Assembly: GCA_013361335.1 (NCBI GenBank) | Contig: JABFYH010000004.1 | Span: forward strand, 1-41,359 | DNA: 41,359 nt | DNA from: Gemmatimonadaceae bacterium | Lineage (GTDB): Bacteria; Gemmatimonadota; Gemmatimonadetes; Gemmatimonadales; Gemmatimonadaceae | Reading direction: 5' to 3' | Part shown: positions 1 to 41,359 of the stretch, in pieces | How the letters are laid out: every line of letters begins with the position of its first letter | Numbering within the stretch: the first letter of the stretch is position 1 | Notes under the pieces: generated by a model | The model's input: only the letters and a program-made list of their open reading frames with translations | What the model was told of the DNA's origin: nothing | Databases searched by the model: none | Position numbers and translations under genes: made by a program

Positions 1-1
1 T

Positions 2-73
2 GGTGGTCCGGCGCGTGGCGGCCCGCCGAGCGACGCGCCCGCCGGCGGCGCCGAAGACACGAGCGCCGCCTGA
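2..73 (+). CDS. C-terminal fragment of an upstream CDS (truncated by window start)
   Basis: Frame 2 open from the window start to TGA at 71-73 (..GGPARGGPPSDAPAGGAEDTSAA*); low-complexity tail, no family recognisable. Confidence 0.35.
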   Translation, partial: GGPARGGPPSDAPAGGAEDTSAA

Positions 74-129
74 CGACGGCCGTCGCGCTCCCGCTCGCGC
101 GCGCGTACGCGGCGCGTGATGGCGCCCCG

Positions 130-675
130 GTGATCGACCGCGTCGATCCCGCGATCTTTCATCGCCGCTACTTCGGCCACTGCCTCGCCTGCGGCTTCTG
201 CCGCGACGCGTGCTGCCAGCATGGTGTCGACGTCTCGCTCGGCGAGCGCGATCGAATTCTCGCCGAGGCCGACGCGCTCGAGCCCCTGGTGGGCGTGGCG
301 CGCGCCCACTGGTTCGTCGCCGACGTCCAGCACGACGAGGATTTTCCCGGCGGCGCGGCGACGCGCACTGCGGTGGTGGACGGTGGCTGCGTCTTTCTGC
401 GGCGCGACGCGCGCGGGTGCGCGCTGCATGCGCACGCCCTGGCGCAGGGGGCGGACTATCACGCCATCAAGCCGATGGTGAGCGCGCTCTTTCCGGTGAC
501 GTTCGGGGAGAGGATACTGGTCTGCTCGGAGGAGCTCGTCGACGGGTCGCTCGTGTGCGCGGGCGAGGGACAGACGGCGTACGAGATGGCACGCGGTGAG
601 CTCACCTACTATTTCGGCGCCGAGCTGGTCGCCGAGCTCGACGCGCTCGCTCAGTCCCGGGCTTCGAGCGTCTGA
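130..675 (+). CDS. DUF3109 / YkgJ-like Cys-rich protein
   Basis: 181 aa ORF, GTG start; N-terminal Cys cluster HCLACGFCRDACCQHGVDVS and KPMVSALFPVTF typical of this family. Confidence 0.7.
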   Translation: MIDRVDPAIFHRRYFGHCLACGFCRDACCQHGVDVSLGERDRILAEADALEPLVGVARAHWFVADVQHDEDFPGGAATRTAVVDGGCVFLRRDARGCALHAHALAQGADYHAIKPMVSALFPVTFGERILVCSEELVDGSLVCAGEGQTAYEMARGELTYYFGAELVAELDALAQSRASSV

Positions 676-884
676 CGCTCGGTGCCGTGAGGCGGCGTGC
701 GCGACTGCTGCACTTCGCGAATCCGGGCGAGGAAGGCGGCAGGGCCGGCATGATCCGGCAACGAGTGCAGGATCCGCATCGCTTCCTCACGACGCACGGT
801 GATCCCCGCGGGAAAGCTGTGCAGGTCCACCCCCACTCGCTCGAACTCCGCCAACAGCTCTTCGAATCGCCGCTCGTCCGTCAT
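651..884 (-). CDS. small conserved hypothetical protein
   Basis: 77 aa ORF MTDERRFEELLAEFERVGVDLHSFPAG...; fills the gap before the peptidase; 3' end overlaps the preceding + strand gene by 25 bp. Confidence 0.5.
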   Translation of the reverse strand: MTDERRFEELLAEFERVGVDLHSFPAGITVRREEAMRILHSLPDHAGPAAFLARIREVQQSRTPPHGTERQTLEARD

Positions 885-1029
885 CAGCCCTGGGTTCGCG
901 GGTGACGCTATCGCTTACGCGTGAACGGCGCCCGGCTGGCGTCGTGCTGGCGCGCCCGTTCCGTCGACGTAAGGATAATGCGCATAATCGCAGTTGGCGC
1001 AAAAATATTGCCAAACCGGGCTGTACGCG

Positions 1030-1057
1030 AAAGGGCGACCGACGTCGGTCGCCCTTT
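1030..1057. terminator. perfect 28-bp palindrome, probable bidirectional intrinsic terminator
   Basis: aaagggcgaccgac|gtcggtcgcccttt with T5 on + strand; lies just downstream of the M1 peptidase stop on the minus strand. Confidence 0.75.
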
Positions 1058-1086
1058 TTGCGCAAGGAGTTACGCGGTCGCGTTCG

Positions 1087-3084
1087 CTACGGCCGAGGTC
1101 CCGATGGCGCCGAGCCCCAGACGTTGTTTGTCCGGTCGACGTCGGGCACGCGCTTGTCCGGATCGATCTCGATGCGCGTCACCGTCTTGCCGCGGAACGT
1201 GTAGCTCCGCCGGTAGCGCACCGTGTTGCGGCTCCAGACCTCCGCCGGGTAGTCGAAGTTCTCCGTCGAGCCGTCGCTGAACGAGAAGCGCGCGTGGAGC
1301 GGCAGCACACCGCGCGCCCGGTTGCCGTACTCGACGGTGACGGTCTGCACGTCGCCGGTGCGCGAGCTGCCCACACTGTCGATCGCCTGGTCGAAGTGCG
1401 GGTTCTCCTTGAACCACTCGCGCCAGAACCAGTCGAGCCGCCGCCCGCCGACGTCCTCCATCGTGCGATAGAAGTCGGCCGGGGACGGATGCTTGTAGGC
1501 CCAGCGCTGGATGTACGTGCGGAAGGCATCGTCGAACGCCGCGGGGCCCAGGATCTCCTGGCGCAGCAGCTGGAGGCCGACGCTGGGCTTCACGTACGCG
1601 GCGAGGCCCAGGAGGCGCGAGTCGATGCGGTCGGGGTTGACGTCCACCGGCACGTCGACGTTCACCTTCATCGCCCCTTCGACGGACGAGCGCTCGCCGA
1701 GGGCGCGCGTCATCTGGTCGCCCTTCTCGGGATAGCGGCGCGCTTCGCTGAAGGTGTTGATGAACGTGTTGAAGCCTTCGTCCTGCCACATGTGCATCCG
1801 CTCGTTCGAGCCGACGATCATCGGGAACCAGTTGTGCCCGATCTCGTGCGTCACGACGTTGTAGAGGTCGTACTTGTCGTCGCTCTTGGCCTCCATCACG
1901 AGCATGGGATACTCCATGCCGCTGATCGGGCCCTCGACGGCGCTCATCTGCGGCCACGGGTACTGGAACCAGCGCGTGGAGTACTCGTCGATCGACATGC
2001 GCGTCATGTCGGCGGCGTCCTTCCACGGATCGACGGCGGTGGGCCGGTAGAACGCCTGCGCGAGGATGCCGTGCCAGCTGCTCGCGTCCCAGATGTATTC
2101 CGGCGAGGCGGCCCAGGCGACGTCGCGCACGTTCTTGGCGGCGAACTTCCACGTCAGCGTCCCATTTGCTACCGGGCGGGCCTTCCCTGAGCGAATTTCG
2201 TCGAGCGTGATGATGTTCACCGGCGTCGCCGACCTCGCCGCCTGGGCCAGACGCGCGATCGACGTCGGGGTGAGGACGTCGCGCGGGTTCGTCAGCGCCC
2301 CGGTGCTCGCCACGATGTAGCCGGCGGGGACGGTGATCTCGACGGTGTAGTCGCCATACTCGAGATAGAACTCGCCCTGGCCGAGGTAGGGCTCGGTGTT
2401 CCAGCCGCGCAGGTCGTCGTAGACGTTGACGCGGGGATACCACTGCGCCAGCTCGTAGAGCGGACCGTCGCGGCCCATGCGATCGGCGCCGTGCTCGGGG
2501 ATGAGGAAGTGCCACGCGATGTCGAAGGTCGCCGCCTTGCCCGGCGCGAGCGGCTCGGCGAGGTCCACCTTCATCACGGTGCCGTTGTCGCGGCGCGTCA
2601 CGTTCACCCGGCGCGCCGCGCGGCCGGCGAGCACCTGCTCGAACCGGTCGACGACGTCGCCGCCCTCGAACCCGCGCGCGCCGAAGCGCGACTCCTGCGG
2701 ATAGATGAACGAGTTGAGCGACTTGTCCTTGAAGGCGTTCTGCTCCATCTGCATCCAGATGAAGCGGAGGGTGTCGGGGGAATTGTTCGTGTAGCGCATC
2801 CGCAGCGACCCGGTCAGCGTCTTCGTCGCCGTATCGAGCGCGGCCTTGATGTCGTAGTCGGCGCGGTTCTGCCAGTACATCGGACCGGGCGCTCCGGAGC
2901 CGGCGCGGAACAGGTTCCCCGGCGGGAGATCGAGCGGGGCGAAGATCGAGGTGTCTCCGACGCCGGTGTTGTCGAAGCGGGGGGCAGGCGCCGCCGCGTT
3001 GGTCGCCGGCGCCGCGAGCTGCGCGGTCGACGGTGCCGCAGCGCCGAGCACGACGGCGAGTGCCAGAACGAGCTTGACGGACAT
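1087..3084 (-). CDS. M1 family zinc metallopeptidase, secreted
   Basis: HEIGHNW...(X18)...E zinc motif (HEIGHNWFPMIVGSNERMHMWQDEGF), GMEYP; start set at MSVKLVLALAVVLGAAAPSTAQ signal peptide (ORF track start 3588 is over-extended). Confidence 0.92.
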   Translation of the reverse strand: MSVKLVLALAVVLGAAAPSTAQLAAPATNAAAPAPRFDNTGVGDTSIFAPLDLPPGNLFRAGSGAPGPMYWQNRADYDIKAALDTATKTLTGSLRMRYTNNSPDTLRFIWMQMEQNAFKDKSLNSFIYPQESRFGARGFEGGDVVDRFEQVLAGRAARRVNVTRRDNGTVMKVDLAEPLAPGKAATFDIAWHFLIPEHGADRMGRDGPLYELAQWYPRVNVYDDLRGWNTEPYLGQGEFYLEYGDYTVEITVPAGYIVASTGALTNPRDVLTPTSIARLAQAARSATPVNIITLDEIRSGKARPVANGTLTWKFAAKNVRDVAWAASPEYIWDASSWHGILAQAFYRPTAVDPWKDAADMTRMSIDEYSTRWFQYPWPQMSAVEGPISGMEYPMLVMEAKSDDKYDLYNVVTHEIGHNWFPMIVGSNERMHMWQDEGFNTFINTFSEARRYPEKGDQMTRALGERSSVEGAMKVNVDVPVDVNPDRIDSRLLGLAAYVKPSVGLQLLRQEILGPAAFDDAFRTYIQRWAYKHPSPADFYRTMEDVGGRRLDWFWREWFKENPHFDQAIDSVGSSRTGDVQTVTVEYGNRARGVLPLHARFSFSDGSTENFDYPAEVWSRNTVRYRRSYTFRGKTVTRIEIDPDKRVPDVDRTNNVWGSAPSGPRP

Positions 3085-3131
3085 TGAGGTCTCGTGAAGA
3101 GGATGCCCGTAAGATATAGGGCGCAGCGCCC

Positions 3132-3965
3132 CTAGCGCCGGCTGATCCGTACCGTGCCGTTCGTGGTGAGCGCCCGGATGGTCTTCCCCCCGCCGTTCAA
3201 CGGAAGGGTGAGCCGCTTGCTGATGCGCCCCTGTACGGTGATCGGGAAATCGGTGTGAATCGACCCATTCACCGTGCCCGTCTCCAGCTGCGCCGCGAAG
3301 TTGTCCGGCACGGCCACACGCACCGAGCCGTTCTGGGTCTCGGCGTCCAACCCCGAACCCTCCCAGGCGCTGCCGGCGAGCTGCACGTTCAGCGAGCCGT
3401 TCTGGGTGCGGGCGTGCACGTCGCCCCCGACGTCGACGAGCGCCACCGAGCCGTTGGTGGTGCGCAGGTCCAGACGACCGGACACGCCGTCGACGCCGAG
3501 CGCGCCGTTCATCGCCTCGAGCGACAGGTCGAAGCGGCGCGGGACCCAGACCACGTAGCTCGCCGACCAGCCGTCGTGATTGCGCCACCCGCTCGGCCCC
3601 TCCGCCCGCACCGTGCGGCCGTCGGCCACGATGCGCACCTCCTTCAGCAGGTTCCGCGCGTCGTCGTCGCTGTTGGCGTTGGCCTGCAGCCGCGCCGTCA
3701 CGCGCACCGAGTCGCCCTCCCAGCCGCGCACCCGGATGCTGCCGTTCTGCCGGCCGTCGATCTCGAGGGCGCGTCCACTCAGCCGCACCGGCACCTGGCG
3801 GACCTCGCAGGCTCGGCCACGGTCGTCGCCATTGTTCCAGCTACCGGAGCGGCAGCTGTCCAGCCAGTCGGCGTCGCTGTCGAAAGAGGAGCGCTGCGCC
3901 CGCAGGGGGAGCGCGGTGACGAACAGGGCGACGGCGAGCGACGCGGGGCGTAGGATGGAACGCAT
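3132..3965 (-). CDS. DUF4097-type beta-strand repeat (putative adhesin-like) secreted protein
   Basis: Signal peptide MRSILRPASLAVALFVTALPLRAQ; repeated LDLRTTNGSVAL / HARTQNGSLNV / AETQNGSVRV pattern. Confidence 0.8.
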   Translation of the reverse strand: MRSILRPASLAVALFVTALPLRAQRSSFDSDADWLDSCRSGSWNNGDDRGRACEVRQVPVRLSGRALEIDGRQNGSIRVRGWEGDSVRVTARLQANANSDDDARNLLKEVRIVADGRTVRAEGPSGWRNHDGWSASYVVWVPRRFDLSLEAMNGALGVDGVSGRLDLRTTNGSVALVDVGGDVHARTQNGSLNVQLAGSAWEGSGLDAETQNGSVRVAVPDNFAAQLETGTVNGSIHTDFPITVQGRISKRLTLPLNGGGKTIRALTTNGTVRISRR

Positions 3966-4070
3966 GGCGGGATTCTCCTGGTGGTGAGCCCGCGACGGCC
4001 GCCGCGGTACCTCTGAGACAACCCCGCCGCGAGGAGAGTTGGAGGAGCCTGAGAACGGGATCTTCCGCTC

Positions 4071-5237
4071 CTATCGCAGCATCCCCTTCGCGATCGTGTT
4101 GAGCTGCATGTTGCTCGTGCCCTCGTAGATCGCGCCGATCTTCGCGTCGCGGTAGAACTTCTCGGCCGGATAGTCGGTGGTGTAGCCGTAGCCGCCGAAC
4201 AGCTCGAGCGAGATCGAGGTGACGCGTTCGGCGACCTGCGACGAGAACAGCTTCGACATCGCGCCTTCCATCGAGATGTCGTGGCCCGCGTCCTTTAGGC
4301 GCGCGGCGTTGTACACCATCAGGCGGGCCGCCTCGGTCTCCGTGCGCGCCTGGGCGAGCTGGAACTGGATCCCCTGAAATTCGGCGAGCGCCTTCCCGAA
4401 CTGCTGCCGCTCCTTCACGTACGCCGTGGCGGCGGCGAGCGCGCCCTGGCTCACGCCGATCATCTGCGCGCCGATGCCGATGCGTCCCTCGTTCAGCGTC
4501 TCGATCGCGACCTTGTAGCCCTGACCCACCGGGCCGAGGACGTTCTCGGCGGGCACCACCACGCCGTCGAGGATGAGCTCCGTCGTGCTGCTCGCGCGGA
4601 TGCCGAGCTTGTCCTCCTTCTTGCCGACGGAGAAGCCGGTGAACTCGCGCTCGACCACGAACGCGGTGATCCCCTTGTAGCCGGCGGCCGGGTCGGTGTT
4701 GGCGAAGACGACGTAGATCCCCGCTTCGGCGCCGTTGGTGATCCACATCTTCCGCCCCGTGAGCACCCAGTCGCCGCCCTGCTTCACGGCGCGCGTCGCC
4801 ATGCCGAAGGCATCGGAGCCCGATCCGGGCTCGCTCAGCGCGTAAGCGCCGATCGTGTCGCTCGTCAGGCGCGGCAGGTACTTCGCCTTGAGCGCGTCGC
4901 TGCCGTAACGGGCGATGGGATAGTTGACGAGGGTGTTCTGCACGTCGACGACGATCGCCGCCGCCGCGTCGTGCTTGCTGATCTCCTCCACGGCGAGCGT
5001 CACCATCATCAGCGAGCCGCCGGCGCCGCCGTACTGTTCGGGGACCTCGATGCCCATCAGGCCCATGTCGAAGTATTGGCGGACGAGCGTGGCGTCGATC
5101 CTGCCAGCCCGCTCCATCTGCATCACGCGCGGCTTCACTTCCTCGGCCGCGAAGCCGGCGACGGCGTCGCGGAACGCGAGCTCGTCCTCGGAGAGAAGGG
5201 TGAGTGGGGGGCGAGCGGTCGCGGTGTCGGTGGTCAT
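4071..5237 (-). CDS. acyl-CoA dehydrogenase
   Basis: 388 aa; GIEVPEQYGGAGGS, YALSEPGSGSDAFGMATRA, WITNGAEAGIYVVFA, FGGYGYTTDYPAEKFYRDAKIGAIYEGTSNMQ. Confidence 0.95.
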   Translation of the reverse strand: MTTDTATARPPLTLLSEDELAFRDAVAGFAAEEVKPRVMQMERAGRIDATLVRQYFDMGLMGIEVPEQYGGAGGSLMMVTLAVEEISKHDAAAAIVVDVQNTLVNYPIARYGSDALKAKYLPRLTSDTIGAYALSEPGSGSDAFGMATRAVKQGGDWVLTGRKMWITNGAEAGIYVVFANTDPAAGYKGITAFVVEREFTGFSVGKKEDKLGIRASSTTELILDGVVVPAENVLGPVGQGYKVAIETLNEGRIGIGAQMIGVSQGALAAATAYVKERQQFGKALAEFQGIQFQLAQARTETEAARLMVYNAARLKDAGHDISMEGAMSKLFSSQVAERVTSISLELFGGYGYTTDYPAEKFYRDAKIGAIYEGTSNMQLNTIAKGMLR

Positions 5238-5722
5238 CGCACGACCTCACGGGACGCCAGAGCAGCGACCGGGTGGCAGCGGCAGGCGTCACCGCAGGCG
5301 GTCTCCGACCGCGACGTATGCCAGCAGCGCGCCGCCTCGTCAGCGGTCAGGGGGTGGGCGACCTTCAGGTCGGCGCGGCCGAGGATCAGCTCCGCCAGCT
5401 TCTCGTGCACGCCGAAGGCGCTGGTGACGCGGACCTCGAGCGTGGGGTAGCCGGCTGCCGCTTCCGCCACCATGCGCGGGATGTCGCCGGTCGAATGCTT
5501 GCCGGGTGAGAGCATGTACGGAAAGACGATGAGCTCGGTGGCGCCGGCCTCGACGCAGCTGCACACGCCGGCCGAGATCGACGGCTCGGCGAGCTCCATG
5601 TGGGCGTAGCGCACGGCGACGTCGGGGCCGGCCATGGCCTGCACGAGGTTCGCCATGCAGTTCATCATCTCGTTGGCGGCGTCGCGGCGCGAGCCGTGGT
5701 CGATCAGCAGGATGGCCTTCAT
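5234..5722 (-). CDS. CbiX/SirB-like sirohydrochlorin chelatase family protein with Cys/His-rich C-terminal tail
   Basis: MKAILLIDHGSRRDAANEMM N-terminus, VFPYMLSPGKHSTGDIP; tail CWHTSRSETACGDACRCHP; stop overlaps next ATG (ATGA). Confidence 0.8.
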   Translation of the reverse strand: MKAILLIDHGSRRDAANEMMNCMANLVQAMAGPDVAVRYAHMELAEPSISAGVCSCVEAGATELIVFPYMLSPGKHSTGDIPRMVAEAAAGYPTLEVRVTSAFGVHEKLAELILGRADLKVAHPLTADEAARCWHTSRSETACGDACRCHPVAALASREVVR

Positions 5723-5919
5723 CGGCGGGTCTCGTGATATGCGCTCCCGGAAAGCTAGCGTCCGGCGCCCTGAACGGGCACGCGTCGCCGGCGTCGGAGG
5801 CCGATTGTCACGCTTTGGCGCCCGGTCTTGACGCTGTTTCCGATTCGGCGTTTATTCGGCCCGTTCGGCCATCTTCCCCGACCGGGTCCGGCCGGTCGTC
5901 CTTCAGCCCAGGTGCAGCC

Positions 5920-6339
5920 ATGTCCACGTCCGCCGTGCAGTCCCGGAGCGCCCCCGCCCTCGGTCGTCTCACCCCCGTGCTCGTCGTCGACGCGGTCGAG
6001 CCCTGTCTCCAGTTCTGGATCGAGCGCTTCGGCCTGGCGCCGGAGAGTGAGGTCCCGGGCGACGACGGCAAGCTGGTGTTCGGGATCGTGAAGCGTGGTG
6101 ACGTCGAGATCATGTACCAGACCCGGGCCAGCGTCCTGGCCGAACGTCCGGAGGCCGGGGACGAGTTCTCGGGCCACTCCACCGTTCTGTTCATCACCAC
6201 CGAGGATCTCGATTCCGTGGCCCGCGCACTCGAGGGCGCGGCAGTGGTGAAGCCGCGTCACAAGACGTTCTACGGCAGCGAGGAGATCTACGTGCGCGAG
6301 CCGGGCGGCAACACGGTGGGCTTCGCGCAGTTCACCTGA
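5920..6339 (+). CDS. VOC (glyoxalase/bleomycin resistance-like) family protein
   Basis: TPVLVVDAVEPCLQFWIERFGLAPESEVPGDDGKLVFGIV...ETFYGSEEIYVREPGGNTVGFAQF-type fold signature; ATG at 5920. Confidence 0.85.
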   Translation: MSTSAVQSRSAPALGRLTPVLVVDAVEPCLQFWIERFGLAPESEVPGDDGKLVFGIVKRGDVEIMYQTRASVLAERPEAGDEFSGHSTVLFITTEDLDSVARALEGAAVVKPRHKTFYGSEEIYVREPGGNTVGFAQFT

Positions 6340-6351
6340 GCTGCGCGGCGG

Positions 6352-8289
6352 TCAAGCGGGAACGGCGGCGTTCGTCGCACCGGCGCTGGCGCTCGCGGGG
6401 TCGAGCGAATCGCGGAAGACCTCCAGCGCCAGCTCCACCTTGCCGAAGGGGGCCGAGACCTGCACGCCCTGCACGGCGCCGCGCACACGGTCCAGCATCT
6501 CGCGCGCGATCGCGATCCCCTCGGCCACCGCGTGCTCCTTGGACTTCTCCCCCGCGGCGCGCATCCGGCCGATGACCTCTTCGGGCACGCTCACGCCGGG
6601 CACCTCGTTGGCGAGGAACTCGGCGTTGCGCACGCTGACGAGGGGCCAGATCCCGGCGACGATCGGCACCCGCGCCCCCTCGGTGCGGCGCAGGAAGGTC
6701 TCGAGCTGCGCGGGATCGAACACCGGCTGCGTGACGGCGAACTCCGCGCCCGCTTCCACTTTCCACGCGAAGCGCTTGAGCTCGTGCTCGAGATCGATCG
6801 GCGCCGGGTTGACGCCCACACCGATGACGAACCTGGTCGGCGCTCCGATCGCGTTGTCGCCCGGATCGCGGCCGTGATTCAGGTTGCTCACCAGATTCGT
6901 CAGCCCGATCGCGTCGATGTCGAACACCGCCGTCGCGCTCGGGTACGGCCCCATCTTGGGCGGATCGCCGGTGATGAGCAGCAGGTTGCGCAGTCCGACG
7001 GCCGACGCGCCCAGCAAGTCGCTCAGCATGCCGAGCAGATTGCGGTCGCGGCAGGCGTAGTGGGTGACCGTCTCGATGCCGACGCGCTGCTCGATGAGCA
7101 GGGAGGTGAGGAGCGCACCCATGCGGCTCTGCGCGCGCGGACCGTCCGGCACGTTCACCGCGTCGACGCCGGCGCGTTTGAGCTGTGCGACGTCGGCGAG
7201 CATGCGCGTCGCGTCCACGCCGCGCGGCGGTACGATCTCGACGCTCGTGACGAAGGTGCCGGCGGCGAGCTTGGCACCCCACCGCGAGCGCTCCGCCAGC
7301 GGGACGGCCGCGACGTCGGGTGTCCGCCGGCCTTCGCGCAGCACGGGGGGCTTGCCATCCTCGACGTGCGCGACCGGTGCGCCGGTGCGCGCGAAGCGCG
7401 GGCTGAGCGGCCGCACCCCCTCGCACATGGCGTGGATGTGATCGGGCGTCGTGCCGCAGCAGCCGCCGACCACCTTGGCGCCCGCCTGCACCAGGTGGCG
7501 CGCATAGCTGGCCATGTACTCGGGGCTGGCCATGTACATGCTGCGGCCGCCGACGTCGCGCGGCATCCCGGCGTTCGGCTGGGCGGAGAGCTTCTTCCGC
7601 GTCAGCGGCGCCATCTTCTCGATCGCGTCGAGGATCGTCTGCGGGCCGACGGAGCAGTTCAGGCCGACGACGTCGGCGCCCAGACGATCGAGGGCTCGCG
7701 CCACGTCCTCGGGGGTCGCGCCGTACGGGGTCAGCCCGTCGACGCCGATCGTCATCTGCGCGATGACCGGCATCGCGGGATCCACCTCGCGCGCCGCGGC
7801 GATGGCCTGGCCAATCTCGTGGAGGTCACCGAAGGTCTCGAGGATGAACAGGTCGGCGCCCCCCTCGCGGAGCCCTTCCATCTGCTCGCGGAAGATGGCG
7901 CGCGCCTCCTCGGCCGACGTGGGGCCGAACGGCTCGAGCCGCACGCCGAGTGGTCCAACCGCGCCGGCGACGAGCACGTCGTGCCCCTGGTCCGCCGCCT
8001 CGCGTGCCAGCTCGGCGGCGCGGCGATTCAGCTCCCGCGTCTGCGCGGCGAGCCCGAAGGTCGCCAGCTTCACGCGGTTCGCGCCGAAGCTGTTCGTCTC
8101 CAGCACCTCGGCGCCCGCCTTCACGTACGCGCGGTGGACGTCGCGCACGAGATCAGGTGAGCGGAGGTTCAGCTCGTCGTAGCACTGGTTGATGAAGACG
8201 CCCCGGGAGTAGAGCATCGTTCCCATCGCGCCATCGAACAGCACGAGGGACTGCGGGTCGATCAACCGGTCGAGCGCGGCGCGGCTCAC
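6352..8289 (-). CDS. bifunctional homocysteine S-methyltransferase / 5,10-methylenetetrahydrofolate reductase
   Basis: N-terminal Hcy methyltransferase (LFDGAMGTMLY, GLNCSVGP, VGGCCGTTPDHI) fused to MTHFR domain (TSVEIVPPRGVDATRML...LLITGDPPKMGPYPSA); GTG start overlaps metH stop (GTGA). Confidence 0.93.
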   Translation of the reverse strand: MSRAALDRLIDPQSLVLFDGAMGTMLYSRGVFINQCYDELNLRSPDLVRDVHRAYVKAGAEVLETNSFGANRVKLATFGLAAQTRELNRRAAELAREAADQGHDVLVAGAVGPLGVRLEPFGPTSAEEARAIFREQMEGLREGGADLFILETFGDLHEIGQAIAAAREVDPAMPVIAQMTIGVDGLTPYGATPEDVARALDRLGADVVGLNCSVGPQTILDAIEKMAPLTRKKLSAQPNAGMPRDVGGRSMYMASPEYMASYARHLVQAGAKVVGGCCGTTPDHIHAMCEGVRPLSPRFARTGAPVAHVEDGKPPVLREGRRTPDVAAVPLAERSRWGAKLAAGTFVTSVEIVPPRGVDATRMLADVAQLKRAGVDAVNVPDGPRAQSRMGALLTSLLIEQRVGIETVTHYACRDRNLLGMLSDLLGASAVGLRNLLLITGDPPKMGPYPSATAVFDIDAIGLTNLVSNLNHGRDPGDNAIGAPTRFVIGVGVNPAPIDLEHELKRFAWKVEAGAEFAVTQPVFDPAQLETFLRRTEGARVPIVAGIWPLVSVRNAEFLANEVPGVSVPEEVIGRMRAAGEKSKEHAVAEGIAIAREMLDRVRGAVQGVQVSAPFGKVELALEVFRDSLDPASASAGATNAAVPA

Positions 8290-11200
8290 GAGACGACCGC
8301 CTCGCCACCCGTGCGAACCGCGTAGTACTTCGCCTGCGGGTGGTGCACGAGGATGGCCGCGGTGCTCTGCTCGGGGATGAGCTGGAAGGCGGAGGTGAGC
8401 TCCATGCCCAGGGCCTCCTCGGCGGGGAGAAGCTTGAAGAGCTGGGCGTGGTCCTCGAGGTCGGGACAGGCGCCGTAGCCCCACGAGTAGCGCTTGCCGC
8501 GGCCACCGGGGATCCCCAGCTCGCGCCGGATGCGTCGATGCAGCCATTCGGCCACCGCCTCCGCCGACTCGACGGCGAGTCCATGCGAGTACAGGCCCTC
8601 GCTGTACTCACCCGCGGCCTGGAGCGCCTCGAACCGGCGCGTCGCTTCGTCGCCGACGGTGACGATCTGGAAGGCGACGACGTCCACGTCGCCGCTCGTG
8701 GACGGCCGGAAATAGTCGGCGATGCAGAGGCGCTCGCGCCCCTCCTGCCGCGGGAAGTGGAAGCGCGTCTTCTCGACGAGCGTGCCGTCGCGCGCATAGG
8801 GCTCGGGCTCGTACACCACCAGCTCGTTCCCCATGCTCTGCGCCGGGAAGTAGCCGTACACGGCACGGGGCCGGAGCCACCCCTCCTCGAGCGCCTCCCG
8901 CTTGAGGCGCTCGAGCGTGGGGGTGAACTCCTCGCGCACGAGCCGGTCGTACTCCGGTCCGGAGCCGCGGGCGCCCCACTGCAGGCGGAACAGCTCGTCG
9001 AGGTCGAGCAGGTCGAACACCTCGGTCAGCGGAATGTCCTCGAGGACGCGCGTGCCGAAGAATGGGGCAGGAGGGATGGCGTGATCCTGTGCCACGTCGC
9101 TCTTCTCGCCGCCGCTCACGCCCTGCGCGACGTCCTTGCCGACGCTGGCATGCAGGAAGACGTCCTGGCGAGCATCGTCGAGAAGCTTGGCGATCGCCGC
9201 CTGGCGCCGCTCGGGGGTATCCTGGAGCGTGTCCATCGTTTCCAACCCCTCGAACGCGTCCTTGCAGTAGAACACGCCCGACTCGTAGGCGCGCTCGCCG
9301 GCGACGAACATCGCCCGCCGCCCGAAGCGACGGTTGATCGCCGCGCCGCCGATCAGCACCGGGATCCGGATCCCGCGCTTGTCCAGCTCCTGTACGCACA
9401 GCGGCATCTGCTTGCTCGTGCTCACCAGCAGCGCCGAGAGGCCGATCGCATCCGCGCCGACCTCGAGGGCTTTCTCGATGATGGTGTTCACGGGCACCTG
9501 CTTGCCGAGATCGAACACCGTGTAGCCGTTGTTGCTGAGGATCGTGTTGACGAGCGACTTGCCGATGTCGTGCACGTCGCCATACACGGTCGCCAGCACG
9601 ACCTTGCCCTTGGTGTACCCCTCGGCCTTCTCCAGGAACTGCTCGAGGTGCTTCACCGCCTTCTTCATCACCTCGGCGCTCTGCAGGACGAAGGGCAGGA
9701 TGAGCTCACCGGCGCCGAACTTGTCGCCCACCTCCTTCATGGCCGGGAGGAGGACGTCGTTGAGCACGCGCACGGGATTCGCGCGCACGCCGGCCGCGTC
9801 GAGCGCCTCCTCGATTCCCTCCTTCTTCCGGTGGAGGACCATGTAGTGGACCTTCGCGTCGGGCGACAGGCCGGCGGTCGGGTCCTCTTTCTCCTGCCTG
9901 GTGGCGAGCTCGGACTTCGACGAAAATCCGTCGATGAACCGCTGGAGCGCGTCGGGTCGACGGTTGAACACGAGATCGTCCGCGAGCGCGCGCTGCTCGG
10001 CGCTGATCTCGGCGTACGGCGTGATGTGCGCCGGGTTCACGATCGCGGCGTCGAGCCCCGCTTCCACGCAGTGGTGCAGGAACACCGAGTTGAGCACGTA
10101 GCGCGCGGCCGGGTCGAGCCCGAAGCTCACGTTCGAGACGCCGAGGATGGTGAACACGCCCGGCAGCTCCCGCTTGATCAGGCGGATGCCTTCGATGGTC
10201 TCGTGCGCGCTGTCGATCCACTCCGGGTCGCCGGTGGCGAGGGTGAAGGTCAGCGCATCGTAGATGAGGTCTTCCGGCTTCAGCCCGTACTCGCCGACGA
10301 CGATGTCGTAGATGGCGCGCGCCACCTCGAGCTTCCGCTCACGGGTCTTCGCCATGCCCGCCGGATCGATCGTCAGGGCGACGAGCGCCGCACCGTGCTT
10401 CTTCGCGATCGGCACGACGGAGTCGATGCGCGCGCGGCCGTTCTCCATGTTGATGGAGTTGATGATCGCGCGCCCGGGGATGTGCTGGAGCGCCGCCTCG
10501 ATCACCCCCGCCTCGGTGGAGTCGACCATGATCGGCGTCTCCACGCTCATCGAGATGAGCTTGACCAGCTTGGCCATCTGCTCGGCTTCGTCGGCCCGTT
10601 CGGTGACGGCCACGCAGACGTCGAGCACATGGGCGCCCGAGTCCTGCTGCTCGCGCGCGACCTCGAGGATGCCCTCGTAGTCCTCGGCGAGCAACAGGCG
10701 CTTCACCTTGCGCGAGCCCTGCGCGTTGACGCGCTCCCCGACCAGCAGGGGTGCCGGCTCCTGGCGGAGCGACGTCGCGCGCATGGCCGACGAGACCAGC
10801 GCTTCGCGCGCGTGCGGCGCGAGCGGGTGAGGCGCGGCATCGCGCACCGCGCCGACGATGGCGGCGAGATGCTCTGGGGTGGTACCGCAGCAGCCGCCGA
10901 CGATGCGCACGCCGAAGTCCGCCACGAACTCGCGCAGCATCCCCGCCATCGGCGCCGGCTCGAGGGGGTAGATGGCCTCGCCCGTGCCGGTGTTGAGGGG
11001 GAGCCCCGCGTTGGGGATCACCGATATGGGTACGGAGCCATGTTCGGTCAGGAAGCGCACCGGCTCGCGCATGTGCTCCGGGCCCGTCGAGCAGTTGAGC
11101 CCCAGCACGTCGACGCGCATCGCCTCGAGCGTGGTGAGGGCGCTCGCGATGTCGGTGCCGAGCAGCATGCGGCCGCTGACGTCCAGCGTGACCTGCGCCT

Positions 11201-11801
11201 GCACGGGAATGCGGCGTCCGAGCTCGGCGAAGAGCCGCTCGAAGCCGGTGAGCGCCGCCTTGACCTCGAGGATGTCCTGCGCCGTCTCCACGAGCAGGAC
11301 GTCGACGCCGCCTTCGACGAGGTACTTCGCCTGGAGATAGTAGGTCTCGGCGAGCGCGTCGAAGGTGATGGCGGAGAGCGCCGGATCGCTGCTCGAGGGG
11401 AGCATGCCGGTCGGGCCGATGGAGCCGGCGACGAAGCGCGGCCGATCGGGCGTTGCGTACCTGTCGCACGCGGCGCGTGCCAGACGAGCCGCTGCCACGT
11501 TGAGGTCGCGTGCCCTATCGAACAGCCCCCACTCCTTCAGCCGGTGCGGGGTGCTCTGGAAGGTGCAGGTCTCCACGACGTCGCAGCCCACGGCGAGAAA
11601 CGACTCGTGGATCGACTGGATGATGTCCGGCCGGGTGAGGACGAGGTTGTCGTTGCACCCTTCCAGCGCCTTCCCGCCGTAGTCCTCCGCGGTCGGGTTG
11701 TGGCGCTGGATGTTGGTGCCCATCGCGCCGTCATAGACGAGCACGCGATCGGCGAGAGCGCGAAGGTACGAGCTGGAGGACGAGGCGAGGGGGTCGGACA
11801 T
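8286..11801 (-). CDS. metH: cobalamin-dependent methionine synthase
   Basis: Hcy-binding (YDGAMGTNIQ), pterin-binding (VGERVNAQGSRKVKRL), B12-binding (VYGDVHDIGKSLV) and AdoMet activation domains; ATG at 11801 (track start is a TTG inside the terminator U-tract). Confidence 0.97.
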   Translation of the reverse strand: MSDPLASSSSSYLRALADRVLVYDGAMGTNIQRHNPTAEDYGGKALEGCNDNLVLTRPDIIQSIHESFLAVGCDVVETCTFQSTPHRLKEWGLFDRARDLNVAAARLARAACDRYATPDRPRFVAGSIGPTGMLPSSSDPALSAITFDALAETYYLQAKYLVEGGVDVLLVETAQDILEVKAALTGFERLFAELGRRIPVQAQVTLDVSGRMLLGTDIASALTTLEAMRVDVLGLNCSTGPEHMREPVRFLTEHGSVPISVIPNAGLPLNTGTGEAIYPLEPAPMAGMLREFVADFGVRIVGGCCGTTPEHLAAIVGAVRDAAPHPLAPHAREALVSSAMRATSLRQEPAPLLVGERVNAQGSRKVKRLLLAEDYEGILEVAREQQDSGAHVLDVCVAVTERADEAEQMAKLVKLISMSVETPIMVDSTEAGVIEAALQHIPGRAIINSINMENGRARIDSVVPIAKKHGAALVALTIDPAGMAKTRERKLEVARAIYDIVVGEYGLKPEDLIYDALTFTLATGDPEWIDSAHETIEGIRLIKRELPGVFTILGVSNVSFGLDPAARYVLNSVFLHHCVEAGLDAAIVNPAHITPYAEISAEQRALADDLVFNRRPDALQRFIDGFSSKSELATRQEKEDPTAGLSPDAKVHYMVLHRKKEGIEEALDAAGVRANPVRVLNDVLLPAMKEVGDKFGAGELILPFVLQSAEVMKKAVKHLEQFLEKAEGYTKGKVVLATVYGDVHDIGKSLVNTILSNNGYTVFDLGKQVPVNTIIEKALEVGADAIGLSALLVSTSKQMPLCVQELDKRGIRIPVLIGGAAINRRFGRRAMFVAGERAYESGVFYCKDAFEGLETMDTLQDTPERRQAAIAKLLDDARQDVFLHASVGKDVAQGVSGGEKSDVAQDHAIPPAPFFGTRVLEDIPLTEVFDLLDLDELFRLQWGARGSGPEYDRLVREEFTPTLERLKREALEEGWLRPRAVYGYFPAQSMGNELVVYEPEPYARDGTLVEKTRFHFPRQEGRERLCIADYFRPSTSGDVDVVAFQIVTVGDEATRRFEALQAAGEYSEGLYSHGLAVESAEAVAEWLHRRIRRELGIPGGRGKRYSWGYGACPDLEDHAQLFKLLPAEEALGMELTSAFQLIPEQSTAAILVHHPQAKYYAVRTGGEAVVS

Positions 11802-11814
11802 GCGGAGCACCGAC

Positions 11815-11851
11815 AAAAAAAGGAGCCCAAACGCGATCGGCGTGCGGGCTC
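11815..11851 (-). terminator. intrinsic terminator (attenuator) in metH leader
   Basis: Minus strand GAGCCC-(17 nt)-GGGCTC-C-TTTTTTT, U-tract ends 13 nt before metH ATG. Confidence 0.8.
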
Positions 11852-11854
11852 GCG

Positions 11855-11901
11855 CTTTAGCAGGGGATTAACGTGGCCGCAATTTGCTTGAAATCGCCAC
11901 G
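11855..11901 (-). promoter_or_regulatory. SAM-II (SAM-alpha) type riboswitch aptamer upstream of metH
   Basis: Minus strand CGTGGCGATTTCAAGCAAATTGCGGCCACGTTAATCCCCTGCTAAAG: P1 CGUGGC/GCCACG plus GAUUU, UUGCnGCCACGUUAA and GCUAAAG elements recalled for SAM-II. Confidence 0.85.
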
Positions 11902-11923
11902 AGGAACGGTTGTGACTACCTGT

Positions 11924-11931
11924 CAAAGGTA
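11924..11931 (-). promoter_or_regulatory. possible -7/-10 element for the metH leader (TACCTTTG)
   Basis: Minus strand TACCTTTG resembles the TAnnTTTG element of Bacteroidetes-type promoters; would start transcription just 5' of the riboswitch. Confidence 0.3.
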
Positions 11932-12005
11932 GCCGGGAAGCAGCTGTTGAGCAAGCACCCAAATGCTGACGCGGCAGCGACTTCCGACGGATGACGGCGA
12001 CGACG

Positions 12006-12416
12006 CTACAACGTCCGCGATTCAGGCGGGGTCTGGCGAGGCGTGCGTCCGCTGAGCCGGGCGCGCTCGCCGACCGACTGCACGAGCGCGACGAGGCGAT
12101 GGCGTTCGAGCGGCAGGGTCAGATCCGCCAGGACGGCGCGCTGCAGCGCCGGCAGCAGGGGCGCGAGGGGGGCGGATGCCGTGCGGTACAGGAGACGCGC
12201 GCCGCCGGACGCCAGCGGTGTGGTGAGCAGGTCGGCGCCGGCGTCGCTGGCGAGAGCGCGATCGACCACCAGCACCAGCGGTGGCGTCGCTCTCGAGAGC
12301 TCGCGTGCCTCGGCCAGGGTCCGCGCGACCCGGGGCACGTGGCCCTGCGCCGCCAGCGATTGCGCCAGCCCTTCCAACAGGGCGGCGTCCCTACCCACCA
12401 GCATCACATGCGTCAT
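12006..12416 (-). CDS. degenerate response-regulator receiver-like protein
   Basis: MTHVMLVGRDAALLEGLAQSLAAQGHVPRVARTLAEARELSRATPPLVLVVDRAL resembles a REC fold; conserved Lys region replaced. Confidence 0.55.
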   Translation of the reverse strand: MTHVMLVGRDAALLEGLAQSLAAQGHVPRVARTLAEARELSRATPPLVLVVDRALASDAGADLLTTPLASGGARLLYRTASAPLAPLLPALQRAVLADLTLPLERHRLVALVQSVGERARLSGRTPRQTPPESRTL

Positions 12417-12432
12417 CGGTTGTTCCACTCCG

Positions 12433-12744
12433 TCAGTTCGTGTCGTTCCCACCCGTTGCCAGCGCTCGAACCGCCGCTTCCGTGGTGCCCTCGATGTCCA
12501 CCGTCTTGGCGCGCGATGCGGCGCCGCTGACGATACGAATCGCCCGTCTCGGCACACCGAGCTGCGCCGAGAGCAGACTGATGACTGCGTCGTTCGCCGC
12601 GCCGTCGACCGGAGGCGCGTGCACCCGCACTTTCAGCGCCGTGCCATGCGTGCCGACGACCTCGCTGCGCGACGCGCGCGGCTGCACGTGCACGCGCACG
12701 CGTATGCTCGCGCCTCGACGCTCCGTGCGCAATACGTGATTCAA
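12433..12744 (-). CDS. DUF167 (YggU-like) family protein
   Basis: IRVRVHVQPRASRSEVVGTHGTALKVRVHAPPVDGAANDAVISLLSAQLGVPRRAIRIVSGAASRAKTVDIEG; probable TTG start overlapping the YggT stop. Confidence 0.85.
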   Translation of the reverse strand: MNHVLRTERRGASIRVRVHVQPRASRSEVVGTHGTALKVRVHAPPVDGAANDAVISLLSAQLGVPRRAIRIVSGAASRAKTVDIEGTTEAAVRALATGGNDTN

Positions 12745-13346
12745 CGCAACCCGGCGAGCAGTACAGTCTCCACCAACCACTGCGCGACGCGAAGTGCGAA
12801 ATACGCCACGATCGGAGTGATGTCGATCACACCAATCGACGGGATCACTCGCCGCAGCGGACGCAGCATCCACTCGGTGGCGCCGAAGCTCCAGGAGATC
12901 CACCGCCGGCCCGACAGTCCAGGCAGCCACGACGCGATGATGCGGACGAGGAGCGCGAAGCGGAGGAAGGCAAAGGTCCAGCGCACCAGGAGCAGCAGCA
13001 CGCCACCGGCGCCGAGCGACGACGCAACCATGACCTCGTCGAGCAGGGAGATCAGCAGGTCGAACGCCGCCAGCAGCAGGAGCGCGGCGACGATGTACAC
13101 GACGAGCGCCCACCACGGGGTGGAGGAGTGATGTCCCCCCGCGCGCGCCACCTGCCGCTCGATGCCGGCGATCCGCGGCTCGACGCGCATCCGCATGAAC
13201 CGGGCGACCCCGCTGAACGGGCTGATGCGCCTCGTGCGCACCGCCCAGTCGACGAGCGCGACCCCGGCGAAGACGAGCCCGCCCGCCAGGACGAGCGTGC
13301 GCAACGTGCTCGAGACGAGCGTCAGGGTGGCGATCGTGTCGTTCAT
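12741..13346 (-). CDS. YggT family integral membrane protein
   Basis: Two hydrophobic YGGT-like segments, RIIASWLPGLSGRRWI..LLRPLRRVIPSIGVIDITPIVAYFAL; adjacent to DUF167 as usual. Confidence 0.85.
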   Translation of the reverse strand: MNDTIATLTLVSSTLRTLVLAGGLVFAGVALVDWAVRTRRISPFSGVARFMRMRVEPRIAGIERQVARAGGHHSSTPWWALVVYIVAALLLLAAFDLLISLLDEVMVASSLGAGGVLLLLVRWTFAFLRFALLVRIIASWLPGLSGRRWISWSFGATEWMLRPLRRVIPSIGVIDITPIVAYFALRVAQWLVETVLLAGLR

Positions 13347-13434
13347 AGGCGCGTAAGCTGTTCGGTGCGCCCCGCCCCTACAAGGTGCCGTCCGGTCGCG
13401 AGTAGATTCCGTGCACCCGACACCCCAGGGAGCG

Positions 13435-13920
13435 ATGACCGCCACCTCCGCGCGACGCTACTGGCTCGTGAAATCCGAGCCGGACACCTTCTCCTTCGCC
13501 GATCTCGTCGCGAGCCCGGGCCGCACCACGGGGTGGGACGGGGTGCGCAACTACCAGGCACGCAACTTCATGCGCGACGGCATGAAGCGCGGCGACCTGG
13601 TGTTCTTCTACCACTCCAGCACCGATCCCGCCGCGATCGTCGGTGTCGCCGAGGTGGCGCGCGAGGCGTATCCCGACCCGACGGCGCTGGACGCGAAGCA
13701 TCCCCACTTCGATCCGAAGAGCCGCGCCGACGAGCCGACCTGGATGATGGTCGACCTCCGTGCCGTCGAGCCGCTGGCGCGCCCGCTCACGCTCGCCGAG
13801 CTGAAGACCGTGAAGGGGCTCGAGAAGATGACGTTGCTCCAGAAGGGGAGCCGGCTCAGCGTCCAGCCGGTGACGGAGAAGGAATGGGAGATCGTATACA
13901 AGCTCGGGATGAAAGGCTGA
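13435..13920 (+). CDS. EVE domain-containing protein
   Basis: RRYWLVKSEPDTFSFADLVASPGRTTGWDGVRNYQARNFMRDGMKRGDLVFFYHSS. Confidence 0.93.
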   Translation: MTATSARRYWLVKSEPDTFSFADLVASPGRTTGWDGVRNYQARNFMRDGMKRGDLVFFYHSSTDPAAIVGVAEVAREAYPDPTALDAKHPHFDPKSRADEPTWMMVDLRAVEPLARPLTLAELKTVKGLEKMTLLQKGSRLSVQPVTEKEWEIVYKLGMKG

Positions 13921-13935
13921 CCGCCCGCGGCTCCG

Positions 13936-14730
13936 CTACCGAAGCAGCAGCCAGATTCCGCTCCCGAGCCCGATCGTCGCGACGACACCGCGCACCAACC
14001 CCTGCGGGAGCCGCTGCGCGCCTCGTGCGCCGAGATAGCCACCGGCGATGGAGCCGACCGCCATGCTGAGCGCGACCGGCCAGTCCACGATGCCGCTCAC
14101 GGCGAAGGTGGCCGCGGCGACCAGGTTCATGCAGAATCCGCCCCAGTTCTTCAGGCCGTTCATGCGGTGGATGTTGCTGAACCCCATGAAGCCGAGGACG
14201 GCCAGCGTGATGATCCCGACGCCGGCGCCGAAGTAGCCGCCATAGATGCCGACGAGGAACTGCTCGGCGAGCATCGCCGGCGAGGGAGCAGGAGGCTCGA
14301 TCCCGGCTCCGACGCCTTCGTCGTGTCGCCGCACCCGGCGCAGCAAGGGACGCTGGATGAGAAAGAGCGCGGTGGCGCCGAGCACCAGCCACGGCACGAC
14401 ACGCTCGAAGGTGGCGTTGGAGGTGTGGAGGAGGAGAAGCGCACCGGCGCCGCCCCCCACCAGGCTGGGGAGCGCCAGCCCCACCGCCCAGCGGCGCGCC
14501 CCGGTGAGCTCGCCCCGATAGCCGTGCATGGCACTGAGCGACGCCGGCAGGAGCGCCACCGTGCTCGTGGCATTCGCCGCCAGTGGTGACAGCCCGGCGG
14601 CGATGAGCGACGGAAAGGTGAGGAGCGTCCCACCACCCGCCACCGAGTTGATCACTCCCGCCAGGAGGGCGGCCAGCGCCGCGACGAGCAGCCTGCCGAC
14701 GGGGAGAGGGGCGGCGAGGGCGAGGGTCAC
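13936..14730 (-). CDS. TauE/SafE (sulfite exporter-like) family permease
   Basis: ALLAGVINSVAGGGTLLTFPSLIAAGLSPLAANATSTVALLP and C-terminal GGYLGARGAQRLPQ; GTG start at 14730 inferred. Confidence 0.88.
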   Translation of the reverse strand: MTLALAAPLPVGRLLVAALAALLAGVINSVAGGGTLLTFPSLIAAGLSPLAANATSTVALLPASLSAMHGYRGELTGARRWAVGLALPSLVGGGAGALLLLHTSNATFERVVPWLVLGATALFLIQRPLLRRVRRHDEGVGAGIEPPAPSPAMLAEQFLVGIYGGYFGAGVGIITLAVLGFMGFSNIHRMNGLKNWGGFCMNLVAAATFAVSGIVDWPVALSMAVGSIAGGYLGARGAQRLPQGLVRGVVATIGLGSGIWLLLR

Positions 14731-14929
14731 GGGCGAGCGAGGGTCGAGGAAGGACGGTGCGCCTCGGGGATCTCGGGCGACAGCGCGGGATCTGGCCGAA
14801 GAATAGCGGAGGTGCTCGGCGCGGGCACCGCATCCGCCAATGCCGCGCCGCTTTGCAGGCCAATACATTTCAGGCTCGGCCGGGCACGTGCTCGGCCGCC
14901 GTGATGGGTCTCCAGGGAGAACGTCGACA

Positions 14930-16302
<1,373 letters not shown>

Positions 16303-16306
<4 letters not shown>

Positions 16307-16319
16307 ACCGTGAACCGTG
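16303..16319 (+). repeat. GTGAACC heptamer tandem (2.4 copies)
   Basis: GTGAACCGTGAACCGTG overlaps the gltA stop; same 17 bp recurs at 41340-41356. Confidence 0.7.
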
Positions 16320-17028
16320 TGTAGCACAAACGGATCGGACGGGGCACTGATCACACCGGGCGACGCGAGCGGTGCAGATCAGGGCGCCGAGCTCCATCAG
16401 GGCCTGATTGTGGGTCCAGGCCGCGCGGCCGGTGCGCGGAAGAATCGCGCGCGCGATCGTCCAGATCCGCTTCTGTCCCGGCCCGCGCTTGATGTCGACA
16501 TCGGGCGCGAACACGCGCTTCAGCACCCGCGCGACGTTGGTATCGACCAGCTCGGCCCGGCGCTCGTAGGCGAACGAGCTGACTGCGCCCGCCGTGTAGG
16601 CGCCGATGCCGGGCAGCGCACGCAGCGAGGCCACGTCCGGCGGCAGGGTCGCGGCCTCGTCGCGCCCGCGGTTCGTCACATGCCGGGCGAGCGCGTGGAG
16701 GTTCCTCGCCCGCGCGTAGTAGCCGAGCCCCGACCACGCTTCGGTCACGCGTCCCGGTCGGGCGCGTGCGACGTCGTGCAGGGTGGGGAAGGTGGCGAGG
16801 AACTCTCCGTACTTCGGCACGACGCGCGAGACCTGCGTCTGCTGAAGCATCAGCTCGGAGACGAGGATGCGATACGGATCGCGCGTCTTCCGCCAGGGGA
16901 GGTCGCGCCCGTTGGCGCGAAACCAGCGGCGGAGGCGAGCACCGAAGCGGCGCGCTTGCGCGACGTCGATCGTCGCCTCGACCTGCGCTCGTGCACCACG
17001 CGGCGATGGCTCCGCGCCCGCCGTCACG

Positions 17029-17682
17029 TCAGCGCGGCGTCCACGTCGGCGCCGTGGTGAACAGGCCGTCGACGAACCCGATCCGGTGCGCGAGCAGCAG
17101 ACCGAAGCCGATGCTCGCCACCCCGGAGGCGATGCGCAGCGTGCGGTTCATGCCGGCGAAGCGGCGCGTGGCGAACAGCGACGGCGCCGCGATCGAGACG
17201 GTGACGAGCAGCATGCCCACGATCGTGCCGACGCCGAAGACGGCGAGATAGCCCGCTGCCCACCGGGGATCGGGGATCAGCGCCACCTGCGGCAGCGTCG
17301 CCACCGCGGCGGAGCCGGCCAGCCCGTGTACGAAGCCGACGGTGAGCGGGCGCGCGGTGCTGTCGGCGACGCGGCGCTCCCCACCGGCCAGCGTGAGGAG
17401 GCCGAGCACGATCAGCATGACGGCGACCGCGAACTCGAGCGAGAGCCCCACCCGCGGCGGGATGCCGTCGAGCTGCACCTTGAGCAGGATGATCGCCCCG
17501 CCGACGAGCAGGATCGTCGCCGTGTGGCCGATCCCCCAGAGGACGCCGGTGCGCGCCGCGCGGAGGAGCGAGCGTTGCTGCGCGACGATCGTCGTCACGG
17601 CGACGACATGATCGGGGTCGGTGGCGTGCCGCATGCCGAGCAGGAAGCCCAGCCCGAGCACGCCGAGGAGCGCCGTCAGCAT
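17029..17682 (-). CDS. nickel/cobalt transporter-like (HoxN/NixA/UreH-type) membrane protein
   Basis: GFLLGMRHATDPDHVVAVTTIVAQQ and GVLWGIGHTATIL motifs; ATGA coupled to crcB. Confidence 0.85.
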   Translation of the reverse strand: MLTALLGVLGLGFLLGMRHATDPDHVVAVTTIVAQQRSLLRAARTGVLWGIGHTATILLVGGAIILLKVQLDGIPPRVGLSLEFAVAVMLIVLGLLTLAGGERRVADSTARPLTVGFVHGLAGSAAVATLPQVALIPDPRWAAGYLAVFGVGTIVGMLLVTVSIAAPSLFATRRFAGMNRTLRIASGVASIGFGLLLAHRIGFVDGLFTTAPTWTPR

Positions 17683-18095
17683 CAGAGCCGCACGGGAAGC
17701 AGGACGCGCGCGAGCGTCGCGCCGGCCAGGGTGGCGAGGAGGGCGAGTCCCACGCTCGCCGCGACGTTCATCGCCGCCAATGCGCCCGCTCCGCTCTCGA
17801 TCAGGGCCATCGTGTCGGCGCTGAAGGTGGAGAAGGTGGTGTAGCCGCCGCAGAAGCCCAGAACGAGCAGCGAGTGGAGCATCGTCGCGCTCGACGTCCG
17901 TCGCGCGAGGACCACGATCAGCACGCCGATGACGAAGGATCCGGTCAGGTTCACGAGGAGCGTGCCGATCGGAAAGGGCTTCGCGCCGGCGTGCGGCATG
18001 ACGCGTCCGAGGCGCTCCTGGAGCCACACCCCCGCCAGGACCCGCGCGAGCCCGCCGGCTGCGCTGCCGACGGCAACGTAGAGGTAGTTGAGCAT
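17682..18095 (-). CDS. crcB: fluoride efflux channel CrcB/Fluc
   Basis: VGSAAGGLARVLAGVWLQ...PIGTLLVNLTGSFVIGVL...GFCGGYTTFSTFSADT. Confidence 0.95.
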   Translation of the reverse strand: MLNYLYVAVGSAAGGLARVLAGVWLQERLGRVMPHAGAKPFPIGTLLVNLTGSFVIGVLIVVLARRTSSATMLHSLLVLGFCGGYTTFSTFSADTMALIESGAGALAAMNVAASVGLALLATLAGATLARVLLPVRL

Positions 18096-18113
18096 GGGGC
18101 CGGAATCTAATGC

Positions 18114-18227
18114 GATGAGCGGATGAGCGGATGAGCGGCTGAGCATTAAGGACACACCACACCCGCGTCGGCGTGCCCGCGTCGTTCCACTCCATCGCTC
18201 CACCGCTCCTCCGACTTCATCCGCTCA
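18114..18227. repeat. octamer tandem (GATGAGCG x3 + GCTGAGCA) with imperfect inverted partner
   Basis: 18114-18145 tandem; right arm 18194-18227 (revcomp GTGAGCGGATGAAGTCGGAGGAGCGGTGGAGCGAT). Confidence 0.65.
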
Positions 18228-18660
18228 CCCGGCCCTGCTCGTACAGCAGCTTGCTCTGGAAGCGCTGCGACTCGCTGATCCGCTCCATCTCGATGCTCAA
18301 CGTGTCGACGCTCTGCTGGAGCTGCTCCATCTGCCGGTGCAGGGTCTGCAGCTCCGCCGGGAGCGCCATCTCCGCCCGCCGCTCGGTGCGCCGCGCCCAC
18401 ATCCGGGCGAAGGGTCCCAGAATCACGATCGCCGCGAGAAGCCCCATCAGCCCGAACGCGGTCTGCTCGACGCTATGGACCATGCGCCAGACGTCGGGGG
18501 GCAGCGCCGCGGAGGTGATCACCGTCTGATCGCCTCGGCGCTCGACGATGAGCTGGCCGCCGCCGCGCGGGATCTGCCGGATGACGATCGGCTCCGGCGT
18601 GTCGTCGTCCGATGCGCGCTGCGACGACTGAGTCGTGGTGACGATCGAGGTGTGCTGCAC
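18217..18660 (-). CDS. membrane-anchored coiled-coil hypothetical protein
   Basis: One TM segment (TAFGLMGLLAAIVILGPFARMW) followed by LQTLHRQMEQLQQSVDTLSIEMERI. Confidence 0.65.
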   Translation of the reverse strand: MQHTSIVTTTQSSQRASDDDTPEPIVIRQIPRGGGQLIVERRGDQTVITSAALPPDVWRMVHSVEQTAFGLMGLLAAIVILGPFARMWARRTERRAEMALPAELQTLHRQMEQLQQSVDTLSIEMERISESQRFQSKLLYEQGRVSG

Positions 18661-18772
18661 GGGGACTCCGGGGAGACGAGACGCCCGTCCATACGCGGGC
18701 GGGCGCGCCGTTGTGTCAGCGACCGACGCCGCTCTCTTTGCGATTTTCGCGGCCGGACCCTAACCTCGTTTC

Positions 18773-19750
18773 ATGCCCACGCCCATCACGCTCGACGACG
18801 TGCAGGCCGCCCGCGACCGCCTCGCGCCCTACCTCACGCCGACGCCGCTCCGGCAGCATCCGCCGTTGGACGCGGCGGTGCCGGGGCTCGCGCTGTTCGT
18901 GAAGCACGAGAACGTGCAGCCCACCGGCTCGTTCAAGGTCCGCAACGGCCTCGCGACGATCACCGCCCTCGGCCCCGCCGAACGTGCGGCGGGCGTCGTC
19001 GGCGCGACGACGGGCAACCACGGACTCGGCCTGGCCTACGCCGGCCGGCAGCTCGGCGTCCCGGTCACCATCTGCGTGCCGCGCGGCAACAACCCGGAGA
19101 AGAACGCCGCGCTGCGCGCCTGGGGCGCGCGTGTGGTGGAGGAAGGAGCGGATTACGACGACGCGGTAGCGGTCGCGCAGCGGCTGGTCGAGACGGAGGG
19201 ACGCACGCTCGCGCATTCGACCAACAATCCCCAGGTGCTTGCGGGGGCGGGCACGATGTCGCTCGAGATCGTCGAGCAGGTTCCCGATCTCGACGTCGTG
19301 ATCATCGCCATCGGGGGCGGGTCGCAGGCGGTGGGTGCAATCACGGTGGCGCGCGCGCTGCGTCCGTCCATGCGCGTGATCGGCGTGCAGGCCGCGGGTG
19401 CACCGGCCGGCCACGACGGCTGGCATGCGCGGGCGCCGCGCCGCACCGATCGGGCAGCGACCTTCGCCGAAGGCGTCGCGACCCGCTCGACCTACGAGCT
19501 GACCTTTCCGACGCTGCTCGACGGCCTCGCGCAGTTCATCACCGTGACCGACGCCGAGATCGCCGACGCGGTGCGCCTCATCCTCTCGACGACGCATCAT
19601 CTGGTGGAAGGCGCCGGAGCGATGGGTGTCGCGGCGGCGCGGAAGCTCGCCGCCGAGCTTCAGGGGCAACGGGTCGGCGTGATCTTCTGCGGCGGGAACA
19701 TGGATTCGGCGGTGCTGCGAAGGATTCTGAATGGTGAGACAGTGAGATAG
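18773..19750 (+). CDS. threonine/serine dehydratase-type PLP-dependent enzyme
   Basis: PLP lysine motif ENVQPTGSFKVRNG, GATTGNHGLGLAYAGRQLG, AIGGGSQAVGAI, GVIFCGGNMD. Confidence 0.9.
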   Translation: MPTPITLDDVQAARDRLAPYLTPTPLRQHPPLDAAVPGLALFVKHENVQPTGSFKVRNGLATITALGPAERAAGVVGATTGNHGLGLAYAGRQLGVPVTICVPRGNNPEKNAALRAWGARVVEEGADYDDAVAVAQRLVETEGRTLAHSTNNPQVLAGAGTMSLEIVEQVPDLDVVIIAIGGGSQAVGAITVARALRPSMRVIGVQAAGAPAGHDGWHARAPRRTDRAATFAEGVATRSTYELTFPTLLDGLAQFITVTDAEIADAVRLILSTTHHLVEGAGAMGVAAARKLAAELQGQRVGVIFCGGNMDSAVLRRILNGETVR

Positions 19751-19806
19751 TGAGACAGTGAAACGGCCTGCCGTCTCACCGTCTCATTGTCATACTGTCT
19801 CACCAT
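19731..19806. repeat. 36-bp-arm hairpin made of 8-bp units between convergent genes
   Basis: Left GGTGAGAC AGTGAGAT AGTGAGAC AGTGAAAC GG; right arm revcomp GGTGAGAC AGTATGAC AATGAGAC GGTGAGAC GG; 4-nt loop cctg; about 30/36 positions pair. Confidence 0.85.
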
Positions 19807-19815
19807 CTTGCCACT

Positions 19816-21096
19816 TCAACTCACCTTGCGCGTCTTCCGCTTCAGGAAATCCATCAGGATGAACTGGCCGAGCGTCATCGTGGTGGTGAAGTAGGCCTTG
19901 CCGCGGCTGATCTCGCACATGCGCTTCACGAACTCCACCAGCGCGCGGTCGCGGGCGAGCATGAAGGTGTTGATCATGATCCCCGACCGGCGGCAGGAGG
20001 CGACCTCCTGCAGGGTCTTCTCGATGACGGTGACGTCGAGCCCGAAGGAGTTCTTGTAGATCTTGCCGTCCGGCATCGTGAGCGCGCTCGGCTTGCCGTC
20101 GGTGATCATGATGATCTGCCGCATATCCTTCTTCTGCGCGAGCAGCAGGCGGCGGGCGAGCTTGAGCCCCTCGGCGGTGTTCGTGTGGTACGGCCCGACC
20201 TGCGCGCTCGCCAGCGTGGCGAGGGGGATCTCCTCGGCGCCGTCGTGGAAGAGCACGACCTTGATCGAGTCGCCGGGGAACTGGGTGCGGATGAGGTGGG
20301 TGAGGGCGAGCGCCACCTTCTTCGCCGGCGTGAAGCGATCCTCGCCGTACAGGATCATGGAGTGCGAGCAGTCGAGCATCAGGACCGTCGCGCAGCTCGA
20401 CCGGTATTCCGCCTGCCGGACCATCAGATCACTGTATTCCAGATCCATCGGCACCTTCACGTCGCCGGTGCGAATCATCGAGGCCTTGAGCGTCTCGTTG
20501 ACGTCGATGTTCAGCACGTCGCCGAACTCGTACGGCTTGCTCCAGCCGTCCGCTTCGATGCCGGTGGCGAGATACGGCGTGTCGTGACTGCCGAAGCTCG
20601 ACTTGCCGAGCGATCCGAGGAGCCCGCGCAGCGTCTTGTAGCCGAGGAAGTCGATGCCCTTCTCGGTGAGGTTGAAGTTGACGTCGCGCGCTGCCGCCTG
20701 GGCGATCGAGCCCTTCCCCTCGAGCGGCTGATGGCCGGCGGGCATCATCGGCGGCGTATCGAGGTTGAGGTAGCCCTCGCTCACGAGGCGCTGGACGAGG
20801 TCGTCCAGCAATTTCGCGAGCTTCGCCTGCGCGTCCTCGTCCCCTTCCCCCCGCAGTGCCTCGAGCATCTCCGGCGTGAACTGCCCGCTGTCCATCAGCG
20901 CCTGGAGGATCGCCTCGCGCAGGGCCTCGAGCGAGCGGTCGCCGGGCTCCTCGAATCCCATCCCGTAGTAGGGCTGGCCCTGTCCGCCTGCGAACCCCGA
21001 CTGGAGGAGGAAGTCGGCGAGCTTGTCGAGCAGCGACTGGAGGTCGACGGCGTCGGCGAGCTCGGGCGAGAACTTGCTGTAGGTGTGGAATCGCAT
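19816..21096 (-). CDS. VWA domain-containing protein
   Basis: VLMLDCSHSMILYGEDRFTPAKKVALALTHLIR (MIDAS-like DxSxS), IIMITDGKPSA. Confidence 0.85.
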   Translation of the reverse strand: MRFHTYSKFSPELADAVDLQSLLDKLADFLLQSGFAGGQGQPYYGMGFEEPGDRSLEALREAILQALMDSGQFTPEMLEALRGEGDEDAQAKLAKLLDDLVQRLVSEGYLNLDTPPMMPAGHQPLEGKGSIAQAAARDVNFNLTEKGIDFLGYKTLRGLLGSLGKSSFGSHDTPYLATGIEADGWSKPYEFGDVLNIDVNETLKASMIRTGDVKVPMDLEYSDLMVRQAEYRSSCATVLMLDCSHSMILYGEDRFTPAKKVALALTHLIRTQFPGDSIKVVLFHDGAEEIPLATLASAQVGPYHTNTAEGLKLARRLLLAQKKDMRQIIMITDGKPSALTMPDGKIYKNSFGLDVTVIEKTLQEVASCRRSGIMINTFMLARDRALVEFVKRMCEISRGKAYFTTTMTLGQFILMDFLKRKTRKVS

Positions 21097-21148
21097 GGCA
21101 CTCCTCCTTCTGATTTATACTCGCGGGGACAGTGGAGTGCCATGCGAT
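21090..21148. repeat. 15-bp perfect inverted repeat containing both divergent RBS/start sites
   Basis: ATCGCATGGCACTCC (21090-21104) and GGAGTGCCATGCGAT (21134-21148), 29-nt spacer with TATAAA/TATACT-like elements. Confidence 0.85.
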
Positions 21149-22473
21149 GGCCGCCAGGCGGCGGCCTGTATATTTCCCGAGTGCCCGTCGCTCCCGCCGC
21201 CGCCCAGGCTCGCGCCCCAGTAGCACCGTCGCTGAATCCGTTCCGCGTCCTCGTCAAGCATCGGAACTTCCGGATCTTCCTCATCGGTCAGACCCTGTCC
21301 CTCATCGGGACCTGGATGCAGACCATGGCGCAGGGGTGGCTGGCGCTCGAGCTGACCAACAGGCCCTTCCTCGTCGGGCTCGTCGCGACGGCGACCTCCA
21401 TTCCGATCCTCGTCTTCACCATGCCGGCCGGGGTGCTCGTCGACCGGTCGGACAAGCTGCGGCTCGTGCGGATCGCCCAGGGCGCCTACCTGCTCGAGGC
21501 CACGGCACTGTGGGGTCTGGTCGCCACCAACCGCATCACGATCGGATCGCTCCTCGCGCTCGCCTTCCTCAGCGGGCTGATCGCGTCGATCGAGATTCCG
21601 GCGCGCCAATCGATGTTCATCGATCTCGTCGGCCGCGACGATCTGCCCGAAGCGATCGCCCTCAACTCGAGCGGGTTCAACCTCGCGCGCGTGGTCGGCC
21701 CCGGCATCGCGGCAGCCGTCATCGCCCGACTCGGCATCGCGTGGTGCTTCTTCCTCAACGCCGTCAGCTTCGTCGCCGTGCTGGTCGGGTTGTTCATGAT
21801 CGTCCTGCCCGCGCACCGTCCACATCCGGGGCACGCCCGCCCCTGGATCGGGGTGCAGCAGGCGATGCGGTACATGCGGCAGACGGCGCATGTGCGTGCC
21901 TTGATGCTCATGGTCACCGTCTACTCCATCCTCGGCGTGCCCGTGCTGGCGCTCATGCCGGTGGTCGCGCGCGACATGTTCCACCTCGGCGCGGGCGGCT
22001 ACGGGCTGCTGCTCTCCTTTCTCGGCGTCGGCGGGCTGGCGGGGGCGCTCTCGCTGGCGGCCGTGGGCTATCGCGTGTCGCGGACGCGGATGCTGCTCGT
22101 GGCGTCGATGGTCTGGCCGACGCTGCTCGTCCTCTTCGCCTTCGCGCGCGCGCCCTGGCAGGGCTATCTGCTGCTGCTCGGGATCGGCTGCACGATGATC
22201 CTCAACGGCGCCATCGCCAACGGGCTGCTTCAGCAGCTCGTTCCCAACGAGCTGCGTGGTCGGATGATGGCGGCGTACGGGCTGGTCGTCGTCGGGCTGG
22301 CCCAGGTGGTGGGCGCCTTCACCTCGGGCGCGCTGGCGGACCTGCTCGGCGTGCGCACGACGATTGCCGCAGGGGCAGTGTTGATGCTCGGCTATGGCGC
22401 GTGGGCGTTCTTCCGCCGTGCCGAGCTCCGAACGCTGGAAGAGGGTCATGTACGCGACCTGCCTGTTCTGTAA
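21142..22473 (+). CDS. MFS transporter (EntS-like / DUF894-type)
   Basis: NPFRVLVKHRNFRIFLIGQTLSLIGTWMQTMAQGWLALELT..., 12 hydrophobic segments; ATG 21142 with GGAG RBS (alternative GTG 21181). Confidence 0.88.
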   Translation: MRWPPGGGLYISRVPVAPAAAQARAPVAPSLNPFRVLVKHRNFRIFLIGQTLSLIGTWMQTMAQGWLALELTNRPFLVGLVATATSIPILVFTMPAGVLVDRSDKLRLVRIAQGAYLLEATALWGLVATNRITIGSLLALAFLSGLIASIEIPARQSMFIDLVGRDDLPEAIALNSSGFNLARVVGPGIAAAVIARLGIAWCFFLNAVSFVAVLVGLFMIVLPAHRPHPGHARPWIGVQQAMRYMRQTAHVRALMLMVTVYSILGVPVLALMPVVARDMFHLGAGGYGLLLSFLGVGGLAGALSLAAVGYRVSRTRMLLVASMVWPTLLVLFAFARAPWQGYLLLLGIGCTMILNGAIANGLLQQLVPNELRGRMMAAYGLVVVGLAQVVGAFTSGALADLLGVRTTIAAGAVLMLGYGAWAFFRRAELRTLEEGHVRDLPVL

Positions 22474-23536
22474 CGGCGACCTCGGTCGCAATGACGTGGT
22501 CGAAGCGTTCCCCATCGGGCGACGGCTGGCGTTCGACGCCGCCAAGGGCCGCCTGTGGGTGGTGTGCCGGCGGTGCGAGCGGTGGAACCTCACGCCGCTC
22601 GAAGAGCGGTGGGAGGCGATCGAGATGTGCGAGCGCGAGTTCGCCAGCACCAAGCTCCGCGTGTCCACCGACGAGATCGGGCTCGCGCGGTTGCGGGAAG
22701 GTCTCGAGCTCGTGCGCATCGGCGCCCCGCAGCGGCCGGAGATGGCGGCGTGGCGGTATGGCGACCAGTTCGGTCGTCGTCGGCGACGCTACATCGCCCT
22801 GGCCGGCGGCGTCGTCGTCGTCGGCGGGGTCGCGGCAGTGGCCGGCCCGATGATGGGGCTCATCGGCGCAGGGGCGATCAACCCTCTGATCAATCTGCTG
22901 AACACCGGCGTGGCGTTCTATCGCTCGAAGGTCGTCGTGCACGTGCCGGATCCCGCCGGCGGCACCTTCAAGACACGTCTCGCCGATCTGCCCAAGGCCC
23001 GGCTATTCACCGACCGAGACGAGCTCGTGATGCGGATCCACGCCGCCCAGGCACGCGTCGGCGCGCCGGCCCGTCCGTGGTACCGCGACAACCGAGGCGA
23101 GACACGCGAGCTGCGCGGCGAAGCAGCCATTCGCGCGGCGGGTGCGATCCTTCCACGCCTGAACCAGAGCGGCGGGAGCGCAAGAGACGTGCAGCAGGCG
23201 GTCCGGCTGCTCGAAGAGGTGCCGAGCATCGAGCGACTGTTCGCAACGGCGGCCGGCGCCACCAACCGGGGGCGCGCATTTCACCCGGTGCGGAATGCGC
23301 TGAAGTCGGTGCCCATCCAGCAGCGCCTCGCGCTCGAGATGGCGACGCACGAGGAGACCGAGCGTCGCGCGATCGAGGGCGAGCTGCACATCCTGGAGGC
23401 CGCGTGGCGCGAGGCGGAAGAGATCGCGCACATCGCCGACGACATGTTCCTGCCGGCGTCGGTGGACGAGGAGCTCGCTCGACTCAAGCGCGAGCGCGAC
23501 GCCCGCGGCCGCAACCCCGGCGACCAGCCGCGCTGA
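22448..23536 (+). CDS. hypothetical protein with N-terminal CxxC...CxxC zinc-ribbon-like module and one hydrophobic segment
   Basis: MYATCLFCNGDLGRNDVVEAFPIGRRLAFDAAKGRLWVVCRRCERWNLTPLEERW; overlaps MFS 3' end by 26 bp. Confidence 0.65.
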   Translation: MYATCLFCNGDLGRNDVVEAFPIGRRLAFDAAKGRLWVVCRRCERWNLTPLEERWEAIEMCEREFASTKLRVSTDEIGLARLREGLELVRIGAPQRPEMAAWRYGDQFGRRRRRYIALAGGVVVVGGVAAVAGPMMGLIGAGAINPLINLLNTGVAFYRSKVVVHVPDPAGGTFKTRLADLPKARLFTDRDELVMRIHAAQARVGAPARPWYRDNRGETRELRGEAAIRAAGAILPRLNQSGGSARDVQQAVRLLEEVPSIERLFATAAGATNRGRAFHPVRNALKSVPIQQRLALEMATHEETERRAIEGELHILEAAWREAEEIAHIADDMFLPASVDEELARLKRERDARGRNPGDQPR

Positions 23537-23542
23537 CGCCGC

Positions 23543-24190
23543 TCAGAGATCCTCGTTGACCTGCGTCACCCCGAACCGCTCGCGCGCCAGCAGCGTCACC
23601 AGCTCGGCCGACCCGTCGAGGCCGAGCCGCGCCGTGTTGACGCACAGGTCGTAATTCGCGAAGTCGCGCCAGTCGCGCTTGAAGTGGTGCTTGACCCACT
23701 GCTCGCGATGATGGTTCACCTCCGCCACCTTGCGCCCCGCCTCGTGGAAGGGGATGTCCAGCACCTCCACCGCGTACCGCACCAGCTCCTCGACCGGGGC
23801 GTAGCAGTACACGTGCAGCGCGTCGGTGCGCGACGCGAGCATGCACTGCGCCCCACGCCCCACGAGCACCGCGGGGCCCGCGCGGACGGCGTCCTCGATC
23901 ACCCGCTGGGTCACCATCACCATTCGCTCCTCGCTCGGCTGCGCCACGAGATCGCCCACGACGGGCATCATCTCCGGTGCGCCGAGCGCCATCGCCGACG
24001 CCATCCGCTCGACGAGCGAAGGCACGCGCTCCTCCCGCGCCGACACCTCCGCCGGCGTCATGCGCAGCCGCTGCGCGACCTCCTCGACGACGGCGTTGTC
24101 GTACAGCTTCCAGCCGAGCGCGCGCGCCACCCGCTCCGCGACCTCCGAGCCGCCGGAGCCGTACTGGCGCGAGACGGTGATGACGGCCAT
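23543..24190 (-). CDS. cytidylate kinase-like family protein
   Basis: MAVITVSRQYGSGGSEVAERVARALGWKLYDN; LVGRGAQCML; ATGA coupled to GNAT gene. Confidence 0.85.
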   Translation of the reverse strand: MAVITVSRQYGSGGSEVAERVARALGWKLYDNAVVEEVAQRLRMTPAEVSAREERVPSLVERMASAMALGAPEMMPVVGDLVAQPSEERMVMVTQRVIEDAVRAGPAVLVGRGAQCMLASRTDALHVYCYAPVEELVRYAVEVLDIPFHEAGRKVAEVNHHREQWVKHHFKRDWRDFANYDLCVNTARLGLDGSAELVTLLARERFGVTQVNEDL

Positions 24191-24720
24191 CAGGCGCCGA
24201 GGTTGCGCACGCGCACGTGCTCCACGACGGCGAAGCCGAGCGCCGACCAGGCGTGCTCCGCCGCCACGCTGCCGGCGACGTTGTGCAGGCGCATCTGCTC
24301 CAGCCCACGGGCGCGCGCCCAGCGGTCCGCCGCACGGAGCAGGGCCCGCAACACCCCGCGGCGGCGCGACTCGGGGCGCACGTACGTCGACGACACATAC
24401 GCGTACCGCGCCGGATCGAGCAGCGGGGAGCCGATGGACTCGACGCAGCGCAGCACGCCCACGACCTCTCCGTCGATCTCGCCGAGGAAGATCGCCTCCA
24501 TGGTCGAGCGGAGCTGCGTGGCGAAGAGGCCGCGCGCCCGATCGTCGACGTCGGGGCGCAGGCGGCCGTAGATCGGATGGTCCGGATGCTCGCGGAGGAG
24601 CGCGACGCGGAGCGCCACGACGGCGTCGAGATCGCGTGGGGTCGCCTCGCGCACGCGCACGCGACTCCCGGTGGTCTCCGCCACCGGAACCGACGGCACG
24701 ACCCCGGGCGCGCTTCGCAT
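24190..24720 (-). CDS. GNAT family N-acetyltransferase
   Basis: RVREATPRDLDAVVALR...VSSTYVRPESRRRGVLRALLRAADRWARARGLEQMRLHN. Confidence 0.88.
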   Translation of the reverse strand: MRSAPGVVPSVPVAETTGSRVRVREATPRDLDAVVALRVALLREHPDHPIYGRLRPDVDDRARGLFATQLRSTMEAIFLGEIDGEVVGVLRCVESIGSPLLDPARYAYVSSTYVRPESRRRGVLRALLRAADRWARARGLEQMRLHNVAGSVAAEHAWSALGFAVVEHVRVRNLGA

Positions 24721-24722
24721 GA

Positions 24723-26228
<1,506 letters not shown>

Positions 26229-26449
26229 CGGGAATCAGCGCGGCGGTGCGAGGCCACGCAAGGGCAGGGGCGGCCGGGGTGAATCGCCGACCGCCGATCG
26301 CGCGCGACCTCTCTCGTACGCGCCGCCGCGGGGTCGGTTCCTGCGCCGCCGCACGCCCCACGCCAACGCCGCACGGGCCCAAAGCTCGGTACGCTTAATG
26401 CGCCCGTCGGGCCCGGCATCCCGCTCCCAACCGACCCGATCCTCGACTC

Positions 26450-26797
26450 ATGACCGTCTCACGGACGCAGCATCATCGCGCCCGACGGCCCGCCGCCATC
26501 GGTGCCGTCCTGCTCCTGGCCGCGTGCGGCCCCGCGCCGACACTCGACGATGCGTTGGCCACCGTTCATTCGTGGACGGCCACGACGACGCTCGCCGGGG
26601 ACCACGAACGTTCCGGCGTCCTCTCGCATCGCCTGGCGGCCCAGCTCCGCGACCGCGGCGCCGACGCGCACCGTGAAGAGACGCAGAGCCTCGACACATT
26701 GGCCCGCTCCGCCGGCGACCGCCGGCGAGCGCAGGCAGCGCTCGACTCCCTCGGTCGCGCCCTGCAGACCCTCGGCGCGCAGCCGGCTGCGCGATGA
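26450..26797 (+). CDS. putative small lipoprotein
   Basis: N-terminal hydrophobic segment plus lipobox AVLLLAAC; ATGA overlap with Nramp-like gene. Confidence 0.6.
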   Translation: MTVSRTQHHRARRPAAIGAVLLLAACGPAPTLDDALATVHSWTATTTLAGDHERSGVLSHRLAAQLRDRGADAHREETQSLDTLARSAGDRRRAQAALDSLGRALQTLGAQPAAR

Positions 26798-28011
26798 AGA
26801 AGTGGGCTGAGCTGGCGCTCGGTATCGTAACCAGCATCGGTGGCTTCCTCGAGGTCGGGTCGATCGCCACCTCCGCCCAGGCCGGCGCGGAGTTCGGGTA
26901 CCAGCTGCTCTGGGTGCTGATCGTCGGCACGCTGAGCCTGGCCTTCCTCATGGAGATGACCGGACGGCTCGCCGCCGTGAGCCGGCGAACGTACGTGGAT
27001 CACCTGCGCCAATGCTTCGGCGTCCGGTTCTTCATGGCGCCGCTGATCGTCGTGCTGATCGTGAGCTTTCTCGTGCTCGCGTCGGAGGTGGGCGGCGTCT
27101 CAATCGCGCTCCAGATGGCCACCGGGATCGGCTTTCAATGGTGGGCCGTGCCCGTCGCGCTCGCGGGATGGCTCCTGCTCTGGCGCGGCACCTTCGGCGT
27201 GGTGGAGCAGGGGACGGCGATCCTCGGGCTGGTGGCGCTGGTCTTCGCGGTCGGCGCCGTGAAGCTGCACCCCCACTGGGGTGAGGTCGTACGCGCGGCG
27301 CTCCCGTCCGCGCCGGCGCACGACCGCGCGCGCTACTGGTACCTGGCGGTGAGCATCCTCGGCGCCTCGGTGAGCCCGTACCTCTTTCTCTTCTACTCGG
27401 CGGGGGCGGTCGAGGACGGGTGGACGGAGGAGCACCTGCTGGTGAATCGCGTCACCGCCGGCCTGGGGAACGTCTTTGGCGGCGGCTTGGCGATCGCGGT
27501 GGTCGTCGTCGCCGCTCTGGTGTTCTCCACCCGCGGCATCAGGGTCGACCGCTACGAGCAGATCTCACTCCTGCTGGCGTCGCCGCTGGGGCGAGCGGGC
27601 GTGGCGCTCTTTCTCGCCACGTTGTGCATCACCTGTTTCGGCTCCACGCTCGAGATCACGCTGTCCATCGCGTATCTGCTCGCGCAGGGCTTCGGCTGGG
27701 AATGGAGCGAGAACCTCAAGCCGGCGAAAGACGCGCGATTCGCCATGGTTTACACGGTCGTGATCGTGGCGGCCGCGCTGCCGATCGCGATCGGCGTGGA
27801 TCCGCTGGCCCTCACCAACCTGTCCATGACCCTCACCGCGGCCAGCCTGCCGCTCACGGTCGTGCCGCTCCTCGTCCTCATGAACGACCGCGAGGTGCTC
27901 ATGAAGCACGTCAACGGCTGGATGACCAACGGCGCGCTCGTGCTGATCGCGCTGCTGTCGCTCGTGCTGTTCGTGGCGGCGCTTCCTCTTCAGAAGCTCG
28001 GAGGTGGGTGA
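26794..28011 (+). CDS. Nramp-related divalent metal transporter with noncanonical TM1/TM6 motifs
   Basis: GGFLEVGSIATSAQAGAEFGYQLLW aligns with Nramp TM1 (DPGN replaced by EVGS), ILGASVSPYLFLFYSAGAVE with TM6 (MPH replaced by SPY). Confidence 0.8.
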   Translation: MKKWAELALGIVTSIGGFLEVGSIATSAQAGAEFGYQLLWVLIVGTLSLAFLMEMTGRLAAVSRRTYVDHLRQCFGVRFFMAPLIVVLIVSFLVLASEVGGVSIALQMATGIGFQWWAVPVALAGWLLLWRGTFGVVEQGTAILGLVALVFAVGAVKLHPHWGEVVRAALPSAPAHDRARYWYLAVSILGASVSPYLFLFYSAGAVEDGWTEEHLLVNRVTAGLGNVFGGGLAIAVVVVAALVFSTRGIRVDRYEQISLLLASPLGRAGVALFLATLCITCFGSTLEITLSIAYLLAQGFGWEWSENLKPAKDARFAMVYTVVIVAAALPIAIGVDPLALTNLSMTLTAASLPLTVVPLLVLMNDREVLMKHVNGWMTNGALVLIALLSLVLFVAALPLQKLGGG

Positions 28012-28408
28012 GGTGTCGGGCGTTGCGCTCATTCACGATGTGCTCGATGCGCAGCTCGTCGACCGCCGGCAGCGGAAGATCGGGCGGGCGGACTCCATCG
28101 CTCTGGCCCTGTCCGACAACGCCCCACCGCGCGTCGCCGCCATCCTCGTCGGTGGGCCGGTGCGCGCGCAGCGCATCGGACGGTGGGCGGTGCTACTGTC
28201 GCATGCATTGCGGGCGGTCGGTCGCGTGCGACACAACGGGGTGACGCGCATCCCGTTCGGCGCCGTGCGCCGCATCGCCGAGGCGATCGAGGTGGACATG
28301 GATGGTGACGGTCTCGAGGTCAAGCACGTGGAGGACTGGCTGGCCGAGCACGTGATCTGCCGCATCCCGGGCGCCGGGGATGAGCGCGACGGGGAGGAGC
28401 GAAAGTGA
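28004..28408 (+). CDS. PRC-barrel-like protein
   Basis: LIHDVLDAQLVDRRQRKIGRADSIAL...RVAAILVGG...TRIPFGAVRRI; overlaps Nramp-like 3' end. Confidence 0.55.
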   Translation: MGEVSGVALIHDVLDAQLVDRRQRKIGRADSIALALSDNAPPRVAAILVGGPVRAQRIGRWAVLLSHALRAVGRVRHNGVTRIPFGAVRRIAEAIEVDMDGDGLEVKHVEDWLAEHVICRIPGAGDERDGEERK

Positions 28409-28710
28409 GCGGCCGCGAGGTGCGCCTGGAGCGTCTGGTGGGACGCCGCGTCCGCGATGCGGGGGGGCGGTCGATCGGGCGGATCGAGGAGCTGATCTGC
28501 GGGATCGAGCTGCACGAGCACGGCCGCGATTACGTCGTGCGCGAGTTCCGGGTCGGCACCTTCGGCCGCCTCGACGCACTATCGGGCAGCAAGCTCGTGC
28601 GCGAGCTGCTGAAGACGCTGGGCCGCGTGTCCGGCTACCGGGAGCGCCGGGTCGGGTGGCAGCTGATGGATCTGGGCGATCCGGTGCATCCGCGCCTGCG
28701 CGGCGACTGA
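28405..28710 (+). CDS. PRC-barrel-like domain protein
   Basis: RLERLVGRRVRDAGGRSIGRIEELICGIELHEHGRDYVVREFRVG; GTGA overlap with preceding gene. Confidence 0.6.
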   Translation: MSGREVRLERLVGRRVRDAGGRSIGRIEELICGIELHEHGRDYVVREFRVGTFGRLDALSGSKLVRELLKTLGRVSGYRERRVGWQLMDLGDPVHPRLRGD

Positions 28711-28735
28711 GCCGATCGGGGGGCGTCCTGCGCGT

Positions 28736-28762
28736 TCGAGGTGGATGCTCAACCCACCTCGA
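28736..28762 (+). terminator. 9-bp stem-loop downstream of the PRC-barrel genes
   Basis: TCGAGGTGG-atgctcaac-CCACCTCGA; no U-tract. Confidence 0.35.
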
Positions 28763-28773
28763 CCCCGCGAGCC

Positions 28774-29295
28774 ATGACACCCCGTCACCGAATCCTCGTC
28801 GCGATCGCGACGATCGTCCTTCCAACCCCCCTCTGGGCTCAAGCCGGTGACACCCTGGTGCATCCGGTCGTGCCTGGCGACACCGTGCGTCTTCACGAGA
28901 AGAGCACGGTCCTCGTGCATGGAATCCTCGTGCGTCGAGACTCCACTGGGTTGGTCGTCGTCGACCGGCGCACGCGCGACACCGTGCACATCCCGCTCTT
29001 CCAGATCACCAGCGCAGAGGTGCAGCGCGGCTCCCACCGGCTTGGGGCGAGCGCGGTGGGGAGTGGCGCCGCCGCCGGCGCGGCGGTGGGCGGTGTGATC
29101 TTCGCGCTCGCCCTCGCCTCGCCGGACAACAACGGCGAGAAGGGGTTGGGCATCGTCATCGGCGGGGGCCTCGCGTTGATGACGACGGCGGTCGGAAGTG
29201 CCGCCGGTCTCCTCGTTTCATTCACGCATACCGAGACGTGGGCGAGCTTCGATCCTGCGGCCGTGCCCTCGCAGCCTGTCGACGCGCCGCGGTGA
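28774..29295 (+). CDS. exported hypothetical protein with glycine-rich hydrophobic segments
   Basis: Signal peptide MTPRHRILVAIATIVLPTPLWAQ; SGAAAGAAVGGVIFALALA. Confidence 0.65.
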   Translation: MTPRHRILVAIATIVLPTPLWAQAGDTLVHPVVPGDTVRLHEKSTVLVHGILVRRDSTGLVVVDRRTRDTVHIPLFQITSAEVQRGSHRLGASAVGSGAAAGAAVGGVIFALALASPDNNGEKGLGIVIGGGLALMTTAVGSAAGLLVSFTHTETWASFDPAAVPSQPVDAPR

Positions 29296-29301
29296 CGGAG
29301 C

Positions 29302-31407
29302 CTACGCGATCTCCACTTCGACCTGATTGTCGTAGAACACCGGTCCGTGACCGAGGTCCGTCTCGCGCTGGGACGTGGTCTGGTTGGCGTTCGCGCCGTC
29401 GCCGGCGAGCTTGCCCCACCAGATGGAGGGAGCCCAGGCGACGCCCTCGCGGATGGACGCCTCGACGCGCGCCTTGGCGAGAAAGGCGCCGCGGTCGTTG
29501 CGCACGGTGACCAACGCTCCCACCGCGATCCCGCGCCGCTCCGCGTCGGCGGGATGAAGCAGCACCTCCGGCTCGCGCGCCTGGCGTCGCAGCGACCTCA
29601 CGTTCACGAACGTCGAGTTGAGGAAGGTGTGCGCGGGCGACGAGATCAGGGTGAGCGGATAGCGCGCGACCAGCGCCGGGTCGCGCTCCACCGACTCGTA
29701 GGGCGGGATGTAGTCGGGCATGGGATCGAACCCCAGCGCCGCCATCCGCTCCGAGCGAAACTCGCACTTGCCGCTCGGCGTCGTGAACTTGCCGTCGGCA
29801 TAGGGCAGGTACGGTTTCGGCACGTTGAGCCGCATCCAGCCGCGCTCGACGAGCTCGTCGAAGCTCACACCCTGGAGCTTCGGCAGCCCCGACGCGAGCG
29901 CCTGGCGGATGAGCGTGACGTCGTCGTCGCGCATCACCTCATGGGTGATCCCCATCTTCGCGGCGAGCAGCCGGAAGATCTCGCTGTTCGGCTTGGCCTC
30001 CCCCACCGGTGCGATCGACGGCCGGTTGAGCGTGACGTAGTGGTGCCCGTACGCGAAGTGGATATCCCAGTGCTCGAGCTGCGTCGTCGCCGGGAGCACG
30101 ATGTCTGCCCAGTCCGCGGTATCCGTCTGGAAATGCTCGAGCACGACGGTGAACAGGTCCTCGCGTGCCAACCCACGCAGCACGACGTTGCGCTCCGGCG
30201 CGACGGCGGCCGGGTTGCTGTTGTAGACCACGAGCGCCTTCACCGGCGGCCCACCGACGCCGGCGTCGGGCTGCGTGAGCGCCTCGCCGAGCCGGATCAT
30301 GTTGATCGTGCGCACCGGCGGGCTGAGATCCTCGCGCTGGAGCGCCGCGCGGTCGAACTGGAAGTTCGCCGACGTCGAGAGCTGCACGCCGCCACCCGGA
30401 CGACGCCAGTGCCCCGTCACCGCGGGCAGGCAGGCGATCGCGCGCACCGCCATCCCTCCTCCGGCGTGGCGCTGCAGCCCGTAGTTCACACGAATGAATG
30501 CCGCCTTCGCTCGGCCGTACCGCTCACCGAGCGAGACGATGGTCTCCTCGCTCAGGCCGGTGACGGCGGCCGTGCGAGCCGGCGTCCACTCCGCCGCGCG
30601 CGCACACAGCTCCTGGTGGCCGAGCGTGTATCGCTCCAGGAAGTCGCGGTCCTGCAGCCCGCGCGCGAAGACGACGTGCATGATGCCGAGCGCCAGCGCG
30701 GCGTCGGTGCCGGGGCGGATCGGGATCCACTCGTCGCACTGCTGCGCGGTGCGCGTGCGAATCGGGTCGATGCAGATGATCGGCGCGCCGCGCTCCCGCG
30801 CCTTCAGGACGAAGGGCCACAGATGCGGGTTGGCGGTGAGGGTGTTCGTGCCCCACAGCAAGACGAGGTCGCTGTCCGGCACGCCTTCGCTATCGGCGCC
30901 GACGTTGGCGCCCACCGTCATGCGCATCCCGACCGTGCCCGCCATCGAGCAGATGGTGCGGTCGAGCTTCGACGCGCCGAGCAGGTGGAAGAAGCGATGG
31001 TCCATCGCCTCGCCCTGCACGAGTCCCATCGTGCCCGCGTAGGAGTAGGGCAGGATCGCCTGCGGGCCGTCGGGAGAGGAGGCGATGGCGCCGAGCCGCT
31101 GTGCGATCTCGTCGAGCGCCGCATCCCAGGTGATCGCCTCGAACCGTCCACTCCCTTTCGGCCCTACGCGACGCAGGGGCGTTTGCAGCCGATCGGGGTG
31201 ATACGTGCGCTCGACGTATCGGTTCACCTTGGCGCAGAGGAAGCCTTGCGTGAACGGGTGTTCGGGGTCGCCCGCGACCCGGATGGCGCGTCCCTCCTGG
31301 ACCGTCACGAGCATGGCGCAGGTGTCGGGGCAGTCGTGGGGACACGCGCCGCGCACGATTCCGTCGCGGGGAATTTCGGAGGTCGACGAGGGGGCGGCGC
31401 TGGTCAT
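29302..31407 (-). CDS. molybdopterin-dependent oxidoreductase (DMSO reductase superfamily)
   Basis: GACPHDCPDTCAMLVTVQEGRAIRVAGDPEHPFTQGFLCAK 4Fe-4S/Moco signature; PILPYSYAGTMGLVQ; C-terminal molydopterin dinucleotide-binding domain. Confidence 0.93.
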   Translation of the reverse strand: MTSAAPSSTSEIPRDGIVRGACPHDCPDTCAMLVTVQEGRAIRVAGDPEHPFTQGFLCAKVNRYVERTYHPDRLQTPLRRVGPKGSGRFEAITWDAALDEIAQRLGAIASSPDGPQAILPYSYAGTMGLVQGEAMDHRFFHLLGASKLDRTICSMAGTVGMRMTVGANVGADSEGVPDSDLVLLWGTNTLTANPHLWPFVLKARERGAPIICIDPIRTRTAQQCDEWIPIRPGTDAALALGIMHVVFARGLQDRDFLERYTLGHQELCARAAEWTPARTAAVTGLSEETIVSLGERYGRAKAAFIRVNYGLQRHAGGGMAVRAIACLPAVTGHWRRPGGGVQLSTSANFQFDRAALQREDLSPPVRTINMIRLGEALTQPDAGVGGPPVKALVVYNSNPAAVAPERNVVLRGLAREDLFTVVLEHFQTDTADWADIVLPATTQLEHWDIHFAYGHHYVTLNRPSIAPVGEAKPNSEIFRLLAAKMGITHEVMRDDDVTLIRQALASGLPKLQGVSFDELVERGWMRLNVPKPYLPYADGKFTTPSGKCEFRSERMAALGFDPMPDYIPPYESVERDPALVARYPLTLISSPAHTFLNSTFVNVRSLRRQAREPEVLLHPADAERRGIAVGALVTVRNDRGAFLAKARVEASIREGVAWAPSIWWGKLAGDGANANQTTSQRETDLGHGPVFYDNQVEVEIA

Positions 31408-31631
31408 GGCGGGCGAGTGGATGCGCCGCAAGCTAGTGCCGAAGTCGGGTGAGGGCCACTGACGATCTGTGGCGGTGTCCGGTAACTCGTTGCACCCGAC
31501 CGCGTTACGGCCGAATCACAAACGGATGTCGGTCCACGGCGCTCGCGGCGCCGGTGGCCGGAGCCCTGCGCACGCCAGACCGAACCGAGGAAGCTCTTGG
31601 GCCATCGTCACTTGGCTGGTTCACTTCGCTC

Positions 31632-31659
31632 TTGACAGCGCCTCCGGGAAATCTAAGTT
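31632..31659 (+). promoter_or_regulatory. sigma70-type promoter
   Basis: TTGACA-N16-TAAGTT upstream of the small lipoprotein gene. Confidence 0.6.
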
Positions 31660-31740
31660 TCCCGTCGCTGAAGGCCGGCACCGCCGTCGCGTGCACGGAC
31701 CAACGCGTCATTCACACCAAGACCTACTCAGGAGAATTAC

Positions 31741-31989
31741 ATGAAGCGCCTGGCCCTTGTCGCCGCCGTGCTCGTCATCGCTGCCTGCAGCACGAAGGAG
31801 ACCCCGAAGGCTGACACCGCCGCCCCCGCCATGGCTCCCGCCCCGGCCATGACCGACACCGGCATGAAGATGGATTCGGCCGCCGCCAAGATGGACACGG
31901 CCGCGAAGAAGGCCGATACGGCCGCCGCGAAGGCGCAGGACGCCTCCAAGACGGCTGGCTCTGCCGCGAAGGCCGCGAAGAAGCACTAA
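31741..31989 (+). CDS. small Ala/Lys-rich heptad-repeat lipoprotein
   Basis: Lipobox VLVIAAC; KMDSAAA KMDTAAK KADTAAA KAQDASK TAGSAAK repeats. Confidence 0.8.
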   Translation: MKRLALVAAVLVIAACSTKETPKADTAAPAMAPAPAMTDTGMKMDSAAAKMDTAAKKADTAAAKAQDASKTAGSAAKAAKKH

Positions 31990-32009
31990 GCGTCTTCCTC
32001 CAACGTCAG

Positions 32010-32043
32010 CGGGGCGCTGCACTCTCGGGAGTGCAGCGCCCCG
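32010..32043 (+). terminator. intrinsic terminator hairpin
   Basis: CGGGGCGCTGCACTC-tcgg-GAGTGCAGCGCCCCG, 15-bp perfect stem followed by TTT. Confidence 0.85.
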
Positions 32044-32069
32044 TTTGACGTTCGGCGCGTCATGGGTCG

Positions 32070-33074
32070 TCAGTGATGCAGTGCCCACCACCGAAACGCA
32101 TCCGGCACTCCCGTCTCGTGCCGTACCGGCGGCGCCCAGCCGAGCTCGCGGCGCGCGCGCTCCGACGAGAAGGGATTGTCGCGCGAGATGAAGTCGAGTG
32201 ACGCCGACCCGACCGCGTTGTACCGGGTGCCGAAGAGCAGCGGCGCCACGAGCTGGAACACACCGAGCCCCGCGCGCGCCAGGCCGCGCGGCACCGGCAC
32301 CTTGTGCATGCGCACGCCGAGCCCCGCGCAGCCGAGCCGGAAGAACTGCTCCACGGTGACGTCGAAATCGTTGGCGAGATTGTAGGCGCGGCCCCCCGCG
32401 GCATCGGTCGCGGCGGCGCGTACCATCCCGTCGGCGACGTTGGCCGCATGCACCACGGCGAGCGTCGAGCGCCCGCCACCGACGAGCGGCACGAAGCCTC
32501 GCTGAAGCAGCCGAGCGAGTCGCGGCACGAACTGCCGATCGTGCGTCCCGTAGATCACGCACGGCCGGACCGCCGTGGCCCACACTCGCCCCGCCGCGTG
32601 CGCGGCCAGCACGAGCGCCTCGGACTCGCGTTTGGAGCGCGCGTAAAAAGCATTGTCGCCGAGCGGGGCGAGAGACGATTCCTCGTCGGTCTTCGCGCCG
32701 CTCTCCCGGTACCGCGCCGCGCCGCCGTACACGGCCACGCTGCTGACGTGCACCAGTCGCGCCTTGGCGGCGGCCGCCGCCGAGATGGCGTTGCGGGTGC
32801 CTTCGATGTTCGGCTTGCGAAATGCGTCCCACCCACCGCTCGGCGTCACGGCGGCCGCGGTGTGGAAGACGACGTCGCAGCCCCGTGCCGCCCGCGCGAA
32901 GCCGCTCGGCTCGAGCGTGTCGCCCGTCGCGAGCTCCACCCCGGCGCGGCTCAAGGCGCCGGCACGCGCCGGTTCGCGCACGAAGGCGCGCACAGCCCAT
33001 CCGTCGCGCCGCAGCCGCTCGACGACGTGGTGGCCCAGCAGCCCCGTGGCGCCTGTCACGAGGGCGGTCGGCAC
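32070..33074 (-). CDS. NAD-dependent epimerase/dehydratase (extended SDR) family protein
   Basis: MPTALVTGATGLLGHHVVERLRRDGWAVRAFVR; YARSKRESEALVL. Confidence 0.9.
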   Translation of the reverse strand: MPTALVTGATGLLGHHVVERLRRDGWAVRAFVREPARAGALSRAGVELATGDTLEPSGFARAARGCDVVFHTAAAVTPSGGWDAFRKPNIEGTRNAISAAAAAKARLVHVSSVAVYGGAARYRESGAKTDEESSLAPLGDNAFYARSKRESEALVLAAHAAGRVWATAVRPCVIYGTHDRQFVPRLARLLQRGFVPLVGGGRSTLAVVHAANVADGMVRAAATDAAGGRAYNLANDFDVTVEQFFRLGCAGLGVRMHKVPVPRGLARAGLGVFQLVAPLLFGTRYNAVGSASLDFISRDNPFSSERARRELGWAPPVRHETGVPDAFRWWALHH

Positions 33075-33077
33075 GGA

Positions 33078-34181
33078 CTACTGGATGGCGAAGGGCAGTG
33101 CGGCGACGTCGACGCGCCGCTCGACCTGGCCGGCGACGTCATCGGGCGCGATCGCGTCGTCGCGCCACCGGGCCACGAGCGTCGTGCCGGGCGCCACCTC
33201 TCGCCGCACCATCGCGAGCGCGATCCCGCCCAGCATCGGCGAGCGCACGGCCGACCGCACGTCGCCGACGACGGCGCCCTCGGCGTCGTGCAGCGTCGCA
33301 CCGCGCGGCGGCGGCTCGACGCCGGGCGCGCGGACGCCACGGAGATGCTTGTTGACGTGCCCGCGGAAGTGCACGCGCGCCACCGTCTCCTGCCCGACGT
33401 AGCACCCCTTCGTGTACGAGATCGCGTGCAGCTCGTCGAAGTTCGCCTCCTGCGGGATGGTGGAGTCGTCCATGTCGAGCCCCCACTCGGGACGACCGGC
33501 CTCCACGCGCGCGATCTCCCACGCCTCGAGACCGGCGGGCGTCGCGCCGGCCTCCATCGCGCGCCGCCACAGCGCGTCGTGCTGCTCCGCCGGCACGATC
33601 AGCTCGAATCCCTCGATGCCGAGCTCCGGGACGCTCGCCACGAGCACGCGTGCGCCGTCGATCTCCACCGTGACGTGCGCGTAGGGCGGGAGCGCCGTGA
33701 GCGCCGACGACTGCACACCGGTGATCGTGGCGACGACGTGCCGCGCGTTCGCGCCGAACACGCCGATGTCGCGCAGGCGCGTGGTCTCGTCGGTGTGCGG
33801 TGCGATGCGCGGGTTGACGTATTTCTTCACCATCGCCGCCCACGCGGCGGCCGCCCGTGCCGGCACGTCGACGAGCACGGAGCCCTCCTCGACGAACACG
33901 CGCACGTCGGCGACGATCTTGCCCTTGGCGGTGAGCGCGGCGGCGTAGCAGCCCTGACCCGGCGCGAGCGCCGCGACGTCGTTCGTCACGAGACCGGCGA
34001 CCATCTCGGCCGCCCGCTCCCCGCTCACGCGCAGGCGGCCGCGGTGACTGCGGTCGAACAGGGCGGCGCGGGCGTGCAACGCGTCGTACTCGGCGGCGAC
34101 GCTGCCGTAGGCGAGAACCACGCTCCGCCCACCGACGTCGCCGACCGTCGCCTTACCGGCGTGCAGGGTGCGCGTGCTCAT
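33078..34181 (-). CDS. ygfZ: folate-binding protein YgfZ / GcvT-like
   Basis: YTKGCYVGQETVARVHFRGHVNKHLRGV signature; ATGA coupled to HAD gene. Confidence 0.88.
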   Translation of the reverse strand: MSTRTLHAGKATVGDVGGRSVVLAYGSVAAEYDALHARAALFDRSHRGRLRVSGERAAEMVAGLVTNDVAALAPGQGCYAAALTAKGKIVADVRVFVEEGSVLVDVPARAAAAWAAMVKKYVNPRIAPHTDETTRLRDIGVFGANARHVVATITGVQSSALTALPPYAHVTVEIDGARVLVASVPELGIEGFELIVPAEQHDALWRRAMEAGATPAGLEAWEIARVEAGRPEWGLDMDDSTIPQEANFDELHAISYTKGCYVGQETVARVHFRGHVNKHLRGVRAPGVEPPPRGATLHDAEGAVVGDVRSAVRSPMLGGIALAMVRREVAPGTTLVARWRDDAIAPDDVAGQVERRVDVAALPFAIQ

Positions 34182-34864
34182 CGGCCGGTGCTGGCGGGCA
34201 CACCGCCCGTGAGCGTGACGACCGTGTCGAGCGTCAGCCCGCACAGCTCGTCCACCGCGCCATCCGCCTCGGCGGCCACGTGCGCCGGCGCGCCGACGGC
34301 GAGCGTTCGCACGCCGGCCGAGCGCGCCGCGCGCAGTGCGGGTGCCGTGTGCGTCATCACGACGACGCGATTCGCGCGAGCTGGCCGCAGGCGTGCGAGA
34401 TGCGTGACCGCGCGCTGCACGAGCGCCGGCGCGGGGGGCGGATCGGTCACGTCGTCGACGGTGAGCACGGTCGCGACGGCTTCCTCCAGCCCCGCCGACC
34501 GCAGCGCAAGCTCCGTTTCGGCGCGGCCCGCCTGCGTCACGATCGCGACGCGCGTCCGGTGCGCGGCGCCGGTCACGAAGTCCATCGCGCCCGGCGTCAG
34601 CGAGAACCCCTCGGCCACGCGCTCGGTGAAGGCGCGCGCCGCGCGGAGGGCGACGATCTCGGCAAAGGGCGCGTCGTCGCAGCCGGCGGCGCGCACTGCC
34701 GCCGCCGCGGCCGACCGCACGTCGAGGCCGGCGCAGCAGGCGTCGTACGCCGCGACCGTCGAGGACACGCCCTCATCGGCCAACGCGCGAAGGAGGGCAT
34801 CACGGCGCGCCGCACCGGTGTCGGCGAGCACTCCTTCCCAATCGAGGAGCACCGCGTCAAGCAT
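34178..34864 (-). CDS. HAD family hydrolase
   Basis: MLDAVLLDWEGVLADTGAARRDALLRALADEGV; RVAIVTQAGRAETELAL. Confidence 0.8.
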   Translation of the reverse strand: MLDAVLLDWEGVLADTGAARRDALLRALADEGVSSTVAAYDACCAGLDVRSAAAAAVRAAGCDDAPFAEIVALRAARAFTERVAEGFSLTPGAMDFVTGAAHRTRVAIVTQAGRAETELALRSAGLEEAVATVLTVDDVTDPPPAPALVQRAVTHLARLRPARANRVVVMTHTAPALRAARSAGVRTLAVGAPAHVAAEADGAVDELCGLTLDTVVTLTGGVPASTGR

Positions 34865-34883
34865 GTGAAGTAAGTAAACGGGA

Positions 34884-34917
34884 GGCCGTGGAGCGCGCTA
34901 CGGGCCGCGCCACGGCC
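34884..34917 (-). terminator. GC-rich hairpin downstream of glcF
   Basis: GGCCGTGG...CCACGGCC with further inner complementarity; no U-tract. Confidence 0.4.
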
Positions 34918-34929
34918 CCGGCCGCGCGC

Positions 34930-36231
34930 TCAGGATCCGCGCTCGGCCGCCGCTTGCGCGGCGTACGATGCATCGAGCAGATCGACCGGATGCACCGCCC
35001 GACAGGTCATGCCGGCCCGGTGCAGCCCTGCACCGATCTGCATGAGACAGCCGGGGTTGCCCGTCGCCACCATCGGTGCGCGCGTCGCCGCGATGTTCGC
35101 GAGCTTCGGGGCGAGCACGCGATCGCTGACGTCGGGCTCGATCAGATTGTAGATGCCCGCGCTGCCGCAGCAGTGCTCGCTCCCGTCCAGTGGCACCAGC
35201 TCCAGTCCGGGCACGGCCGCCAACACACGGAGGGGTGGAGTGGCCAGACGCTGCGCGTGCAGCAGGTGACAGGGGGCGTCGTACGTCACCTTCACCGGCA
35301 GCGCACCACCAGGTCGCGGCCCCGCCTCGGCGAGCAGCTCGCTCACGTCGCGCACGCGCGACGCCAGCTTCGCCGCACGCTCGTGCCACGCCGCATCACC
35401 GGCGAGCAGCTGTCCATACTCCTTCATCATCGCGCCGCAGCCGGCGGCGTTCACGACGATGTAGTCGGCACGCGACCGCTCGAACGCGGCGATGTTCGCG
35501 CGCGCGAGCTGCCGCGCCCCCTCGTCGTCGCCCGCGTGCGCGTGCAGCGCGCCGCAACAGCGCTGGCCGGCTGTCGCGGTCATCGCGTAGCCGTTCGCCG
35601 ACAAGGCGCGCTCGGTCGCCCGGTTCGTCGGCGCGAACAGTCCTTCCATCACGCAGCCGGTGAGCAGCGTCGCCGTCCCGCGCTCGGCGTCGCTGCGTGG
35701 GACATAGCGTGCACGCTTCACCGCGGAGCGCGTCGACTCGAGCATCGCCATCGCGAAGCCGAAGCGACCAGGCAGGCGGGAGAGCAGACGCGACATCCGG
35801 GTGGCGCGGGCGATCCGCCCGCCGAGCATGACGAGCCGGAGCAGGGCAGGCCGGGCGAAGGCGAACAGGATGAGTCGCGCGACCGGCGGGTTCGGCTTGA
35901 CCCGCGTCAGCGTCGCGCGCGTCGCCTCCAGGAGATGGCCGTACGGCACACCGGAAGGACACGCCGTCTCGCACGCGCGGCAGCCGAGGCACCGGTCGAT
36001 GTGCGTGCGCACATCCCCGTCGTCGACGGGCAGGCTGCCGTCGACGAGGGCACGCATCAGCACGATGCGGCCGCGCGGGCTGTCGTTCTCGTCCTCGAGG
36101 GTGAGGTAGGTCGGACAGGCCTGCAGGCAGAACCCGCAGTGCACGCATGCATCGATGCCGGCGCGGGCATCGGAGAGCGGCGTACCGGGGATGGCGCAGG
36201 TATCTGGAATGGTCGGAAGCGACGACTTCAT
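34930..36231 (-). CDS. glcF: glycolate oxidase iron-sulfur subunit
   Basis: CVHCGFCLQACPTY and CLGCRACETACPSGVPYG 4Fe-4S motifs; CCF-type GCCG Cys-rich repeats. Confidence 0.93.
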   Translation of the reverse strand: MKSSLPTIPDTCAIPGTPLSDARAGIDACVHCGFCLQACPTYLTLEDENDSPRGRIVLMRALVDGSLPVDDGDVRTHIDRCLGCRACETACPSGVPYGHLLEATRATLTRVKPNPPVARLILFAFARPALLRLVMLGGRIARATRMSRLLSRLPGRFGFAMAMLESTRSAVKRARYVPRSDAERGTATLLTGCVMEGLFAPTNRATERALSANGYAMTATAGQRCCGALHAHAGDDEGARQLARANIAAFERSRADYIVVNAAGCGAMMKEYGQLLAGDAAWHERAAKLASRVRDVSELLAEAGPRPGGALPVKVTYDAPCHLLHAQRLATPPLRVLAAVPGLELVPLDGSEHCCGSAGIYNLIEPDVSDRVLAPKLANIAATRAPMVATGNPGCLMQIGAGLHRAGMTCRAVHPVDLLDASYAAQAAAERGS

Positions 36232-37373
36232 GCAGGCTCCCCGAGAATGCCGGGGTTCAGGATACGGTCCGGGTCGAAGGCGTTGCGCACGCGCACGGAG
36301 AGCGGGTCGACCGCGGCGGGAGCGACGATCGCGGGCCAGAGCGATGCGGGGAGGCGTTCCACGATCGCCGTTCCGAGATTCTGCAGCGCCCCCACCATAC
36401 CCCGCAGCCTGGCATGTTCCTCGTCGCCGTCGCCGCTCACGGGAAGGATGCATCGCACGACCCCGCGAGTGAGCGTCGCATGCGCCGACCCGCGCGCCCG
36501 CTCCACGATCGCCGACGCGCGCTCCCAGAGCGCTGCGGTGCGGGAGGGCGCGGTGCTCAGGCGGACGACCGCGGATCCGGGCGGCTCCGCTGCGGCGAGC
36601 GCCTCCCACATCGAGGCCGGGACCTCGCGCATCGGTCCGAGCGCAGCGAGCGACTCCACGGCGCCGCGGACCAGCGCTTCGTTCCCGCCGAGCCGCACGA
36701 GAAGCACCGCTGCATCTCCCACAGCGAGCAGCGCGCCGAGCGCGGGCGACATCAGCTCCGCGGCCATCGGGGTGAACTCCGACGCGCGAAGCCAGGTCCA
36801 CCCGTCGGCGGCGGACACCTCGACCGCGAAGGTGCGATCCATCTCCGGCAACGCGCGCAGCCGCACGCTGATCTCGGTGAGCACGCCGAGCGTTCCCCAC
36901 GCGCCGACGTTCAATCGCGTGAGGTCGTAGCCGGCGACGTTCTTCACCACCCGGCCGCCGGCCCGCACGACGTCGGCGGTACCGGTGACGATCTCGCAGC
37001 CAAGGACCTGATCGCGCGGCGTGCCGAACGCCGAGGCCAGCGGGCCAGCGGAGCCGGTGGCCACCGTCGCGCCGAGGGTGCCGGTGGCCGAGCCGAAGGG
37101 ATCGAGCGGCAGCCATTGCCCCTCGGCGCGCGTGATCCGCGCGAGGTCGGCGAGGGTGGTCCCCGCACGCGCCGTGAGCGTCAGGTCGCCGGGTTCGTAC
37201 TCCACGATGCCGGCGTCCTCGGCGAGGGAGATCGTCTCGAGCGCGCGACATGGACGGCCGGCGTCGAGCCAGTGTCCGCCGCCGACGATGCGCAGCGGCG
37301 TGCCCGCGGCTCTCGCCGAGCGCACGCGATCGGCCAGCACGGTCGCGATCTCGCTGGCGGCGTGGACGCTCAC
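36228..37373 (-). CDS. glcE: glycolate oxidase FAD-binding subunit
   Basis: PLRIVGGGHWLDAGRP, LTARAGTTLADLARITRAEGQWLPLDPFGSATGTLGATVATGSAGPLASAFGTPRDQVLGCEIVTG; GTGA overlap with glcD. Confidence 0.9.
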   Translation of the reverse strand: MSVHAASEIATVLADRVRSARAAGTPLRIVGGGHWLDAGRPCRALETISLAEDAGIVEYEPGDLTLTARAGTTLADLARITRAEGQWLPLDPFGSATGTLGATVATGSAGPLASAFGTPRDQVLGCEIVTGTADVVRAGGRVVKNVAGYDLTRLNVGAWGTLGVLTEISVRLRALPEMDRTFAVEVSAADGWTWLRASEFTPMAAELMSPALGALLAVGDAAVLLVRLGGNEALVRGAVESLAALGPMREVPASMWEALAAAEPPGSAVVRLSTAPSRTAALWERASAIVERARGSAHATLTRGVVRCILPVSGDGDEEHARLRGMVGALQNLGTAIVERLPASLWPAIVAPAAVDPLSVRVRNAFDPDRILNPGILGEPA

Positions 37374-38812
37374 GAGCGCGCCGACGGTGCCGCGTGCCAT
37401 TCCCGGCAGCTGTGCATCGGCACGACCTTTCCGGGGTTCGCGCGGCGCGCCGGGTCGAAGACGTCGCGGAGCGCGCACATCGCCCCCAGCGTCGCCGGCG
37501 AGAAGAGCGAGTCCATGTACGGCAGCTTGTCGATCCCCACGCCGTGCTCGCCCGTGATCGTGCCCCCCGCGGCGACGCAGGCCTGCATGATGGCCGCCAT
37601 CGCGGCGTGAACCCGTGCCGACTCGTCGGGGCTCGTCGCGTCGTAGCCGATGTTCGGGTGCAGGTTGCCGTCGCCCGCATGGAACACGTTGCACACCTTG
37701 ACGCGATACTCGGCGGCGACGCGCGCGATCTCGGCCAGCATCGCCGGCAGCTTGGTGCGCGGCACGACCGCGTCCTGCACGACGAGGTGGGGCGAGATCC
37801 GCCCCATCGCGCCAAAGGCCTTCTTGCGACCCTGCCAGAGTCGCGCGCGCTCGGCCGGATCGGAGGCCGTGCGCACGCCGCGCGCGCCGGCCTCTCGGCA
37901 GAAGGCTGCCACGCGGTCGGCGTCGGCATCGATGCCGGCGGCAGCGCCGTCCAGCTCGATGAGCAGGATGGCCGCCGCGTCCACCGGATAGCCCGCCGCG
38001 TAGATCGAAGCTTCGACCGCCTGGATCGTCGGACCGTCCATCATCTCCATCGCCGCGGGGACGATCCCCGCCGCCACGATCGCCGACACCGCGTGCGCTG
38101 CGGCGTCGAGCGACGAGAAGTCGGCGAGCAGTGTCCGCACGGCCTGCGGATTCCGCGCGAGCCGCACCGTCACGTCGAGGGCGACACCGAAGCACCCCTC
38201 CGAGCCGATGAAGGCGCCGAGCAGGTCGTATCCCTCGCATTCGCCATCCGCGTTGCCGAGCGTGACGACGTCGCCGTTCGGCAGGAGCGCGGTGAGGGCG
38301 AGCACGTGGTTGAGCGTCACGCCGTACTTGAGGCAGTGCGGCCCTCCCGCATTCTCGGCGACGTTCCCGCCGATGGTGCACGCCGTCTGGCTGGACGGGT
38401 CGGGGGCGTAGTGCAGACCGAAGGGCGCGGCGGCGCGACTGAGCGCGGCGTTCACCACCCCGGGCTCGACGAGCGCGCGCTGGTCCTCGGCGTCGATCGA
38501 GATGATGCGCGTGAGGCGGTGGAGGCCGAGCAGCACCACACCTTCGGCGAGCGCGCCGCCCGAGAGCCCGGTGCCCGCGCCCCGCGGCACGAAGGGCATT
38601 CCGAGCTCCGCGAGCAGCCGCACGACGGCGATGGTCTCGTCGCGCGTACCGGGGAACACGCCGATCGACGGGCGGGCGTGATAGCCGGGCAAGCCATCCG
38701 ACTCGTAGGTGCGCAGCTCGCCCGCGCGCACAAGCACGCGGCGCTCGCCGACGATGGCGGCAAGGCGCGCCTGCAACGCGGCGTCCGCGTGGGGCAGGGT
38801 CGATGCCGTCAT
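37370..38812 (-). CDS. glcD: glycolate oxidase subunit GlcD (FAD-linked oxidase)
   Basis: FVPRGAGTGLSGGALAEGVVLLGLHRLTRI, YAPDPSSQTACTIGGNVAENAGGPHCLKYGVT, GTITGEHGVGIDK. Confidence 0.95.
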   Translation of the reverse strand: MTASTLPHADAALQARLAAIVGERRVLVRAGELRTYESDGLPGYHARPSIGVFPGTRDETIAVVRLLAELGMPFVPRGAGTGLSGGALAEGVVLLGLHRLTRIISIDAEDQRALVEPGVVNAALSRAAAPFGLHYAPDPSSQTACTIGGNVAENAGGPHCLKYGVTLNHVLALTALLPNGDVVTLGNADGECEGYDLLGAFIGSEGCFGVALDVTVRLARNPQAVRTLLADFSSLDAAAHAVSAIVAAGIVPAAMEMMDGPTIQAVEASIYAAGYPVDAAAILLIELDGAAAGIDADADRVAAFCREAGARGVRTASDPAERARLWQGRKKAFGAMGRISPHLVVQDAVVPRTKLPAMLAEIARVAAEYRVKVCNVFHAGDGNLHPNIGYDATSPDESARVHAAMAAIMQACVAAGGTITGEHGVGIDKLPYMDSLFSPATLGAMCALRDVFDPARRANPGKVVPMHSCREWHAAPSARS

Positions 38813-38816
38813 GCGC

Positions 38817-39722
38817 TCAGCCCGTCTCGGCGAGGAGACTATCCGGCGGCGGGAGCACGACCGTCAGCGCATCGCGCTCCAGCGTGTACTCGAGCGGCGC
38901 CGACATGGAGACGATCTCGCCGTCCACGGCGACGGTGGCCATGCGGCGCATGTCGATCCGCAGCTCGTCGACGATGAAGCTCTCGAACTCCGGTGTCCGC
39001 GCCACCGAGTCCATCCCCTTCGCCACCGCGGCGAGGCCGAGGGCGAGCAGCCGCGCCCGGGAGCGGCCGCGCACGACCATGACGTGCAGCCCCGACTTGC
39101 CGCCGCGAATGCGTTGGCCGAGGGAAGGAAGCTGGAGGCCGCGCTCGCCCACGCCGATGAACACGAGCGGCGTGCGATAGATGCGCTTCTGTCCGTCGAC
39201 GACGAGCTCCACGGCCATCAACCGCAGCGTGAAGAGGATGCGGAAGGCGGCCATCGCCGACGCCACGCGATAGCCGAAGCTCCGCTCGAGCGTCTCGCGC
39301 ACGCGCACGAACCGCACGTACGCCCCGACGCTGCTCGTGTTGAGGAAGAGCCGGCCGTTCACCATCCCGACGTCGACGCCGCGGCAGGCGCCGGACGACG
39401 CCAGCTTGACCGCTTCGACGGCGACGGTGCTGATGCCAAGGTCGCGCGCGAAGTGGTTGAGCGTCCCGCCGGGCAGCACGGCCAGCTCGGCGGGTGATTC
39501 CACGAGGGCGGCGGCCGCGGTGGCGATGGTGCCGTCGCCGCCGGCGACGAGAATGCGGCGCGCGCCGCGCGCCGCGAGCTGCTTCACCGTGGCGGCGATC
39601 GCCGTCGGCTCGACCTCGTGCACGTCGAAGGCGCCGCTGGCGGCGAGCGCTTCACGCGCCGCGTCGGCGGTGCCCGACGCGACGTTGACGATCGCCGGAA
39701 TGTATGGGGCAGGCTTGCTCAC
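38817..39722 (-). CDS. diacylglycerol kinase / YegS-like lipid kinase
   Basis: RILVAGGDGTIATAAAALVESPAELAVLPGGTLNHFARDLGI. Confidence 0.92.
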   Translation of the reverse strand: MSKPAPYIPAIVNVASGTADAAREALAASGAFDVHEVEPTAIAATVKQLAARGARRILVAGGDGTIATAAAALVESPAELAVLPGGTLNHFARDLGISTVAVEAVKLASSGACRGVDVGMVNGRLFLNTSSVGAYVRFVRVRETLERSFGYRVASAMAAFRILFTLRLMAVELVVDGQKRIYRTPLVFIGVGERGLQLPSLGQRIRGGKSGLHVMVVRGRSRARLLALGLAAVAKGMDSVARTPEFESFIVDELRIDMRRMATVAVDGEIVSMSAPLEYTLERDALTVVLPPPDSLLAETG

Positions 39723-39770
39723 AGCGCCTCGAAAGGAATGACCTCGCTCAATTTACAGCCGGACAACGAC

Positions 39771-39801
39771 GCGGGGCGGAGAGATCGTCTCTCCGCCCCG
39801 C
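39771..39801 (-). terminator. 14-bp perfect stem terminator-like hairpin downstream of the sigma factor gene
   Basis: GCGGGGCGGAGAGA-tcg-TCTCTCCGCCCCGC. Confidence 0.75.
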
Positions 39802-39816
39802 GGTGTCGTCATCTGT

Positions 39817-39848
39817 CATCCCGCACGAGTGAAGCGAGTGTCGGGATC
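39817..39848. repeat. GAGnGAAGCGAGnG-type intergenic palindrome
   Basis: gtcATCCCGCACGAGTGAAGCGAGTGTCGGGATcc: ATCCCG/CGGGAT plus CAC/GTG stem. Confidence 0.55.
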
Positions 39849-39860
39849 CCGCTCCTCGAG

Positions 39861-40754
39861 TCAGGCGGCCTGCCAGAAGCCGGCGAGGGCACGCCCGTCG
39901 GGCGATTCGCGAAGCTTCTCGAAGGCCCGCTCGCGGATCTGGCGGATGCGCTCCCGGGTCACCCCCATCAGCGCGCCGATCTTCTCCAGCGTCATCGGCT
40001 CGCCGCTCTCGTCGAGCCCGTAGTAGAGGAAGAGGATCTTCCGCTCGCGCGGGGTGAGGTACTTCCGGAAGACGCGCTCGATGAACTCCTTCATCAGCTT
40101 GTAGTCCGTCGTGTCCTCGATCTCGGTGCCGTCGACGCCGGCGAAGCGCTCGCCGAGCGTGGAGGCCTCGCGATCCGACCGGTCGATGGGGGCATCCAGC
40201 GAGACCTCGGTGCTGGACATCTGCTTGGCGGCACGGACCTGCTCCGGGCTCTCCTCGAGGAGGCGGGAGATCTCGTTCTCGGTGGGGTCGCGCTTGAGGA
40301 CCTGGGCGAGGATCGTCTCGGCGCGTGCGAGGCGGATGAGCTGCGAGTTCTGGTTGAGCGGGATGCGGACGCTGCGGGTCTGCTCGGCGAGCGCCTTGAG
40401 GACGGCCTGGCGCACCCACCACACGGCGTAGGAGATGAACTTCACCCCCTGGTCGGGATCGAACTTGCGGACCGCCTTCAGCAGTCCCTCGTTCCCGATG
40501 GCGACGAGCTCGGAGAGATCGAGACCGTGGCCCTGGTACTTCTTCACGTACGAGATGACGAAGCGGAGGTTCGCCGTCACGAGCCGCTCGGCGGCGGCCT
40601 CGTCTCCCTTCTGCGCCAGTCGCGCCAGTCGCCGCTCTTCGGCGGCGTCACTGATCAGCGGCAGCTTCTGGATGTCCTGGAGGTACTGATCGAACGCGGT
40701 GGAGGGAGACGAACGGAAGTAGCCCTTGGACCTGGTCTCGGTCGCTTGCTCCAT
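39861..40754 (-). CDS. RNA polymerase sigma factor, RpoD/SigA family, short form
   Basis: LVTANLRFVISYVKKYQGHGLDLSELVAIGNEGLLKAVRKFDPDQGVKFISYAVWWVRQAV...TLEKIGALMGVTRERIRQIRERAFEKLR; 297 aa, no region 1.1. Confidence 0.95.
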   Translation of the reverse strand: MEQATETRSKGYFRSSPSTAFDQYLQDIQKLPLISDAAEERRLARLAQKGDEAAAERLVTANLRFVISYVKKYQGHGLDLSELVAIGNEGLLKAVRKFDPDQGVKFISYAVWWVRQAVLKALAEQTRSVRIPLNQNSQLIRLARAETILAQVLKRDPTENEISRLLEESPEQVRAAKQMSSTEVSLDAPIDRSDREASTLGERFAGVDGTEIEDTTDYKLMKEFIERVFRKYLTPRERKILFLYYGLDESGEPMTLEKIGALMGVTRERIRQIRERAFEKLRESPDGRALAGFWQAA

Positions 40755-40837
40755 ACACGCCCCTTACCTGTGCCGGAAGGTGGTCGAGCTGCGCTGCGCT
40801 CGGAGCCGCGTCGCTCGGGAGAGTCAGCAGGACGGCC

Positions 40838-40866
40838 ACAGTAATGTGCGGGAAAAAAACCGTCAA
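40838..40866 (-). promoter_or_regulatory. sigma70-type promoter of the sigma factor gene
   Basis: Minus strand TTGACG-N17-TACTGT. Confidence 0.6.
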
Positions 40867-41031
40867 CAGTGAATTTGGCAGAATGACCCATCCTCCATAT
40901 TTGTGAGATGCCTAACCTCTGCTACGACAAACACTTGACTCGGCGCACCAGGGGCTCGGTCACGCTGCCCGCGCCGCGGGCGGATTGACTGATGAGTCCG
41001 TCACTCGTGCGTGCGGGTGGCATGCATGCGC

Positions 41032-41069
41032 GAAAAAAGCGGGCACCGCGCCGTCGCGCCATGCCCGCT
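41032..41069 (-). terminator. intrinsic terminator of the 64-aa membrane protein gene
   Basis: Minus strand AGCGGGCA...TGCCCGCT followed by TTTTTT (shares the stem-terminal A/T). Confidence 0.8.
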
Positions 41070-41090
41070 GAGCTTGCCGAGACGAAGAGG

Positions 41091-41285
41091 TCAGACCCGC
41101 GGGCCCGGCGGGCTCGGCGGATCCTTCATCTTGGTGCGACTCGTCGCCATCAGAATGCCGATGCCGATCAGGACGATCACACCGACCGCGATCCACATCG
41201 TGGGGACGTTGAGCAGGTATGCGGCGATCGCCAGCCCCAGGATGAGGATGATGAAGCCGACCAGATACGTGCCGAAGGAGGACAT
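41091..41285 (-). CDS. small two-TM membrane protein
   Basis: MSSFGTYLVGFIILILGLAIAAYLLNVPTMWIAVGVIVLIGIGILMATSRTK; own terminator. Confidence 0.75.
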   Translation of the reverse strand: MSSFGTYLVGFIILILGLAIAAYLLNVPTMWIAVGVIVLIGIGILMATSRTKMKDPPSPPGPRV

Positions 41286-41339
41286 GGTTTTTCTCGTCCG
41301 CTGAGGTCGGCGATGATTCGGGGCAAGAGAGGGACCACG

Positions 41340-41359
41340 GTGAACCGTGAACCGTGAAC
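41340..41359 (+). repeat. GTGAACC heptamer tandem, truncated by window end
   Basis: GTGAACC GTGAACC GTGAAC at window edge. Confidence 0.7.

Follow-up and report, generated by a model that had tools for sequence, protein, structure and literature searches.

A SAM-II riboswitch in the leader of a Gemmatimonadaceae metH gene most likely stops transcription when S-adenosylmethionine is sufficient

The window analyzed here, a stretch of 41,359 nucleotides from a Gemmatimonadaceae bacterium, carries on its minus strand a gene for a cobalamin-dependent methionine synthase (metH; 8286..11801, 1171 aa; TIGR02082, 1134.9 bits against a cut-off of 1010.85). The next gene on that strand (6352..8284) encodes a bifunctional homocysteine S-methyltransferase/methylenetetrahydrofolate reductase (BHMT-MTHFR) of the YitJ type (NF006396, 721.6 bits, cut-off 453); its start is approximate, with the open frame extending to 8547 and homology beginning at about 8250. 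A sequence-only reading of this DNA had proposed that a SAM-II riboswitch controls a metH-metF unit. The identification of metH as the target was borne out by the protein match and by the occurrence of the same element 5′ of metH in relatives, while "metF" was half right, the gene being a BHMT-MTHFR fusion. Shortly 3′ of this cluster lies a gene for a CbiX-type cobalt/nickel chelatase (5234-5722, minus strand), and a weak similarity to NicO-type nickel/cobalt transporters (27.0 bits, just under the cut-off) is found at 17029-18195 (minus strand). Upstream, the metH ATG at 11801 is preceded by a leader with a candidate promoter, TTGCTC-17-TACCTT (11926..11954, minus strand), which is a weak match about 24 nt before the first aptamer helix; a formal promoter scan found none at 11926..11954. 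Two relatives in the genus (L114 and L116) have TTGCYC-17-TATYTA at the corresponding place, and σ70 consensus matches of at least 9 of 12 positions occur in 25% of the 114 leaders compared below versus 0.9% of shuffled ones, mostly 15-21 nt before P1. The sequence TTTGACA at 11926 was rejected as a consensus promoter, as it lacks a -10 element at the right spacing.

The SAM-II (SAM-alpha) aptamer spans about 11903-11850 of the minus strand, 5′ of the antiterminator/terminator region and the metH ATG. P1 has six base pairs, formed by CGTGGC (11901-11896) and GCCACG (11877-11872; placed by the sequence, the alignment of relatives and the R1 covariance model described below), and closes the GAUUU...UUGC loop. 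According to the RF00521 and R1 alignments, L1 (11883..11895, minus strand) includes the conserved GAUUU (11895-11891) and the 5′ strand of the outer pseudoknot helix P2a, GC (11887-11886), whose register is based on covariation in relatives. All three core motifs are in the window element: GAUUU, UUGC (TTGC; 11882-11879) and the SAM-binding GCUAAA (GCTAAA; 11861-11856), the latter two invariant in 47/47 relatives. Within UUGC and GCUAAA, the inner pairs G11880-C11860 and C11879-G11861 (P2b) are also invariant. Two of the three outer pairs are formed, C11886-G11853 and G11887-C11852 (3′ strand GC, 11852..11853). The third is an A·G mismatch in the window (A11888 × G11851) and G·G or U·G in some members of the genus; in the 47-aptamer alignment it covaries (pair 17-56; GC in 29, CG in 9 and AU in 3). 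With only two outer base pairs and no covarying third pair, the affinity for SAM could be low. The strings quoted in the sequence-only reading were all found base for base at the positions it gave, and its use of GAUUU and GCUAAA as a SAM-II core is upheld by their invariance in relatives and by the full-length alignment to RF00521. It was also correct that P2 is short. The P2 that it traced, AGCA/UGCU, differs from the SAM-II pseudoknot and was ruled out because the GC of GCUAAA pairs with the GC of UUGC in every relative.

No Rfam family matched the window at gathering thresholds, so a first look would miss the element. A permissive search of 501 bases with all 4227 families gave a full-length match to RF00521 at 23.7 bits (E = 0.0031), below the gathering score of 36 bits, which is a detection threshold and not a structural feature. 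SAM-II aptamers were then gathered from 61 genomes (the bacterium's own and those of relatives) and from named metH loci. Some named loci are contigs of sampled genomes (L032 is G007:C179), and duplicates were dropped by sequence before counting, giving 114 distinct aptamers. To obtain a non-circular test, the R1 model was built from 47 aligned aptamers, with every metH leader from the window's genus excluded; the homoserine dehydrogenase leader of the window's own genome is among the 47, as are a few leaders of genes other than metH from the genus. R1 scored the window element at 63.2 bits (E = 2.3e-13), its sole match within 41 kb, and over the genome found just one further good match, 5′ of homoserine dehydrogenase. 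Matches in 47 of the 61 near relatives exceed the RF00521 cut-off. Together with the R1 match, these relatives indicate that the window element is a SAM-II member underscored by the Rfam model; the J region UUAAUCCCC and the two-base-pair P2a probably keep it under the cut-off.

Covariation across related leaders, a check that the sequence-only reading had suggested, was found in the P2 pseudoknot as well as in P1. Of the alignment cells in P1, 99.6% are paired, with one pair exchanging UA, AU and CG among the 47 relatives, and cells of P1 and P2 together are paired in 90.6% of cases versus 25-36% in slid versions of the same alignment. The covariation score of the whole model was 0.123 versus 0.079 after shuffling, and none of 500 shuffles reached the observed value. 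The metH leaders of Longimicrobiaceae use a different P1 (GGUGG/CCACC) and a different outer P2 (GAC/GUC). A chance origin is excluded by the E values of RF00521 and R1 and by the terminators of real versus shuffled sequences (below). The proposed SAM-II class is thereby sustained by the sub-threshold RF00521 match, the genus-excluded R1 match and the covarying pairs, and on its sequence the element is a real SAM-II riboswitch, of a kind already known. SAM-V has similar core motifs, and the two classes have a common fold and ligand recognition (PMC9481103). That the element belongs to SAM-V instead has a negligible chance of being right: the SAM-V model (RF01826) gave no match in the window at E up to 10 in the all-family Rfam search, while RF00521 aligns end to end, and a terminator platform is typical of SAM-II, with control at the ribosome-binding site typical of SAM-V.

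Directly 3′ of the aptamer core is a terminator hairpin, GAGCCCGCACGCCGATCGCGTTTGGGCTC (11851-11823, minus strand; GAGCCC...GGGCTC), followed by a U-tract of seven T residues (11821-11815) that ends 13 nt before the metH ATG. The hairpin is stronger than the sequence-only reading stated, having an inner ACGC/GCGT stem besides the outer stem (ΔG -17.4 kcal/mol). An alternative 8-bp helix had been proposed between AAGCGCGA (11857-11850) and TCGCGTTT (11836-11829). This antiterminator was recovered in nascent-chain folding, and analogous helices occur in relatives. When the nascent RNA ends at 11829 or 11826, the unforced minimum free energy structure contains the 8-bp antiterminator (-19.5 and -22.1 kcal/mol, respectively); once the chain extends to 11822 and the 3′ arm of the terminator has been made, the terminator fold is best, at -29.1 versus -24.5 kcal/mol for the forced antiterminator (a gap of 4.6 kcal/mol). 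By structure and by conservation, the two folds are mutually exclusive and both are tied to the aptamer. All nine metH leaders of the genus retain GCUAAA and both arms, with GCGCGA in the 5′ arm and TCGCGT in the 3′ arm UCGCGUUU (11829..11836, minus strand), and the intervening stretch differs in sequence and length. One of them, L119, retains UCGCGUUU though its inner terminator stem is largely gone. The antiterminator pairs hardly vary in the genus, so the support there is conservation without covariation. The aptamer and its family, the terminator, and the alternative helix with its conservation can all be read from sequence and comparison.

These features suggest the following mechanism. 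As the leader emerges from RNA polymerase, P1 would form. When SAM is present, it would bind the P2 pseudoknot made by L1/UUGC and GCUAAAGCGC; the SAM-bound aptamer would retain the GCUAAAGCGC strand, leaving GAGCCC free to pair with GGGCUC and so form the terminator before metH. When SAM is scarce, AAGCGCGA would pair with UCGCGUUU once the latter has been transcribed, removing the AAAGCGC strand from the aptamer and sequestering part of the terminator, and polymerase would read through into metH. SAM binding itself is predicted from the invariant SAM-II core, by analogy with Agrobacterium tumefaciens metA, for which it is established (PMC1273637), and the choice between the folds would depend on SAM. 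The second gene is presumably cotranscribed with metH and controlled alongside it. Very probably, the leader contains a SAM-II riboswitch whose platform is a transcriptional OFF switch governing both metH and the BHMT-MTHFR gene behind it, and transcription is most likely stopped by this switch when S-adenosylmethionine is sufficient. The OFF logic by termination that had been proposed earlier agrees with the terminator and its T7 tract, with nascent-chain folding and with the switch helices of relatives.

SAM-II could instead act on translation by occluding the ribosome site, or at both levels as in Sinorhizobium meliloti metA, and translational action is known for metX and metA (PMC10907184, PMC9373788). 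For the metH leader this is improbable. Inspection of the sequence found no Shine-Dalgarno motif between the U-tract and the ATG, as previously noted, and none near the aptamer; with no ribosome site overlapping the aptamer, translational control is unlikely. A terminator with a T7 tract stands directly 3′ of the aptamer; of the 114 related aptamers, 99 have a terminator after them. A shade less likely again is that the aptamer has decayed and become insensitive to SAM, leaving the hairpin as a constitutive attenuator, with SAM control lost through a weak P2 in this genus. The reduction of P2a to two base pairs, through the mismatches in the window and in some members of the genus, and the score below the Rfam cut-off would fit such decay, but 9/9 members have GAUUU, UUGC, GCUAAA and every P1 pair unaltered. 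That both antiterminator arms persist along with the core and P1, while nearby loop bases change, points to continuing selection.

Related leaders were compared for their expression platforms. Terminator-like hairpins follow 99/114 aptamers, and terminators with ΔG of -10 kcal/mol or lower occur at 96/114 versus 6-9/114 in shuffled sequences. Tail-type switch helices that use the GCUAAA motif are found in other families and reach 11 bp, as in L175 (GCUAAAAAGCC × GGCUUUUUAGC, 11 bp), L022 (GCUAAAACGCU × GGCGUUUUGGC) and L012 (GCUAAAACG × CGUUUUGGC). In 16/99 sequences, GCUAAA together with 7 nt forms a helix of at least 8 bp with the interior of the terminator; dinucleotide shuffles give an expectation of 3.0 (maximum 7 in 100), and exchanging partners among sequences gives 8.1 (maximum 14 in 1000). 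A control segment, the 9 nt before GCUAAA, showed no excess of terminator-pairing helices. Outside the genus, metH relatives have a shorter tail-type helix, GCGCC × GGYGC, of 5 bp, found in 20 of 26 aptamers that carry this tail. A second type of switch pairs L1 with the 5′ arm of the terminator. It reads GCCGCC × GGCGGC in 26 sequences and, by a two-sided exchange seen in several genera, GCCGCG × CGCGGC in 5. The statistic for this L1 type partly reflects composition (reversed-arm control, z 2.5), so its support is taken from the compensatory C/G exchange. A single universal antiterminator was ruled out, the tail-type and L1-type helices differing among subgroups. Both types compete with P2, and both would therefore make SAM favor the terminator.

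SAM-II is widespread in the phylum. In a sample of 301 Gemmatimonadota genomes, matches at E ≤ 0.001 were found in 207 and matches above the Rfam cut-off in 176. The element lies 5′ of metH in 9/9 genus members that have a metH match. Judged by MetH, the closest named relatives are Gemmatimonadaceae genomes from metagenomes, and the window is itself one contig of a genome of this kind. MetH in Gemmatimonadales comes in two types that have diverged deeply and are separated by very long branches; L137-L141 and the window are 37-41% identical across 640 N-terminal residues, and both types often stand behind SAM-II: by coordinates, the element precedes metH in 24/25 genomes with the window's type (type-1), and it precedes metH or metF-metH in 23/31 genomes with the other (type-2). 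The window's type clusters with MetH from Chloroflexota and other phyla. A SAM-I riboswitch (S-box, RF00162) lies directly upstream of four Chloroflexota metH genes (L046, L047, L053 and L063), whose products are some of the closest homologues outside Gemmatimonadota, and SAM-II was absent from the 15 mostly Chloroflexota metH loci searched. These pairings place one gene family under two SAM sensors and two MetH enzymes under one sensor. We consider that there is about an even chance that Gemmatimonadota SAM-II is a phylum-wide master sensor (for metH, metF, hom, thrC, metX, metY, metK, panB and sulfur-transfer genes) and was also kept or recruited twice before two non-orthologous MetH enzymes, one of them nearest to the SAM-I-run enzymes of Chloroflexota. 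If so, a gene that moved between phyla exchanged one class of SAM-sensing RNA for another.

SAM-II has been recorded in α-, β- and γ-Proteobacteria and in Bacteroidetes, and its link to terminators has been made before (PMC2258182, PMC1273637). The recorded proteobacterial targets are metY, hom, metA, metX, metC and metW (PMC4239095). The window element resembles the SAM-II class as first described (RF00521; Corbino et al. 2005, PMC1273637) in its P1, GAUUU...UUGC loop, GCUAAA and H-type P2 pseudoknot, and also in lying 5′ of a methionine gene, in having a terminator and in its proposed OFF logic. It differs in its phylum, Gemmatimonadota, and in its target, metH plus BHMT-MTHFR in place of metA, metX, metY, hom or metC. 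The S. meliloti metZ element is likewise predicted to terminate transcription 5′ of a methionine gene (PMC9373788), although gene and phylum differ and the window has a readable, comparison-supported alternative helix. The Chloroflexota leaders share a SAM sensor directly 5′ of the same kind of gene, but their aptamer class is unrelated. No paper on SAM-II in Gemmatimonadota or on metH as a SAM-II target was found in the openly searchable literature, Rfam species lists aside. The earlier remark that SAM-II control of metH is unusual therefore agrees with the targets listed in searchable papers and fails for this clade, where it is the rule. New here are the phylum-wide presence of SAM-II in Gemmatimonadota, its use for metH and its readable off-on parts, all unreported in that literature; the clade brings methionine synthase into the range of SAM-II targets and adds a phylum that searchable SAM-II papers leave unmentioned, and the Rfam model scores the window's metH leader too low for reporting. 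Ligand binding by SAM-II is well understood and its expression platforms are hardly studied; effects on gene expression were described as previously unstudied in PMC9373788. The Gemmatimonadota set offers more than 100 aptamers, most of them with terminators, and two visible kinds of antiterminator, some of which use the ligand-binding GCUAAA as the switch strand; with this set, SAM-II switching becomes testable by simple mutations.

Elsewhere in the clade, SAM-II lies 5′ of hom, metX, metY, cystathionine γ-synthase, thrC, metK, panB and other genes. The second element of the window's own genome (L001:1286-1216, minus strand; G000:C12; 35.1 bits) has homoserine dehydrogenase downstream, a TTGACA-18-TATGAT promoter and the terminator GCCCGGCG/CGCCGGGC, and its L1 GCCGCC matches the GGCGGC of that terminator. 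Genes resembling panB, which encodes the methylene-THF enzyme 3-methyl-2-oxobutanoate hydroxymethyltransferase, stand behind SAM-II at L002 (minus strand), L172, L189, L196 and L204, with the family assigned for one and the rest identified by similarity. L002 (G010:C13) has two divergent SAM-II elements on opposite strands about 0.3 kb apart, one of them before panB. A SAM-II-like element at L181, with P1 CGCGGC/GCCGCG, precedes metK, a gene outside the SAM-II targets of the survey cited above. According to a statement reportedly made in 2007, no species has both SAM-I and SAM-II; two contigs run against this, as G041:C8 and G043:C1 carry SAM-I-like matches together with SAM-II, at 44.8 bits (over the cut-off) and 42.4 bits (just under it), respectively.
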